DNA of 55,579 bases from a virus, in IMG/VR virus record IMGVR_UViG_3300043256_000267, positions 1 to 55,579 of that record; one strand, written 5' to 3'. Below are positions 1 to 55,579 of this stretch, piece by piece. The notes under the pieces were generated by a model. The model searched no databases and was not told where the DNA came from. It was given only the letters and a program-made list of their open reading frames with translations. The position numbers were made by a program, and so were the translations under genes. The number at the start of each line of letters is the position of its first letter. The stretch's first letter is position 1.

Positions 1-23
1 CGTCTTATCGTAAACGGTCCCAT
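1..23 (-). CDS. 5' end of the post-capsid hypothetical gene (partial, cut by window edge)
   Basis: Reading leftward from the ATG at 23, the seven complete codons and the start of an eighth (MGPFTIR, then R) are identical to the start of the complete gene at 54509-54898. It is therefore the same gene seen through the contig overlap, not a second gene. Confidence 0.85.
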
Positions 24-49
24 CCCGCAGTTCTCCAATCCCTCCAAAT

Positions 50-88
50 GGTGGGCCGGGCCGCTTACAAGGCTGCACCCAGCCCACC
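50..88. other. Intergenic inverted repeat downstream of the HNH gene
   Basis: GGTGGGC (50-56) pairs with GCCCACC (82-88) around a 25-base, GC-rich interior. The same hairpin is at 54925-54963. It lies between the HNH stop and the next leftward gene and has no U-run, so it looks more like an attenuator or RNA-processing hairpin than a classic terminator. Confidence 0.45.
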
Positions 89-102
89 CGCGGGAGGAAC
101 CT

Positions 103-573
103 TCAATCAGTTTTCAAGTAGGGCGGTAAGTGAAGTTCGCCGTCCAAATCGCGCCTGGTCAAGTAACAGTGGCAATTTGCGCAAACCACGTCGCACTTCT
201 CTGCCTCTGCAAGCGCCCGAGAGAGACAACTACCTAACGCCATTACTGCTGCCTTCTTCTCTAGCGGATCGCGGTGGTGAAACTCCAAGCAGATTGGGTC
301 GTTCATACCACAATATTTGCAACCGTAATCCGCCTTGAGTTGCCATAGAACCCTTCGGTTCTCCACATACACAGCAGCGCGTTTAGTCCGGTTTACAGGG
401 AGCGCCGCGCGTTGCCGGTTGTCCTTTCTAACCCGTTCCCGTACATCAGAACGAGAGCGGTACTTCTTCATCTTGACGCGGACAGCATCCTTGTGCCGGT
501 AGTACCACTCCCTTGATTGTCGGCGGCGCGCTTCCTTGCGCTCCGCGTCAGTGCGATACTTCTTCAACCCCAT
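103..573 (-). CDS. HNH homing-type endonuclease, allele A
   Basis: This 156-residue basic protein has an HNH-type zinc site: CKYC, then LEFHHRDP (the HH catalytic core), then CANC near the C terminus. Free-standing phage HNH genes of this type are usually homing endonucleases that cut a cognate site and spread by repair. The start is the ATG at 573, with GGAGG six bases upstream; a longer reading from a TTG at 591 lacks a ribosome site. It sits directly after the capsid gene. The other end of the window carries a different allele (54978-55385) sharing the C-terminal half but with an unrelated-looking N-terminal region, where target recognition is often placed. Confidence 0.85.
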   Translation of the reverse strand: MGLKKYRTDAERKEARRRQSREWYYRHKDAVRVKMKKYRSRSDVRERVRKDNRQRAALPVNRTKRAAVYVENRRVLWQLKADYGCKYCGMNDPICLEFHHRDPLEKKAAVMALGSCLSRALAEAEKCDVVCANCHCYLTRRDLDGELHLPPYLKTD

Positions 574-613
574 CCTCACCCTCCCGTACAATTCCAGGGT
601 TAGTTAAGCCGCT

Positions 614-2152
614 TTACGTTCCATCAAATCCCGCAATTTCCGCGATGTTGTGCAGAAGCAGGAAGTTTGGCGTTCGTGGCATCATCACGCTCTTGCGCTC
701 GGCCGGGGACTGGAGCAAGTTGCTGAATTTCCCACCGTGATCGTAGCGCGTAAAGATGCTATCAAACGCGCTGGACCCGCTAGACGCAAGGAACTGCATT
801 TCATCACCAATTCGCTGATCCGTTCTCGTACCCGGAATCGGAGGCGGAACAAACCGGTCAATATCAAACACGCCGGCCTGGAACCGCCCCTTCTCCATGT
901 ACGTGCTGGTATGAATGTCGATCTTCCGGCCACCATACCGGTAGTTGAACACGTCCCAACCAGCCTCAACCTCGACTGTACGTCCGTTCCGCTCGTACCG
1001 GAACCGACCCGGGTAAGTTCCCTTGTTGTCGGTAGGCCCTTCAGTACCGCCCTGAACGAGACTATCAATGTTGTCGATGAACCCAAGCAGCACGCCATTC
1101 GTCGTGACAGCCTTCGGCAGGTCACTATCGCGGAAGCTCTCTTTGAAGTAACCAACGTTCCGATTCAAGAGGCTCTCCGTGAGCGGGGCCGCCGACAAGT
1201 CACGCTTGATCGACTTGTACTCGCTGTGGTTGTTGACGTTTATACCGAAGAACGTCGTAATGTCCGTCCCATCGGCCACCCACGCGGCCATCGTACCGGG
1301 CGTAAACCCAACGCTGTCCTTGAGCACAATGATGTCGAGATCGCCACCCGCACCAGCATACGTGATCCCACCACCAAGTACAGTTGTGGTCTGCAACTCG
1401 CCGCCGTCAATTCGTCGCAGCCTGACCACCTGCGCCTCGTAGTCTACGTTGTCCACGTACACGAGGAAGTTGGCATTGCGCTTCACGGTCCCGGCTGCGT
1501 TGAACAGGTCAACCAACTGGCCCTTCTCCAGCCGGTGAATCCGACCAGTCGCCAGGGACGAACTCGCACCGGAAATATCAACGTTGATCGCGCCGGTATC
1601 CGCAGACACATCCGTTACAGTAGCGCTCGTATTCCCAATCGCAACCAGCGCTACAGTCGACGGCGCAGTCGAATAGAACGTACCAAGCTCTTGCTGCAAC
1701 GCGAGCTTGGCTAGCCCTCGCACGTAGAACGGCATAACAGCGCCAATACTGGAGTTTAGCCGATCGGTTTGGAGAATGTCGCGCGGCACGAATAGGTTCA
1801 GCTTGTGCTTTACCAGTTGTACCTCAGACGTGAGAAACGTCGGCGCACTTACCTCATCGAAACCCGGCCAGGTTTCTGGCGTTCCAAACGCAGAAAAACT
1901 CCACGTCGAGTCATTGACCATGTCGCTGCCCAGCGGAGACCCAAAACTTCCACCGCCGGCCAAACCCAGACCCCAAACCTTTTTCACTTTGTAGTCGCGC
2001 CCAATTCCCTCGTTGCGCACGACATGCGTCCACGTGCGCCGTGCCATCGCGTACACCGGGTCCTTGATTACTCCTCTTTCATAGATTTGCGGCAAAAGCT
2101 CCTCACGCAAGGTCTGCGACAAGGTGCTTTCCATAATCGTTGTGGTGGCCAT
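614..2152 (-). CDS. Major capsid protein (putative)
   Basis: This 512-residue protein shows no signal peptide and no long coiled coil, and is mixed beta-rich throughout. Identification is by synteny: it directly follows an acidic scaffold-like protein, which follows portal and terminase, the standard order of podovirus head genes. Its size fits an HK97-fold capsid protein with an inserted domain (roughly residues 160-310 are rich in short beta-like and Gly/Asp segments). The ATG at 2152 has AGGAG very close upstream. A strong promoter inside the scaffold gene (2566-2594) would raise its expression. The last ~40 bases differ silently from the second copy at 55419-55579. A minor possibility is another abundant head protein. 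Confidence 0.75.
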   Translation of the reverse strand: MATTTIMESTLSQTLREELLPQIYERGVIKDPVYAMARRTWTHVVRNEGIGRDYKVKKVWGLGLAGGGSFGSPLGSDMVNDSTWSFSAFGTPETWPGFDEVSAPTFLTSEVQLVKHKLNLFVPRDILQTDRLNSSIGAVMPFYVRGLAKLALQQELGTFYSTAPSTVALVAIGNTSATVTDVSADTGAINVDISGASSSLATGRIHRLEKGQLVDLFNAAGTVKRNANFLVYVDNVDYEAQVVRLRRIDGGELQTTTVLGGGITYAGAGGDLDIIVLKDSVGFTPGTMAAWVADGTDITTFFGINVNNHSEYKSIKRDLSAAPLTESLLNRNVGYFKESFRDSDLPKAVTTNGVLLGFIDNIDSLVQGGTEGPTDNKGTYPGRFRYERNGRTVEVEAGWDVFNYRYGGRKIDIHTSTYMEKGRFQAGVFDIDRFVPPPIPGTRTDQRIGDEMQFLASSGSSAFDSIFTRYDHGGKFSNLLQSPAERKSVMMPRTPNFLLLHNIAEIAGFDGT

Positions 2153-2214
2153 TCTCCTACTCGACCGCAGCTAGCCTGCGAGTCATGGTTCAAACTGTCT
2201 TGTTTCCGTCCAGG

Positions 2215-3150
2215 CTACGCGCCTGGCGTGCTACTCTGTTCCCGCTCCATCAGCGCTTGGTTGTAGCGCATCTTCTCAAGTAGATACTCGTCTTGTTCGT
2301 GCTCAGGCGCAAACCCGGGTACCCGTTCCGGCGCCTTCAACTCGCGGTTCATTTGATGGTCCGTTTGCGATCCCGGTCCCATTCCCGGCCGCGCGGGGCG
2401 CTCAAAAAACGGTGCCAGCCTTGCCTTCTCCGCAGCCACCGCTTGCTTAGCCGCTTGACCCCAGTTGTAGTCAAACCGGTCACCGCGCTCGTCCACAAAC
2501 CGTTGCAGCCGATCCCGAATGATCGACTTCACCGAATCCTGCGCCTTTGGACTCGCCTGCTTCATATTATAGGACAATTCGTCGTCCGAGTCAAGCGCCT
2601 GCCCGATAGCTTGCTCAACCATGTGGCTATGAACAGCCCCGATCGCCTTTTGAGACCCCACATCCAATCGCGCGTACCCTATCGGTTCATCGTCATCAGC
2701 GCGTGCGCCCCGCTTAGGAGACGTAGACGGCTCGTCAAGGTCCACATCGCCGTCATCATCGTCGGTATCTTTCAACTCAGATTCGATTGCAGCGATAAGC
2801 GTATCCAGCTCTCCCGCCGGCAAGTTCTTCACCTGCTCAAACAACACCGACGCATCCACGGTATCTGGAGCCGGTGCCGCGACCGAACGCTCTGGTGGGC
2901 CATTGGTGGGGACCGGTTGCCCGCGATCTTGATCGTCCTGACCTGCCGGCTTGGTCTGCGTGCCGGGTGCAGTCTTGTCAGGCGGCGCAACGGTCCCCGC
3001 GGGAATGTCCACGTCAGCCGCGCGGCCAGTGTTACGCTGAACCGGCGCCGGCGTCAGGTCTGGCGCGCTGCCCTGCGGCTGCGCTGCGGTTTGCGCGTCT
3101 GCGTTCCCCGCGTCGGCTGTTTGCGTTTGTGTGTTGACTTCGGTCGGCAT
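2215..3150 (-). CDS. Capsid scaffold-like protein
   Basis: This 311-residue, highly acidic protein is low in complexity. The N-terminal 100 residues are Pro/Ala/Gln/Thr-rich, an Asp-rich patch lies near residues 128-140 (DDDDGDVDLDE), and the C-terminal third is charged and helical. This composition, and its place between portal/Band-7 and capsid genes, is typical of phage scaffolding proteins, which fill the procapsid and leave before packaging. Its disordered part includes the peptide QPVPTNGPP, encoded by one copy of the 20-bp dispersed repeat. It also contains, inside its coding sequence, a strong leftward promoter aimed at the capsid gene. Confidence 0.65.
   Translation of the reverse strand: MPTEVNTQTQTADAGNADAQTAAQPQGSAPDLTPAPVQRNTGRAADVDIPAGTVAPPDKTAPGTQTKPAGQDDQDRGQPVPTNGPPERSVAAPAPDTVDASVLFEQVKNLPAGELDTLIAAIESELKDTDDDDGDVDLDEPSTSPKRGARADDDEPIGYARLDVGSQKAIGAVHSHMVEQAIGQALDSDDELSYNMKQASPKAQDSVKSIIRDRLQRFVDERGDRFDYNWGQAAKQAVAAEKARLAPFFERPARPGMGPGSQTDHQMNRELKAPERVPGFAPEHEQDEYLLEKMRYNQALMEREQSSTPGA
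2566..2594 (-). promoter_or_regulatory. Internal sigma-70 promoter ahead of the capsid gene
   Basis: On the minus strand this reads TTGACT, a 17-base spacer, then TATAAT, a perfect -10 box. It lies within the scaffold coding sequence and faces the capsid gene. The stretch encodes ordinary residues, so both signals share the same bases. Confidence 0.7.
2900..2919 (+). repeat. 20-bp dispersed repeat, copy 1
   Basis: Exact CCATTGGTGGGGACCGGTTG, inside the scaffold gene; read leftward it encodes QPVPTNG in a disordered linker. Confidence 0.95.
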
Positions 3151-3153
3151 CTG

Positions 3154-3846
3154 CTAATTCCCTCCCTCAATTTTGATCTTTTCCACATTCACAATCGGCT
3201 GGACATTCTGTGACAGCGCAAGAAGCGCTGTGTCCACCGGCACACCCAACTCGCTTGCGGCGAATTTTGCCGCGCTAACTATGCCTGCACATGACGCCTT
3301 CATGGCACATGACATTCGGCTATGCGGGTCCTCGTGTTCAATCCTTTGAAACCTCGCGCAGCGAATGCTCACGCCGCACCCTTCCAAGTCATCCACTACT
3401 GTGTTGCGCAGCTCCTCTTCCATAGTTTGACTTTGTTCAGCGATGGTCTGGAATTCGTTGTCGGATAGTATCCGCCGCACACATGCTTCTACAACTGCTG
3501 CCACATGGACAGCGGGGTCCTCGGATGACGCAAGAAATGTTCCCAAGTCCGCAATATCGTAGATGACAATGGCATCTGCGCTTAACGCTACACCGTCCCA
3601 CGTCAGTCCAGTAACTCGCTCAGTCGATACGACATTCCTGAGTGCATGTTCCTTAACAATCGTTTGGCAAGATGTACAAATTCTCCACCCGATTCCTAAC
3701 CCTGGTCCGGGCTGTCCGAATGTGTACCTGACGGCGACTTCCCCTGGTCTTACGACGGCCCACTTCAACGGGAACAGCCAAACCACTGGGGTGACCAGCG
3801 CGTTCATTACCAATTCTAGACATCGCGCAAGGAACTCAAGCATCAA
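3154..3846 (-). CDS. SPFH/Band-7 (stomatin-like) membrane protein
   Basis: This 230-residue protein has an N-terminal hydrophobic segment (about residues 4-26), then VRPGEVAVRYTFG, the typical opening of the SPFH/Band-7 domain. The domain continues to about residue 170, including a strand-rich VALSADAIVIYDI block and a helical ILSDNEFQTI block. Such proteins (stomatin, prohibitin, HflK/C families) assemble into membrane rings or scaffolds and often control proteases. Its ATG overlaps the portal stop (ATGA), so it is translated with the portal in the head operon. The role is inferred only: possibly membrane protection, inhibition of the host HflKC-FtsH complex, or superinfection exclusion. Family assignment is fairly secure; virion association is unknown. 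Confidence 0.75.
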   Translation of the reverse strand: MMLEFLARCLELVMNALVTPVVWLFPLKWAVVRPGEVAVRYTFGQPGPGLGIGWRICTSCQTIVKEHALRNVVSTERVTGLTWDGVALSADAIVIYDIADLGTFLASSEDPAVHVAAVVEACVRRILSDNEFQTIAEQSQTMEEELRNTVVDDLEGCGVSIRCARFQRIEHEDPHSRMSCAMKASCAGIVSAAKFAASELGVPVDTALLALSQNVQPIVNVEKIKIEGGN

Positions 3847-6017
3847 ACGAAGCCCCCTACTGGAACTTGCACGCCACCTGGCGGCTGGGCCGGAGGTGCC
3901 ACAGCGCTGGCGGCAAGCGATTGGCCCTGTCGCTGTTGCTCAGCCGCAAGCCGCTGCTCGATTTCCGGTAACGCTTCCGTGGCCGCGTCTTCTGGTAGCG
4001 GCAACCCGGCGGGGTACACTCCAGTCATCCGTTCAAGAGCCTCTTTCCACAGTACAAATTCCTGCTGCACCTCTTCGGATGCCAGGCCAAACTCGATCTT
4101 GGACATGAACCGCTTCAACGCGCGCAGGTGCATTTTCGGGTCCTGCACGTGCTCGTCAAACTCAACCGGTCCAGGTTCCTTACCATCATTGAACAGCAAG
4201 ATGATCTGCCAAATGGCCTTGCGCCAAGTTTCGTATAGGTCTTTTGGCCCGCCTGGTACGTCTAGGTTTTCCTCAAACACCGCGAGCCAGTAGTTGATGT
4301 AGGACTCTTCCGGTGTCGCGCCAAGCAAGCCCGCTGCGTGGTGCTCAGCCAGTTCGCGCTTGCGAACGTCGGGATCGGCGGGTACGCGGTCCTTTACATC
4401 TACCTTGACTTCCCACGGCTGCGGTATCGGATTCTGCGCCAGTTCGAGCGATCCGGTTTCCGGGTTGAACACGACACCGGCCAGGTTCTCGTCAATAGTC
4501 GCTAGCTTGATCGTTTCGCCGCCTTGCAAGTTTTCACGTGCCGCCTGTAGTATGCGGGAGTAAATTGCGGCCATGCTGTCCGCCAAGTTTGCAGACGGCA
4601 GTCCCAGTCCAATGTTCCCCGTGTTAAACAGGAACCCGTGACCCGCAGCTCCGATGTCCCGCCCCGCCGCTTGACCGTCATAGAATGGCCCCTGCCCCGC
4701 CAGGCTGTCGGATATGTCCTTCAAGAACACACCAAAGTTGACAGGCAGTAGCCCAATGTTCTTCGGCGCGAGGTTGACTGGCTGTGCATTGGCCGCCAGC
4801 GGATCAATTGTGTACTTGTCCATGCGCGGACGCGGGCCGGGCTGGTTGTGCTTTTTCACGTCGATGTTCATGCCGCTACTAACGTATGTAGTACCAAACA
4901 TGTCCATTTCGCGAATGTTACGAGCTACCGACGCAATGACCTTCTCGAATTGGTCGTTGGCTGGAATGAGCGGCGCCACAAATCCACGCGAGAAGGCCGC
5001 TCCAGTATCCGTGTACCGTATCGCCTGCAACGGGCACACGATCCTGCGGCCGACTGACTCGTAGTCGTCCTGGTAGATGATCTTGCGACCAATCTTCAAG
5101 ATGTACCTCGCGGTGTACATCGCGTCGTCCATGTACGGATAGATTTCCTCCATCGGCACGTAGTAGCGGCCTGCCACGTCAATGTCGCGATGCTCATCAG
5201 CCTTGCCGCTACCCAGTGGCACTCCCACGTATGCGCGCCCACCACCGATCCTCGGATCGGCCGGCGTCAGTACGTTGCCGTCTTGCAAGTACCGGCCATA
5301 CGCACCGCTCGTTGTCTCGGTAAGCAGCGAGTGTCCCGGTGGCTGATTTCCCCACCCAACACGCATCCCCAGCAAGTCGGACTCGACATCGTACAACGTG
5401 TCCAAGTTGATGTCCCACCGGGTTTGCACGTAGTTGCGTACCCACTCGTAGGGCATCCACCGCTTCCGCGCGATACCCTGTATGGACTCACAACCCTCCG
5501 CAAACGCCGGTAGAAACCGAAGTTGCCTCGGCGGCACAACCTCAATGTGATCGGGGTGCATCGGGTCCGGCATTTCGTGGTGCGCAACGCCGACGATTCC
5601 ATACTTCACGAACGGCACTATGATCGCTGTCTTGAGCCGATCGAGGTTGAGCCCGGCTACGCGCGCGTTTAGAACCGCGTTTGCGATTGCGGCGTTACGC
5701 ATATCACCAAGCGATTCGCCGCGCCGTCCTACCTTCGGCGATATGTCCGCGCGCAGCCACCGCCCCACTTCCACGAGGTAGCGGCGCACAATGTCTTCGT
5801 AGCGAAAAAGCACGTCCCCGCGCAAGTGCTCAAAGCCAATTGCCACACGGCCAGAACTCCGGTCAAGCGTCGTAAATTTCCTCGCGCCTCTAAGGTAGCC
5901 ATCGAGGATTCGCCAACCACCCAGATTGAGCCCCATTTCAGATTCGGCCGCGGTCAACTCCATGTCCAGGGATTCGGCCAGATGATCTTCGTCTTCGGGT
6001 AAATGGTACCTAGACAT
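3843..6017 (-). CDS. Portal protein (podovirus-type, putative)
   Basis: This 724-residue protein sits just after terminase, with one small gene and an HNH gene between. The size matches podovirus portals (about 550-750 residues), which form the dodecameric ring for DNA passage and head-tail joining. It has a mixed alpha/beta body and a C-terminal Gln/Pro/Ala-rich tail (from about residue 690: QQRQGQSLAASAV) that would be flexible. Three bases separate it from the gene before it, and it overlaps the next gene by four. Identification rests on position, length and overall composition rather than a diagnostic motif. Confidence 0.75.
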   Translation of the reverse strand: MSRYHLPEDEDHLAESLDMELTAAESEMGLNLGGWRILDGYLRGARKFTTLDRSSGRVAIGFEHLRGDVLFRYEDIVRRYLVEVGRWLRADISPKVGRRGESLGDMRNAAIANAVLNARVAGLNLDRLKTAIIVPFVKYGIVGVAHHEMPDPMHPDHIEVVPPRQLRFLPAFAEGCESIQGIARKRWMPYEWVRNYVQTRWDINLDTLYDVESDLLGMRVGWGNQPPGHSLLTETTSGAYGRYLQDGNVLTPADPRIGGGRAYVGVPLGSGKADEHRDIDVAGRYYVPMEEIYPYMDDAMYTARYILKIGRKIIYQDDYESVGRRIVCPLQAIRYTDTGAAFSRGFVAPLIPANDQFEKVIASVARNIREMDMFGTTYVSSGMNIDVKKHNQPGPRPRMDKYTIDPLAANAQPVNLAPKNIGLLPVNFGVFLKDISDSLAGQGPFYDGQAAGRDIGAAGHGFLFNTGNIGLGLPSANLADSMAAIYSRILQAARENLQGGETIKLATIDENLAGVVFNPETGSLELAQNPIPQPWEVKVDVKDRVPADPDVRKRELAEHHAAGLLGATPEESYINYWLAVFEENLDVPGGPKDLYETWRKAIWQIILLFNDGKEPGPVEFDEHVQDPKMHLRALKRFMSKIEFGLASEEVQQEFVLWKEALERMTGVYPAGLPLPEDAATEALPEIEQRLAAEQQRQGQSLAASAVAPPAQPPGGVQVPVGGFV

Positions 6018-6019
6018 AG

Positions 6020-6382
6020 CTACAGATTCTCGTAAGTAGACTCGCCGGGCTCAGTCCAAGCTGTATTCGGCGGCTCTTCCGACGCACGCAACTCCCGCTG
6101 CCGCGCATACGTACCGAATGCCTGAGCCAGATCGGCGTTACCCATTTGAACGAGCAGAAGCTCCTGCATCCGATCGACGATAGGTAGCCAGTCCTGCACG
6201 GCGCTGCCAGCGTGAGGTGGGCCATTGGTGGGGACCGGTTGATTCTTATGCGCTTGCAACTCAGCCACCTCGCGGCGAAGCAATGCAACGTCTTCGCGCA
6301 AGAATGAGATGAACTGCGTCAACCGGTTCACCGCCGAATCCACGTGCTTCTTGTCGTCCCGCTTGCGATTCCAAAATGCCAT
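6020..6382 (-). CDS. Small coiled-coil structural protein, unknown function
   Basis: This 120-residue protein begins MAFWNRKRDDKKHVD and has a probable coiled coil at about residues 15-46 (LREDVALLRREVAELQAHK). The QPVPTNGPP linker after it is encoded by the 20-bp repeat, and the C-terminal half is amphipathic. The ATG at 6382 follows a strong GGGGAGGA ribosome site. It lies immediately before the portal gene and is probably co-translated with it. No family was recognised; a head-assembly or packaging accessory is plausible from position only. Confidence 0.6.
   Translation of the reverse strand: MAFWNRKRDDKKHVDSAVNRLTQFISFLREDVALLRREVAELQAHKNQPVPTNGPPHAGSAVQDWLPIVDRMQELLLVQMGNADLAQAFGTYARQRELRASEEPPNTAWTEPGESTYENL
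6222..6241 (+). repeat. 20-bp dispersed repeat, copy 2
   Basis: Exact 20/20 copy. As in copy 1, the leftward gene reads it as QPVPTNG between a coiled coil and the C-terminal part. Confidence 0.95.
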
Positions 6383-6428
6383 GTTGGTCCTCCCCCCGCG
6401 CTGAGGCGGGTAATTTGGTTCCCGCTTG

Positions 6429-6457
6429 ATTATAGGCCGTCGCCGCCGATAAGTCCA
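6429..6457 (-). promoter_or_regulatory. Leftward sigma-70 promoter before the portal module
   Basis: Minus strand: TGGACT, 17 bases, TATAAT. The plus-strand string ATTATAGGCCG is shared with the promoters at 21296 and 44824. The -10 box overlaps the HNH stop codon at 6430. Confidence 0.6.
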
Positions 6458-6939
6458 CCCTCTCGACGGTGTGTCTCATGCGGACACTCTCCCCACCAGG
6501 ATTTAGCGCAATTGCAATTCATACAGAGTACCTGGAATCGGTCCTTGGGGAATCCATTGTCCCGCAACCACCGGTAGAATGCTGGGCCAGATAAAAAACC
6601 GTGTTCCTTGCGCTGTTTGGCACCGTCGTTGTAGACGTGGTCTATAGTTAAGAACTCGAATTTATCTTCTCCGCAACACGCACACCGACCGCCGTAAGAT
6701 TCAATAGTACGCCTACGCAACAGGTTCCGTTGCTTTTTGGAGTTCCGCCTGTTCCGATCGAGGCATTCCTTTGTGTACTCACGCATGTACTCAGTGTGGC
6801 ACACAAGACATCGTCGCTGCCGGCGTTTCAGACTAGACAGCGAAGTATTCTCCACTGTCAACTCGACACCGCAGCATGCGCATGCCTTATTCGAGAGCCG
6901 TCTTAGCTTACGCCGATGTTCAAAGGTACCCAATGACAT
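6430..6939 (-). CDS. HNH endonuclease next to terminase
   Basis: This 169-residue basic protein carries several paired cysteines: ACACCG and CLVC near the N terminus, CACCG mid-protein, and CMNC near the C terminus, with a central LTIDHVYNDGAKQRK. The DH core, G-rich segment and C-terminal cysteine pair fit the HNH nuclease fold used by phage homing enzymes. The ATG at 6939 overlaps the terminase stop by 20 bases; a longer frame upstream would lie entirely inside terminase. It separates terminase from the portal module, a common homing site in phage genomes. Confidence 0.8.
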   Translation of the reverse strand: MSLGTFEHRRKLRRLSNKACACCGVELTVENTSLSSLKRRQRRCLVCHTEYMREYTKECLDRNRRNSKKQRNLLRRRTIESYGGRCACCGEDKFEFLTIDHVYNDGAKQRKEHGFLSGPAFYRWLRDNGFPKDRFQVLCMNCNCAKSWWGECPHETHRREGGLIGGDGL

Positions 6940-8830
6940 CCCAATCCACGACGCCCACGTCGTCGCGCTGGGCCTGCTCTTCCTGCGCGCGGTAGTGGGC
7001 CTCCGCAACCTCGTCCGTCAGGCGCCCGGTTGCGATCGCGTGCTCGAAGTTGTCGAAGCCGAGGTCGTCGTGGAGCTTGCCCTCTTTGAGCTGGGCCACA
7101 GCATCAAGGGGATCGGATGCTACCGAAATCGCGATGGGCGCGGCGCCCTTGGCAATGCCCTGAGACATGGCAAGCGTGTCGAGAATGTCATCGTGCTCCA
7201 GCAGGCCCATATCGCTCGTGAACAACTTGACTTGATCCCAGAGCGCCTTGTACGCAACTTCGTCCATGCGATCCACTGGCAGCTTGACGCGGAACTGCTC
7301 GAAGCGCCACGCGATGCCCTTAATCTTCTCCGCTTTGGAGAATGTAGTGGGAAACTTGATGGGGATAATCGCGGGAACCATTTGAGACTCACCATCGGAC
7401 ACGCGCGCCTGCAACTGCGGGAGGATGTCTTGGTAGAAGCGGTCGTAAGTTTCCATCTGCAACCCGTATGCTTCGATGCCAATGACATGCACGTGCCACT
7501 TGAGAGCCATGTCAATCAGGATTTTGACGAGCGTTGAGCGCTCAACTTTGCCCATCCAAGCATCCAGGGAGAATAGCGTGTTGGGATGCGCTTCGGTGGA
7601 CTCCAAGCCGAGCGCCTGGCACGCGGAAAAGTCAGACATGTCGCTGATAGTGGGCGCGTAATCCGCGAGAAGCATACGGTACATGCCCTGAACTGTGGGT
7701 CCGAAGGGGCGCACGAGCTTGCGGGGAACGGGAACGATGCGCAGTGTTTCTGGGTCGTCCGCGTCCCGCACTTGATCCAAACGCGCAACCTGGTGCGTAA
7801 CCAGCTTGGTGGCGGCGGATTGCAACGGCGAAGTTACGTAGACCTGATCGCGATCCTCCAGGTGGTAGGTCGTGAGTTCTGGGTGAATCTTGAGGAGGGC
7901 TTCCTCGTCTGTGGCCGGCTCGTTGAGACACTGCGCAGAGAATGCGGCCAGGCCAAGCTGCTTCTTTTCGGCCTCGATCCACTCCTCGTTCATAAACACG
8001 TCCGTAGACATATCGTAGACGGTCATCAACGTGCGGTGGAAGAAATCCACGACCTTCGGGTCTTTGGACTTGTACAGGTTGTAAATGTACATCGCGCGCG
8101 AGTAGAGCGTGCCAACGATGCGCATGGGAATGGTCTTGCCCGGCGAACGCGCCATGGGGAGAAGGCCGTTGAAGAAGAAATCGTGGAAGCCCTGGCGCAC
8201 GTCACCCGGATTGAGCACCTGCTCTTTGGACTTCTCTACGTCGTCCACAACGATCAGGCCGGACGGACGCGTGCCTAAGCTGGCACCCATGAAGGGCTTG
8301 GCTTCGATCTTGCAGCGCGACGTGGTTTCGAGGACGGACCCGCGGTTCCAGGTGCCGCTACCGCGCTTGGGTTTTTGTTTACCGAAGTCATCAATGATTC
8401 GCGCGTTGCTTTCCAGTTGTGTAGCGAGACGACCCAAGCGGGATGTGCAGAACTCGCGCGTGGCGTAGAACGCAGTGCATTCCCAAAACCGGCGCGTAAC
8501 GAGGTTCCGTAGAATGTCTTCGAGCAGCTTGGTGGTTTTGCAGCCGCCGCGCGGCGCGATGTGGATCAAGCGCTTGTGCGTGTACCAGTCGCGTACCCAC
8601 TCGGCGTGGGCTGGTGGAGACTCCACAAACGTGTCGGAGTACCAACCAGATTCCCACGGGCGTAAGTACGTGTCGCAGAAGAACCGATCCGCAGCAACTT
8701 CCAGCTCCGGTGGGCCGTTGAGGGACGCGGCGTTGACCCTGGCCAGCCGCTTCCCGTCAAACGTCAAGTCGTCGTAATCAGGAGGAAGCGGCCAGCGGAG
8801 GTTTTCTTCTTTTGGGAAAACAACTGGCAC
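6920..8830 (-). CDS. terL: Terminase large subunit
   Basis: This 636-residue packaging motor ATPase and nuclease has a Walker A-like APRGGCKTTK at residues 92-101 and a Walker B LIVVDDVE at about 192-199. The C-terminal RNase-H-like nuclease has acidic clusters at LLADY (D390), GIEAYG (E453) and HDDILD (546-551). It pumps DNA into the procapsid through the portal. The start is a GTG at 8830, one base after the TAA of the preceding gene, with no good ribosome site of its own, so it is probably expressed by coupling. The Walker A is atypical (GGCKT rather than GxGKT), as in many phage terminases. Confidence 0.9.
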   Translation of the reverse strand: MPVVFPKEENLRWPLPPDYDDLTFDGKRLARVNAASLNGPPELEVAADRFFCDTYLRPWESGWYSDTFVESPPAHAEWVRDWYTHKRLIHIAPRGGCKTTKLLEDILRNLVTRRFWECTAFYATREFCTSRLGRLATQLESNARIIDDFGKQKPKRGSGTWNRGSVLETTSRCKIEAKPFMGASLGTRPSGLIVVDDVEKSKEQVLNPGDVRQGFHDFFFNGLLPMARSPGKTIPMRIVGTLYSRAMYIYNLYKSKDPKVVDFFHRTLMTVYDMSTDVFMNEEWIEAEKKQLGLAAFSAQCLNEPATDEEALLKIHPELTTYHLEDRDQVYVTSPLQSAATKLVTHQVARLDQVRDADDPETLRIVPVPRKLVRPFGPTVQGMYRMLLADYAPTISDMSDFSACQALGLESTEAHPNTLFSLDAWMGKVERSTLVKILIDMALKWHVHVIGIEAYGLQMETYDRFYQDILPQLQARVSDGESQMVPAIIPIKFPTTFSKAEKIKGIAWRFEQFRVKLPVDRMDEVAYKALWDQVKLFTSDMGLLEHDDILDTLAMSQGIAKGAAPIAISVASDPLDAVAQLKEGKLHDDLGFDNFEHAIATGRLTDEVAEAHYRAQEEQAQRDDVGVVDWDVIGYL

Positions 8831-8831
8831 G

Positions 8832-9839
8832 TTAGCGGCCCGCGGCGGCGAGCTGGTAAACTGTCAAAAATCCAGCAACCATGCCGCAGACGCGTGCAAT
8901 CTGCTCGTTGCCGATGCAGTTGCCACTGCGAGAGCCGCGAAGGAACTTGGACATCTGGTAAACGAATTTGGGGTGCGCGACCATCGAGTTGAACACCTCG
9001 TCGAACGCTTCCCGGCGCTCGAGGGGCCATTCATTGTATTGGGCCGTGCGGCTCAACTGAGCCCAGTATTGGCGGAACAGCTTTTGCGGGGTGCGCTTCA
9101 GGATCATCTGCTGCAACTCTTGCAGGCCCTTGTCCAACTTGGGATTGTCTTCGACTTGTGTAGTCACATGCGGCGGGGGCTCGTCGAAAGATTCTCTCGG
9201 CTCCGGCTCAACATCAAGTTCGTCTAAATCGTCTTGAAGCTCCTCGTCAAGGCGCTGGGCGACGGCTTGATAATCTCCGGGGTCTGACATTGGCGAATGA
9301 GGTTGCTCGTGGCGTTCGTCGCGCTCGGCGAGGGCTCGGACGATCATGTCCACGCCCCGCTCCAAGCGGGACATGCGCTGTTCCAGCATGGCGTCAGTTG
9401 AAATCGGAATCGGGGGAGTCGGGGCCGCAGTCGTCGAGGGAACCGGACAGGGTTGTCCAATCAGCTTCTCCGGCTGGGTGCCGACTGGGTTTGGCTGGCT
9501 TTTTGTGCCCCTTGGACGGTACGGCTTGTTCTTGCGCGGTGGCTTCGGTGTTGGCGCTACAGACGCCTGGTCCGGGCGTGAGACACTTCTCTTTGGGGGC
9601 TCCTGATTCTGATCGGTGCTCGCGTCCGCTTGGGCATCGATCTCCCTCTGGCGCGCCGACCGGGCCTGGAACTCCTCTTTCGACAGTTGGAGGTGTTTGT
9701 TGGTCTGCTGGCCGATCTTGACCTGGATTGGCTGGTCCGAACCTACAGGGGTGGCCAAGGTTTCGGCAGTTCCAGGAAATTGGCCTCCCGGACCCGCCAA
9801 CTGGTTCTCCAAGTCCGGTGGAATCTGTGAGTCTGTCAT
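8832..9839 (-). CDS. Pre-terminase protein, possible small terminase or packaging accessory
   Basis: This 335-residue protein has a Pro/Gln/Thr-rich, probably disordered first half. A short helix lies near residues 150-172 (MLEQRMSRLERGVDMIVRAL), then an acidic patch (DEELQDDLDELDVEPEPRE). The compact C-terminal part ends with a hydrophobic GMVAGFLTVYQLAAAG. A strong GGGAGG precedes the ATG at 9839. Its position directly upstream of the large terminase, with one intervening base, is where small terminases are usually found. The sequence shows no helix-turn-helix I can point to, so this is a positional guess. Confidence 0.5.
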   Translation of the reverse strand: MTDSQIPPDLENQLAGPGGQFPGTAETLATPVGSDQPIQVKIGQQTNKHLQLSKEEFQARSARQREIDAQADASTDQNQEPPKRSVSRPDQASVAPTPKPPRKNKPYRPRGTKSQPNPVGTQPEKLIGQPCPVPSTTAAPTPPIPISTDAMLEQRMSRLERGVDMIVRALAERDERHEQPHSPMSDPGDYQAVAQRLDEELQDDLDELDVEPEPRESFDEPPPHVTTQVEDNPKLDKGLQELQQMILKRTPQKLFRQYWAQLSRTAQYNEWPLERREAFDEVFNSMVAHPKFVYQMSKFLRGSRSGNCIGNEQIARVCGMVAGFLTVYQLAAAGR

Positions 9840-9930
9840 TGTTTTCCTCCCCTAATTTGTGCTGTGGTTCTGCCTCGACCAACTCGGCCAAGGCTCCGTG
9901 ATACCGTTCAAGCAACTCGGTTGTGGTCAC
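9394..9930 (-). CDS. Doubtful ORF overlapping the pre-terminase gene
   Basis: A 178-codon frame starts at a GTG directly after the TAA of the upstream gene. Its first ~31 residues (MTTTELLERYHGALAELVEA...) look like a real helical peptide and fill the only gap in this operon. The rest overlaps the pre-terminase gene in another frame and looks like out-of-frame translation. It may be a short gene, or the remnant 5' end of the neighbour. Confidence 0.25.
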   Translation of the reverse strand: MTTTELLERYHGALAELVEAEPQHKLGEENNDRLTDSTGLGEPVGGSGRPISWNCRNLGHPCRFGPANPGQDRPADQQTPPTVERGVPGPVGAPEGDRCPSGREHRSESGAPKEKCLTPGPGVCSANTEATAQEQAVPSKGHKKPAKPSRHPAGEADWTTLSGSLDDCGPDSPDSDFN

Positions 9931-10533
9931 TTACGGCGTCTTTCCAGGAATCTGTTCGAGTTCCCCGGCGCTCCCGCGAATGCGCTCGGCAAATGCTTTC
10001 AGGGTGCGCAAGCCTCTCAGCAGTTCGCTGGCGGCTTTCCCACGTGGCTTGGGAACCGGGCCGAGCAGCTTGTCTGTGCGCTTGACGACGCGCTGGTACG
10101 CAGCTCGCTCTCGCGGCGTAAGCGATCGAGCTTTGCCGCGGCCGGTTTCCACGCGGTTACGGTCAATCGCGGCCTGTGCAGCTCTGCGCTGGGCTTCGAT
10201 CTTCGTTTGGGTCTCCGCAGTGGATTTATCTTTGGAAGGCATCGGCGTTTTCCTTTCTTGTCCTAGAAACCCGTGTACAGTTGCGCCCCCTGTTTTCGAT
10301 CGTTCATGCGCAAACCTAGTGGCTTCTTCTGGATTATCAAAGTCAGGATAAGTCAACTTCGACTTAACCGCAAAATTGATCGCGTCTCTTTGGTTAAGTT
10401 GCTGTCCTGCAACCAGCGTCGGAATCAAAGTTTCCCGACCTTTGTTCAAAGCAAACGTGCTTACAGATATTGTCCGCTCCGATGAGAACGACCCATCTGG
10501 GTTCCGCACTTTGACTACTTTAGGAACCGGCAT
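9931..10533 (-). CDS. Hypothetical basic protein
   Basis: This 200-residue protein opens with a short beta-rich segment (VVKVRNPDGSFSSERTISV, then ETLIPTLVAGQQLNQRDAI), a type seen at the N termini of assorted phage virion-associated proteins. The Lys/Arg-rich helical remainder runs from about residue 95 (KDKSTAETQTKIEAQRRAA). AAGGAAG precedes the ATG at 10533. Function is not recognised. Late-operon position and basic charge would suit a DNA-associated packaging or internal head protein. Confidence 0.55.
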   Translation of the reverse strand: MPVPKVVKVRNPDGSFSSERTISVSTFALNKGRETLIPTLVAGQQLNQRDAINFAVKSKLTYPDFDNPEEATRFAHERSKTGGATVHGFLGQERKTPMPSKDKSTAETQTKIEAQRRAAQAAIDRNRVETGRGKARSLTPRERAAYQRVVKRTDKLLGPVPKPRGKAASELLRGLRTLKAFAERIRGSAGELEQIPGKTP

Positions 10534-10537
10534 GTAG

Positions 10538-10759
10538 TCAACTTCCTTCTGGTACGATGCGGTGCCTGAACCTACGCCAGTACGAGTCGGCGTAGTTGCG
10601 GCACTTCGGGCAGTGGTTCTCTTCTAGTTCACCACCCAACAAGTCTGACAATGGAAACATCGCGCTGCACGCTATGCACGCCACTGTACTGCCGTCTGGC
10701 CTGTCCAACTTGAACATCGTTGCGTATGGTAAAAACGGACCGTCTGAATACGTAACCAT
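10538..10759 (-). CDS. Small zinc-ribbon protein
   Basis: This 73-residue protein has CIAC and CPKC pairs about 24 residues apart, a zinc-ribbon arrangement. The ATG at 10759 is preceded by GGAAG; the frame extends further upstream without a ribosome site. It lies between two hypothetical late genes. Function unknown. Confidence 0.55.
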   Translation of the reverse strand: MVTYSDGPFLPYATMFKLDRPDGSTVACIACSAMFPLSDLLGGELEENHCPKCRNYADSYWRRFRHRIVPEGS

Positions 10760-10785
10760 GTCTACTTCCTTCCCGCGTCTGTGGA

Positions 10786-11391
10786 TCATACAACCTCCGA
10801 CGTTGAATGGCGATAGTCAGGAGAACGGCCGTAGTTGGAACGCATTGGAGGTCGCGCGATGGCGCCGGGGGCTTGTTTTTCGGCACGCGCGGACTCGGCT
10901 GCCGTGCGCTTGCGGTCCCGGTACCGCTGCATGGCCGTGTCGATCTCCATGCCGATACCCAGCCCAGAGAGCAGCCCTTGAAGCGTACCGGACACGCTGG
11001 ACGGCTGAACGAACGCAGCGCCTTTGAGGAGCGCAGAGGAAATGGCCTGTTTGCGCTCGGCTTCGGCGGACGCAGTCGGACTGAGCTTGGTCAAGTCCAC
11101 AGAAACGTCGGGCGGTGTCGGACCGGAAATCTCCTGCCGTGTGCGGACGCGGCCACGGGGGGCTTGGCTGGATGGCCTTCCTGTAATGCCCAACGGCGAG
11201 ACGGTACCCCTCCGCGGCTTCCGCTTGCTGCTAGCTGGTTTTGACTTTGGTTTGCGTGCCCGTGTCAGTTGTGGGTCTAACACCTCGCGCGCTGTTGCTC
11301 TCCGAGACGGTCGCGCGAACTCGAACTCGAACTTCCGGCTGGATTTAGATTCGCGCGCTGGAAACGTCTTGTCTAACGGAATCATCGGCAT
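10786..11391 (-). CDS. Hypothetical basic late protein
   Basis: This 201-residue protein is strongly basic in its first 90 residues (repeated Arg/Lys/Ser/Pro). A small apolar segment near residues 120-150 (ISSALLKGAAFVQPSSVSG, LLSGLGIG) might insert in or contact a membrane or partner protein. Its ATG overlaps the stop of the HNH gene upstream (TAATG), indicating coupled translation. No family recognised. Confidence 0.5.
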   Translation of the reverse strand: MPMIPLDKTFPARESKSSRKFEFEFARPSRRATAREVLDPQLTRARKPKSKPASSKRKPRRGTVSPLGITGRPSSQAPRGRVRTRQEISGPTPPDVSVDLTKLSPTASAEAERKQAISSALLKGAAFVQPSSVSGTLQGLLSGLGIGMEIDTAMQRYRDRKRTAAESARAEKQAPGAIARPPMRSNYGRSPDYRHSTSEVV

Positions 11392-11876
11392 TATAGCTGC
11401 TCACTTTCCAGCAACGCGCCCCAGTTCTTACGGTGTTCACGAGCGTGGCAATTAGCACACAAAACGGTACACTTTTCAAGTTCTTTTTCAACTTCCGGCC
11501 ACGCACGCGAAGTCATAGTCGGCAACTTCGATACCTTGTCCTTTGGATCACGATGGTGAAAGTCTAAAACTAACGTGTCCCTCTCTCCACATGTTACGCA
11601 TCCCGAGTCCTTCTTGATCCCCCAAAGGATCAACTGGCGTTCAACGTGTTTCTTGGCCATTCGCCGAACACGCTTGTCACGCACGCCGGGGCGCTCGATG
11701 TACGCCTTTGCCTTCGCAATGATCTCGTCGCGGTTCTTCAAGTAGTACCTCCGCCGCCGCGCGCGAATCCTACGTTTGTTCTCTGCTTGGTACTTTTTCG
11801 CATACGAAAGCCTCTTGTCCCGGTTTTTGCGGTTGTACTCTCGGTGGTACGCTTTTTGTTCCTCTGTCAACGACAT
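11391..11876 (-). CDS. HNH endonuclease, third copy in the late operon
   Basis: This 161-residue protein has a long Arg/Lys-rich helical N-terminal half, then CVTCGE, LVLDFHHRDP and CANCH. It has the same architecture as the HNH gene beside the capsid gene but is clearly a different protein. It is expected to act as a homing endonuclease. It overlaps the following gene by TAATG and begins four bases after the upstream gene ends, so it is well integrated in the operon. Confidence 0.8.
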   Translation of the reverse strand: MSLTEEQKAYHREYNRKNRDKRLSYAKKYQAENKRRIRARRRRYYLKNRDEIIAKAKAYIERPGVRDKRVRRMAKKHVERQLILWGIKKDSGCVTCGERDTLVLDFHHRDPKDKVSKLPTMTSRAWPEVEKELEKCTVLCANCHAREHRKNWGALLESEQL

Positions 11877-11879
11877 ACA

Positions 11880-12152
11880 TTAAAAGCGCAACTGGCTCGC
11901 AAAATCGAACCCAGCGGCAGCCGCCGACGTTTTCGCGGCCAACTGCTGCTGCTTGAACCGGTTGAGCGTGTCCATTATGGCGGTCATGCGCCGACGCTTT
12001 GGGCGGGACGCAGCCTCTTCCTTCTTGCGCTGCTTTCGGCGCTCCACGTCGGAAAGAACACCCGAGCCCAAACCAACCGCGCCACCAATCAAACCTGCGG
12101 GACCCAACATTCCGCCTACCGCGCCCGCGGCTGCACCCGTTTCTACTGGCAT
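11880..12152 (-). CDS. Small Gly/Ala-rich membrane-active protein
   Basis: This 90-residue protein has an apolar glycine-rich segment from about residue 6 to 36 (GAAAGAVGGMLGPAGLIGG...), then a highly basic stretch (RRKQRKKEE, RPKRRR) and a short helical tail. One membrane-like segment plus a basic flank could be a small holin-like or virion membrane-contact protein; neither is proven. The ATG at 12152 follows GGTGGAG, and a consensus promoter lies 43 bases upstream. Confidence 0.5.
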   Translation of the reverse strand: MPVETGAAAGAVGGMLGPAGLIGGAVGLGSGVLSDVERRKQRKKEEAASRPKRRRMTAIMDTLNRFKQQQLAAKTSAAAAGFDFASQLRF

Positions 12153-12194
12153 TACTCCACCTTCCAATCTGGTTACACTCTTCGCCTGCTCTGT

Positions 12195-12223
12195 ATTATA
12201 GCCGCAAACGCATTCGCGGTCAA
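12195..12223 (-). promoter_or_regulatory. Consensus leftward sigma-70 promoter
   Basis: Minus strand: TTGACC, 17 bases, TATAAT. The TGA stop codon of the 49-residue gene upstream is part of the -35 box. It drives 11880-12152 and the genes after it. Confidence 0.8.
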
Positions 12224-12369
12224 GGTGGACCAACTCGCACGGCAACGGTCATCCAGTAGCAAATGCGCTTTTTCAGGATGGGCGCGCATTCGGCCACTGT
12301 ACCGTTTTCGATCACGAATCCTGCACACAAGTACGACGTGACTACCCTGTAAAGTCCGTCTGCAAGCAT
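12220..12369 (-). CDS. Conserved small phage-type protein, unknown function
   Basis: This 49-residue protein (MLADGLYRVVTSYLCAG...) has a central pattern, GLYRVVTxYLCAGFVIENG followed by CAPIL, familiar from short uncharacterised proteins of many tailed phages. GGGGG lies 8 bases before the ATG. It starts two bases after the upstream gene ends. Confidence 0.65.
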   Translation of the reverse strand: MLADGLYRVVTSYLCAGFVIENGTVAECAPILKKRICYWMTVAVRVGPP

Positions 12370-12371
12370 TG

Positions 12372-13283
12372 CTAAGACCCCCACACAGCGGCCAAGTGGT
12401 CCAGGCGGTCTTCGGGGGTGCCCTCATAGCAGGCGCGTTCGAGATCGGTCATGGGACGGGACTCGGCCTCTGCCTGCGCAGCCCGCAAGTTCTCACCGGT
12501 CGGATCGGGCTCGTGGGGCGCCGCGGGAGCGTCTGGCTTTGGAGCACTAACAGACCGTTTACGGCGGCGCTTGGACGTGCGGGACCGGTGAGTCCCGGGT
12601 GGCTCGGTGTCCCAACCAGCCTCCCGTTGGCCGGCAGCGTGACGTTCGGCTTTTTCATCGTGCGACCAGGTGCGGCGCTTGGACTTCTTGTGGGAACGGG
12701 CCTCCTCCATGCGAGCGAGAGCCTGCTCACGGAGAACATCGTCGGCCCGCGCGACCGCTTCGTGGGACGGGATACCCTGCGCGAGCAGCTTGTCGTATTC
12801 GCGGACGTGGGCTGGGCCGCGGGTGGGGATACCGGCGCCCACACGACGAAACTTTACTCGGCACCGCCTATGCCACAGATAGTGCCCACTCAGCCCCTCA
12901 CCGTACTCCTCCAGGATTTCGGCTGGGGAACGAGGTACCGCGTCAAATTCGTCGGTGGCCCCGTTGAGGACCAGCTCACGGCCCAGCGCCCATTTGGCGA
13001 GCCCTGTACCGTCCAGCCACTTGGCAGCTATCCAAACAGCGTATTTGGGGTCCATAGGCTCGTTGCACACCCCGCATTGGCCCTCCTGCTGCTTCCACTG
13101 AGCGTACTTGCACTGGTAGAGGGCCATGCGCACGTCGGCAGCGGTGAACCCAACGCGATCGCACTTACGGACTGACCCCACACCCGGTTTCCAAAGCCTC
13201 TCCGGGGGCTTCCGTTTTCGGGTTTTCTGTCCGCACGTGGGACACACTCCAGATGGCGTTCGATTCTGACCCGCGTTTTCCAT
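12372..13283 (-). CDS. Zinc-binding protein, possible degenerate HNH domain
   Basis: This 303-residue protein has an N-terminal ribbon CPTCGQK and a second cysteine pair CGVCNEPM at about residue 69. Some 60 residues later comes HYLWHRRC, an arrangement reminiscent of an HNH zinc site but without the usual DH core. The C-terminal half is charged, low complexity and rich in Arg/Lys/Pro. The promoter at 13413-13442 lies upstream, and AAAAGGGG precedes the ATG. It could be a nuclease-derived DNA-binding protein; function is not assigned. Confidence 0.55.
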   Translation of the reverse strand: MENAGQNRTPSGVCPTCGQKTRKRKPPERLWKPGVGSVRKCDRVGFTAADVRMALYQCKYAQWKQQEGQCGVCNEPMDPKYAVWIAAKWLDGTGLAKWALGRELVLNGATDEFDAVPRSPAEILEEYGEGLSGHYLWHRRCRVKFRRVGAGIPTRGPAHVREYDKLLAQGIPSHEAVARADDVLREQALARMEEARSHKKSKRRTWSHDEKAERHAAGQREAGWDTEPPGTHRSRTSKRRRKRSVSAPKPDAPAAPHEPDPTGENLRAAQAEAESRPMTDLERACYEGTPEDRLDHLAAVWGS

Positions 13284-13412
13284 ATCGAAAATCCCCTTTT
13301 ACAGTGAGAGTTAGAAAACCATCGCGCTGGAGTAGGAAATAGAGGTATAAGAGTATTCTGTTACGCTAAGACTGTCGTTCGCACGCGCATGTTTTTCCAG
13401 TGACACCGTACC

Positions 13413-13442
13413 ATTATAGCTGCGGACCGACCGCGGAGTCAA
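13413..13442 (-). promoter_or_regulatory. Leftward sigma-70 promoter
   Basis: Minus strand: TTGACT, an 18-base spacer, TATAAT, about 130 bases before the ATG at 13283. It starts a new transcript between the methyltransferase group and the pre-terminase group. Confidence 0.65.
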
Positions 13443-13463
13443 GCGCACCGCGGTAGTTCCTCC

Positions 13464-13559
13464 TCACTTGCGGCGTGTAATAAGCCAATCACCAACCGAC
13501 GCGGCAACAGAATACACGATGATTACGGCGATAACAATCCAACACAGTGGGCACGTCAT
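13464..13559 (-). CDS. Tiny single-span membrane protein
   Basis: This 31-residue protein (MTCPLCWIVIAVIIVYSVAA...) is almost entirely one transmembrane helix with a basic C-terminal end (ITRRK). GGAGG is six bases before the ATG at 13559. It overlaps the preceding tiny membrane gene (CCATGA). Confidence 0.55.
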   Translation of the reverse strand: MTCPLCWIVIAVIIVYSVAASVGDWLITRRK

Positions 13560-13666
13560 GGAGTTCCTCCTCGGAACAGTAAGATGAGCCAATAGACCGC
13601 GGCTGCCACGAAGGTGAGCGCGACGGCGCCGGCACACGCAAGGATGATCCAGCCAACCAGATGCAC
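13556..13666 (-). CDS. Tiny single-span membrane protein
   Basis: This 36-residue protein starts at a GTG four bases after the methyltransferase gene and is one transmembrane helix (LVGWIILACAGAVALTFV). It is paired with the next tiny membrane gene. Such pairs can be holin or holin-regulator proteins, but this is only a possibility. No clear ribosome site, so translation would be coupled. Confidence 0.4.
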   Translation of the reverse strand: MHLVGWIILACAGAVALTFVAAAVYWLILLFRGGTP

Positions 13667-13669
13667 GGG

Positions 13670-14455
13670 TCACACGAGGCCCGGTGGGTCAGCCAGCGCA
13701 CCACAAAGGTACTCGCCTGGCTCGATTCCGTACAGGCGGTCCTCGGCGCCAGCTACGTACTTCTCGGACAGCTCGATGCCCAAATAGCGGCGGCGAAGCT
13801 TCTTGGCAACGGCTAGAGTGGTACCGCTGCCGACGAAGGGGTCGAGTACCAGGTCGCCTTCGTTGGAACAGGCCCGGATGATGCGGCCGAGGACCTGTTC
13901 GGGCATCTGGCAACCGTGAAAGCCAGCGCGTTCCTTGAAGGTGCCGCAGACCCGCGGGAACTGCCACGTATCATCAGGGATGCGGCCCTTGGGATTGGCC
14001 CGTTTGTCGTTGTACTTGAGCTGGCGGGCAGACGGCACGCGGATCGCATCAGCGTTGAACGTGAAGTTCTTGGGGTCCTTGACGAAGTAGAGCAAGTGCG
14101 TGTGGCTGCGCGTAAACTTGCGCTTGCAATTGACGCCGAACGTGTAATGCCAAATGACCCAGTTCCGACACGTAAGGCCTAACTTTTGGATCATCACTTT
14201 TAGCTCAGCCGCGTAGTCATCTCCGATGGCAACCCAAAGTGTACCATTTGGCTTAAGTGCATCAACGGCTCCGATGATCCACTCGCGCGACCAAGCAAGG
14301 TAGCTCTGGGGGGATCGCGCGTCATTGCATTCGTCGTACTCGTAGCCGATGTTGAATGGCGGGTCGGCAAAGACGAGGTCGACTGAGCCCGCGTTGAGCT
14401 TGGCGAGTTCTTGAATGCAATCGCCGTGGATGATCCGATCAAGATCGTCTGTCAT
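13670..14455 (-). CDS. DNA adenine/cytosine-N4 methyltransferase (beta-class order)
   Basis: This 261-residue enzyme transfers methyl groups from S-adenosylmethionine to DNA bases. Motif IV DPPFN is at residues 31-35 and motif [10 protein letters not shown] at about 205-213: catalytic motif first, cofactor motif last, as in the N4/N6 methylase family that includes CcrM-type enzymes. DPPF is seen in both N6-adenine and N4-cytosine enzymes, so the base is not decided. The ATG at 14455 has GGAGG seven bases upstream. No restriction partner is adjacent; it probably protects phage DNA or alters host regulation. Confidence 0.85.
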
Positions 14456-14456
14456 G

Positions 14457-14633
14457 TTAGTCCTCCTCTGGCTCGCTGCACCCCCAGCAGAGGGTGTTTC
14501 TTCCCGGCACGCAACAGTCAAAGCCCTGCGCGCCACATTTAGGGCACTCGTACACGCGCGCGTCGTTCAGGGGCCGCTCGTTGCCGCAGTGCGGGCATGT
14601 TTCCTTCTTGGGCTTGGCTTTCTTTTTGGTCAT
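14457..14633 (-). CDS. Small zinc-ribbon protein before the methyltransferase
   Basis: This 58-residue protein has four cysteine pairs or clusters: [16 protein letters not shown], and CWGC, with a basic N terminus ([10 protein letters not shown]). One base separates it from the methyltransferase gene. Probably a compact zinc-binding DNA or protein interaction module. Confidence 0.65.
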
Positions 14634-14654
14634 CCCAGTTGCTAGACTATACTG

Positions 14655-14777
14655 TCAAATCGCAGGCGAGTTAAGCGTGAAGTTGGGGGTGGAAACGAGG
14701 TGGACCGCGTACACGAACGCCCCAACTAGGAGCGCCACGATTGCGGCCACGTACAGGATGGTCATAGCGGAGCGCAT
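14655..14777 (-). CDS. Small single-span membrane protein, first leftward gene
   Basis: This 40-residue protein has a transmembrane helix (about residues 5-25: MTILYVAAIVALLVGAFVYA) and a polar C terminus. GGGAGG precedes the ATG at 14777. It is the first gene of the leftward transcript, 25 bases downstream of a good promoter. Confidence 0.6.
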   Translation of the reverse strand: MRSAMTILYVAAIVALLVGAFVYAVHLVSTPNFTLNSPAI

Positions 14778-14801
14778 TGCGGGGGTCCTCCCTTCTGCGA
14801 G

Positions 14802-14830
14802 ATCATACCGCCGGCGCGCAGGCAGGTCAA
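14802..14830 (-). promoter_or_regulatory. Leftward promoter of the late/middle operon
   Basis: Minus strand: TTGACC, 17 bases, TATGAT. The strong inverted repeat 14832-14863 abuts its -35 side, a natural position for an activator or repressor. Confidence 0.75.
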
Positions 14831-14831
14831 G

Positions 14832-14863
14832 CTGTCAGAAAAGTAGGTACGTTTTTCTGACAG
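14832..14863. promoter_or_regulatory. Perfect inverted repeat beside the leftward promoter (candidate operator)
   Basis: CTGTCAGAAAA and its exact reverse complement flank a 10-base spacer (GTAGGTACGT). Eleven-base arms at the -35 edge suggest a dimeric regulator site; it could also form a hairpin in rightward RNA, but no U-run follows. Confidence 0.65.
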
Positions 14864-15496
14864 AAACGCGTTCGTGGCAGACGTCCACGCGGTTTGGGTA
14901 ACAGCGGGGCTGGAATTGCGACAGTGCGAGCTGGTAAAGTAGAACCGCGAGAATTGCGGGTCTCAGTGGAATGTGGGGACGCGAGACTGGGGCTCGTGTT
15001 CCGGGCGCGGGACAGGAGGACGACAAACTGCGGTTGCTGAGCGCGAAAGCGGCGGTGCCCCACATTTTTCGTAGACAACGTGGGGTGCCAATCGTCTCAT
15101 ATCGCCGTCGCTCTGGGGGTCCTTCGGGGTCCGCTAACCATGCACGCGACAGCGCACGCTGACCTGCGTTACCGGGCCGCGCAGTATCGGGCGTGCGATG
15201 CTGGCCCGCGCTCGTGCCCACTATCGGACGCTCGCTGCCCACGTGACGCTGACGGGCGCCCGTCTCGCGTGCCCGACCGCCTCGATCGCGCCGATCACGA
15301 GCCCCCCCGGTGGTGGGCAATAGTGCCCACCCACTACATGTTGTAGTGTGCAGCGCAGGACACTACATGTTGTACCACTAGATATGGTAGTGTCTTGACC
15401 GCAACCCACATCATCGGCCCCACCCTGCCATATTGGCACTGTCATAATGGCAGCCCGCCCCACCCGTCACGCAATCTGATTTTTCCTGTTTCCCGC
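14864..15496. other. Non-coding divergent control region
   Basis: I see no credible gene here; the one long leftward frame lacks a ribosome site and is Arg-rich noise. It contains many palindromes. GACGGGCGCCCGTC is at 15251-15264, and GTGGGCA-ATAG-TGCCCAC at 15313-15330. CACTACA-TGT-TGTAGTG is at 15332-15348, with a second CACTACATGTTGTA at 15361-15374 and a third related pair CACTA/TAGTG at 15376-15392. TGCCA-TAT-TGGCA is at 15426-15438, nested in a larger CTGCCAT/ATGGCAG pair (15425-15453). This is what an operator cluster or replication origin would look like. Confidence 0.6.
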
Positions 15497-15542
15497 TTGA
15501 CATTCCACGCTGGGCATCATACACTTACATCGACTCGCCGAA
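15497..15542 (+). promoter_or_regulatory. Early promoter-leader cassette 1
   Basis: TTGACA (15497-15502), 17 bases, TACACT (15520-15525), 10 bases, then CGCCGAA (15536-15542) just before the ribosome site and the ATG at 15558. First of six cassettes with the same plan. Confidence 0.85.
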
Positions 15543-15557
15543 CTGAAAGGGTGCGCA

Positions 15558-15767
15558 ATGACATTCAACGTAGGTGATCGGGTTGTCGCTTGGACATACT
15601 TCAATCGAGTGATCGGAGTCGTTGAAGCTTTCACCAACAACGGCCAAACCGCGATCATACGCGGTCGTGATTTGTTCGGCGAGATAGCAGTCCGCTACCC
15701 TGTCGCGCACTTGGAACGCGCGGCCGAGCCCCCAGCCCCACTTGTCCTATTTCCACCCACCGCTTGA
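15558..15767 (+). CDS. Small early protein, unknown function
   Basis: This 69-residue protein (MTFNVGDRVVAWTYFNRVIG...) starts with the beta-rich VGDRVVAW pattern common in small SH3-like barrel proteins; the C terminus is Pro-rich. It is the first rightward gene after the control region, driven by cassette 1. Its TGA stop lies in the -35 box of cassette 2. Confidence 0.65.
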   Translation: MTFNVGDRVVAWTYFNRVIGVVEAFTNNGQTAIIRGRDLFGEIAVRYPVAHLERAAEPPAPLVLFPPTA

Positions 15768-15809
15768 CATCCGCTTGCACGCATCATACACTTAGCATGA
15801 CTCGCCGAA
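15764..15809 (+). promoter_or_regulatory. Early promoter-leader cassette 2
   Basis: TTGACA (15764-15769), 17 bases, TACACT (15787-15792), 10 bases, CGCCGAA (15803-15809). The upstream gene's TGA stop is inside TTGACA. Confidence 0.85.
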
Positions 15810-15823
15810 TTGGAGCCAAGACA

Positions 15824-16069
15824 ATGATGTCCCCCGAAGGAACCAGTAAGTACGCGTGCAACATGCTAGGCGTCGCGCGCTGTGCTTACGACGGTTGGTG
15901 CATCGCGAAGGACAGCTACGAATCCGCAGCGCGTCAAGATGACCGTGAACTCTACACCGGTTACTGTCGAGCCTACTCGCAGATTCTTCGCGTGGTTACC
16001 GGCATACCGGCAACCGTAAAGTGCCAAGAGCGCTGGGCAGAATGGATAAAGACAGCCCCAACCACTTGA
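15824..16069 (+). CDS. Small early protein, unknown function
   Basis: This 81-residue protein starts at a tandem ATGATG with GGAG eight bases upstream, in the cassette 2 leader. It is helical, with four cysteines (YACNM, ARCAY, GWCIA, GYCRA) and a Trp-rich C terminus. No family recognised. Its stop is inside the -35 box of cassette 3. Confidence 0.6.
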   Translation: MMSPEGTSKYACNMLGVARCAYDGWCIAKDSYESAARQDDRELYTGYCRAYSQILRVVTGIPATVKCQERWAEWIKTAPTT

Positions 16070-16111
16070 CATCCGGCACGCGGTATCCTACACTTGCATT
16101 GAATCGCCGAA
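16066..16111 (+). promoter_or_regulatory. Early promoter-leader cassette 3
   Basis: TTGACA (16066-16071), 17 bases, TACACT (16089-16094), 10 bases, CGCCGAA (16105-16111), GGAGG, ATG 16127. The preceding stop TGA is inside TTGACA. Confidence 0.85.
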
Positions 16112-16126
16112 TCGGAGGCTTAACCG

Positions 16127-16294
16127 ATGTGGAAGTTGGTATTGTGGCTGACACAAAGCAAGTGCGTTACTGAAGAGTACGCGACCGAGGCCGAGGCCCT
16201 AGCGCGGCTTCACAAGCAGCTAGACACAGGCATGCGCGCTGTCGCGTGGGAACTAGACGGCCCGAACGGGAAGCACGAAGGACAAGAATTGTAA
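16127..16294 (+). CDS. Small early protein, unknown function
   Basis: This 55-residue protein (MWKLVLWLTQSKCVTEEYATE...) has a beta strand followed by an acidic helix (ATEAEALARLHKQLD). It is supported mainly by the dedicated cassette 3 promoter and GGAGG. Confidence 0.6.
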   Translation: MWKLVLWLTQSKCVTEEYATEAEALARLHKQLDTGMRAVAWELDGPNGKHEGQEL

Positions 16295-16303
16295 CCGCGC
16301 GCC

Positions 16304-16349
16304 TTGACATTCCGCACGTGGTATCCTACACCTAGCATGACTCGCCGAA
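16304..16349 (+). promoter_or_regulatory. Early promoter-leader cassette 4
   Basis: TTGACA (16304-16309), 17 bases, TACACC (16327-16332), 10 bases, CGCCGAA (16343-16349), then GGAGG and the ATG at 16365. Confidence 0.85.
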
Positions 16350-16364
16350 TGGAGGTACAAGCCA

Positions 16365-16556
16365 ATGACAGTAGGCACGCTACGACAAACACTTGAGGGA
16401 TTGTCTGAAGACACACGAGTTATTCTCCGCGTGATGACGGACATAGCGGTTGACGAGCCACGCGGCGCTATCCTGGAGGAAACATGGTTTGAGGTAGTCC
16501 CGCACACAGTTAACGGGCGCGGAGTTATCATCCTCGCAGCCGAAGGGTGCGCGTGA
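16365..16556 (+). CDS. Small early protein, unknown function
   Basis: This 63-residue protein (MTVGTLRQTLEGLSEDTRVIL...) starts with an amphipathic helix followed by strands, a pattern seen in small uncharacterised phage proteins. Cassette 4 drives it; the stop overlaps the next ATG (TGATG). Confidence 0.6.
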   Translation: MTVGTLRQTLEGLSEDTRVILRVMTDIAVDEPRGAILEETWFEVVPHTVNGRGVIILAAEGCA

Positions 16557-16834
16557 TGCCAAAGCCAACAACAGCACGAGTGAGCGTCAAGCGCTATCAG
16601 TGCGTTGAGTGTAAAGCAATTGAACAGCACAACACGAACCACTGGGGCGAGATTTATCCACGTTGTCGCTCGTGCGGTTGGAAAAACCCAATGGCAATGG
16701 CCCAGCGGTTCGTGTGCCTGGAGCCCTGTCCATCAACGCATGACACCCCAGAACCCTGGAAACTCGTAAAGCTTGGCGACATTGTGGAAATTGTCGAGCC
16801 CCACGTGCTTGACACGCGGTCCCGTGAATCGTAG
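16556..16834 (+). CDS. Small zinc-ribbon protein
   Basis: This 92-residue protein has CVEC and CRSC pairs about 25 residues apart near the N terminus (zinc ribbon), then a beta-rich part (LVKLGDIVEIVE). The ATG at 16556 overlaps the previous stop, so it shares the cassette 4 transcript; a GTG nine bases upstream is a weaker start. Its C-terminal codons contain the -35 and -10 boxes of cassette 5. Confidence 0.6.
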   Translation: MPKPTTARVSVKRYQCVECKAIEQHNTNHWGEIYPRCRSCGWKNPMAMAQRFVCLEPCPSTHDTPEPWKLVKLGDIVEIVEPHVLDTRSRES

Positions 16835-16854
16835 GCTTTAGGCGTATCGCCGAA
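16809..16854 (+). promoter_or_regulatory. Early promoter-leader cassette 5
   Basis: TTGACA (16809-16814), 17 bases, TAGGCT (16832-16837), 10 bases, CGCCGAA (16848-16854). The -10 box is weaker than in the other copies; spacing is preserved. Confidence 0.75.
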
Positions 16855-16869
16855 ACGGAAGGACGCACA

Positions 16870-17097
16870 ATGACACCGGTTCTCGTAAGCAACGCAGTAC
16901 AGATTGACTTGTCCCGTCCCGTTTCGGGCTCGTGGCATGGTCGCGGTTTCGGGCGCCACTTCGTTTGGCACTATTTGTGCTCACGTGGCCACACTGTCAA
17001 CGTCCGCTGCAACGCATGGCGCGGCATCGGCAAGCACCGCAAGCCAGACATCGTCCCGGGCGCGATCATGTGCCCGCAATGTGACCTTGACTCGTAA
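16870..17097 (+). CDS. Small Cys/His-rich early protein
   Basis: This 75-residue protein has CSRGH in the middle and CPQC near the end, which could form one zinc site. The ATG at 16870 is preferred over an alternative frame at 16904 because it follows the cassette 5 leader and GGAAGGA. Confidence 0.55.
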   Translation: MTPVLVSNAVQIDLSRPVSGSWHGRGFGRHFVWHYLCSRGHTVNVRCNAWRGIGKHRKPDIVPGAIMCPQCDLDS

Positions 17098-17132
17098 CGG
17101 CCTCACGGTCCCAACAAACGGGGGTTTGACCG

Positions 17133-17639
17133 ATGCAATACAGCATAATCTATAGTTGTGATGTGCCACGTGGCGTGTCTCTGTCCGCGCCACCACCGAC
17201 GCAATACCACAAATGGCAATGCACCGAACGGTCTGGCGGGCCAGACGGTGGTCAAATGGACTGGGGATTTGAGCCCGGTTCTTGTTGGTCGCGTGGACGG
17301 CACCGCAAGTATTGTGCGTATTTGGACACCGACGCCGAATTTGCCGAATTCGTTGACCATTGCGGATTGCACATAGAAGACGTCGAGACGGTGGGCAGCA
17401 TCGGCGCGCCCGGCTTTGGTTTTGGTTGGGCGCCTGCGCTATCGTTTGCATCACATGACCCTGAATGCTTGCAATCAGCCTACGTCACTCCGATACCCGA
17501 CGAACCACCACCCATACCGCTAGACAGTGCGCCCGCGCTGCCCGGCTGCGACGATTTGGTATTGTCCACCGCAGAGGCCGCGGCAAACCGCCGTTGGTCC
17601 GAAATTCGCGAGCAGTTGTTAGAAGACTACTCTTACTGA
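17133..17639 (+). CDS. Hypothetical early protein
   Basis: This 168-residue protein has scattered cysteines and aromatic residues (YHKWQC, PGSCWSRGRHRKYC), an acidic helix (DTDAEFAEFVDHC), a Pro-rich linker and a C-terminal helix (AAANRRWSEIREQLLEDY). No family recognised. It has no cassette promoter of its own and probably reads through from cassette 5. Confidence 0.6.
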   Translation: MQYSIIYSCDVPRGVSLSAPPPTQYHKWQCTERSGGPDGGQMDWGFEPGSCWSRGRHRKYCAYLDTDAEFAEFVDHCGLHIEDVETVGSIGAPGFGFGWAPALSFASHDPECLQSAYVTPIPDEPPPIPLDSAPALPGCDDLVLSTAEAAANRRWSEIREQLLEDYSY

Positions 17640-17675
17640 CGCGCACACGAGCGCACAACACAAGGGAAAGCTACC

Positions 17676-17912
17676 ATGGCAACGTCAAAAGAGGTCCGAG
17701 AACTCGCCAAAGCCGCAGGCGTGTATGTTGACACACGCTCACCCGGTGACGGCGTGACGCGCTACCTTTTCGCCAGCGTACCGGGTGGCTACTCTACATG
17801 GTCGCCGTTCGATACGCTCGCTGTTCACCTCGGTGCGCGCGCTGCGCTGCAATTCCTGCTCGGCGTGCAAGTGGGCCGGCACCTCGAACGTGAGCAGAAA
17901 AGCGAGACTTGA
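17676..17912 (+). CDS. Hypothetical early protein
   Basis: This 78-residue protein has an N-terminal amphipathic helix (KEVRELAKAAG) and a C-terminal hydrophobic helix (ALQFLLGVQVGRHLE). GGGAAAG precedes the ATG. A long perfect inverted repeat begins two bases after its stop. Confidence 0.55.
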   Translation: MATSKEVRELAKAAGVYVDTRSPGDGVTRYLFASVPGGYSTWSPFDTLAVHLGARAALQFLLGVQVGRHLEREQKSET

Positions 17913-17914
17913 CA

Positions 17915-17988
17915 AATTGTGTGTGCGAACGGTAGTCTTGGTACTACCCACTCTCTTATACCATAGACTACCGTTCGCACACACAATT
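17915..17988. terminator. 24-bp perfect inverted repeat, probable terminator or RNA structure
   Basis: The arms 17915-17938 and 17965-17988 are exact reverse complements, and TGGTA/TACCA extends the stem inside the loop. TTTTGT follows the right arm, so it could terminate rightward transcription. At 24 base pairs the stem is far longer than a terminator needs. TTGACA (17909-17914) abuts the left arm but no good -10 box follows. Confidence 0.7.
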
Positions 17989-18018
17989 TTGTAACTCTAA
18001 CTTTACGGGAGGATTTTC

Positions 18019-18420
18019 ATGGCTGCAATCTACCAAGCAGACGTATGGTGCGACGATTGTGCAAACGCAATCCGTAAACGGCTGCGATCGGAGGGCAACG
18101 CGCCTGAGTGTACCTACGACGAGCGTTCTTACGACTCGGACGAGTACCCTAAGATCGCGTCCGACGATGAAGAATCGGACACCCCACAGCATTGTGCCGC
18201 GCACGAGTCGTGCTTGAACGCAATCGAACTTTCCTCTGGCCGCAAAATCGGAATGTTGTTCGGTAGTCTAACATTTGACGGAGTGACCTACGTCCGAGAA
18301 ACTGCCCTTGGAAGTGGCGGCGAGGTCGCCGAGTTATGGGTCCGACACTTCTCGGACGGGGGCTACGACCTCGAACTAACCAAGTGTCCGCACTGTAAAG
18401 GATTTGTTGATGCCGCTTGA
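18019..18420 (+). CDS. Hypothetical Cys-rich early protein
   Basis: This 133-residue protein starts with WCDDC, has an acidic Asp/Glu/Ser stretch (residues 38-58), CAAHESC, and ends with CPHCKG. The paired cysteines imply at least one zinc site. GGGAGG precedes the ATG. Its TGA stop is inside the -35 box of cassette 6. Confidence 0.65.
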   Translation: MAAIYQADVWCDDCANAIRKRLRSEGNAPECTYDERSYDSDEYPKIASDDEESDTPQHCAAHESCLNAIELSSGRKIGMLFGSLTFDGVTYVRETALGSGGEVAELWVRHFSDGGYDLELTKCPHCKGFVDAA

Positions 18421-18457
18421 CTTTCCACGTGCGGCATTCTACACTTGGACAGCCGAA
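18417..18457 (+). promoter_or_regulatory. Early promoter-leader cassette 6
   Basis: TTGACT (18417-18422), 17 bases, TACACT (18440-18445), then AGCCGAA at 18451-18457, five bases closer than in cassettes 1-5. The upstream stop codon lies in the -35 box. Confidence 0.8.
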
Positions 18458-18471
18458 AAGGGGAACTGACA

Positions 18472-18597
18472 ATGATCGGGACTGTAATTGCCATTGGCGT
18501 AGGCGTCGTCGTGATTGCGTTCGCGTGCTGGTCAGTCTACTCGGATTTGCGCGGCGTTCCGTACTACCGGCCGCGTCACCGTCGTCACCGTTTTTAG
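18472..18597 (+). CDS. Small single-span membrane protein
   Basis: This 41-residue protein has a transmembrane helix (IGTVIAIGVGVVVIAFACW) and a strongly basic tail (RPRHRRHRF). GGGGA precedes the ATG in the cassette 6 leader. Confidence 0.6.
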   Translation: MIGTVIAIGVGVVVIAFACWSVYSDLRGVPYYRPRHRRHRF

Positions 18598-18630
18598 TCT
18601 TGCCTTGCGCAAGAGAAAGGACCAACGACC

Positions 18631-18846
18631 ATGATGACCAAAAAGGACTTCATTGCCCTCGCCGACGCCATCCGCGGGGCAAACAGTGGGTCACTCCACT
18701 TTTCCTCCGCCGAGGTAGAGGTGTTGGCCGCGTTTTGCGCGTCTCGCAACCTGCGATTCGACCGCGGACGCTGGTTCGACTATATTTACGGCAAGTGTGG
18801 CCCCAGCGGCGGCGCGATCCGCAAACCGAAAGGTGGTTCCGCATGA
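18631..18846 (+). CDS. Small early protein, unknown function
   Basis: This 71-residue protein has a helical N terminus (MMTKKDFIALADAIRGANSG) and a Trp/Tyr-containing basic C terminus. This layout recalls small phage proteins of the same length found in early regions. AGGA precedes a tandem ATGATG. It overlaps the next gene by ATGA. Confidence 0.6.
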   Translation: MMTKKDFIALADAIRGANSGSLHFSSAEVEVLAAFCASRNLRFDRGRWFDYIYGKCGPSGGAIRKPKGGSA

Positions 18847-19055
18847 ACAAACATGAGCGGGCTGAACGCCTCGCGCTGGCAGCCAACGTAGCAGTCACGA
18901 TTCAGGTAACCTTCCATTGCTCGGTGTGCGAGGAGGTGTTTTCACGCTGTACCCGTTCTGTGTACATTGCGACACGTAGAGCGGCCGACGAGGGGTGGTG
19001 TGTGGACGACACAGGACTTGTCCACTGTCCAAACTGCGCAAAGAAGTTACTATGA
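18843..19055 (+). CDS. Small zinc-ribbon protein
   Basis: This 70-residue protein begins MNKHERAERLALAAN and has CSVC and CPNC pairs about 36 residues apart. The ATG at 18843 overlaps the previous stop (ATGA), and its own stop overlaps the next gene in the same way. Confidence 0.6.
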   Translation: MNKHERAERLALAANVAVTIQVTFHCSVCEEVFSRCTRSVYIATRRAADEGWCVDDTGLVHCPNCAKKLL

Positions 19056-19240
19056 AACTGCAATCTACCATTGGTGGGGACCGGTTGCAGGACCCGCGGT
19101 TATGCGTAAACTGCGGTAGCTTTAGGCGCCTGCCCAGCTACCGGTACTGCCACCGTTGCCTAGAGTACCTCAAACCGATTGTTCGCGCGTGGGCACGCAG
19201 GCAGAATCCCGTACCCGGAGAGGACATACCAGAATGTTAA
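19052..19240 (+). CDS. Small zinc-finger protein containing a 20-bp repeat
   Basis: This 62-residue protein has CVNC and CHRC pairs 16 residues apart and a basic C-terminal helix. Codons 6-12 are built from the 20-bp repeat read in the opposite sense to the capsid-region genes, giving TIGGDRL instead of QPVPTNG. Confidence 0.6.
   Translation: MKLQSTIGGDRLQDPRLCVNCGSFRRLPSYRYCHRCLEYLKPIVRAWARRQNPVPGEDIPEC
19068..19087 (+). repeat. 20-bp dispersed repeat, copy 3
   Basis: Exact 20/20 copy inside a rightward coding sequence. Confidence 0.95.
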
Positions 19241-19326
19241 TGACTTGTGCGTCAATCTTCCGTCACTGGCGCCGCGGACTCTGGATTGTCGTGCTTACGA
19301 TTGTAATCACGCTGGCGATGTGGTAG
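19234..19326 (+). CDS. Tiny membrane peptide
   Basis: This 30-residue peptide has a basic start (FRHWRRG) and one transmembrane helix (LWIVVLTIVITLAMW). It overlaps the previous gene by 7 bases and lies behind a GGAGAGGA site. Confidence 0.45.
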   Translation: MLMTCASIFRHWRRGLWIVVLTIVITLAMW

Positions 19327-19361
19327 TCAGACAACCAAACCTTTACAGAAGGGATTAAACA

Positions 19362-19772
19362 ATGTGCGCATCCAATGATTTGACAGAACTGCGAAAGTTG
19401 CAACGAAAAATAAAACCTATCCGCGCGTGGAAAGTCCTTCGGAAGTCCGGCTTGAACATATACACTGGATACGGTAGAGCTAAATATGGCCCCGGACAAG
19501 TGAAGGCCGCGGGCGTAACCCCCACAACTCTCTACCTGATGCCGGGTCCGCGTGGATTGCACGTTTATCGCACGAAACGAGTTGCCCGCCACATGGCGTA
19601 TGGGTTTCGGGTCGCCGTGCCGGTTTACATTAACCCTAGCGATTTGATCGCTGCCGAACCTTCCAACAATTACCGTTGTGCACAGCTAGTGGCGTGCCGG
19701 CTCACGATTCGGCCCGAAGACTGGGCCGCTGCTGGCTTGCCCAAACGCGCCACCCGTTGCCGGTACGTCTAA
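19362..19772 (+). CDS. Hypothetical early protein
   Basis: This 136-residue basic protein starts MCASNDLTELRKLQRKIKP, with a probable alpha/beta body. The central region (LYLMPGPRGLHVYRTKRVA) resembles small RNA/DNA-contacting or ADP-ribosyl-type folds only superficially. No family assigned. Confidence 0.6.
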   Translation: MCASNDLTELRKLQRKIKPIRAWKVLRKSGLNIYTGYGRAKYGPGQVKAAGVTPTTLYLMPGPRGLHVYRTKRVARHMAYGFRVAVPVYINPSDLIAAEPSNNYRCAQLVACRLTIRPEDWAAAGLPKRATRCRYV

Positions 19773-19818
19773 ACGCGCTGGAGAAACTAACCGGGGCTTA
19801 GCCCCAGAAGTTGAATAT

Positions 19819-20208
19819 ATGAAAATCGAAACGAAGTTTGATCTCGGACAAGAAGTGTGGCTTGTTAAGGAATTTCCCAAGCACACGACTATTCCGTGTT
19901 CGGGCTGCGAGGGGCGCGGGGACATCCTGCTCGCGGACGAGACTACCTACCGTTGTCCTAAGTGTTACGGCAATAAGACCCGGATCGATGTGGCCCCCGT
20001 AGATTGGCACGCTGACGGTCCGATGACCATAGGCAACGTCCGCGTTTCCGTGTTCCAAAGCGACGACGAGCATGAAGACGATCGTGTGTACATGTGCCAC
20101 CAAACGGGGATAGGCTCGGGGACATTGTGGAGAGAAGAAGACCTGTTCGGAACTAGGCAGGAGGCCGAAGCCGCGGCCGATGAGCGGAGAAAGCGGAGCG
20201 ATGAATAG
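19819..20208 (+). CDS. Hypothetical protein with DnaJ-type zinc repeats
   Basis: This 129-residue protein has CSGCEGRG and CPKCYGNK, two CxxCxGxG-like knuckles separated by about 19 residues. That is the spacing of one zinc centre in DnaJ-type zinc domains and in small phage proteins. The rest is beta-rich and ends in a charged helix (QEAEAAADERRKR). Last gene before the terminator. Confidence 0.65.
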   Translation: MKIETKFDLGQEVWLVKEFPKHTTIPCSGCEGRGDILLADETTYRCPKCYGNKTRIDVAPVDWHADGPMTIGNVRVSVFQSDDEHEDDRVYMCHQTGIGSGTLWREEDLFGTRQEAEAAADERRKRSDE

Positions 20209-20213
20209 AAAGG

Positions 20214-20252
20214 CGGCCCGGCCCACTCCGGTTGTGGAGTGAGCGCGGGCCG
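20214..20252. terminator. Bidirectional terminator between convergent units
   Basis: CGGCCCG (20214-20220) pairs with CGGGCCG (20246-20252), with CACTCC/GGAGTG forming an inner stem. It sits between rightward 19819-20208 and leftward 20287-20877. CTTTCTATTC follows on the leftward side; the U-run is weak on both sides. Confidence 0.6.
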
Positions 20253-20286
20253 TTGGTTGCTTCAATCTGCTGTTACCGCGCGCGGG

Positions 20287-20877
20287 TTACTCGATTCGGA
20301 CGCACCGTACCCAAACGTCTACAAGAGCGCCATCGTTCGTCGCGCCTGCCGTGGCATCCGGGTCCACCACAAGGTCCGCATACAGACTGCCGTCTGCAAC
20401 CACCTCGTTGTTCGCCAGCACCACAGCCGCGGTCGGGAACCGCGCGCCGGACCCGTTCGCGTAGTCGTCGTCCAGCGCGAAGTCGGCCACTACGTCGCTC
20501 TCGGTCTCGCTCGCAGCGCCGTCTCCTCGGATTACGGTCATGTCCAGCGCGCCGCCGTCACCGTCCGTGAAGTCCGCTACGGTCAGGTCGACAACCTCAA
20601 ACCCCACTTCCAGAATGCGGAACTTAAATGGCGCGCTCTTCGCGGTGAAGAACGGCGTCCGGTAGGTGGTGGCCGCAGCCGGACTGTTCTCGTCGATGCC
20701 GCACCGCGCAATCAGCGTGAACTCCTGCCCGCGCGCGACATCCGCGACAGTTCCAACTGCGCGCAGCCCGCCAATTGTCCCCATTGTACTTTCGGGGTTT
20801 TGCGTGATGCACCCAATTACGATCTCGTGGTCATGCTCCACCTCAACGTGGGGCGCCCAATTTTCTCTTCGTGGCAT
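20287..20877 (-). CDS. Acidic hypothetical protein, possible virion decoration protein
   Basis: This 196-residue, beta-rich and acidic protein (VVADFALDDDYANGSGARF) has a repetitive valine/aspartate texture like small capsid-decoration or fibre proteins. The style is similar to the 117-residue protein at 54074-54427, though I cannot show homology. It follows the membrane gene 20881-21180 with no gap in an isolated leftward unit. Function unassigned. Confidence 0.5.
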   Translation of the reverse strand: MPRRENWAPHVEVEHDHEIVIGCITQNPESTMGTIGGLRAVGTVADVARGQEFTLIARCGIDENSPAAATTYRTPFFTAKSAPFKFRILEVGFEVVDLTVADFTDGDGGALDMTVIRGDGAASETESDVVADFALDDDYANGSGARFPTAAVVLANNEVVADGSLYADLVVDPDATAGATNDGALVDVWVRCVRIE

Positions 20878-20880
20878 CGT

Positions 20881-21180
20881 TCAATTTCCTTTCGTTTTGT
20901 TCTCGCCCGCTGGAGAGCCGCGTTCGCGCGATCGCTCGACCCCCAGCAGGACCCCTAGCCTTATCACTTCGCCTGTCAACGCGACGAGTTCGCCACGCAT
21001 TGCGTCAATCGACTTCTCTTGCCGCGCTTGCGCCGTCGCCAGCGTTTCTACCCGGTCCCGCACCATCCGTTCCACTTCCGCGCGCGTGACCAACGAGCGC
21101 GCCAGAGTGAACCACGTGCCTGCGCTCCCAATCGCGCCAGCCAAGATCGCGGGTATCAGTTGTGCCAGCGAAATTTCCAT
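20881..21180 (-). CDS. Holin-like membrane protein with coiled coil
   Basis: This 99-residue protein has a transmembrane helix at about residues 5-28 (LAQLIPAILAGAIGSAGTWF), then a long amphipathic helix with heptads (AEVERMVRDRVETLATAQARQEKSIDAM), and a charged tail. This architecture fits a class III-like holin or a membrane-anchored spanin-like protein. The ATG at 21180 has GGAG five bases upstream and a consensus promoter further up. No endolysin is adjacent, which weakens the lysis reading. Confidence 0.5.
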   Translation of the reverse strand: MEISLAQLIPAILAGAIGSAGTWFTLARSLVTRAEVERMVRDRVETLATAQARQEKSIDAMRGELVALTGEVIRLGVLLGVERSRERGSPAGENKTKGN

Positions 21181-21238
21181 TCTCGCTCCAGCCTGTGTGT
21201 CAAAAGTGGGCAGGGGCTCCAAGATCGCGTGCTGCACT

Positions 21239-21258
21239 CAACCGGTCCCCACCAATGG
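21239..21258 (-). repeat. 20-bp dispersed repeat, copy 4
   Basis: Exact copy, reverse orientation, in the spacer between the divergent promoters and the leftward holin-like gene. Confidence 0.95.
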
Positions 21259-21295
21259 CGCAGTCCTGCGTTCCTGGAGCCCGCCCATCCGATCT

Positions 21296-21324
21296 ATTAT
21301 AGGCCGTGATTTTGTCCAGGTCAA
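21296..21324 (-). promoter_or_regulatory. Leftward sigma-70 promoter of the holin-like unit
   Basis: Minus strand: TTGACC, 17 bases, TATAAT, with the shared ATTATAGGCCG string on the plus strand. It is back to back with the rightward replication promoter. Confidence 0.8.
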
Positions 21325-21329
21325 GCCCC

Positions 21330-21358
21330 TTGACACAGCCCGCCGGGGGTGCTATCGT
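21330..21358 (+). promoter_or_regulatory. Rightward promoter of the replication operon
   Basis: TTGACA (21330-21335), 17 bases, TATCGT (21353-21358). It lacks the CGCCGAA leader element of the early cassettes. The next ~14.7 kb of genes mostly overlap and show no other obvious promoter. Confidence 0.7.
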
Positions 21359-21401
21359 CGAGTGGAAGGCAAAAGTGTTTCTTGTTAAAGGGAGAAGAAC
21401 C

Positions 21402-21632
21402 GTGAAGATTGAGAGCGCAAAAACGCAGGGTGAAGGACAGTCGTTGGATAGCTTTAACAATGGCGATTGTATCCGCCTTGTTGACAACGGCCTCAGCGAG
21501 TTGTTCTTAGACAGTGTATACATTGTGGGCACCTCCGGAGAAGGCCGACTGGCGATTAATCTTCTCGATGGGTGTCACCGACGTGAAGGTGGATTCGTGC
21601 TTGAACCAAATGCGAAAGTTGTAACTGGATGA
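21402..21632 (+). CDS. Hypothetical protein before DNA polymerase
   Basis: This 76-residue protein begins at a GTG at 21402 with GGAG seven bases upstream; a longer frame from 21306 would start upstream of the promoter. Mixed alpha/beta, no recognised motif. Its stop overlaps the polymerase ATG (ATGA). Confidence 0.6.
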   Translation: MKIESAKTQGEGQSLDSFNNGDCIRLVDNGLSELFLDSVYIVGTSGEGRLAINLLDGCHRREGGFVLEPNAKVVTG

Positions 21633-24355
21633 ACTTTGCTCCAGGTAGTCACGTTTTGGAAGAACCGCTTGCAGAGGGATACTCGCGCCGCGTGGTGCCT
21701 ACGTTTCCGCTGCACGTCAACGGACGGCAAACTGCCCTGCTGGTGCTTGGAGAGGCGCCCGGCCGGCAAGAAGACGAGACGGGCGAGCCGTTCGTTGGGT
21801 GGTCGGGCCAGTTGCTCCGCACTGCGTACATTGACTATTGGAAGCTACAAGATCACGCGGACGTGTTCCTGTCCAACGCAGTTCGGTCTCGCCCACCGGG
21901 CAACCGCACGCCCAAGCCAAAAGAGATCAAGGCGCACGCGGACATGCTTGTCCACGACGTGACCGAATTGCAGTCGGCGTACTCTGAGGTGTTCGTACTG
22001 TGTGCCGGAGCTGTTGCGTGCCAAGCGCTGGGCATGGCCAAAACGCTTACAGCAGCATTTAAGAGCCAAGGCGGCACTCTGCCATTCGCGGCGGGACACG
22101 TGCGCGCGTATGCCACGTTTCACCCTGCGTCTCTCGCAGACCGCGGCAAGAACAAACGGCGCCGTGGGCCTCGCCGCGCACGTACTGACAAGGGACCTGC
22201 ACTGGAGTCACACTTATCACTCTTGCAGCGTGCGCTGTCGGGCCAGGACCCAGTGCAGGAACCCGCTGCCGCTTGCGAATGGCTTACTGCTCCTGGCGTT
22301 ACAGAGATTACGGCATTTGGCACGCCAGACGCTTTGGCGTGTGACACTGAAACTTATGGATGCTTGGGGGGTGGGGAACAATCGCAATTCCAGCCGGACA
22401 AGTCTTTGCACTGGGACAATGTGAATCCCGATCAGGTCTTTGTTAGTGCTGCGCTGGCATGGGTTGGCCGTGGCACGGGTAGGAAGGGTGCTGGCTTTTA
22501 CAACTTGCAAGACCCTGAGCACCGGGCTACGTTTGTTTCGGTACTTCGATGGGTACAAAAACGCGACTGCCTGCTATTGTTCCACAATTGCGCCTTCGAT
22601 GTACCGTTTCTGCGCCGGTTCCTGCCAGCGTGCGCTCGCTACCTGGAGCCGCCGACCAAGCTGGCCGATTTAATGATCGAATCGCACATGGTAGATGACT
22701 TGCGCCCCGAGCGCTCGCTCAAAGCGCTGTCGCCTCTCATGCTCGGCCAGCGTGGACTGTACACTGAAGAGCAACGCACGTTTGACTACACCGGCCCGGA
22801 CGACCCGGATCTTGCACGCTACAACGTGGCCGATGTAGAGCGCACTTTGGAATGCTACTGCCTGTGCCGCGAGGCGTTCCCGCGCATCTACGGCGCGAAC
22901 ACAAACAAGGGTTCGCCATACGCCGACGATTGGTCTTCCAAGGTGCTGCACTTGGTCACGCACATGACCGAAGTTGGCATCCCTATCGACGAGCCCGGTT
23001 TGCGCGCCCTGGATACACGCTTGCGTGTTCGGTTGGAGCGCATCGAACGGCTGGCGCGGGACACTTTAGGTCTCGTGCTCTCGGGTAAAGTAGGCAAGGG
23101 CTCCGACACTTCCAAGCGTGCAGCGGTGTCGGATGCCGCAACGCTGTGCCCGGACAACGTCGCCGCGCAAATCATATTAACCCCAACTGGTAAGTTTCCC
23201 TACGACGAGGTTGCACGCGCGTTGCTCATGCCCGAAATGCAGGGTCGATGGGGTGGTGATGGCACAGTAGAAAACGGCGACCCCCCGCGCCGGGGAGCGT
23301 GGCGTAAGCTGCACGTGTTGGGGCTGCACCAAGGCGTTGCCAAGCTCATCAACACGTATACGGGGCCAATGCTCCGGGGCCGCGTCAAGAAGAAAGCGAC
23401 CAAGGAAACCAAGACAAAGCCAGCACGCGAAGCGGTTATCAATCACGCACCGCGCGTGATCCGCGGGCGCATCTACCCAACGTGGTATCCAGTGGCCCGC
23501 GAGTTTGGGGACACAGGTCAGAGCGGGGGTACCCGGCAGATACGGTTTGCCGCCAAGGACCCTGCCGTTCCGACGTTTCCGCCCTGCATTAAAGACCTGC
23601 TGCAAATTGACATCTGGGCCGACTACTCCGGCATCGAACTGAGGACTGCTGCGCTGATGTCCGGCGACCCGGTGATGATGGCCGAACTGTCGGGCGACGA
23701 TGGCGATCTGCACACTCGCACGGCACGCGTTATCCTTGGGAACAAGTTCGTAGATGACAGGATCAAGATGTACGGCCCGAAGGCGTGGAAAGGTGGCAAG
23801 CACCGCTACGCTGGTAAGCGCACCAATTTCCTCATGCTGTACTTGGGAGGTGCAGACAAGCTGCAAGCTACGCTCCTAGACGCGCTCGGGGAGAACTATC
23901 CAGTGTCTCGGTGTCAGCAGGTCATTACCGATTTTTGGGTTATGTACCCAGGACTGCGTGCTTTTCTTGATGGTGTGATTGACTTCGTCCGGCGCAAGGG
24001 CTATTATGAATTACCGCTGACGGGTCACTCGCGCTTGTTCGATCGGCACAACCCGCCGATCAACGAGTGTGCAAACTTTCCGTTCCAAGCGACTGCGGCA
24101 GCCATCACGATTTGTGCTCAGTACGAGCTGTGGCAACTAGCGCGGTCGGAAGGTGTAGGAATGAACTGTGGCTGTAACATCTATGATGCTGTCGGAATCG
24201 AGTTGCACGCCCGCGAGCGCCGGCTTCACGGAACACAGCGTGCCCGTGCTCTTATTGATCGCGCGCTCCCTCAGCCATCGTACTACAAGGACTTGTGTTC
24301 CCACTTGGGACGAACCTTGCCGCTGGCTTACGAAGTAAAGGAACCAAAGCAATGA
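21629..24355 (+). CDS. Fusion: uracil-DNA-glycosylase-like domain + family A DNA polymerase
   Basis: This is a 908-residue protein with three parts. Residues ~35-200 are a family-4-type uracil-DNA glycosylase-like domain: GEAPGRQEDETGEPFVG at 41-57, SNAVRSRPPGNRTP at 82-95, and HPAS at 165-168. Residues ~235-410 are a DEDDy 3'-5' exonuclease: DTE at 239-241, N320/D324, and YNVAD at 398-402. Residues ~430-900 are the polymerase: motif A DYSGIELR at 665-672, motif B KRTNF at 730-734, and motif C YDAV with D853. Notable points: the glycosylase part lacks the cysteines that hold the Fe-S cluster in cellular family-4 enzymes, and motif C has YDA where most polymerases have HDE. It is the replicative polymerase, with proofreading and possibly uracil sensing. 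Confidence 0.9.
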   Translation: MNFAPGSHVLEEPLAEGYSRRVVPTFPLHVNGRQTALLVLGEAPGRQEDETGEPFVGWSGQLLRTAYIDYWKLQDHADVFLSNAVRSRPPGNRTPKPKEIKAHADMLVHDVTELQSAYSEVFVLCAGAVACQALGMAKTLTAAFKSQGGTLPFAAGHVRAYATFHPASLADRGKNKRRRGPRRARTDKGPALESHLSLLQRALSGQDPVQEPAAACEWLTAPGVTEITAFGTPDALACDTETYGCLGGGEQSQFQPDKSLHWDNVNPDQVFVSAALAWVGRGTGRKGAGFYNLQDPEHRATFVSVLRWVQKRDCLLLFHNCAFDVPFLRRFLPACARYLEPPTKLADLMIESHMVDDLRPERSLKALSPLMLGQRGLYTEEQRTFDYTGPDDPDLARYNVADVERTLECYCLCREAFPRIYGANTNKGSPYADDWSSKVLHLVTHMTEVGIPIDEPGLRALDTRLRVRLERIERLARDTLGLVLSGKVGKGSDTSKRAAVSDAATLCPDNVAAQIILTPTGKFPYDEVARALLMPEMQGRWGGDGTVENGDPPRRGAWRKLHVLGLHQGVAKLINTYTGPMLRGRVKKKATKETKTKPAREAVINHAPRVIRGRIYPTWYPVAREFGDTGQSGGTRQIRFAAKDPAVPTFPPCIKDLLQIDIWADYSGIELRTAALMSGDPVMMAELSGDDGDLHTRTARVILGNKFVDDRIKMYGPKAWKGGKHRYAGKRTNFLMLYLGGADKLQATLLDALGENYPVSRCQQVITDFWVMYPGLRAFLDGVIDFVRRKGYYELPLTGHSRLFDRHNPPINECANFPFQATAAAITICAQYELWQLARSEGVGMNCGCNIYDAVGIELHARERRLHGTQRARALIDRALPQPSYYKDLCSHLGRTLPLAYEVKEPKQ

Positions 24356-25194
24356 AAGACAAGTGCGTAATTTACCACGCCAACTGCCCCGACGGATTTA
24401 CTGGGGCGTGGCTCCTGTGGCGTGCATTCGGCGACGACGGCGTTCAATACTGCCCGGCCAACTATGGGGACGATCCGCCTGACGTTGTGGGAAAGGATGT
24501 GTACATTGTAGATTTCTCGTACCCGCGGGACGTATTGCAAGACATGCACTCCAAAGCAGCGTCCCTCCACGTTTGGGACCACCACAAGACCGCTGAGAAG
24601 AACTGCCAGGGCTTGGATTTTTGCACCTTCGACATGGACCGCTGCGGGTCTCGCCTCTTGTTCGAGACTTGTATTCGTGACAATTTTCCTGGAACGTGGT
24701 GGCACGACAAAACGCGCGATTTTGTGCAGTACATCGACGACAACGACCGCGGGGTGAGAGCGCTGCCAAACACCGACGAAGTGCGCGCAGCGTATTGCGC
24801 TACGCCGTTTTCGTTTCCCCAATGGGGCGCGCTCGTGGCAAAGGGCATCGGCGAGTGGGTTCGGATGGGCCGGCAGATTCTTGATTACCAGCAGTTGTGC
24901 ATCGATCAACACGCACCGACAGCTACGTGGCGGCGCTTGTGGGGCTATGATTACAAGGTTCCTATTGTCAACTTGACATTCAAGCACATTATTTCTCCGC
25001 TGCTCGGGGAGCTAGCAGAACACGCACCGTTTGCCGCTGCGTTTTGGTTTGACGGCAAGCAATGGACCTTTTCGTTGCGTTCCCGCGAAGGGGGTACTGA
25101 CGTATCTGAAGTTGCACGGGGGTTTGGCGGCGGTGGGCACAAAAACGCAGCCGGCTTTCGGGTGAAGAACCTTTCCGACGCGGTGCAGCTATGA
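24352..25194 (+). CDS. DHH-family phosphoesterase
   Basis: This 280-residue protein has the DHH motif at residues 76-78 (VWDHHKTA), an upstream aspartate in VDFSYPRD (D54), and IDDND further on. The DHHA1-type nucleic-acid-binding signature GGGGHKNAAGF is near the C terminus. DHH-DHHA1 proteins include oligoribonucleases (NrnA type), RecJ exonucleases and cyclic-dinucleotide phosphodiesterases. Here it could degrade short oligonucleotides, or host cyclic-dinucleotide signals used in anti-phage defence; sequence alone does not decide. The ATG overlaps the polymerase stop. Confidence 0.85.
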   Translation: MKDKCVIYHANCPDGFTGAWLLWRAFGDDGVQYCPANYGDDPPDVVGKDVYIVDFSYPRDVLQDMHSKAASLHVWDHHKTAEKNCQGLDFCTFDMDRCGSRLLFETCIRDNFPGTWWHDKTRDFVQYIDDNDRGVRALPNTDEVRAAYCATPFSFPQWGALVAKGIGEWVRMGRQILDYQQLCIDQHAPTATWRRLWGYDYKVPIVNLTFKHIISPLLGELAEHAPFAAAFWFDGKQWTFSLRSREGGTDVSEVARGFGGGGHKNAAGFRVKNLSDAVQL

Positions 25195-25352
25195 GCCACG
25201 TAACGACAGCGTTGTTGATAGCAGCTTACGTCTTACTGGCGGGTACCTGCGCGTTTGAAAAGCGGTGGCCCGTGTGCCTATACTGGGTTGGGGCCGTAAT
25301 CGTGACGGGCGGCGTGTTGTGGATGAGCGCACGTATGGAGATTCCAAAGTGA
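25191..25352 (+). CDS. Small membrane protein
   Basis: This 53-residue protein has two hydrophobic segments (TALLIAAYVLLAGTCAF and CLYWVGAVIVTGGVLWM) joined by a short charged turn (EKRWP). It overlaps both neighbours (ATGA and GTGA), so it is a bona fide operon member. Function unknown. Confidence 0.6.
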   Translation: MSHVTTALLIAAYVLLAGTCAFEKRWPVCLYWVGAVIVTGGVLWMSARMEIPK

Positions 25353-26584
25353 GTGAGAAATCAATCGAAGATCGCGTTGTGGACTGGATTAGCCGCCACG
25401 GCAACAAGGGAACCACGTCCCGCGACTTGGTAGCCTCCCGCATTGTGCCTAATGCCGAGGCCGCGCGTAAGGTTTTGAGGCGGCTGTTCAATGCAGTAGG
25501 TGGGACGTGGAAGCACAACAAGTTCTATCTGCTCAGTTCACAGATACGCGCTGGAACCGACTTGGACACCCACGATCCTCGGTTTCGCTCAGACTTGCTG
25601 CGGCTTCTGCGCAAGCCTACTACGATAAAGCAATTAGGTTCCAAGCTGCGCATTCATGCTACCGATGTGGAACAGGCTTTAACTGATTTGGAGGGGTCAG
25701 GTTACATCGTCGAGCGCGTTGGCCAGCGCGTTACGTTGGGAGTCGCGGTGCCTGAGAGCGCTCGCCGCATTGTGCGCGCCAACCATTTCATCGACAAGCC
25801 AGTTCTATTTGGCATCGTGGCAGATATGCACATGTGCTCTAAGTCGGAGCGCCTGGATGTTGTCAATGCCGCTTACGATGAGTTTGCTGCGCAAGGCATT
25901 GATACGGTACTGTGTCCGGGTAACTACGTCGACGGCGAAGCGCGGTTCAACCGCTATGAATTGTACGCTCACGGAATCGCAGACCAGTGCCAGTATTGCA
26001 TTGACCATTGGCCGCAGCGCAAGGGCATCAAGACGTTCTACATTGACGGCGACTGCCACGAAGGTTGGTACCTCACGCGGGAGGGAATCGAATTCGGCCG
26101 GTACCTCATGTTGGAAGCACAGCGGCAAGGTCGCGAAGACCTTGTGTACCTCGGGTCGATGGAAGCGGACATCGAACTGAAAGCGCCGAAAGGCTCTGCG
26201 GTCATCAAGATCATGCACCCTGGTGGTGGTACAGCTTACGCTATTTCATACGCAGTCCAAAAGCTTGCTGAGAGCTACCAGGGAGGAGAGAAACCCGCAG
26301 TCGCAATCGTAGGCCACTACCACAAATTTGAGTATTCGTTTCCGCGTTCGATTCACATGCTGCAACCGGGTTGCTGTCAAGACCAGACGCGATTCATGCG
26401 TAAGCTCAAGCTCGCAGCGCACGTTGGCTTTAGTACCATCGAGTTGCAACAAGACGTGGGCGGTTCCATTACGCGCTTTACCCCAACCTTCTTTCCGTTT
26501 TGGGACCGCGGCTACTACTTATCCCGTGACGGGCAAGCTGCCGCAACGCGGCTCCAACGCAAAACTAAGGCGCGTAGCAAGTGA
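25349..26584 (+). CDS. Metallophosphoesterase with winged-helix N terminus
   Basis: This 411-residue protein starts at a GTG at 25349 that overlaps the preceding stop. Residues ~1-140 look like tandem winged-helix DNA-binding units (EDRVVDWISRHGNKGTTSRDL, then LRLLRKPTTIKQLGSKLRI). Residues ~150-390 form a calcineurin-like phosphoesterase: DMH at 159-161, GNYVD at 191-195, GDCHE at 234-238, MHPGGG at 289-294, and GHYH at 322-325. This metal-binding order matches Mre11/SbcD-type nucleases. An earlier in-frame start at 25265 would overlap the membrane gene. Likely a phage DNA-processing nuclease. Confidence 0.8.
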   Translation: MSEKSIEDRVVDWISRHGNKGTTSRDLVASRIVPNAEAARKVLRRLFNAVGGTWKHNKFYLLSSQIRAGTDLDTHDPRFRSDLLRLLRKPTTIKQLGSKLRIHATDVEQALTDLEGSGYIVERVGQRVTLGVAVPESARRIVRANHFIDKPVLFGIVADMHMCSKSERLDVVNAAYDEFAAQGIDTVLCPGNYVDGEARFNRYELYAHGIADQCQYCIDHWPQRKGIKTFYIDGDCHEGWYLTREGIEFGRYLMLEAQRQGREDLVYLGSMEADIELKAPKGSAVIKIMHPGGGTAYAISYAVQKLAESYQGGEKPAVAIVGHYHKFEYSFPRSIHMLQPGCCQDQTRFMRKLKLAAHVGFSTIELQQDVGGSITRFTPTFFPFWDRGYYLSRDGQAAATRLQRKTKARSK

Positions 26585-26781
26585 TACGGGTGTTTGTAGA
26601 CGAGTTGGACGACGCGAATGGAGACCAACCCTACGAGGAGTCTCCTGGTGTGTGGATATGCCGCCGTTGCTCTGCGGAAATCTACCATCGCGATTCGCTA
26701 TGTCGCCATTGCAAGCGTGCCGACACACTTCGGCAGCGGCAACAACAGGAGGGACTAGATGCAACGTCATGTGAGGACTGA
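26581..26781 (+). CDS. Small zinc-ribbon protein
   Basis: This 66-residue protein has an acidic N terminus (DELDDANGD), then CRRC and CRHC separated by 13 residues. It starts at a GTG overlapping the previous stop (GTGA). Confidence 0.6.
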   Translation: MIRVFVDELDDANGDQPYEESPGVWICRRCSAEIYHRDSLCRHCKRADTLRQRQQQEGLDATSCED

Positions 26782-26935
26782 AAATGTTGTTAGGTGTCCA
26801 TCGTGTGGTAAGGCTTACGAAGTCTTTAACATGATGGTTGGAGACCAGTCAAGGTGTCCTGCTTGCCTAGACAAATTGGCTAAGGAAGTTGAAGAAAACC
26901 GCAGCGGCCATGAGAGAGGAGGAACCAGACGATGA
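26759..26935 (+). CDS. Small zinc-ribbon protein
   Basis: This 58-residue protein has CPSCGKAYEV and CPAC separated by 16 residues, then a charged helix (DKLAKEVEENRSG). It overlaps both neighbours, giving two consecutive zinc ribbons. Confidence 0.6.
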   Translation: MQRHVRTENVVRCPSCGKAYEVFNMMVGDQSRCPACLDKLAKEVEENRSGHERGGTRR

Positions 26936-27300
26936 GTGAGTATCAAGTGGAGAAGTTCCCGTGGCCGGGGGCAGAAGGGTGTTTCCTCGCGCTTTCATGC
27001 CGCAAGACGGACAAGAACTGCAACGGCGTGCAGCCTGCTGTTTCCTTCTTGTGCATCTTAGGGGATGTAGCTGCCGAGTGGGAACCAACCAACGGCCCTA
27101 TTCAACTTTGGTTTCGTGGGGACGACGAAGAACACTACACGTTCCCGCGGATACGTGCTAATAGAGGTGACTGGTCACAGTTATCCGTAGACCACGAGGG
27201 ACTTCCCCGAATGGCCAACGCAGGAAACTACGCGGGTGTATTTGAAGTGCTCCGAGAGTGGGCCGATCGGGAACCCCCGGAGGAGAATCCCAATGAGTAA
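26932..27300 (+). CDS. Hypothetical protein
   Basis: This 122-residue beta-rich protein (EYQVEKFPWPGAEGCFLALS) has conserved-looking Trp/Cys positions. ATGA overlap with the gene before; its TAA overlaps the next ATG. No family recognised. Confidence 0.6.
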   Translation: MSEYQVEKFPWPGAEGCFLALSCRKTDKNCNGVQPAVSFLCILGDVAAEWEPTNGPIQLWFRGDDEEHYTFPRIRANRGDWSQLSVDHEGLPRMANAGNYAGVFEVLREWADREPPEENPNE

Positions 27301-27682
27301 AGGAAGCCGCCCCCGGCCGTGCAACAAGCAGAGATTCGACGAGAATTACGCTCGCGTTTTCGGCCCCAAGAAGCTAAACGTCTGGACGGAAAAGCAACCG
27401 CAGTGCCCAGCGAAGCTGTGTGAGTATTACCAAACCCTACCGGGAGGTTGTTCTCACTGCGGTCGAAATGTCCAACCGGAAGGAAAGTCAGATGGGATTC
27501 AAGGGGACACTGGAGACGGAACGCGCGATCGAGCAGGTGGTGGACGCACTGCTCAAGTGCCCCAAGAGCCGGGAGGAGCACCTGATTCGCAAGCTGCGGA
27601 ACCTGTGGAACCGCCGCCTCGCGGAAATTGCGGGGACTGGGGCTACTCCCTCGGCCGCCCTTCGTGTGGAGGAGTGTTCTAA
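27293..27682 (+). CDS. Hypothetical phage protein with SKGSRPRP N terminus
   Basis: This 129-residue protein begins MSKGSRPRPCNKQRFDENYA, resembling the N terminus of short uncharacterised proteins found in many tailed phages. It has CPAKLCEYY and CSHCG. The second half (from about residue 66) is low complexity, Gly/Pro/Glu-rich and overlaps another ORF. Its TAA overlaps the next ATG (TAATG), which supports the full length. Confidence 0.55.
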   Translation: MSKGSRPRPCNKQRFDENYARVFGPKKLNVWTEKQPQCPAKLCEYYQTLPGGCSHCGRNVQPEGKSDGIQGDTGDGTRDRAGGGRTAQVPQEPGGAPDSQAAEPVEPPPRGNCGDWGYSLGRPSCGGVF

Positions 27683-27704
27683 TGCAGAAGAAACGCCAAC
27701 GTAA
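27492..27704 (+). CDS. Overlapping small ORF in another frame
   Basis: This 70-residue, helical, charged protein (MGFKGTLETERAIEQVVDALL) has a good GGAAGGA ribosome site. It overlaps the 27293 gene by 190 bases in another frame and extends 23 bases into the next. Its composition looks more protein-like than the overlapping half of the 27293 gene. Confidence 0.5.
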   Translation: MGFKGTLETERAIEQVVDALLKCPKSREEHLIRKLRNLWNRRLAEIAGTGATPSAALRVEECSNAEETPT

Positions 27705-27915
27705 GATGTCAGACAGACGCCGCGCCGTAGTCGCCACGCGCAAGGCCGAGGTTGCCGAGTTGAAAGACGCGCGGTTTGCCGAAATCGCTGACATGATCGC
27801 TAGGCGCCTCGAACCCCGCATCAAACTGCTAGTCCAAGTCGAAGTCGCCAGGGCGGTGACTGACCTAGCCAAGCGCCAGTTGGCTGCGCGCGTTGTGGAG
27901 AAAAATGGTGCCTAG
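27682..27915 (+). CDS. Small basic helical protein
   Basis: This 77-residue protein is almost entirely helical and highly charged (RKMSDRRRAVVATRKAEVAEL), with a second helix carrying apolar residues. Possibly a dimeric DNA-binding or coiled-coil protein. The ATG at 27682 overlaps the previous stop. Confidence 0.55.
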   Translation: MQKKRQRKMSDRRRAVVATRKAEVAELKDARFAEIADMIARRLEPRIKLLVQVEVARAVTDLAKRQLAARVVEKNGA

Positions 27916-28141
27916 ACCTGGCTCCGTTGAATACTTTTGGGAGGAGCTACACCGTTTCCGAGAAGCGTTTGGAAACAACCGCAACTCACTGGAGAAGCTC
28001 GACCAACTGTTTTGCGGCTTATTCTACGTCGCGGCGCACACTGAGGGTGAAACGCCACCCGGCTGGGAAGCGATTTGTGTGGAATGGCCGCGTCGTCGTG
28101 TCTTAATGGCAGCACACCTCGGAGCTTCGGAGGGCAAATGA
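27905..28141 (+). CDS. Hypothetical protein
   Basis: This 78-residue helical protein (VEYFWEELHRFREAFGNNRN) starts at the ATG at 27905 with GGAG close upstream and overlaps the gene before it. No family recognised. Confidence 0.5.
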   Translation: MVPRPGSVEYFWEELHRFREAFGNNRNSLEKLDQLFCGLFYVAAHTEGETPPGWEAICVEWPRRRVLMAAHLGASEGK

Positions 28142-28689
28142 AAACTGCGACCGTAATGATCGACTCGCGAGAGGACCTGCACTGGCGCTTGCCGTTCCCG
28201 GACCACGTGAAGGTACACCCACAGCGGTCCCGTAACCCGGTCATCATAAAAATCAAAAAGCGGGTTGACAAACTTGACGCGGGCGACTATTGTTTAGATG
28301 GGTACGCAAGCCGGTGCCTGGTCGAAACGAAGCGGTCGGCCCGCGAGTTGGCAGGCAACTTGCTTACTGACGATTTCCGTCGGGCTAATGCAGCTTTTGA
28401 GAAGCTCTCTTGTGCGACCGCGTTTCCGCTGTTGGTTTGCGAGTTCAGCCAAGCCGACTTGCTCACGGAAGCAGAGGACGGCCGCGTGATGGATGCTCTT
28501 TCCTGGTGCGTAGCACGCCACCGCTTGAACGTGTGGTTTGCAGGCCCACGCGGCGCCAAAGACGCCCGCCGCAAAACCGCTGAATGCGTCTTACGTTTAA
28601 TGCTGGAACTATCCAATTGGGAGGAACCACCGTGCAGAAGCTCACCGAACAACAAGTCCGGCACTGGATCAATTCCATCGTCGGGGTAG
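28138..28689 (+). CDS. ERCC4-type (XPF/Mus81-like) nuclease
   Basis: This 183-residue protein has the ERCC4 nuclease signature: IDSRE at residues 8-12, AGDY at 48-51 and VETK at 62-65, where the classic motif is ERK. These acidic residues bind the metal for cutting branched DNA. It lacks the helix-hairpin-helix domain of cellular enzymes, as is usual for compact phage versions. ATGA overlap with the preceding gene. A role in resolving branched or recombining replication intermediates is likely. Confidence 0.75.
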   Translation: MKTATVMIDSREDLHWRLPFPDHVKVHPQRSRNPVIIKIKKRVDKLDAGDYCLDGYASRCLVETKRSARELAGNLLTDDFRRANAAFEKLSCATAFPLLVCEFSQADLLTEAEDGRVMDALSWCVARHRLNVWFAGPRGAKDARRKTAECVLRLMLELSNWEEPPCRSSPNNKSGTGSIPSSG

Positions 28690-28916
28690 AATGTCTCGCT
28701 GAAGATTGCGAACGTGCAGTCTCACCCGTTGCCCGAGCTGCAACTCTTGCGCTCGCAGATGTGCCGTATGTGGAAACCTACAGCCGGCTAGAAGCTTTTA
28801 CAAAGAATACCAGTCTGCGTAAGTTCCGCGCGTTTCTAGACGAAGTCGTGCGGGTTATGGACGACTGCGGCGTGCACCCTTGGACCACCGCCGACGAAGG
28901 GAAGGTGTCCCCATGA
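28632..28916 (+). CDS. Hypothetical protein
   Basis: This 94-residue helical protein starts at a GTG with GGAGG seven bases upstream, inside the end of the nuclease gene (58-base overlap). Contains VECLAEDC and a Trp-containing C terminus. No family recognised. Confidence 0.55.
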   Translation: MQKLTEQQVRHWINSIVGVECLAEDCERAVSPVARAATLALADVPYVETYSRLEAFTKNTSLRKFRAFLDEVVRVMDDCGVHPWTTADEGKVSP

Positions 28917-29182
28917 ACGCGCTACTCGAAGTCAAAAGTGGAAGGCACAAGATGCTGCTCAATCCCAGTGCGGTCGTGTGGGCGGCACCCAAAACAGGCG
29001 AAAATCATGTCTGCGTTGCTACAATGAGCGCTGCCAACGAAGACGGGTCCGCGTTTTTAGTGTTTGACTGTTCTTACGAGAAATTCAAACGCGGGTGGTT
29101 AAACGCTCTCAACTACGACCTTGTGTTCGGCGACGTTGAAATTCCTGGCGCATCGGGAACCAAAGAAGTGGTTGCGGTATGA
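28913..29182 (+). CDS. Hypothetical protein
   Basis: This 89-residue, mostly beta protein (HKMLLNPSAVVWAAPKTGENH) has ATGA overlaps at both ends. Its pattern (short strand, VWAAP, then a FLVFDCSYEKF block) resembles small uncharacterised phage proteins. Function unknown. Confidence 0.55.
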   Translation: MNALLEVKSGRHKMLLNPSAVVWAAPKTGENHVCVATMSAANEDGSAFLVFDCSYEKFKRGWLNALNYDLVFGDVEIPGASGTKEVVAV

Positions 29183-29670
29183 CACAATCAACCAAGCCAA
29201 CAAATCCCAAGGATCGCGCAGCCACGTCGCGGCTGGACCTGAGTCTATTCCCGGCGACGGCCCGCGTCTACGGGGCGCTCGCCATGACAGAGGGGCATTT
29301 GAAGTACGGCGGCTACAACTACCGGGACGCTGGCGTACTGGCATCGATCTACTATGCCGCTGCCGGTCGCCATCTAGATAAGTGGTTCAACGGTCAAAAG
29401 CTCGACCCCAAAACGGGTGTTCCCCACCTTGCCAACGCCCTTGCCTGCATTGCGGTTCTTATCGATGCGGTAGAGTGCGACAAGCTAAATGACGATCGGC
29501 CACCGCGTTGCGACATGGACCGCCTACTGGCAGGGGCTGAAGAGTATGTAGCCCAGTTGCAAAAACTGTTCCCCAACGGTCCCGCGCGCTTTACCCACAT
29601 GCCGCCTGCACAGAGAAAAAAACCAGCGTCGGAGTCTTGTGTCGATTCGGAGTGGATACATGATTTCTGA
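29179..29670 (+). CDS. dATP/dGTP diphosphohydrolase-like protein (DUF5664/MazZ-like)
   Basis: This 163-residue protein has the family signature NPKDRAATSRLDLSLFPA at residues 9-26, then HLKYGGYNYRDA and HLDKW with a following HLANAL block. Phage proteins with this domain hydrolyse purine dNTPs to dNMP and pyrophosphate; one, MazZ, feeds the pathway for 2-aminoadenine DNA. The partner synthase PurZ is not in this window, so a general dNTP-pool or modified-base role is the safer call. The overlap with the next nuclease is 11 bases. Confidence 0.7.
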   Translation: MTQSTKPTNPKDRAATSRLDLSLFPATARVYGALAMTEGHLKYGGYNYRDAGVLASIYYAAAGRHLDKWFNGQKLDPKTGVPHLANALACIAVLIDAVECDKLNDDRPPRCDMDRLLAGAEEYVAQLQKLFPNGPARFTHMPPAQRKKPASESCVDSEWIHDF

Positions 29671-30742
29671 CCTTTCCAAAATGACGGAAGTGCGGGAAGT
29701 TTCGCTGCGGTCTACATTCATGTCGGACAGCGAACGGTGTCCTCGGTGCGCCCTGTTGCGCCACCGGGCCGGGCTTGTTCCGCGTGGCCACACATCCGAC
29801 GCACGATTCCGCGGGGACATTATGCACAAGATCGTCGCCGAGATCCTCCGCGGCAAGATGCAGGAGCAAGCAGAGAGTGCCGCCCATACTCGCTTGACCG
29901 AAACATCGCAGAGCATTGTCGACTCGCTCACGGATTCTGGATATACGCCCGCGGGCAAGACTCCAGAAGAAGCGATCAAGAGCCTGGAGACCGAAACCAA
30001 GGTTGCTATCGCCATGTCCCGCGCCTACTGCAAATTCTTCGGTATCCGCGCCGGCTCAGCCGACGTTCTCGTGGATCACGATGGCGAGATCATCCACCAA
30101 GCGCTTCCTATCCACAAAAACTCGGTGGAACTCCACATCCGTATCGTCCAGCCGCAAGTAGGTGGTCCTGGAGAAGCCGGCACACTGGATGGGGTGCTCA
30201 TTGACGAACCCAAGCGTTCGCTGTACGTGCTCGACCATAAGTCCTCTGGTCTGGACATTGTGCAGTACATCCGCACGCTTCCACTTGCCGCGCAAACACT
30301 CTTGTACCCACGCTTGGCCCGAATGTTTTGTGGGAGCGGCGACTTGAAAGTAGCCGGTATCATCTACAACGTGATCCGCACGCCGACTATCCGCATGAAG
30401 AAGGAATACGGTGGGAGCATCGACAAGTATTGTGAAGCTGTAGACAAATGGTACCGCGGAGAGCACAATTTCGAGGCGGTGATGGCCCAGACGATCATTC
30501 GCCCTTCTCCAGAGTTAAAAGTGCTCTCGACACAACGGCTTGACAATGCTGCGCGTTACTGCACAGCGCCACCCCTGCTGGAGAACTTCCCCGCCACGGG
30601 CGGCACTGCGTGCAATGCGTACAACTCGCTTTGCCAGTTCATCGGGTTATGTACAACAGACACAAGTTTGTGGCCAGAACAGCTAGAGCGGTACGATAGA
30701 GACTGGCGCGACGACGAATCCAAAACAGGAGAGACCCCGTGA
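29660..30742 (+). CDS. PD-(D/E)XK exonuclease (Cas4/RecB-like)
   Basis: This 360-residue protein has the core GTLDGVL (D177), then LYVLDHK with D192 and K194, and an upstream H56 in RGDIMHK, the usual RecB-family nuclease order. CPRC near the N terminus and three cysteines near the C terminus (TACNAYNSLCQFIGLC) could hold an Fe-S cluster as in Cas4 and AddB. The ATG at 29660 (GGAG seven bases upstream) is preferred to a GTG at 29639. It is followed by a Sak4-like ATPase, so the pair probably performs end resection and annealing. Confidence 0.8.
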   Translation: MISDLSKMTEVREVSLRSTFMSDSERCPRCALLRHRAGLVPRGHTSDARFRGDIMHKIVAEILRGKMQEQAESAAHTRLTETSQSIVDSLTDSGYTPAGKTPEEAIKSLETETKVAIAMSRAYCKFFGIRAGSADVLVDHDGEIIHQALPIHKNSVELHIRIVQPQVGGPGEAGTLDGVLIDEPKRSLYVLDHKSSGLDIVQYIRTLPLAAQTLLYPRLARMFCGSGDLKVAGIIYNVIRTPTIRMKKEYGGSIDKYCEAVDKWYRGEHNFEAVMAQTIIRPSPELKVLSTQRLDNAARYCTAPPLLENFPATGGTACNAYNSLCQFIGLCTTDTSLWPEQLERYDRDWRDDESKTGETP

Positions 30743-31698
30743 CTACGACTCAAAGCGTAACGAACGTAATGACCAAGCGCGCGGTGAAGTTGCCCGCCGC
30801 GCTCACCGGTAAGATGAGAGTGTGCGCGCCGTTTGAGGCACCGGACCTGGACTCGTTGTTCCTTGTAATCCAGGGGCGTCCCGGCTGCGGCAAGTCCTCG
30901 TTGGTCGCATCCAATCCGCGCTGTCTCTTTTTCGATCTGGAGAAGAACGCGGGTACAGTAATCGACCCTGCCGCCGAGCGCGTGCAAGTGCGGCCCACGT
31001 CGACTACCGCCGCCAAAGACATCCGCGCCGGCGTAGATGGCTTCCTGTCTGCCTACCGCACCGACACTGCACTCCGCGAGGCGATTTCCACAATCGCGTT
31101 TGACTCGTATGACCGCCTTGTGGAGATTTTCCTCCGGGACCTCTGTCGCGAGCACAACTTGGAGGACGCCGGCGAGTACAAGACCGGCCACGGCAAGGGG
31201 TACTTTAAGGTCCGCGATGAGCTGTTTGACATGTTCGAGCGCATCCTGCAAGCCGGGTTGGGTGTTATGCTCACGGCCCACTTGGGGCCACAGGACATTC
31301 GTATTCCCGGCAAGAGCGAACCAGAAACACACATCACGCTCTCGGTGTCCAAGACATTCCGCAACACGCTGGTCCGCACACGGCACATGATGTTTCGCAT
31401 AGAGTGCCAGCCCGTTATGATTACCAAGACTACTGCTGCCGGTGTCAAGATCAAGTTGCCGTCCAACGATCCGTCAGCGTGTGAGTACGTGCTTATTACC
31501 AACACGGCTACCAACGCCAACGATTTCGACTCGCCCAAGTCGTCAGTCCCACTCGGTTCCAAGTTAGTCATCCCCGCGGCGGGCGGCTGGCAGGCACTTC
31601 GGGATGCCTACGCCGGTGCTGTAGAAACACGAAGAAACCAGAGCCGCGCCCTTGACACCGCGGCTCCCAAAGGCAATAATCAAACAGGAGGACAGTAA
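30739..31698 (+). CDS. Sak4-like RecA-fold ATPase (recombinase/annealing)
   Basis: This 319-residue protein has Walker A GRPGCGKSS at 46-54 and Walker B TIAFDSYD near residue 122 in a short RecA-like core, typical of the AAA_24/Sak4 group of phage single-strand annealing ATPases. It starts at a GTG overlapping the nuclease stop, with GGAGAG upstream. It is expected to pair single strands during recombination-dependent replication, with the nuclease before it and the candidate DNA-binding protein at 31951. Confidence 0.8.
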   Translation: MTTTQSVTNVMTKRAVKLPAALTGKMRVCAPFEAPDLDSLFLVIQGRPGCGKSSLVASNPRCLFFDLEKNAGTVIDPAAERVQVRPTSTTAAKDIRAGVDGFLSAYRTDTALREAISTIAFDSYDRLVEIFLRDLCREHNLEDAGEYKTGHGKGYFKVRDELFDMFERILQAGLGVMLTAHLGPQDIRIPGKSEPETHITLSVSKTFRNTLVRTRHMMFRIECQPVMITKTTAAGVKIKLPSNDPSACEYVLITNTATNANDFDSPKSSVPLGSKLVIPAAGGWQALRDAYAGAVETRRNQSRALDTAAPKGNNQTGGQ

Positions 31699-31889
31699 TG
31701 GCTACGCTACTTGAAGATGCAGTTCGCGCACTGGTCGGACCGGCCGCAACAGTCGACTTGGTGTCTGATGATCTAGACTTCATGGTGAACGACGCTGCCG
31801 GCGGGAACATGGACGACGCCTTTGAACTCGGCGTTAAAGCCGGCGAAGCTTCGATGGCCCGGCAAGTTTCGGAACTTTTGAGCAGTTAA
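31698..31889 (+). CDS. Small acidic protein
   Basis: This 63-residue acidic helical protein (LLEDAVRALVGPAATVDLVS) overlaps the Sak4 stop (TAATG). No family recognised. Confidence 0.55.
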   Translation: MATLLEDAVRALVGPAATVDLVSDDLDFMVNDAAGGNMDDAFELGVKAGEASMARQVSELLSS

Positions 31890-31950
31890 ATCTGGAGCGC
31901 GCAAGTAGCCGCTCCGTCCGTCAGTCAGTTACAGCAAGAGGAGAATTTCA

Positions 31951-32430
31951 ATGTCGGAAGAGCAAGGATTCATGGACGTTCTGGCCGGGTTCATTCCCGT
32001 TGCCAGAGACACCGAAGTTGGGGACGGTGGCTACTTTATTCCCAAGGGCGAAAAGCATCTGTCCCTCAACACAGCCGAGTTCGAGCCGGGCACGAATGAC
32101 TACGGCCCGTTCGTCAAGGCCACCCTTACTTGGGGCATCTGTGACCCCGGTGAGGACCAAGACCGTGAGTTCTCGACTGTGTATTTTGTGAACCCCACCA
32201 AAGACGGTAAGCTGTCCTTTGGCGGTCAAGACCTTCTGCGCCTCGCCGCGGTATTTGCAGGCGAGCCGATCGCGGACAACAACCCCGTCAACGCCGTGGC
32301 AGTCATTCAAGGTTCCATCAGCGCTGTCATCAAGGCCAAGTGCTCCGTGCGCAAGGACAAGAAGTCGGGCAACGAGTACCCCCGCGTCCGCCCGCTCTCC
32401 CTGGAAGCTACCCCCGGGGATTCTCAGTAA
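31951..32430 (+). CDS. Candidate single-stranded-DNA-binding protein
   Basis: This 159-residue, mostly beta and acidic protein has a GGYFIPKGEKHLSLNTAEF start to its core and a PFVKATLTWGI strand; the C-terminal part is charged. Phages commonly encode an OB-fold ssDNA-binding protein next to a Sak4-like ATPase, and length and composition fit. I see no diagnostic motif. A strong AGGAG site precedes the ATG. Highest spacing in the operon (about 60 bases) lies before it. Confidence 0.45.
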   Translation: MSEEQGFMDVLAGFIPVARDTEVGDGGYFIPKGEKHLSLNTAEFEPGTNDYGPFVKATLTWGICDPGEDQDREFSTVYFVNPTKDGKLSFGGQDLLRLAAVFAGEPIADNNPVNAVAVIQGSISAVIKAKCSVRKDKKSGNEYPRVRPLSLEATPGDSQ

Positions 32431-32491
32431 CCGCACCCCTGTATGGGAACCATGCCCGCCAGAGCGTGGGAATAAAAAAAAATCTGGCAGT

Positions 32492-32593
32492 CCGGCGGTG
32501 GCGTAAATGGCAACCGCATGGGATGGCATCTGGACACGAAAGTGGTCATTCCTGCCCTGAGAGGGTTTGCAGGTTCGAGTCCTGCCCGCCGAA
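32492..32593 (+). ncRNA. tRNA-like element with irregular anticodon domain
   Basis: CCGGCGG (32492-32498) pairs with CCGCCGA (32586-32592) at six of seven positions. GCG/CGC forms a D-arm around TAAATGGCAAC, and GCAGG-TTCGAGT-CCTGC is a canonical T-arm. CCCT-GAG-AGGG gives a class II-type variable arm. The anticodon domain is wrong: a GGGATG/CATTCC stem closes a 21-base loop containing its own CAC-GAAA-GTG hairpin, so no anticodon can be read. It may be a degenerate tRNA, a tRNA mimic, or a tRNA with an insertion. Confidence 0.5.
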
Positions 32594-32642
32594 ATGGAGA
32601 CTGAGTGGGGCGACACCTGCCCGGATGACAAATACGCATGGG

Positions 32643-32662
32643 CCATTGGTGGGGACCGGTTG
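32643..32662 (+). repeat. 20-bp dispersed repeat, copy 5
   Basis: Exact copy, intergenic, 50 bases after the tRNA-like element. The stretch 32431-32739 holds only these two features and no gene I can support. Confidence 0.95.
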
Positions 32663-32739
32663 GGGTCATGCGTTCCAGTCGTCCAAAGTGGCGTGACTGC
32701 TGGAGAGACAGCGATTTTCTAACCAAAAAGGAACTACCC

Positions 32740-32958
32740 ATGAAGTTTACAGTGAGCAACAACGAGCGGCCCGACATCGTTTTCCGCGCCGAAATTGATG
32801 ACGACGGGGACTTAATGCTGTACGCCAATGGCTACAAGCTACTCTTCATCACGCACAGGACGGGATGCTTAGTCCCGATGGATGTACCGGACGACCAGCT
32901 CGCGGCGTTGGCGGGGTTATCATTTAATAAAAAGGGCCGCATTACGATATCCGTATGA
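32740..32958 (+). CDS. Hypothetical protein
   Basis: This 72-residue beta-rich protein (MKFTVSNNERPDIVFRAEID) starts at the ATG at 32740 after AAGGA; the longer frame from 32638 would be translated repeat sequence and is rejected. Overlaps the next gene by ATGA. Confidence 0.55.
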   Translation: MKFTVSNNERPDIVFRAEIDDDGDLMLYANGYKLLFITHRTGCLVPMDVPDDQLAALAGLSFNKKGRITISV

Positions 32959-33182
32959 GCAGAACACACAAAGGACAAAAAGCAGCGCCGCAGTGCAACG
33001 AGCCCGATGCCGAACGCGAGGTCCCTACTGTGTGCCGGTGGTGCAAAGGCACGCACGAGATAACCATCAACTTCAAGACCAAGCCGTGCGATTGCGTAAA
33101 GCAGGAAAACACTGGTTGCGTGGGACAGGAGAACATTGGCCGTGGATGGCACGTGAAAAAGACGTTCACTGTGGGTGCGTAA
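32955..33182 (+). CDS. Small Cys-rich protein
   Basis: This 75-residue protein has CRWC plus CDC, with CV and CN nearby; likely one zinc site of the CxxC...CxC kind found in small phage proteins with a TVCRWCKGT core. Basic N terminus. Confidence 0.55.
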   Translation: MSRTHKGQKAAPQCNEPDAEREVPTVCRWCKGTHEITINFKTKPCDCVKQENTGCVGQENIGRGWHVKKTFTVGA

Positions 33183-33186
33183 GGGG

Positions 33187-33206
33187 CAACCGGTCCCCAC
33201 CAATGG
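33187..33206 (-). repeat. 20-bp dispersed repeat, copy 6
   Basis: Exact copy in reverse orientation, intergenic, ending 28 bases before the next ATG. It is only 544 bases from copy 5 and opposite to it. Confidence 0.95.
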
Positions 33207-33234
33207 TCAATTTTACATTTGAGGGAGAAAACAG

Positions 33235-33444
33235 ATGAAAATTGTGGGCTGTGATATTACTTTGGTGCCGGTGTCGAGTCTTGTGCCCGGCAGCACGTTT
33301 CGGTACGGTAGCGATTACTACGTCAGCACGTGTGCCGGGGTACGTAAACAAGACATTTGGGGAATCAATCTGGAAAATGGCAATTTTATCACCTCCGCTT
33401 CGACGGTGGTAGAGCCTGTAGTTATGGAAGCGCGCGTGTTGTGA
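33235..33444 (+). CDS. Hypothetical protein
   Basis: This 69-residue beta protein (VGCDITLVPVSSLVPGSTFR) lies behind GAGGGAG; the stop overlaps the next GTG. No family recognised. Confidence 0.5.
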   Translation: MKIVGCDITLVPVSSLVPGSTFRYGSDYYVSTCAGVRKQDIWGINLENGNFITSASTVVEPVVMEARVL

Positions 33445-33938
33445 GGCAGACGCGTGTACAACTAGATCTGCACACGCACTGGCGGGCGCCGGGGCAGGCA
33501 AGCGGGGTCAAGGTGCGACTGGCTGCGGCGCGGATGCTAATGGCTGTGAAGATCGCCATGCGTAGCCTGCCCGCGCAGACACGAATCGCGTGGGGTGGGC
33601 CGTACTCGCAGGAGCCGCCGGTCATGCGCGTGGTGTGGGGGTGGCCGCTAGCGGATGACTGGCACAAGATCGGTGTGTACTCAGGCTTGGCCGACAGTGA
33701 CCCGCGCACGCGAATGCGGTGGACTGTCTCCAAGCGCGCGCTCCGTTTGCAGATGGGGCACGAAACGCTCCCTTGCAGCAAATGGAACGGTGTACTGTCT
33801 TGTGATCCCGATGAGGAAACCTCGATGCGCATAGTCCTTCACGCGCGCCCGCAGTCGTACGTATCGCGCACGCCCTCCAAGACGCGCCCTGTAGCCCCCG
33901 GACCCAACGATCCTTTCCCGGAGATTGTGTTGCCATGA
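33441..33938 (+). CDS. Hypothetical basic protein
   Basis: This 165-residue protein is rich in Arg, Trp and Pro, starting at a GTG that overlaps the previous stop. The centre contains RIAWGGPYSQEPPVMRVVWG and it ends with FPEIVLP. No family recognised. Strongly basic, so nucleic-acid contact is possible. Confidence 0.5.
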   Translation: MRQTRVQLDLHTHWRAPGQASGVKVRLAAARMLMAVKIAMRSLPAQTRIAWGGPYSQEPPVMRVVWGWPLADDWHKIGVYSGLADSDPRTRMRWTVSKRALRLQMGHETLPCSKWNGVLSCDPDEETSMRIVLHARPQSYVSRTPSKTRPVAPGPNDPFPEIVLP

Positions 33939-34132
33939 AAGCGTGGTTGAAAGACAAGCTGCGGTGTTGGTGTTATGATATCGGCTGGTGTCCAACTTGC
34001 CGCCGGTTGATTAGGCACGAACGATGCGAACCGTTTGCCGACTGCGGCTGCGGTTTGATAGAGTGGACAGGAAAGCCACCGTTGCTGGAGAGGCTGCGGT
34101 GGTGGCTGGACCGTGTCGTCCCGCGAGGGTAG
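33935..34132 (+). CDS. Small Cys-rich protein
   Basis: This 65-residue protein has CWC, CPTC, C and CGCG motifs suggesting a zinc site, and a C-terminal Trp-rich amphipathic helix (LLERLRWWLDRVV). ATGA overlap with the gene before. Confidence 0.55.
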   Translation: MKAWLKDKLRCWCYDIGWCPTCRRLIRHERCEPFADCGCGLIEWTGKPPLLERLRWWLDRVVPRG

Positions 34133-34133
34133 C

Positions 34134-35303
34134 GTGAAGCGGCTAGATGAACTATACCAAGAAGCGTTTGGGTGGGGGCCAGCGCAGTTGGCGTGTGTGC
34201 ATCTGGCGCTGGGGTGCTACCTGGCGCCGCGGTGGCCGGCGCATCAGAGCCCTGCGTGGGCTGTAATGGTTGGCCCGCAATCGTGTGGCAAGAGCACCAT
34301 CCTGAGCATGTTCGATGGCATCCCGTACAGCGTGTGCGTAGACCATCTAACACGCAATGCGCTTACGTCGTGCTACTCGGACGAGGATGACCCAGAAGCG
34401 GACCACTCGCTGTTCCACAAGCTGTCGGTAGGTACGCATCCGGTGGGGGAAAAGGTGTGGATTGTGCAAGAGCTATCGTCCATACTCGCGATGGAGCCTG
34501 TGGTCCTGGAGAAACACTTTGCAGACCTGCGCGCGGCCCACGTGGGCAAGCATGTGTCTCATGGCGGCATGTCCGGTACGCGCGTTCGCAACATTGGGTC
34601 GTTCGGTATGCTGATCGGGACGACGGAGGCGTTCGAGCCGATACGCGCCAAGATGACTACGTTTGGGGACCGCTTCCTGGCAATTCGCATGGCCCGGCAC
34701 GCGGACGCGTTTGAGGACCTGCGCGCCGAGTCTGATCGCGCTTGGGCCTGTGATGCAAGAAAGCAGGCTCAGATGAAGCTCCTAATCCGAGAAGAGACGC
34801 ACAAGATCATCAACCGCGGCATTGCCAATTTGTCTAGCCCGGTAACTGGGCAGGACCCGCCTACGATTTCGATTCCGCCTGCGCTGGCAGACCGGCTGTC
34901 TGCGTGGACCACGATCCACAGCACGTTTGCGACGGCGCCGCTGCACAACGGCGTACTGGCAACTGCGGTGGGCAAGCCGTATCGTATAGTGGAGCAGGTA
35001 CGTTCGTGGGGAGACACGCACGCGCTTTTGAACGAACGGACCGAGTGGAACGAGTCCGAAATGTTGGTGGCCCGGCGCGTGTTCCAGGACTCAATGCCGC
35101 GGGGCCACTGGGATTTGTTATCGGCGCTCGCGCAGCCCAACGGCGCGCCTACCACAAACATGAACCTGATTCGACAGTGGGCCTATCTGGGTGCGGTGGA
35201 AACCACGGATGGTTCGGACATAGAATACGGTAGGGAGCGGACGTACCGCCTCACAAAGAAGTATTGTCAATTGGCAGAAAGGACAGGGTATTTTGATGGC
35301 TAG
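34134..35303 (+). CDS. P-loop ATPase, possible helicase/primase-associated motor
   Basis: This 389-residue protein has Walker A GPQSCGKST at residues 47-55 and Walker B-like VWIVQEL at about 108-114 in a AAA-like core, with a winged-helix-like C terminus. This layout resembles the ATPase half of phage and plasmid primase-helicases (superfamily 3 and relatives), but no primase domain is present. It starts at a GTG two bases after the previous TAG. Being the only helicase-like candidate in the replication operon, it may be the replicative helicase; confidence in that detail is low. Confidence 0.6.
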   Translation: MKRLDELYQEAFGWGPAQLACVHLALGCYLAPRWPAHQSPAWAVMVGPQSCGKSTILSMFDGIPYSVCVDHLTRNALTSCYSDEDDPEADHSLFHKLSVGTHPVGEKVWIVQELSSILAMEPVVLEKHFADLRAAHVGKHVSHGGMSGTRVRNIGSFGMLIGTTEAFEPIRAKMTTFGDRFLAIRMARHADAFEDLRAESDRAWACDARKQAQMKLLIREETHKIINRGIANLSSPVTGQDPPTISIPPALADRLSAWTTIHSTFATAPLHNGVLATAVGKPYRIVEQVRSWGDTHALLNERTEWNESEMLVARRVFQDSMPRGHWDLLSALAQPNGAPTTNMNLIRQWAYLGAVETTDGSDIEYGRERTYRLTKKYCQLAERTGYFDG

Positions 35304-35880
35304 CAACAAGTGGTGTACAACGGTTGATGGTAAAGAAATCAACCTGTTTGATCCAGACCCGTCTATATTCACAGTGGACCGCATCGCGAACGCGTTAGCG
35401 CGGATCAACCGGTTTGCGGGCGCCTGGGAACGCGCCGTCAGCGTGGCCCGCCACTCCATGCGCGTGGCCGAACGTCTCCGCGCGGACGGCTGTGACATCG
35501 AAACTCAGTTGCAAGGACTTTTCCACGATGCCGCCGAAGCCTTCACCACTGACATTCCTTCTCCGCTCAAGAAACTCCTGTTTGTCGCGGCCCCTCGGCT
35601 TGGGAAGGAATACGTGACTTACGAGAGGTTTGAGAATTTTCTAATCCATTCCATCTTTGATTGGTTAAGAATCGAATGGCCGCTGCGGCCGGAAGTACAT
35701 ACAGCGGACAAGCTGCTTACAGAACACGAAAAGCCTTGGGTTGCTGGCAAAGAGTGCAACCTGTATCGTGGCTTGTCAACGGACCCGGACGTTGTTGCGG
35801 AGGCGTTCAAGATTCGTGCGGAGAATCTGTTCAACGAGCGCGCGCACGCCGCCGACCTGATTAGAGGAGCGAGCAAATGA
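35296..35880 (+). CDS. HD-domain phosphohydrolase (DatZ/YfbR-like)
   Basis: This 194-residue protein has H53 in ARHSMRVAE, the HD pair at 77-78 (FHDAAEAF), TDIPSPLK at about 85-92, and a final Asp in TADKLL (about D138). Phage HD proteins with this pattern (NALARINRFAG, then VARHS) include DatZ, a dATP triphosphohydrolase, and YfbR-like nucleotidases. Together with the dNTP pyrophosphohydrolase at 29179 it suggests adjustment of the dNTP pool. The ATG at 35296 overlaps the end of the ATPase gene. Confidence 0.75.
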   Translation: MASNKWCTTVDGKEINLFDPDPSIFTVDRIANALARINRFAGAWERAVSVARHSMRVAERLRADGCDIETQLQGLFHDAAEAFTTDIPSPLKKLLFVAAPRLGKEYVTYERFENFLIHSIFDWLRIEWPLRPEVHTADKLLTEHEKPWVAGKECNLYRGLSTDPDVVAEAFKIRAENLFNERAHAADLIRGASK

Positions 35881-36128
35881 CTCGCATTGAGCAACTTGAA
35901 CAAAGCTGGCGCAATCTGGAAGCGGACGTGTCCAGCAAACTCCGCAAAACCAACGCGCGGTCAAATACCTACACGGAGAGACGTTGTCGCGAGCGCGATC
36001 CTAAGAGCAAATTTCCTTCTCTGCCGTCTAGTGACGAAACTATTGAACGGGCCAGAGCCGCCGAGCTAGCATCTACACTGGATTTGATTCATACCGCGAT
36101 GCGCGAGTTGGGGTTGCGGTATGATTAA
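35877..36128 (+). CDS. Small helical protein, last gene of the rightward operon
   Basis: This 83-residue charged, helical protein (IEQLEQSWRNLEADVSSKLRK) has ATGA overlap with the HD gene. It ends five bases before the convergent leftward late gene ends, with no terminator between. Confidence 0.55.
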   Translation: MTRIEQLEQSWRNLEADVSSKLRKTNARSNTYTERRCRERDPKSKFPSLPSSDETIERARAAELASTLDLIHTAMRELGLRYD

Positions 36129-36133
36129 GTGGG

Positions 36134-39100
36134 TCAGGGGAAGATAGTCGGGACGCGGGTGCGCTGGCGACCAATTGCATACGGGTCAACTTCGGACATG
36201 GGGTCAAGGTCATTGGTGTAGGTGGGCAGTTCGGCCGCAACCGGCTTGTACAGGCCGCTGCGGACGGCGCGGCCGACTGGTCCCTGGAACGCGGCTGCTT
36301 CGTAGAACGGGCGCACATCGCGCGGCAAGGCAGATAGCTGCTTCTCGATGCGGGTCATCTTACGGCGCCGCTGCATCTGCCTTAACTGGTCCGTTGTGAG
36401 CGCGATGGGGTGGCCGAACCGGCGCACGTGCTCGGCTTCGATATTGGATGCTTTGGTGGCGTCGTTGGCAAAGAGCGCGTCCAAGTACAAGCGGCGGGTT
36501 TCCTTGATCGCGTTTGAGTCCAGCCTCAACCGGTTTGCCAGTTCAGCTTCCTGGTCAATTGCACCGCCCTTGATCCCCAACGAATGCCGGACAAGTTCCC
36601 AGGGCTTGTAGTACCCGACCAAGCTACCCTTTCCAGTGTACACAGGAATGCGACCAGTATGCGGGTCTCGTCCTGCATAGTCGGCGTGCTTGCGGTTGAG
36701 CCACCGGGCTGCCGGCTTGCCCACACCCTCGTTGATTCCTGGCACCAACCCCAGAGCACGCGCGGCCGCTACACCGCCGGGCACCAGCAACGGCATCTGT
36801 CGCGTGAACTGGTCCCAATCGCCAGACCCCGCTGCCGACAAGAACCCCCCCACGATGGTGGCGGCTGGAGGTACAATCGGGAGCGGGGCCAAGATGCTCC
36901 CGCGGTCATCGACGTTTGTAAAAGACGGCAGCGCACCCCCAATCAATGCGTCCTTCATGTTCACGCCAAGCGTCTGGCCCACCTCCATCGTGGCCCACGA
37001 GTACATGACCTGGCGGGAGATTTGCGAAAAGTCCCGCTCTTGGATCGCGCGCCGGAAACCCTCCAGCGTGAACTCGGTGAACTTTATGGGGAACATGGCC
37101 AGTTGCCGAACGACTGGCTGCCCAAACGTCCCAGCAGGAAGGAACGCCATCGGAGTATCAGTCAATCCTGGCACGAACTGGGTCCGCACAGCCACTTGGT
37201 GCGCGTGCTTGATCGCTTCTGCCCCACGCATTCCACCTGCCTTAGCGTGTGTTAGGCCCGCGTAGAACCCAGACATACGCACGTTGGTTTCTGACAGCTT
37301 GAACAGTGACATCGCCGCGCGCTTGGCCTTTTCCACTGTACTCACACCAATAGGCGCCGTCTTTTGCAGCCGGTAGGCAGATTCCATTGCGCGTCCAAGC
37401 ACTTCGTCCGTGAGCGGACTGCCGTGCAACCCCGACTCTACGAACTCAGGGAACACCCGCTTGAGTGCATCTGCATGGCCGATCTTTTGCGCCAGCCGCG
37501 CCTCGAAGTACCGCGGCATCCGCTTCAATACTTCCAATTGGCCCGCAAGTGCGTTCTTGCCCCCAACCAGCGGCGCCGTAGTAAGCACCTGCTGGAACGT
37601 GTTTTTGAACGCAGCAGACGGGTTGAGTCCCAACGTGCTCAAGTAGAAGTAGCTCGCGACCGAGTGGGAAAACCCACGTAGGCTGAAAGCACCCATGCTG
37701 CTACTGTACATGTCCCGCATGTGGTTGGCAAAGTCGTCGCCCACCGCCACCCGAACGCGTGGTGATTCCATCAAGCCGATGATCTGTCCCCACCGTTGAT
37801 CCCACAACTGTGCATTGAGTGCCTGGCGCGGTGTTGGCCTGCCCAGCGCGGACGGGATAACAGTGTTCTCCAGCATACGCGCGCGCCAGCCAGCTTTCGC
37901 GTCCACCTTGCCGAGCAGTTTTGCGCGCTGCAACTCGCCGAGTATCTTTGGCCCGTTCCCGCGGATCGACCACGCATACGTGTTTCCGATCGAGTGGTAG
38001 TAGTTCTGGAGGACCGGCTCCAGGCGCAGTGAATACTGCTTAGGCATGTGCTCCGCGATGCCGGTTACGAACAAGTCCCGCTCGCCGTCAGCCACTAGGT
38101 TTTTGCCCTGCGCAGTGATCTCGTCTAGCGTTTTGCGGCGAAACGTCCTAAGTGTGCGGTCGGACATACCTGCTTTCCCAAATCCCTTGAGCAGTTTGTC
38201 CTTCACGCCGTTTTGCAATCGGGTCAGGGCTGCGGGGTCTACCAAGTCTCCAAGCAACCCAAGTTCCTGGAGCGCCGGCATCATAGCGCCCTCGCGGCGG
38301 TAGAACTCACGCCCCAAAAACGTGACGGTTTGCAGTTGCGCCTTACGGGAAAACTCTTGTCCGTTTGCGGTCGCCGTAATCGCATCATGTACCCGTTTGG
38401 CGTCGGCCTGCGTGCGAATCGTCCGGTGCGGCATGTAATCCGGGACACCTTTCCACTTGCCCTGCTTGAGCCACGTCTGCATGGCCTTCATGTCAGACAC
38501 ATCGTAGCCCAAACCCTCTAGCCGCTTAGCCGTGTTCCGTAAGCCAGTGATGAACTCTGGCCGGTTGAACACATGATCGCGTGTATGGTCTAATGCCGCC
38601 CGCACGTCTGCGCTCAGTTGGCGCAGGGCCGGGGTCATAGCCTCTTCTAGCCGTGGCACCAGCGGCCCAACATCCTTCCACCCATGCGGTGCTTTCAGAT
38701 GCAGCTTTTCACCGTGTAGAAACGCCATCACCTGCTCACGTGCATTGGGAGTTTTCCCGGTCGCGCGCGCGTACTTCTCAAATGCTGGCCCGAGCATCCC
38801 GTCTACGTACTTGGTGTGAATCTCGTTCTTGGCGAAAACAATGTCGTCCAAAAGGTCCGGCACCGGTGTCCCACGGAACGCCGACCGGGCGCCGGCCAAG
38901 CTGCGCAACACCGGGACACGTGCCAACATGCCGTCAATTTGGCTCTTGACCTTGAACAGTGCTTTGGCTGACGGGATCGGAGAAACGAAGGTGAGCGCGA
39001 TAGACGCCATCACCGCAGGGTTAGTCAGGGTCTCCATAATGCGGCCCTGGAGAGAGTCGCGGCGGATTCCCCACTTGCGGAGAAGCTGGTCCCGTTCCCC

Positions 39101-39229
39101 AATGGTCAGGGATTCAGGGGAGAGCATGGACCGCCAGCCGGCATCTAAGTCCCCCATTGAAATGGCTTGGAACGCTTGTCCCGGCCTGTCGAGAATCCCG
39201 ACCGGCGCTATGCTTGGTCCGTCCGGCAC
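36134..39229 (-). CDS. Very large internal virion / ejection protein
   Basis: This 1031-residue, mostly helical protein has several glycine/alanine-rich apolar stretches (for example SSSMGAFSLRGFSHSVASYF and the PPAATIVGGFLSAAGSG region), which could interact with membranes. It is last in the leftward virion region after three other large internal proteins, the place of the biggest ejection protein in T7-like genomes. No transglycosylase motif is seen. Function is by synteny and size. Confidence 0.65.
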   Translation of the reverse strand: MPDGPSIAPVGILDRPGQAFQAISMGDLDAGWRSMLSPESLTIGERDQLLRKWGIRRDSLQGRIMETLTNPAVMASIALTFVSPIPSAKALFKVKSQIDGMLARVPVLRSLAGARSAFRGTPVPDLLDDIVFAKNEIHTKYVDGMLGPAFEKYARATGKTPNAREQVMAFLHGEKLHLKAPHGWKDVGPLVPRLEEAMTPALRQLSADVRAALDHTRDHVFNRPEFITGLRNTAKRLEGLGYDVSDMKAMQTWLKQGKWKGVPDYMPHRTIRTQADAKRVHDAITATANGQEFSRKAQLQTVTFLGREFYRREGAMMPALQELGLLGDLVDPAALTRLQNGVKDKLLKGFGKAGMSDRTLRTFRRKTLDEITAQGKNLVADGERDLFVTGIAEHMPKQYSLRLEPVLQNYYHSIGNTYAWSIRGNGPKILGELQRAKLLGKVDAKAGWRARMLENTVIPSALGRPTPRQALNAQLWDQRWGQIIGLMESPRVRVAVGDDFANHMRDMYSSSMGAFSLRGFSHSVASYFYLSTLGLNPSAAFKNTFQQVLTTAPLVGGKNALAGQLEVLKRMPRYFEARLAQKIGHADALKRVFPEFVESGLHGSPLTDEVLGRAMESAYRLQKTAPIGVSTVEKAKRAAMSLFKLSETNVRMSGFYAGLTHAKAGGMRGAEAIKHAHQVAVRTQFVPGLTDTPMAFLPAGTFGQPVVRQLAMFPIKFTEFTLEGFRRAIQERDFSQISRQVMYSWATMEVGQTLGVNMKDALIGGALPSFTNVDDRGSILAPLPIVPPAATIVGGFLSAAGSGDWDQFTRQMPLLVPGGVAAARALGLVPGINEGVGKPAARWLNRKHADYAGRDPHTGRIPVYTGKGSLVGYYKPWELVRHSLGIKGGAIDQEAELANRLRLDSNAIKETRRLYLDALFANDATKASNIEAEHVRRFGHPIALTTDQLRQMQRRRKMTRIEKQLSALPRDVRPFYEAAAFQGPVGRAVRSGLYKPVAAELPTYTNDLDPMSEVDPYAIGRQRTRVPTIFP

Positions 39230-39232
39230 AAG

Positions 39233-40513
39233 TTAAACTCCTCCCGCCGCCTCGCGTAGAATCGCATCGAACTGCTTCATTACGTCGTCAGTTTGCCGCG
39301 GCTGTGGCGCCTCGGGCAACCGCGCGCTGCCCAACCGAATGCGGCCAGGCGTCTGCGCCCGTTGGCCACCTTGCCGCGCCCGCAACTGCTCAATCTCAGG
39401 GTTGGGTGCCGTGATCGTACTCAGTACGTCGCGGGTCAGGTCCATTTCCTGCGTGACCGCGTTGAACCGCCCAATTTTGGCCTGCCGCTCCCGCTCTTTC
39501 ATAGCTGCAAGGAACTGACCTGCACTGATAGCGCCGCCCTCCGGCGTTGGGACCATGTGGCCGCCACCAAGCTCCGGCGGTACCTCCCCAGTGATGCGCA
39601 TTGCAGCTCCCAACTCTTTCCGCCTGCGCGCCCCTTTTGCCGCCGCACCAATTTGCCACACTGCCAAACCTGCACCGATTACCGGAATGACCTTTCCTTT
39701 TAGTGCGCGGCCCAAGAACCCTACAATTCCTTTTCGCCCAGCGGCGGCACCGGCAGCCGCTTCACCACCTGCGGCAGCGCCAGGACCACTTGGACCACCC
39801 GGAGTGCCCCCACCAGCCGTCTGCACGGGCACAATTGGTCCACCACGTCCCACAGGTACAATCGCTGTAGTTGGCGCTGCGCGCCCGGCAAACGATACCG
39901 GCTCTGCCAGTCCCGGAGGCGGTGGCAGCGCAGGAAACCGCATCCCAATTGGAAGCTTGCGTGGGGAGAGTTGCGCTGCCATCAGTATAGTCTGCTTGAT
40001 ACCCGCGTCTTGGCTCACCCGGCCCAGCAGCGCCCCCGCAGTCAAGGTCGCCAGGGGTCCGGCCGTTGCCATTACACGACTTGACGGCATCCGACGCAGT
40101 GACTCCAACGCCTCTGGCGGTACACCAGCTTCCTCCGCAGCATCCAACGCAGCCTCAACCACCTGGTGAGCGTCTTGCTTGCTCATTTTTGGCACGAGCA
40201 TCGCGTAGCCAACTTGCAAGTCGTTCACGAACTCGCGCTGCGCGTCCTCGTTCCCGATCATGTCCCGTAGCGGCTTGGGCAGATCGCCGGTCTTCCCTGA
40301 TTTTCCCGCCGTCGTAATCAAGCGCTCGGTCAGGTATTTCTTCGCTGCGCTCGGAGTGTTCTGCGCGCGGAGGCTCTCTCGCAACCGACCGCGGATCGCC
40401 GCGAAGCGTTCCTTCCCCGGCGCTTTCAATAGAACATCACCCCAGCCAGACGCGTGTTCCAGCAGCGCCTCCATGTCAATCTCATCGGTCTCAGTGTAGT
40501 AGTGTTGTGGCAC
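39233..40513 (-). CDS. Internal virion protein, Gly/Pro-rich
   Basis: This 426-residue protein has a helical N-terminal half, a Pro/Gly/Ala-rich middle (GGGTPGGPSGPGAAAGGE), then a single apolar helix (VIPVIGAGLAVWQIGAAAKG) flanked by Lys/Arg, and a disordered Gln/Pro/Arg tail. Such a membrane-capable segment in an otherwise soluble virion protein is typical of podovirus ejection proteins. Three bases separate it from the 1031-residue gene. Confidence 0.6.
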   Translation of the reverse strand: MPQHYYTETDEIDMEALLEHASGWGDVLLKAPGKERFAAIRGRLRESLRAQNTPSAAKKYLTERLITTAGKSGKTGDLPKPLRDMIGNEDAQREFVNDLQVGYAMLVPKMSKQDAHQVVEAALDAAEEAGVPPEALESLRRMPSSRVMATAGPLATLTAGALLGRVSQDAGIKQTILMAAQLSPRKLPIGMRFPALPPPPGLAEPVSFAGRAAPTTAIVPVGRGGPIVPVQTAGGGTPGGPSGPGAAAGGEAAAGAAAGRKGIVGFLGRALKGKVIPVIGAGLAVWQIGAAAKGARRRKELGAAMRITGEVPPELGGGHMVPTPEGGAISAGQFLAAMKERERQAKIGRFNAVTQEMDLTRDVLSTITAPNPEIEQLRARQGGQRAQTPGRIRLGSARLPEAPQPRQTDDVMKQFDAILREAAGGV

Positions 40514-40515
40514 GT

Positions 40516-40959
40516 CTACTCTCCAATGCGCTTGCTAGGCGGCGTATACGGTCCGGCCCGCGTTGGATCAAATCGCGCGGCCAAGTCTTCTGGGTCCATA
40601 CCAACTTGTGCAGCCACCTGCCGGATCAACGGAACGTCCCGTGTAGCGTACCCGCCACCTTTGATACCCAGTTCGACCGGGCTGACAAACCCCTTTTCCA
40701 ACCCTGTTTTCGTACTGAGAAGCCGTTGGTTCCTGCGCGCACGTGCCATGCTGAACTCAGTCTCTACATCCTCACGTGCCGCCATTCGCCGCGCAGCAGC
40801 CTGCACCTGCTTTTTCTGCGCAGCGCGTATGGTCTCTGCCAAATCGACGTTGGGATCGTTCGCACCTTGGTACATCTCATAGACGAACGAAGCCAGCGCA
40901 GTGGCGTACAAGCCACCTTGCAGTAGCTTCCATCCTACAACTAATGCTGGTAACGCCAC
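40516..40959 (-). CDS. Small internal virion protein with N-terminal membrane segment
   Basis: This 147-residue protein has an apolar N-terminal segment (PALVVGWKLLQGGLYATALA), then charged helices. It lies between two large internal proteins, as the small ejection protein does in T7-like phages. Assignment by position. Confidence 0.55.
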   Translation of the reverse strand: MALPALVVGWKLLQGGLYATALASFVYEMYQGANDPNVDLAETIRAAQKKQVQAAARRMAAREDVETEFSMARARRNQRLLSTKTGLEKGFVSPVELGIKGGGYATRDVPLIRQVAAQVGMDPEDLAARFDPTRAGPYTPPSKRIGE

Positions 40960-40968
40960 GACTTTCTC

Positions 40969-43332
40969 CTACGGCTGCGGAAACGGACTCGGCTGCGCCT
41001 GCGGACGCTGCGGTGCTTGTGGTTGTTGCGGTTGCTGTGGGCCACCGCCCCCAACCTGCGTTGGACCTAGTTGCGCTGCGCCCTCTGGCTGCGGCGGCGC
41101 AGAAGGCTGCGGTGGTTGCGCTGGCTGCTGCTCTGGCGCTTCGGCCTGCCCGACCTTGGGCGGTTCCGGCGCCGCTTGCACCGCTTGAGCGCGCGCCCGC
41201 GACTCCAACACGCGGTCTGTAAAACTCTGGATCGGCTGCTTCCGTTCCTTGCGGGCTGGCAACGCGGTCGTCGTTCCAATAGGCGACTCGTACAATTGTG
41301 ACCGTTCGTTGAACTCTGGCATCGCGGTAAACGGATTCGTGATCCCGTGCTTGGCCGCGTCTTGGTGGTGCGCGCGTACCGTATTAAACTCGGAGTCTTG
41401 TTCCGGGTCGGTACGTACTGGATCGTCGCCGCTCCCTGCGTTGTAGTATTCGCGCAGCCCTCGTCGCGATCCCGGCCGGTTGTGCAATTCTGCAATGCTT
41501 TGCAACACCCCCCGCGGCGCCCGAAACAACTTGTTCTCTCGGGTGCGCACCGCCTGCGCTGTTTCCGCCGAGATTTTGCCTTCGTCCACCAACCCTTCAA
41601 GCTCATGCGGCTCAAGCACACTCAACACCGCAGTCGCATGTCCATCCTTGAGCACCGCCATCGCATGGTTGTTCTCTTGCCATGTCCGCATGATCGTGTT
41701 GTTCTTGATCGGAAGCAGCATCCTCTCCCGATGCCACCTGTTCCACTTGCTAATCACCTGGCTCACCGCCGCTTCCGCCAAATCAGGCGGAATCTCCATC
41801 TGCTCCTCGGCAGTCGGCGCGGTCTCCAGTACAGTAAGCGGCTGCCGCTGTGACACGCGATGCCGGGCTCTGGTGATGTCCGTTGCGGTCTCTGGGTCAA
41901 CTCCCGATTCGATCAACTGCTCGCGCCTAAGCGACCCTAACCACGCTCCGATATTCCCGCGAAATGTTGGGTCTGTCATTCCGCCAGTCAAGATTTCCTG
42001 CATTTGCGTTGCGAGCGCAGACATCGGAATCGTATCGTACATGTCTTCAGCCATGCGCACCTGGAAATCTGCGTCTGACTCGCCGTCCTTACGGATACCC
42101 GGAGCCCAACGATTTGGGTCATCGTCAGAAAGTCCCAAGCGAAGCGCACGATCGGTAGCTTCCGAAGAGACACGAGTTCCCTCCAACACAGTCGAATAAA
42201 TCTGTCGTACAACTTGCTCCGGCGTCGCGCCTGTCTGCTCCCACTTTCGGGGATTCGGAACCAGTGTATTCGCAACTGCATCCGGCAGCGCCGTTGCAAC
42301 TGCGTCTCCATATTCCTTATACATCCGCTCAAGCGGCTCGCCCATCTTCTCCGCTTCCAATACGTCCGCCGCAACCCTTAGATGGTACTGCCGCCGCGCC
42401 TCTTCCGACTGCATCACAGCCAGCACAAGGTCATCCTGCTTTGCCTTCGTGATCGCCTTAAAAGACACCGGATTGACCATGACAAACTTTGGGTCGTCCA
42501 TACTCATAGCCCACACGCCACCCTTGGGATACCCATTGTATAGCTCCCACTCACGGGCCTCCTCCGGCGTTAGCATAGGCAAGTCCAATTTCAGCGCTTC
42601 CAGCATCGCCGCCGGAATCGGCAGCATGGGCTGCTCAAACGCCCCAGCCGGCTCCATAGTTGTCGGCTCCCCGCGTATAAGCGCCTGGTTTGCCTGCGCC
42701 ACCATCGCGTGTAGCTTGTCCGCGTAGGGGCTGTCGAGCATATCCTCCCGCACCACTTGCGCCATGCGTGCCAAGTCAAGCATCTGCTGTCGTGTCTCCA
42801 ACCCGTTCGGCCCAAGCCGGTCCCACGCGTTCGCAGCATCCATATCGTAGACCCAGTCAATTGCCGATTCCGTCGACTCGGCAATCGTTGCAGCCCCACG
42901 CTCCTGCTCATCCAGCAGCCGCCCCTTTTTCGCTTCATTCTCCTGAATGATGCTTGCCAGTTCTGCCCCCTCCCGCTGCACCTTGCTCATAAGCTCGCGC
43001 TGGTAGTCTACCGCTTCCAACTGGAACCTACGTCCTTCCTCAGTCAGTGCCTCCTGCCGTTCCTCTTGCCGTCTGGTCTCTGCCCGCTGCTCAGCCTGGT
43101 TCACCGCGCGCTGCGCAGCGTCCGCCACCTGCGCTACAGCCGCCTGCGTCTGCTCGGCTTGCTGCGCCTGCGCTTGTGTAGCCCCACGCACAAACTGGTT
43201 CATGGATTTCCCCATCGCTTCCATAAACGCCTGTACGGACTGCACCAAATTTGCACCGCCCGCGCCGCTACCGCCACGGGATAATGCCGCCTGCACCAGT
43301 TGTTGCCTATCAAATCGCGGTTGTGGTGGCAT
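40969..43332 (-). CDS. Large internal virion protein
   Basis: This 787-residue protein has a long N-terminal coiled coil (residues ~40-140, many Gln/Ala/Glu), a globular helical middle, and a C-terminal Pro/Gln-rich tail (PQQPQQPQAPQRPQAQP). No enzymatic motif was recognised. Its placement after the nozzle-like gene and length fit an internal core/ejection protein. Confidence 0.6.
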   Translation of the reverse strand: MPPQPRFDRQQLVQAALSRGGSGAGGANLVQSVQAFMEAMGKSMNQFVRGATQAQAQQAEQTQAAVAQVADAAQRAVNQAEQRAETRRQEERQEALTEEGRRFQLEAVDYQRELMSKVQREGAELASIIQENEAKKGRLLDEQERGAATIAESTESAIDWVYDMDAANAWDRLGPNGLETRQQMLDLARMAQVVREDMLDSPYADKLHAMVAQANQALIRGEPTTMEPAGAFEQPMLPIPAAMLEALKLDLPMLTPEEAREWELYNGYPKGGVWAMSMDDPKFVMVNPVSFKAITKAKQDDLVLAVMQSEEARRQYHLRVAADVLEAEKMGEPLERMYKEYGDAVATALPDAVANTLVPNPRKWEQTGATPEQVVRQIYSTVLEGTRVSSEATDRALRLGLSDDDPNRWAPGIRKDGESDADFQVRMAEDMYDTIPMSALATQMQEILTGGMTDPTFRGNIGAWLGSLRREQLIESGVDPETATDITRARHRVSQRQPLTVLETAPTAEEQMEIPPDLAEAAVSQVISKWNRWHRERMLLPIKNNTIMRTWQENNHAMAVLKDGHATAVLSVLEPHELEGLVDEGKISAETAQAVRTRENKLFRAPRGVLQSIAELHNRPGSRRGLREYYNAGSGDDPVRTDPEQDSEFNTVRAHHQDAAKHGITNPFTAMPEFNERSQLYESPIGTTTALPARKERKQPIQSFTDRVLESRARAQAVQAAPEPPKVGQAEAPEQQPAQPPQPSAPPQPEGAAQLGPTQVGGGGPQQPQQPQAPQRPQAQPSPFPQP

Positions 43333-43333
43333 C

Positions 43334-44806
43334 TTACTCTAGCTCTCCCCCAAGAAACATAGTGGCAAAACCTAGTACGGCACCCGCGGGGCCGGGAATC
43401 ATGTCCATGAACAACTGAGACATCGTAGCCGTCTTTGCCCACTCCTCTCCCGCAGCGAGTGCTTCCAGCATGTTGTTGTAGCCCCCTGCCTGGAGCTTTG
43501 TTGCAAAGTCAGTCCCGAGGATATCCCGTCCGATTGCGTAGTGGTTCAACGCAAAATCATACGGCAACTGGCTCACGTAGTTCTCCGCGTCCAGCAACGC
43601 CAGAGTCGTCCCATCCTTAGCATCACGGTAATTCGCCGTCAGGTTGTCATAGTTAAACCGAATCGAATCCGCATTGTTCCGCGCATTGATCCGCAGCTCG
43701 TCGAATCCGGCAGAAATCTTAGCCGCAGTGTCATACGCACTCGCAACCGCCTGCATTTCAGCACCACCCAATGCCGCAAGCGACTGGTTTCGCGCAGTCG
43801 ATGCGGCAGCAACGGACTGCATCGTACTTACCATCGCACCCGTTTGTAACGCTGTAAAGTCTTTGATGTTCGCGCCAATGGTTGTCGCAATTTGCATAGA
43901 TCCATTCACACGCAATTGTGCAAGCAACGCTGACTTACGGCCCGCCGGGATATTCGGGTCCGCGTTGATTCTTGCCTCTGCGTCGCGCATGGCTTGCTGC
44001 TGCGCGCTCACGGCCGCTTGGGCAGCCGCGTTCTTCCCCTCCATCGCCATGCCGACCGCCTCGCGCCCGAGTCCCTCGATGCGGTCGATGTCAATGTCGG
44101 TTGTTTCTTTGTACTTGTCCGCAATCCCTTGCAGCGCATCTTGCACCTGCCCCGGCAACTGGGACGCATCCTGCTTGGCCAGCTTCGCGATGTCGTCCGC
44201 CGCTTGCACCGTCGTATCCAGCCGATCCCGCCCCTCAGCCAGTTGCGTCTCTGTGTCAGTTTCACGCCCGGCAATGTCGGTCTCGGCTTCCTGAAGCGAC
44301 TCCCCAGCCGCCCCCATTTCAGCCGTGCTCAAATCCTCAAGTTTCTCCAGAGATTGCTCACCGAACTCCCCGATCTCCGGCGCGACTGCCTCTCCGGTTT
44401 CCGGGTCCACCTCACCAGTGAACTCGCCCACCTCCGGCGCTTCAGCCGCCGTTGGCCCAGCATACGGACGTAGGTTTCCCTGCTCATCACGGTATACCGT
44501 GCGCCCTGACTCGCTGCGGTACACTTGCAGCCCTTCCGGCGTAGTCCCCGCTGCGCGGAACGGGTCTGCTGTCTGTGGTCCTGCGCCAGGCTTTCCCGGC
44601 CCAGCATCCGGCCCAGTAGCCCCCTGTTTCAGCTTCGCCCCAGCGCTACCTTTGCCATTGGTGGGGACCGGTTGTGGCCCCGCGGGTGCCTGCTCGCCAA
44701 TTCGGGCCTTGCGCCGCTTGGCGGTCCTGCTCACAGCGCTTCCGAGGCGCTTCAAAGACGAGGTCCGCGTTCGAGTCTCGTTTGGTGATGTAGGTGCCGT
44801 TGCCAT
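43334..44806 (-). CDS. Internal virion protein, Ala/Gln-rich
   Basis: This 490-residue protein has a basic start (RTAKRRKARIGE), then low-complexity Gly/Pro and acidic regions, and long Ala/Gln helices (KNAAAQAAVSAQQQAMRDAE). It ends with an apolar segment (IPGPAGAVLGFATMFLG). Residues QPVPTNG near position 50 come from the 20-bp repeat. The ATG at 44806 is chosen over the GTG at 44821 because the promoter at 44824-44852 would start transcription between them. Confidence 0.6.
   Translation of the reverse strand: MATAPTSPNETRTRTSSLKRLGSAVSRTAKRRKARIGEQAPAGPQPVPTNGKGSAGAKLKQGATGPDAGPGKPGAGPQTADPFRAAGTTPEGLQVYRSESGRTVYRDEQGNLRPYAGPTAAEAPEVGEFTGEVDPETGEAVAPEIGEFGEQSLEKLEDLSTAEMGAAGESLQEAETDIAGRETDTETQLAEGRDRLDTTVQAADDIAKLAKQDASQLPGQVQDALQGIADKYKETTDIDIDRIEGLGREAVGMAMEGKNAAAQAAVSAQQQAMRDAEARINADPNIPAGRKSALLAQLRVNGSMQIATTIGANIKDFTALQTGAMVSTMQSVAAASTARNQSLAALGGAEMQAVASAYDTAAKISAGFDELRINARNNADSIRFNYDNLTANYRDAKDGTTLALLDAENYVSQLPYDFALNHYAIGRDILGTDFATKLQAGGYNNMLEALAAGEEWAKTATMSQLFMDMIPGPAGAVLGFATMFLGGELE
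44655..44674 (+). repeat. 20-bp dispersed repeat, copy 7
   Basis: Exact copy inside the 490-residue gene; read leftward it again gives QPVPTNG in a disordered part. Confidence 0.95.
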
Positions 44807-44823
44807 ACTACTTTGTCCCACTG

Positions 44824-44852
44824 ATTATAGGCCGCTCGACCCGCGTTTTCAA
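44824..44852 (-). promoter_or_regulatory. Leftward sigma-70 promoter of the internal-protein module
   Basis: Minus strand: TTGAAA, 17 bases, TATAAT, with ATTATAGGCCG on the plus strand. It lies in the 33-base gap between the nozzle-like gene and the internal-protein genes. Confidence 0.8.
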
Positions 44853-44854
44853 CC

Positions 44855-47380
44855 CTACCCGGGCCGCGTGGATGCCTCGGATGCGGACAAGTGGCCCCGC
44901 ACCAACAGCGCGTCAATCTCGTAGTCCATGTTAGCCCCATATGACTCCAGAAACGGGTACATCTTGGTACCTCCGCGGTTCGCACGCACGTTTACTTGGT
45001 CTGGCACGCTGTTCACCCGCACCGCATTGGTCGTGAGCACAGTGTCCTGCGTTCGTAATCCCATGTCAATAAACGCGTTTGGATCGGACTCGCCGGTCTC
45101 GCCACCCAGCGCCTCTACACTCGCGCTCATGGTGTGGCCGACTTTCCGCGGGAACGGATCGTCGGACCCCATTCCAGACAATCGGGCAAACCGCGCATGG
45201 ACCACCACAGGCGCAACCGAGTAGCGATCGTCCACAGACAGTGCGCCCGGCAGTCCGCTTACGGTCAGCTCGATATCAGACACGCGGGCCGTGATTTCCA
45301 CCTTTGAGCCCTCATGGTCCCCGGACAGAATGTACGCGCTGTGGCCCACAACGGTCTGCGGAAATGTAGCGCCGCTGTCAATGATCGCGGTAGCCGAGGC
45401 GGACGTGACTTGCCCGTTTACAGTGTCGAACGCGCCCGCACCAACCATAGTGACCTTGCCAGACTCGCGGAATGCGTCAATTACGCTGACAACGCCGTCA
45501 GATGTGACCAGGTAGCTACGCTGCCCCACGCCATCGGACAGAACGTCTTGGCCATCGGTCACAAATGTCCACGGGCAGTTTATCACGCGCGTGACTGCTC
45601 CAGTGGCCTCCCATAAGATGACCATTTCCTTCTTGTTTGTATTCAGCAAGATGAGCGCACCGGCGAACGAATCGTATCCGACCTTCACGTCAGCAAGCGT
45701 CTTGCCCCACTGGCGGTCGTCGATGATGAGCCGGTTGACGAGTTTGACGTTACGCACCTCGTTGGTCAAGCCGTCAATTTCCTTCATGCCGGTTGCCGTC
45801 AACACGTAGAGCGTATCGCCTGCCGCGACCGCGCCGTTCGCACTCATGGCAGAGATACTGTTAACGATGCGGGTTACCGTAACACCAGTACCCGCGCGCG
45901 CTATCCGGTATACGGACTTGTTCGTGAGCGCGAAGGCAATTGACGATCCCGGATACAAATTTAGCACGCGCTCGGATGGGTCATTCAACGGCTCATAGTT
46001 GAGCACGGGGAAATTCTCAGGCTCGTCCAAGTGGATCGCGCTCCAGACGATGCTTTCCGGCACGCGATCTTGTTTGGTCCAAGATTCATCCAAACCAACG
46101 TCGTCCGGCGACGCTTGGTCAGTTACCCCAATGAGCATGTTGTCAAAACCCAACAAGCGCTTCATGCGCGGCGCGGGTCCAAAATCGTGATGCTCCGCGC
46201 TGTATTCGTCGCTGGTAAACAGCCCCTCATCAGCGATGTGTTCAATTTCGCGCGTGTAACTAGTAATTATCGCGTCTTCGTCTTGAATCTTGAATCGCCA
46301 GGTGGCAATTCCAGCCCCACTCGGCTGATCGAGCAACGGTTCATACGGACGGTATTCGTACAAACGTTGGACGGGCCGGTACTTGCCGGCGGTTATGCCG
46401 GTATCGTTCTGTGGAGTGCGCCATAACCGGAACCCGTCTACGTGTCCAACCCCCCAGTGAAGAGGCGCTGTTTGACTGTTGCTCACTTGTCGGAGCAACT
46501 GGTGGTAGCCCGGTGACGGGTTGTCCTCCGGCAGCCACAGGTTGTTCATCACATAGCGAATACTAAAAAGTGTACTCGGTATGGTAAATGTTCTAAACCG
46601 CAGGAAAGAGCGCAAGTTGTGCTTTTGTGATACTAGCTCGGCTCCAAACGTATATTGACCCGGTGGCAATGGTTTATCGTCACCGGTAAGTTCCATGTCG
46701 AAAACATCAGTAGGAACACCGAGCCGGTCTGTGTTTACGGATGTAATCAAGCAGCGCTCTGGCAGCAAACCCATGAGCCGACCTTGCCACCCCCCAGTAT
46801 AGCGGTCCCAATCATTGATCTTGAAGTCCCAGAAGTACGCCTTGTTGTACGGCGGCGCGGTCACGTTCACAATGTGTACCGTGCTCTCGGACGCGCCCGC
46901 GTTGACGAAATAGATGTACCGCCCCAAGCAGCTAATGTCGTATTGATCGAACGTCGTGGGCTTAAAGTCAGTCCACAACGCGAAATCCTCAAGCTGTACA
47001 ACGTCGGTGCTGCCGTCTTCTGAGTCGCGGTACGCAAAGTATAGCGCCTTCCCGGTCGCAGTTTGGTTGTCAGCTAGGATGACCAGACCGGCAAGCGTGT
47101 CCGGGGATACGCCCTTACGGACACTGGCGTACTTGACCAACTGGATGTTGTTGATTTGCTCAATCGTGGTTACGCCGACCTCGGGAGCGGGAATGCCGTG
47201 GATGGACGCGCCGCCGAATCCAGGGAACACGCGCAGACCGCCCTCGTTGCGCCCATCAACACCGGTCGCTTCAACCAACATGCGAGGGTCGATGGCGCCC
47301 GGAGACATGCGCAGGTCCATACCGGGGAATACAGGCCGGTAGAACCACTTGGCATGATCGTCGTGTTGCCGCTCTGGCAT
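44855..47380 (-). CDS. Tail nozzle/tubular protein (gp12-like, putative)
   Basis: This 841-residue, almost wholly beta-rich protein has repeated propeller-like patterns (LADNQTATGKALYFAYRD, GDTLYVLTATGMKEID). It ends with FLESYGANMDYEIDALLVRG, a C-terminal flavour common in podovirus tail-nozzle proteins of about 750-850 residues. It sits immediately after the adaptor-type genes and before the internal proteins, the same place as gp12 in T7. It overlaps the previous gene by a single base. Confidence 0.65.
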   Translation of the reverse strand: MPERQHDDHAKWFYRPVFPGMDLRMSPGAIDPRMLVEATGVDGRNEGGLRVFPGFGGASIHGIPAPEVGVTTIEQINNIQLVKYASVRKGVSPDTLAGLVILADNQTATGKALYFAYRDSEDGSTDVVQLEDFALWTDFKPTTFDQYDISCLGRYIYFVNAGASESTVHIVNVTAPPYNKAYFWDFKINDWDRYTGGWQGRLMGLLPERCLITSVNTDRLGVPTDVFDMELTGDDKPLPPGQYTFGAELVSQKHNLRSFLRFRTFTIPSTLFSIRYVMNNLWLPEDNPSPGYHQLLRQVSNSQTAPLHWGVGHVDGFRLWRTPQNDTGITAGKYRPVQRLYEYRPYEPLLDQPSGAGIATWRFKIQDEDAIITSYTREIEHIADEGLFTSDEYSAEHHDFGPAPRMKRLLGFDNMLIGVTDQASPDDVGLDESWTKQDRVPESIVWSAIHLDEPENFPVLNYEPLNDPSERVLNLYPGSSIAFALTNKSVYRIARAGTGVTVTRIVNSISAMSANGAVAAGDTLYVLTATGMKEIDGLTNEVRNVKLVNRLIIDDRQWGKTLADVKVGYDSFAGALILLNTNKKEMVILWEATGAVTRVINCPWTFVTDGQDVLSDGVGQRSYLVTSDGVVSVIDAFRESGKVTMVGAGAFDTVNGQVTSASATAIIDSGATFPQTVVGHSAYILSGDHEGSKVEITARVSDIELTVSGLPGALSVDDRYSVAPVVVHARFARLSGMGSDDPFPRKVGHTMSASVEALGGETGESDPNAFIDMGLRTQDTVLTTNAVRVNSVPDQVNVRANRGGTKMYPFLESYGANMDYEIDALLVRGHLSASEASTRPG

Positions 47381-47838
47381 TACTTCCTCACCACTACAAA
47401 CTCACGCGACATGTCCCCCAGCAGCGCATTGAGCACCTGTGCTAAGTTCGCCGTCGTGGGACTAGATACATCCAGCTCCCTGGATACGGTATCGTCATCA
47501 GACGTATATACTCGACGTATGGGAGCCGGCCCCTTAGCCACATACTCGTCGCGCCCGCCGGGCCTCCGATCTTGCGCCAGCTCGTTTACCGGTAGCACAT
47601 CCGGCATTTGGATAGCGGACTTATCTTGCTCCCACTCTGACTGTACAGATTCGTGCTGGAACGTTTCCTCGCCAACGATCAATGTAGGAGCCACTGCGCG
47701 GCGCATGTCCGGTTCAAATGGCGCGGCTAACTCGCTTGGGCTGAACAACCGAACGCGCGTTTCCCGCCCGATAGCCGACGTGCGCAGGTTTCCACGGCCC
47801 TTTCTCACCGACAGCGGTTCAATGTTGCGGTATCGCAT
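47380..47838 (-). CDS. Hypothetical tail-region protein
   Basis: This 152-residue protein is basic at its N terminus (RYRNIEPLSVRKGRGNLR), acidic in the middle and has a C-terminal helix (TANLAQVLNALLGDMSREF). No family recognised. Placed between the adaptor-containing protein and the nozzle-like protein, it is probably a minor tail component. Confidence 0.5.
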   Translation of the reverse strand: MRYRNIEPLSVRKGRGNLRTSAIGRETRVRLFSPSELAAPFEPDMRRAVAPTLIVGEETFQHESVQSEWEQDKSAIQMPDVLPVNELAQDRRPGGRDEYVAKGPAPIRRVYTSDDDTVSRELDVSSPTTANLAQVLNALLGDMSREFVVVRK

Positions 47839-47842
47839 GGAT

Positions 47843-47862
47843 TAACCGGTCCCCACTAATGG
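47843..47862 (-). repeat. 20-bp dispersed repeat, copy 8 (diverged)
   Basis: 18 of 20 bases match, reverse orientation, in the 31-base gap between two leftward tail genes. The only copy with substitutions. Confidence 0.85.
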
Positions 47863-47869
47863 TCAACTG

Positions 47870-50800
47870 CTACGGAAGCAGCGGCCACAAATCTGTATTG
47901 TCGTAAGTGTCCACGCCCGGTCCCTGCGTTCCGAATCGGTGGACCTTCTTGGCAAGCATCATCTTGAGCGCGCTCATTTTGCGCTGGAGTTGACGCTCGA
48001 TTTCTGCACGCCGTGTGCTTTTGGCTTCGTTCGCGAGTACATCCAACGATGCGTAACAGGCGACTACGTGCTTGATGAGCCGCGAATACTGCGGCAGCAC
48101 CTCGTATACCGTCGTGGCGTCGGGCGCAGTAGTCCAATCGGGCCGCGGAGTCGCCACCCGCGTTGCGGTATCGTATGCAGATGCGATGCGCTCCTGTCCG
48201 GCGCCTGTACCGCTGAGTGTGCGGATCGTGTAGCCGGCGTAGGCATGGGGACGGATGTCGAGCGTGCCGTCTGTGGGGCTGGCTGGGAACGTAATCGAGT
48301 CGGCTGCTCCGGCAGTGGCAGTTCCCGTGTGGATAGACACGTCGCCCGCCGCAACATACAATACCTCTAGCGTCTCGGCAGTGAGATTGAGATGTTGAAA
48401 CCGTAGTATGTTCCCTTCGACCGTGAAGCCATCGCCGCGGAATGTATACGGGTTGGTGGGCCAGACTTCCCACGCTGGAATGCCCGTGTCCGAGTCGATT
48501 TTCGCGATGCGCCAGATTTCAGCCATGTTGCACGGCAGCAAGTATTCCTGTGTACCTTGTACAATCGGGACTTCGTATCGCACGAGGATGGGGTGATCGG
48601 TCTCGACGTTGATGGAAGCGAGAACCTGGTCGAATGCGCTGTGGATGTACTCGATCAAGTCGGCGTCCGGGTACTTGGGTCCGGTGTCAGGTTCGTCGGT
48701 TGCCTTGCGGATAAGCGACACGCACTCGGACAGGAAGCCCACACCAGACAGGGTGCCACTGGCAGAAACGATCGCGGGCGCGACCAAGTCGTCGATAGCG
48801 TCGCGGATGGCCTTGAGGGAGTCCGTTCCGGTAGCAAATCCAGAACCGGCCACCAAGTCAAGGCTTTCGCCCGCGTGCTCCAGACTGTCGGTCGCTGGAT
48901 TATACGTTCCGGTATTCGCTGGGGCCGTTGCCGCTTTGGACATCACGGCCCGAAGGTACGACTCTAAGGTATCCGGTGCTGAAGTACCAAATCCGGTAGT
49001 CAGTGAGGCGAGTGATTCCAGGGCTGCGGTGTTCGCCTGCCACACCTCTACAAGGTCACCCGAGCCGGGAGTAAACGCCAGGGCGGGACTAACGGTAAAG
49101 GAAGGGTCGCTGTCGTCGTAGTCGTCGATAGTCCGCACATTCACACGGGCCGTCGCGCGGTCTGACGTATCAAACGCCACCAAGAGCATACTGTTGAAGT
49201 CATCGTCAGCAGCGGTACTCGGAGGGTCTCCAGCCTGCACGTAGACCTTTGTGGTTGTACTGGAGGCAGTGGAAGTGCCGTTGAATATACGTCCCGAGTA
49301 ATCAGCGATGTTCCCTTGATTGATGGCCGCTGACTGGGTAATCGTGACGGCCCCACCAGAGTTGTCGGTGATGTCACAGTTGCCCCGCACCGTGAGGTCG
49401 CCGTCTGTGCATGTCGCGTCCACGATGATTTGCCCGTCTGACTCGTAGCTCATCGTGTCGCCGGTTCCCATGCTGTTGATTTGTAGGCCGCCAGAATAGT
49501 GTCTGAAGTTCACATTCGATGTGGCCCCGGAGAAGGTCAGTTCCGGCGTTGCGTTTCCGGGGACCGCCGACAAACACTGGTCGAAGATGATGAGGGACGA
49601 GGCCCTGATGGTGTTGGTGCCCATCAAGTAGCACGCTTTGGCGGCGCACTCCAGCGAGACCAGGGCGCTCAGGCCACAATCTTCCGCCCACAACATCCCG
49701 GTTCCGCCCTGTGTTCCGGTAAGCGTTAGCATGTAGAACGATGAGTTGTCCACATCTTGGCTGCCCAGAGTGATCTGGTTGCCCATGCCGATCCCCATGA
49801 ACTCCCACCCCTCATACGTCTGGGCCAGCGTGATGAGGCTGTCGTTTACCAGGTAAATGCGATTGACGCCGAGGCTCCCCGCGATTGTGGTTGCCGCCGC
49901 GATTGTGGAGACGGGATTGCTTTCCAACCCGTCCACCCCAACTACGGTATCGGTGTTGGCGGCAGCGTCGTCCAAGTACACGCCCAGACCGCGGGGGCCG
50001 TGGTATAGTTGCGAGGTGACTAGCTGATCCAAAGCAACCCGAGCCACCTCTGTCAGAGTCAGGTTGGTAATCCCCGACGTGGATATGATTCCCCGAATCG
50101 TTACAGCTCCGCCGGTACAGGTACCTTCAATTAGGTTTCCCACCCCCTCAAAGTTTAGGGTGTCAGTCCCAGCGTCTCCCATATTCTCAAGTTGGAGCCC
50201 ACCGCTGTAATCTCGGACATGGACGTTTGAATTGCCAAGGGCACCCCCAAAGTCCAGGATCGGAGCTGTAGACCCAGTAACACCCGAATGGCAAGAGTCT
50301 AGCCAAACGTCACCCGCTTCAATAAGGGTCTGAGTCCCGGAAATTCTACAAAGTTCCAGGTGGGTGTGAGCAATAAGAGAACAGGCCCCCATATTGCAGC
50401 CTCGGAATGACTGATTGTTACCAGCCCCCGCCATCACTCCAGAAACGTCGGCGCCTACCACATGGATACCGACCATTGTTTGACCCCCGAGGGCCAGGGT
50501 CCAGTTGTCACCAAAGAAAGAGTAGGTGGAAGCTGCGGCGGCAAGGGTAATGGAGGAACCGTTTATGACGTGGAAGTCACGCATCCCCAAACTGGCTGCC
50601 AGGGTGAAGGCAGCCGCGATCGTACTTACGGGATTGTCAGCGGTTCCGTCAACGAAGTCTTCCGTATTGGTATTGGAAGCATTGGTATCTATGTAGATAC
50701 GGCCATTCGAGTACCCGACTGTACGAGGCACGATGACATAGTCAACTAGAATTTGATCGGTTTTGAGCAGGGTGGTGCCTGCGAGGGCCACGCTACCCGT

Positions 50801-51547
50801 CAAAAAACGAATGCGGACCAACCCGGCAGTGCTGGTGTGAGCCGCGATCAGTTGATATTCAGCGTCCGCCAGCACGGTGTCGGAATCGAGGGTGCCAATT
50901 TGATCCCAACCCGGAGTGCCCCAGTTGTACGCCCAAACCGTGAGATTCTTTCCCGCCCCGGTACCTTTATCAAGCTGTATGGTAGTGGTAACCCCCGTAG
51001 CGAGACCGTCCCCTCCAACAAAGAATTCGTAGTACACCTCAATCTTTTCGGTCCCATCCGTAACGGCTTCAATGTCATGTGTAACGCCGTCTTTCGCGAA
51101 GGTGCTGTCTTCAGTATTGGCTTCGTTTTCACCGCTGGTAATGGTGAAACCGTCCGGTGATGCCTTGGGGGGCGTGCTAACGGCAGCCGAAGCTGGAGCA
51201 AACGGGTTCCCCAAGGTAATTTCCTCGACCGCCGGGGCAAATCCTGTCTGGGTCACAACCAGAATCACGCTATCGGCCCCGATGGCAAAAGCGGCGTCCG
51301 GCCAGTCCACTCGATACAGTCCCGGTGAGGAAGCTCCGTCCACCTCGTACATCTTATCGTCGGCATGGGCCGAGTCTACGGCCCCAAGAGCGGTGGCATC
51401 GGCCTTTGCAGCAGGCGCCTCCCCCGCGCGGGTATACTGGAGATCGAAATCGGTGATGGTCGCGCCGGTTTCTGGTGCTCCAGTAGCGGAGTCCACAACC
51501 ATAACGTAACGAGTAACGTTAGCCGTACCTTTGACAATGTCTGCCAT
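47870..51547 (-). CDS. Tail fibre fused to a tail-adaptor domain
   Basis: This 1225-residue protein has several parts. Residues ~1-115 look like an immunoglobulin-like baseplate/fibre N-terminal module (TRYVMVVDSATGAPETGATI). Residues ~282-490 and ~521-725 are two homologous pectin-lyase-like beta-helix units, each beginning with a GxxYxDxxAxNT...NPVSTIAAA segment. A linker module with SLKAIRDAIDDLVAP follows near residue 915. Residues ~936-1225 resemble podovirus head-to-tail adaptor (gatekeeper-like) proteins: SECVSLIRKATDEPDTG, then a helix and EVPIVQGTQEYLLP. Fibre and adaptor parts are usually separate genes. A gene-calling artefact is unlikely because the frame is continuous. Confidence 0.65.
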   Translation of the reverse strand: MADIVKGTANVTRYVMVVDSATGAPETGATITDFDLQYTRAGEAPAAKADATALGAVDSAHADDKMYEVDGASSPGLYRVDWPDAAFAIGADSVILVVTQTGFAPAVEEITLGNPFAPASAAVSTPPKASPDGFTITSGENEANTEDSTFAKDGVTHDIEAVTDGTEKIEVYYEFFVGGDGLATGVTTTIQLDKGTGAGKNLTVWAYNWGTPGWDQIGTLDSDTVLADAEYQLIAAHTSTAGLVRIRFLTGSVALAGTTLLKTDQILVDYVIVPRTVGYSNGRIYIDTNASNTNTEDFVDGTADNPVSTIAAAFTLAASLGMRDFHVINGSSITLAAAASTYSFFGDNWTLALGGQTMVGIHVVGADVSGVMAGAGNNQSFRGCNMGACSLIAHTHLELCRISGTQTLIEAGDVWLDSCHSGVTGSTAPILDFGGALGNSNVHVRDYSGGLQLENMGDAGTDTLNFEGVGNLIEGTCTGGAVTIRGIISTSGITNLTLTEVARVALDQLVTSQLYHGPRGLGVYLDDAAANTDTVVGVDGLESNPVSTIAAATTIAGSLGVNRIYLVNDSLITLAQTYEGWEFMGIGMGNQITLGSQDVDNSSFYMLTLTGTQGGTGMLWAEDCGLSALVSLECAAKACYLMGTNTIRASSLIIFDQCLSAVPGNATPELTFSGATSNVNFRHYSGGLQINSMGTGDTMSYESDGQIIVDATCTDGDLTVRGNCDITDNSGGAVTITQSAAINQGNIADYSGRIFNGTSTASSTTTKVYVQAGDPPSTAADDDFNSMLLVAFDTSDRATARVNVRTIDDYDDSDPSFTVSPALAFTPGSGDLVEVWQANTAALESLASLTTGFGTSAPDTLESYLRAVMSKAATAPANTGTYNPATDSLEHAGESLDLVAGSGFATGTDSLKAIRDAIDDLVAPAIVSASGTLSGVGFLSECVSLIRKATDEPDTGPKYPDADLIEYIHSAFDQVLASINVETDHPILVRYEVPIVQGTQEYLLPCNMAEIWRIAKIDSDTGIPAWEVWPTNPYTFRGDGFTVEGNILRFQHLNLTAETLEVLYVAAGDVSIHTGTATAGAADSITFPASPTDGTLDIRPHAYAGYTIRTLSGTGAGQERIASAYDTATRVATPRPDWTTAPDATTVYEVLPQYSRLIKHVVACYASLDVLANEAKSTRRAEIERQLQRKMSALKMMLAKKVHRFGTQGPGVDTYDNTDLWPLLP

Positions 51548-52632
51548 TACTGTTTCCCACCCCGCTTATTTGGCATCAATAGGCCACCGCCCGCGGAAAC
51601 TGTTGCCCTGAGTATTGCTCCTACCGTCGCTGTTTGAGTTGTTAATGTGGGAGCCCCCGGCACATCTGACAAGTCTAACCCGGCAGCTATAAGAGGGGAG
51701 CCAGAATCAGGGGTGTAATCATCACTGCCAGCATCCACAAACGACGGATCACTCGTAGTTCCACCTCCTTGATCGGACCCTCCCTGATAATTAAAAGCAC
51801 AGTCGAAGACATTGTTGTTGAAGATAAGGGCTCTTTCCATTATTGCGGATGTTTCTATCCCGAACCCCCCAACACCTGAATATCCAGAAACGGTGTTGTT
51901 GATACAAAGCCACTTATTTGAACTGCTGGACGGATTTAAGTATAACCCAGATTGTCCAGAACCCGAAAATGCCACTATTGTATTATTAACAAACAACCCG
52001 TAGGCATTAGCCCCGATCCAGTTAATCCCGTTTCCAGAGTTTTCGTATGCCAAACAATTCACTACCGCCATTCCTCCGGTAGCTTCAAAACCAACCCCGC
52101 TATTGTTTTGGCTTATACATGTCACAAGTGTACCGAATGCACCAATGAAAAATCCATCTCCAGAATTGTTGTCAGCGTGGCAAGCTAACACTTCATTATT
52201 CTGGTCTAACGAAATACCGGACCCTGAGTTACTAGCCCTAATACGATACGCTACAACCCAGTCCCCAGCGGCGCTTCCAAAAGCTGTTCCTGAAAAGTTG
52301 GTAAATTGGAAATTTTTCCAGACGTAGTAATTTGTTCCCGCAATAGGGGTCCACCCATTAACTAAAGACCCTATTGTGCCATCATTTACGGCTACCCCCT
52401 CATCCCCAGTAGACGAGTCATAACCTTCAAATACTATAGGACCCGCTGCTAGTCCAGCAGTAGACGTAGTGAGAGCCTCGTTGTAGGTGGCAGAGGACTT
52501 GACCCAAACCTTGTCAGAACTTGATACGTTATCCAAGGCTTTTTGAATAGTAGCCCATGCGTTACCAGCACCTTCAGAGGTACCAGCATTTGCATCATTA
52601 CCTACAGCCCCATCAACGTAATAAGTAGCCAT
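51547..52632 (-). CDS. Beta-helix tail fibre/spike protein
   Basis: This 361-residue protein opens with YYVDGAVGNDANAGT, the typical first turn of right-handed beta-helix (pectate-lyase-like) proteins. Asn/Gly/Ser-rich repeats follow (NNSGDGF, NNSGVGF, ENSGNGI) at 20-25-residue intervals. Likely a receptor-binding or polysaccharide-binding spike. Base composition here is visibly more A/T-rich than in neighbours, which suggests a recently acquired host-range module. Overlaps the fusion gene by one base. Confidence 0.75.
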   Translation of the reverse strand: MATYYVDGAVGNDANAGTSEGAGNAWATIQKALDNVSSSDKVWVKSSATYNEALTTSTAGLAAGPIVFEGYDSSTGDEGVAVNDGTIGSLVNGWTPIAGTNYYVWKNFQFTNFSGTAFGSAAGDWVVAYRIRASNSGSGISLDQNNEVLACHADNNSGDGFFIGAFGTLVTCISQNNSGVGFEATGGMAVVNCLAYENSGNGINWIGANAYGLFVNNTIVAFSGSGQSGLYLNPSSSSNKWLCINNTVSGYSGVGGFGIETSAIMERALIFNNNVFDCAFNYQGGSDQGGGTTSDPSFVDAGSDDYTPDSGSPLIAAGLDLSDVPGAPTLTTQTATVGAILRATVSAGGGLLMPNKRGGKQ

Positions 52633-52687
52633 TTAGAGCACCCGTTCCCCAGCTTGCAGTTTCGCTAACATGTATTTGAATGGCATA

Positions 52688-52990
52688 CTAAACCCGATTG
52701 CTTTCATTGCCGCTCCCCGGAGACAACTTCGGAACCGGTAAAACGTCCTTGTTCATGCGTGACCCGGCCTTTGGAACTTGCACCCCGCGCTTCCAGAGCT
52801 GCGTTTGGTACCGGTGGATGGCCTCCATAACCGTCTGGCCAATTAGCATCCTCATTTCTTTCTCTGACTTTGGATGCCACCCTATCGATTTCGGAGCCGC
52901 GCACCCGCCCATCATAGCCAAGAAGAAGACCATAGCAGCAGCCCACAATCGTAGGCCGTCCCGAAAGGCCGTTTTTTTGGCTTGGCTCAT
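52688..52990 (-). CDS. Small lipoprotein (spanin-like?)
   Basis: This 100-residue protein has a signal peptide (basic start, LRLWAAAMVFFLAMMGGC) with lipobox MGGC; the mature part is charged and Pro-rich. Small outer-membrane lipoproteins of phages are often Rz1-type outer spanins. GGAG lies nine bases before the ATG at 52990; a longer frame upstream runs into the neighbour. Confidence 0.6.
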   Translation of the reverse strand: MSQAKKTAFRDGLRLWAAAMVFFLAMMGGCAAPKSIGWHPKSEKEMRMLIGQTVMEAIHRYQTQLWKRGVQVPKAGSRMNKDVLPVPKLSPGSGNESNRV

Positions 52991-52994
52991 ACTC

Positions 52995-53195
52995 CTACTC
53001 TCCTGTCGCTGGCGACTCGGCCTTTGCCGTGGGCTCTCCGTCCGCTTGCAGAACCTCCACCTCAACGCGGACGACTCGTTCCCGCCGCCCAACAAGGAAG
53101 CTTACGACCCCCGCGATTGGCTTGATGTATTGACAACCAGCCAGTACAACCACGGCTCCACACGCGATGATCTTCAGTGTTTTTGCTCTTGTCAT
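52995..53195 (-). CDS. Small lipoprotein
   Basis: This 66-residue protein has a signal peptide MTRAKTLKIIACGAVVVLAGC with lipobox LAGC, then a short hydrophobic segment (PIAGVVSFLVG) and a charged tail. Its ATG overlaps the TAA of the beta-propeller gene (TAATG). Two adjacent lipoproteins argue for a Gram-negative host and a lysis or superinfection role. Confidence 0.6.
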   Translation of the reverse strand: MTRAKTLKIIACGAVVVLAGCQYIKPIAGVVSFLVGRRERVVRVEVEVLQADGEPTAKAESPATGE

Positions 53196-54067
53196 TACCG
53201 CGCTCTCCGCGTTGTTCTGGCCAACGGATAAACGTTCTTGTCCCACCGCCTCCTCGGAGCGGCCGGTTCCCCCAAGACCAGGGAAATACCTTGAATGTCC
53301 TCCTCAGCCGGGTTAGCCGTCCAGAGTACAGTCTCCTCAGTGCCATCCAAGTTCGACCTCCTCATGTCTACGGAAGCAGCCCCGACCCACCTGGCAAAAT
53401 ATAGATGTCCGGCTGCTACATCAATGGTGATAGGAACAAACCCGTCCGTCCCGGTGGTAATCAGGACCTCAGCATTTGATCCATCCAGATCGGCACGTCG
53501 TATACTGGACGCGGTAGGCCAATCAGTCCAGTAAATCTTCCCCCCACTCGGGTCCACGGCTATCCCAAACGACCACGCAGCCGGACTAATAATGTCCCCC
53601 GGGCTGGACCCGTCTAAGTTGGCCTTGGAAATCTTGTCAGTGGCGGGGAGTTGATCCGTCCAGTACATCTTCCCCGCAGCGATGTCCAGTGCTACCCCAT
53701 GTGGACCTATACTGGTTACAAGGTCCTCGGGATTAGACCCGTCGAGGTCGGTCCTGGCAATCTTCTGGTCACTGGCATGGTTGGAGGCGTAGTACATCTT
53801 CCCACCCACCGTATCCAGAGCGATGTCCCGGCAGGCCTCCTGCCCGCTCACCAGTACCTCTGCCCCAGTACCATCCAGGTCACAGCGAGAGACTGCGTCT
53901 ACCACCCCCCACTCGCTGTAGTATATCTTACCCCCGTCATTGTCAACAGCAATAGCCTCTGGGGTATCCAAGCCCCCCTTGACCGTAGTCTTGTTGTTCC
54001 CGTCTGCATCACACTTACGGATAGCATCGAGGATAGTATCCGTCCAGTAAATCGTTGCAACAGCCAT
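53195..54067 (-). CDS. YWTD-type six-bladed beta-propeller protein
   Basis: This 290-residue protein has six repeats of about 42 residues. Each carries a YWTD-like strand (IYWTD, IYYSE, MYYAS, MYWTD, IYWTD, LYFAR at ~6, 48, 90, 133, 176, 219) followed by a D-LDG-type turn (ANLDGSS, ADLDGSN). This is the LDL-receptor class B propeller, used for protein-protein contacts. The last ~25 residues (RRRWDKNVYPLARTTRRAR) are basic. A host-recognition or tail-decoration role is inferred from its place among fibre genes. Confidence 0.75.
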   Translation of the reverse strand: MAVATIYWTDTILDAIRKCDADGNNKTTVKGGLDTPEAIAVDNDGGKIYYSEWGVVDAVSRCDLDGTGAEVLVSGQEACRDIALDTVGGKMYYASNHASDQKIARTDLDGSNPEDLVTSIGPHGVALDIAAGKMYWTDQLPATDKISKANLDGSSPGDIISPAAWSFGIAVDPSGGKIYWTDWPTASSIRRADLDGSNAEVLITTGTDGFVPITIDVAAGHLYFARWVGAASVDMRRSNLDGTEETVLWTANPAEEDIQGISLVLGEPAAPRRRWDKNVYPLARTTRRAR

Positions 54068-54073
54068 CCTGAA

Positions 54074-54427
54074 TTACCAGCCTACGACCGTTACGTCGTC
54101 CAAGTCATCGCCCCCGGCGGTAGTAATGAACGAAACGCTTGTTACAGAAAGTAGACCGCCAATGCTGACATCACACGTTTCACCATCGGCAATTGCAAAG
54201 TACCCCGGTCCGTCGTCATCCGAGTCGTTGTCAAAGTCGTTGGTAACCGTTCCATCGGTCTCAGCGTTCACCTTAACCCGCACATCGTTTCCGTTTCCCG
54301 TTCCGTTCATTACGATGCAGGGACGGGCATACGAATCAAAAAGAACGATGCGGGGATCGGTTTCACTCCCGTCTGTCCCGTTTGCAACCACCGTTGGGGC
54401 GCCCGCTGGTCCACTTTGGTACTTCAC
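54074..54427 (-). CDS. Small acidic virion-like protein
   Basis: This 117-residue acidic beta protein (VNAETDGTVTNDFDNDSDDDG) starts at a GTG with GGGAG eight bases upstream, after a terminator. Composition suggests a small capsid or tail decoration protein; no family recognised. Confidence 0.5.
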   Translation of the reverse strand: MKYQSGPAGAPTVVANGTDGSETDPRIVLFDSYARPCIVMNGTGNGNDVRVKVNAETDGTVTNDFDNDSDDDGPGYFAIADGETCDVSIGGLLSVTSVSFITTAGGDDLDDVTVVGW

Positions 54428-54440
54428 AACTCAGTCTCCC

Positions 54441-54472
54441 AAAAACACGGCCCGACAACGTCCTGCCGGGCC
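54441..54472 (-). terminator. Leftward rho-independent terminator
   Basis: GGCCCG/CGGGCC stem (54449-54454 and 54467-54472) followed on the minus strand by GTGTTTTT. It separates the post-capsid gene from the fibre module, so the latter probably has its own start or is reached by readthrough. Confidence 0.65.
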
Positions 54473-54508
54473 AATGGTACCAGATCCTAAAATCTTATCC
54501 CCCAGCCG

Positions 54509-54898
54509 TTATGTCAAGATCGGAATTGGGCTGCCAGACTTCTTCTGAACCCAATCCTGCACTTCATGGCGCTCTTTCGCCTCTTCCGTCTCGACTTCCC
54601 ACCCGCGGCGCACGGCATTCTCAAACCGCTTCTTGACATCGTTCGCAGTTACACCAACGCGAGACTTTTCAAGTTGCTTGACCAGCGTCCCGGTCGCAAA
54701 CTCCATGTTCGGCCCGAGGTCGTCTACGTCGTTTGCCAGCCCCCGGTCCTTGTTGATCCAGTAGGCCAAAAACCACTGCCGCGTCTCCGTGTTGTACGCC
54801 GTAAACAACGACGGGTCACGTAGCCGGCAGCGTAGGTGACGTACAAAGTCCGTTTCCCGGATTACATGCTCACCGCGTCTTATCGTAAACGGTCCCAT
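54509..54898 (-). CDS. Post-capsid hypothetical protein
   Basis: This 129-residue protein (MGPFTIRRGEHVIRETDF) has a charged alpha/beta body with a conserved-looking YWINKDRGLANDVDDLG segment and a charged C-terminal helix. It is first after capsid and HNH in the circular order, where head-completion or connector genes are usual. The ATG at 54898 has GGAG nine bases upstream; a TTG eight codons earlier is less likely. Its 5' end is repeated at 1-23. Confidence 0.6.
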   Translation of the reverse strand: MGPFTIRRGEHVIRETDFVRHLRCRLRDPSLFTAYNTETRQWFLAYWINKDRGLANDVDDLGPNMEFATGTLVKQLEKSRVGVTANDVKKRFENAVRRGWEVETEEAKERHEVQDWVQKKSGSPIPILT

Positions 54899-54924
54899 CC
54901 CGCAGTTCTCCAATCCCTCCAAAT

Positions 54925-54963
54925 GGTGGGCCGGGCCGCTTACAAGGCTGCACCCAGCCCACC
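54925..54963. other. Second copy of the intergenic inverted repeat
   Basis: Identical to 50-88 (GGTGGGC/GCCCACC arms). Its conservation between alleles suggests it is part of the fixed flank and not of the mobile gene. Confidence 0.45.
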
Positions 54964-54977
54964 CGCGGGAGGAACCT

Positions 54978-55385
54978 TCAATCAGTCTTCAAGTAGGGCG
55001 GCAAGTGAAGCTCACCGTCCAACCCTTTGCGATAAGTGTAGCAATGACAGTTCGCACAAACCACATCGCACTTCTCTGCTTCCCTCAACAGCGCTGGAAG
55101 GTTGCCCATCAACTCCCCAACGCCACAACGTTTCTCCGAAGGGTCACGATGGTGGAATTCCAGGCAGATCGGGTCATTTATACCGCAGTACCTACAACCG
55201 CGGTCTGCCTTGAGTTGCCATACGACCCTCTTGTTTTCTACGTAACGTACTGCATGACGAGCCTTGTTGTACACGCGGTCTCTATCGAGATTCCGTTCTC
55301 GATACCGACGCCGCGTTGCTTGCCTTGCGGTGATCCTTTCTTCTTCCGTGTCGAATCGCCGACAGGCACGCTTCTTCCTCCCCAC
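54978..55385 (-). CDS. HNH homing-type endonuclease, allele B
   Basis: This 135-residue protein shares its last ~85 residues with allele A (WQLKADRGCRYCGINDP, LEFHHRDP, CANCHCY), but its N-terminal ~50 residues are different and shorter. It starts at a GTG at 55385 with GGAG seven bases upstream. It occupies exactly the same position as allele A at 103-573. Confidence 0.8.
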   Translation of the reverse strand: MGRKKRACRRFDTEEERITARQATRRRYRERNLDRDRVYNKARHAVRYVENKRVVWQLKADRGCRYCGINDPICLEFHHRDPSEKRCGVGELMGNLPALLREAEKCDVVCANCHCYTYRKGLDGELHLPPYLKTD

Positions 55386-55418
55386 AACAAGGCTCCTGTA
55401 CAGTCCAACTACGAAGAA

Positions 55419-55579
55419 TCAAGTCCCATCAAATCCCGCTATTTCCGCAATATTGTGCAGAAGCAGGAAGTTTGGCGTTCGTGGCATCATCACGCTCTTG
55501 CGCTCGGCCGGGGACTGGAGCAAGTTGCTGAATTTCCCACCGTGATCGTAGCGCGTAAAGATGCTATCAAACGCGCTGG
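55419..55579 (-). CDS. Major capsid protein, 3' end (partial, second copy)
   Basis: The last 53 codons of the capsid gene, cut by the window edge. The protein sequence is identical to 614-774, but the stop is TGA instead of TAA and the final codons carry silent changes. Confidence 0.85.
   Translation of the reverse strand, partial: SAFDSIFTRYDHGGKFSNLLQSPAERKSVMMPRTPNFLLLHNIAEIAGFDGT

Follow-up and report, generated by a model that had tools for sequence, protein, structure and literature searches.

Tandem promoter-leader cassettes with a conserved start-region element precede small genes in an environmental phage

We describe six promoter-leader cassettes that precede small genes of a phage known from environmental DNA only and that, judged by their alignment, are a family of diverged homologues. 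Just downstream of the promoter they share the motif CGCCGAA, or a close variant of it, and this motif is strictly tied to the present class of promoter. The explanation that we prefer, with about even confidence, is that of modular early promoter cassettes whose conserved part reaches to about +11 and whose function is linked to the promoter. The kind of layout is known from mycobacterial phages, and the CGCCGAA tag itself is new.

Results

Anatomy of the cassettes

The window, which is the whole IMG/VR record of 55,579 bases, contains cassette sites at 15497, 15764, 16066, 16304, 16809 and 18417 (n = 6; Table 1). Each cassette runs through TTGAC(A/T), a spacer of exactly 17 bases (6/6), a TACACT-like -10, (C/A)GCCGAA, a ribosome site and the ATG. 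The -10 is TACACT in four cassettes, TACACC at 16304 and TAGGCT at 16809. Ten bases separate it from CGCCGAA in five of the six, five bases separate it from AGCCGAA at 18417, and the distance from the end of the element to the start codon is 14-15 bases in all of them, the short cassette 6 included. A preliminary description of this DNA had listed the six sites with their promoter parts, five N10-CGCCGAA arrangements and a sixth with N5-AGCCGAA, each followed by the ribosome site, and everything was located as it said. The cassettes lie close together, in tandem and on the same strand.

Table 1. Coordinates of the cassettes and of their start-region elements in the window
Feature	Layout or sequence	Position	Strand	Remark
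Cassette 1	TTGACA-N17-TACACT-N10-CGCCGAA-15 nt-ATG	15496..15557	+	gene 15558-15767, 69 aa
Cassette 2	TTGACA-N17-TACACT-N10-CGCCGAA-14 nt-ATG	15763..15823	+	gene 15824-16069, 81 aa
Cassette 3	TTGACA-N17-TACACT-N10-CGCCGAA-15 nt-ATG	16065..16126	+	gene 16127-16294, 55 aa
Cassette 4	TTGACA-N17-TACACC-N10-CGCCGAA-15 nt-ATG	16303..16364	+	gene 16365-16556, 63 aa
Cassette 5	TTGACA-N17-TAGGCT-N10-CGCCGAA-15 nt-ATG	16808..16869	+	gene 16870-17097, 75 aa
Cassette 6 (short)	TTGACT-N17-TACACT-N5-AGCCGAA-14 nt-ATG	18416..18471	+	gene 18472-18597, 41 aa
Element, cassette 1	GACTCGCCGAA	15532..15542	+	first G 7 bases after -10, predicted +1
Element, cassette 2	GACTCGCCGAA	15799..15809	+	
Element, cassette 3	GAATCGCCGAA	16101..16111	+	
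Element, cassette 4	GACTCGCCGAA	16339..16349	+	
Element, cassette 5	GTATCGCCGAA	16844..16854	+	
Variant element, cassette 6	AGCCGAA	18451..18457	+	

In four cases the upstream gene stops inside the next cassette. Three of these stops are a TGA within TTGAC(A/T), namely that of gene 1 within TTGACA of cassette 2, that of gene 2 within TTGACA of cassette 3 and that of the gene upstream of cassette 6 within its TTGACT, and the fourth is a TAG that forms part of the -10 of cassette 5. The gene at 16556-16834 overlaps the end of the cassette 4 gene and has no cassette of its own. The claim that almost each tiny gene has a cassette is right for the first six genes (5/6) and does not extend to the whole run from 15558 to 18597 (6/10). 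From the layout, we infer that the cassette genes are early genes.

The combined pattern greatly exceeds chance

We derived a weight matrix from positions -36 to -6 of seven cassettes of the two phages compared here. In a scan with it, the window yielded exactly the six cassette sites and the relative G001 yielded two, at 21349 and 23003; these members score 25-45 bits, and the next best site about 13 bits. The pattern TTGAC-N18-TANNNT has 12 occurrences in the window, where shuffles predict 0.7. The combination TTGACA...TANNNT...GCCGAA was found four times in the window and in none of 100 shuffles, and the exact combination including CGCCGAA in none of 60 simulated genomes. CGCCGAA by itself is unremarkable (22 matches against 14.7 expected), and thus the signal is the combination.

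Conservation profile and predicted transcription start

Conservation was read from an alignment of six copies (cassettes 1-5 and the G001 copy at 21349). Identity is 100% in the -35 and in CGCCGAA, 83% in the -10, 56% in the ten bases from the -10 to CGCCGAA, 53% in the spacer, 44% in the 14 bases before the ATG, 30% in the upstream flank and 23% in the first 60 bases of the genes. In pairwise comparison, what lies outside the fixed blocks is 35-69% identical, so that the term near-identical, used in the preliminary description, was an overstatement for cassettes with such spacers and ribosome-site regions. The view that the element is under a constraint of its own gains from the same numbers, since it is invariant while spacer and ribosome-site region have diverged.

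The fixed stretch exceeds CGCCGAA: in the aligned copies TCGCCGAA is invariant over eight consecutive columns, and three bases before it, which is seven bases after the -10, stands an invariant G preceded by a pyrimidine. Besides this G and the T in front of CGCCGAA, the invariant positions beyond the named blocks comprise a C immediately ahead of TTGACA, G.ATC ahead of the -10 and a T following the -10. Hexamers and spacing fit a sigma70/SigA promoter, which is expected to start about 7 nt after the -10, and transcription probably begins at the invariant G. With the G at the expected start, the predicted mRNA reads GAMUCGCCGAA and has a leader of 25-26 nt; CGCCGAA would fall within the first ~11 nt of this transcript, in agreement with the earlier proposal that it lies near the 5' end of the mRNA. 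In cassette 6 the block is five bases nearer to the -10 and still 14 nt from the ATG, which puts the predicted 5' end of its mRNA at GCCGAA or immediately before it.

The element accompanies the promoter and not the gene start

The element is missing from four further promoters that both phages conserve (21330 on the plus strand; 21324, 14830 and 12223 on the minus strand) and is therefore not a general requirement of the host polymerase. The two phages have 148 called starts; a GCCGAA located 14-15 nt upstream of the start is confined to the seven cassettes and one weak gene call, at 33030, which has the 7-mer TGCCGAA and no promoter. The early genes at 16556, 17133, 17676, 18019 and 18631, which have ribosome sites and no promoter, are without the element.

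The preliminary description had taken a conserved element in the initial transcript as a sign of an RNA- or ribosome-level function, an interpretation that is possible but less likely than a promoter-linked role: the element always comes with the promoter and is missing from the neighboring promoter-less early genes with ribosome sites, the leaders share no common fold (RNA structure z-scores from -1.05 to +1.16), and compared with 118 other starts they show no gain in accessibility (p = 0.76). A search for an antisense pairing partner of the element found none, and an Rfam search gave nothing credible at the cassettes.

A sister phage with the same cassette and other genes

One relative was detected, IMG/VR 3300038678_000209 (G001); it measures 53,649 bases and has an end repeat of 127 bp. 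Once circularly permuted it is collinear with the window, most aligned segments being ~73-93% identical and the genome roughly 83%. The region 15135-18400 has no alignment to G001 except in short pieces and is thus a variable, presumably early region. At 21349, G001 carries a full cassette, with CGCCGAA exact, before an unrelated gene of 135 aa. Its second promoter of this class keeps the -35 and the spacer and has lost the leader where a different gene was spliced in: at the place of cassette 6, CTTGACTTTCCGCGTGCGGCATTCTAC is kept, divergence sets in within the -10, and a different leader and a 65-aa gene follow, with the 41-aa gene coming after them. The preliminary description had made its case depend on relatives keeping CGCCGAA together with the promoters, and in G001 one copy keeps it exactly and the other has lost the leader.

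The genes carried by cassettes 1-5 (69, 81, 55, 63 and 75 aa) gave no convincing family match and no convincing homologue in G001. Cargo has been exchanged between the two sister phages. The cassettes thus appear as compact promoter-leader units with exchangeable genes, and the direction and route of the exchange are what we infer.

Searches for further members

The combined promoter-CGCCGAA pattern, whose search among relatives had been proposed earlier, matched 53 stretches in IMG/VR; only that of G001 is a real cassette, and the others differ in layout. Other IMG/VR patterns gave five stretches with one real cassette (-10 plus the 11-mer), G001 only (promoter core) and, for leader plus ribosome site, no such promoter at any of 80 loci examined among the matches listed. 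Many of the leader-plus-ribosome-site matches, among those listed, look like coding sequence. In GTDB genomes there were ten pattern matches and no cassette; the Acidobacteriota matches were rejected and read as a single conserved coding sequence. IMG/VR searches with the terminase, the polymerase and the DHH protein returned the same sister phage G001 only, no relatives of the terminase were found in GTDB genomes or isolate phages, and isolate phages showed no meaningful DNA similarity to the cassette region. The cassette family is known from two genomes only, and our statements on conservation therefore refer to paralogues and one sister phage.

Discussion

We propose that each cassette would be a promoter of the host sigma70/SigA type with conserved information to about +11 (GAMTCGCCGAA, with +1 = G), that the non-conserved ribosome site comes after this block, and that the cassettes may act as plug-in expression units whose orphan genes are interchangeable. 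The block from +1 to +11 could be a recognition site at the transcription start, in which case a bound factor would switch the early genes jointly, or it could be an initial-transcribed sequence with a tuning effect on promoter escape; a general ribosome enhancer is not part of the proposal. Early promoters of T5 and T7 have a functional downstream region, and their first transcribed bases affect promoter escape, a likeness that lies in the mode of action only. Against a promoter-linked role stands cassette 6, where the distance to the -10 is shorter by five and that to the ATG stays at 14, which suits an RNA- or ribosome-linked role too. Nor was a DNA-binding regulator recognized among the phage proteins scanned, the element is not palindromic, and the single relative has a second cassette that lost it. 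The two minus-strand genes at 20287-21237 were considered as the regulator and rejected, as by eye one resembles a structural-type protein and the other a membrane/coiled-coil protein.

The closest known kind of arrangement is the ESAS/SAS of cluster K mycobacteriophages, and the cassettes are not of the same family. In cluster K, seven SigA-like promoter units of 46-47 bp were described together with a 13-bp start element whose function was left undetermined (Pope et al. 2011, PMC3203893; PMC11373665). The ribosome site is part of the SAS, GGGATAGGAGCCC, which is 3-9 bp away from the start, and the ESAS has an imperfect inverted repeat of 15-17 bp around the promoter (PMC3203893, PMC11373665). 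The likeness to start-associated sequences that had been suggested for our cassettes was apt, as in Adephagia (cluster K) a SigA-like promoter is likewise part of the extended form (PMC11373665). Both systems have a repeated SigA-like promoter (17-18 bp spacing) and a conserved element by the start codon, and in both these precede numerous small genes of unknown function within the non-structural region. All six cassettes present the promoter feature of the ESAS in the form of TTGAC(A/T)-N17-TANNNT-like sequences, which is a likeness of kind and not of descent. SAS membership calls for the 13-bp consensus, with two mismatches at most, upstream of gene starts; in the window this consensus has 11 matches at up to three mismatches, against 13 by chance, and none at the cassettes. 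An inverted repeat of the ESAS type, of at least 7 bp, is absent from six of the seven cassettes, with one 7-bp pair in cassette 6. Unlike the SAS, CGCCGAA stands upstream of a variable ribosome site, at 14-15 nt. Among the Adephagia sites compared, some SAS copies go with a promoter unit and others have none, whereas leaders with CGCCGAA are confined to this promoter class. Because of this difference, a promoter-linked start-region element seems more likely than a general ribosome enhancer.

A possible explanation, although not the one we favor, is that the opening ~11 nt of each early mRNA serve as an RNA signal for a phage or host factor or nuclease, as with T4 RegA or RegB, or for the ribosome, and that the early set would in this way be translated, stabilized or shut off together. 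In its favor, every predicted mRNA, that of cassette 6 included, has the element at its 5' end, 14-15 nt from the start codon, and the element is more invariant than the ribosome site itself. There is also a precedent in T4, where RegA and RegB act post-transcriptionally on the start regions of a group of early mRNAs (PMC3014915). However, the element is absent from the promoter-less genes of the phage, which is not so for the cluster K SAS, and neither a fold, nor an effect on accessibility, nor a pairing partner was found. RegA sites are A+U-rich and overlap or abut the AUG, and RegB cuts GGAG (PMC3014915); none of them resembles CGCCGAA. No homologue of RegA or RegB was recognized among the scanned proteins, and the likeness to T4 holds only if recognition as RNA is true. 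A more specific version, in which GAMUCGCCGAA would mark the 5' ends of the earliest mRNAs as a sequence-specific barcode that a phage or host factor reads in trans at the RNA level, and spliced-in orphans would share a post-transcriptional program, is in our opinion doubtful. A DNA-level role at the transcription start would fit the sequence data equally or better than an RNA or ribosome function.

The cassettes are clearly homologous, neighboring, in tandem and on one strand, and it may be asked whether they are simply recent duplicates in which CGCCGAA has merely not yet diverged. This is improbable. A run of seven invariant columns has a chance of ~1e-4 at the background rate of 7 of 27, so that descent alone is a poor account of the invariance of CGCCGAA; spacer and ribosome site have gone down to ~50% identity with eight consecutive columns still invariant, and the same 11-mer is kept in the sister phage, at roughly 83% genome identity. 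Finally, a methylation-sensitive promoter, in which a CcrM-type site GANTC (GACTC/GAATC) at +1 to +5 would time the early promoters with CGCCGAA as its context, is very improbable, for although GANTC lies exactly at the predicted start in five of the seven element-bearing leaders and the phage encodes a beta-class N6_N4 methylase (13670-14455) with CcrM among its PDB matches, CcrM is not its best match, cassettes 5 (GTATC) and 6 are without GANTC, and across the genome GANTC occurs about as often as expected (194 sites against 199).

Phages have many tiny early genes that act on the host and turn over fast, and a standard transferable expression unit, as in the promoter-linked explanation that we prefer, would account for new orphan genes being usable straight away. 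The fixed start-region block, if it is a control site, would provide a new handle on the joint switching of early genes. As SAS/ESAS have been without an established role since 2011, an independent design of this kind helps to separate promoter-linked from ribosome-linked explanations.

Another arrangement that may be compared is that of the PeSLs of T4-type phages, in which, as far as the account in PMC4503421 goes, an early promoter is joined to a terminator stem-loop (Arbiol 2010; Comeau 2014). Terminator-like sites in the window number four against 3.7 expected, and none is at the cassettes. According to the same account (PMC4503421), PeSLs are also repeated early-promoter units between small genes whose content is shuffled among relatives, and a comparable shuffling is seen here in two genomes, where the same cassette has unrelated cargo in the two sister phages. 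In place of the terminator stem-loop there described, our cassettes carry a conserved start-region block.

Dispersed element and other sequence features

An asymmetric 19-bp element, CCATTGGTGGGGACCGGTT, occurs eight times in the window with 0-1 mismatches, on both strands and at both intragenic and intergenic positions, and G001, the sister phage, likewise carries eight copies at positions that largely correspond. In a scan of IMG/VR, multiple copies of its 16-bp core were found in G001 only, while three further contigs had one match each, with the flanks absent. CCATTGGTGGGGACCGGTT looks like a dispersed protein-binding site, being a candidate for a stoperator-, origin- or packaging-like function.

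Features of the window and of G001
Feature	Position	Strand	Remarks
CCATTGGTGGGGACCGGTT copies	2900, 6222, 19068, 32643, 44655	+	
CCATTGGTGGGGACCGGTT copies	21240, 33188, 47844	-	
tRNA-like element	32492-32593	+	long insert; Rfam RF00005, 30.0 bits, barely over the cut-off of 29
Beta-class N6_N4 DNA methylase	13670-14455	-	PDB matches include CcrM
GANTC at predicted cassette start points	15532, 15799, 16101, 16339		
Operator-like palindromes, window	15332-15453		upstream of first cassette
Operator-like palindromes, G001	L050 (G001 stretch) 6698-6790		upstream of first cassette
DNA polymerase A fused to N-terminal uracil-DNA glycosylase domain	21629-24355	+	
Long hairpin	17899-18004		between two early genes; 40-nt arms, 85% paired

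The predicted start point of transcription coincides with GANTC in four window cassettes and in one of G001. Before the first cassette, the operator-like palindromes of the two phages are completely different: the window has CACTACATGTTGTAGTG repeats and G001 has TTAGGCTAGCCTAA, which resembles a DtxR/IdeR iron box. The G001 counterpart of the polymerase fusion is 87% identical.

ARAGORN made no tRNA call for the tRNA-like element, whose 3' end is also CCGCCGAA; at 37394, G001 has the end of a similar element. The long hairpin is present in G001 too, with its stem partly disrupted, and a related sequence, GTGCGAACG..AGTCTT..CTCTTATACC, lies at 13366 (-).
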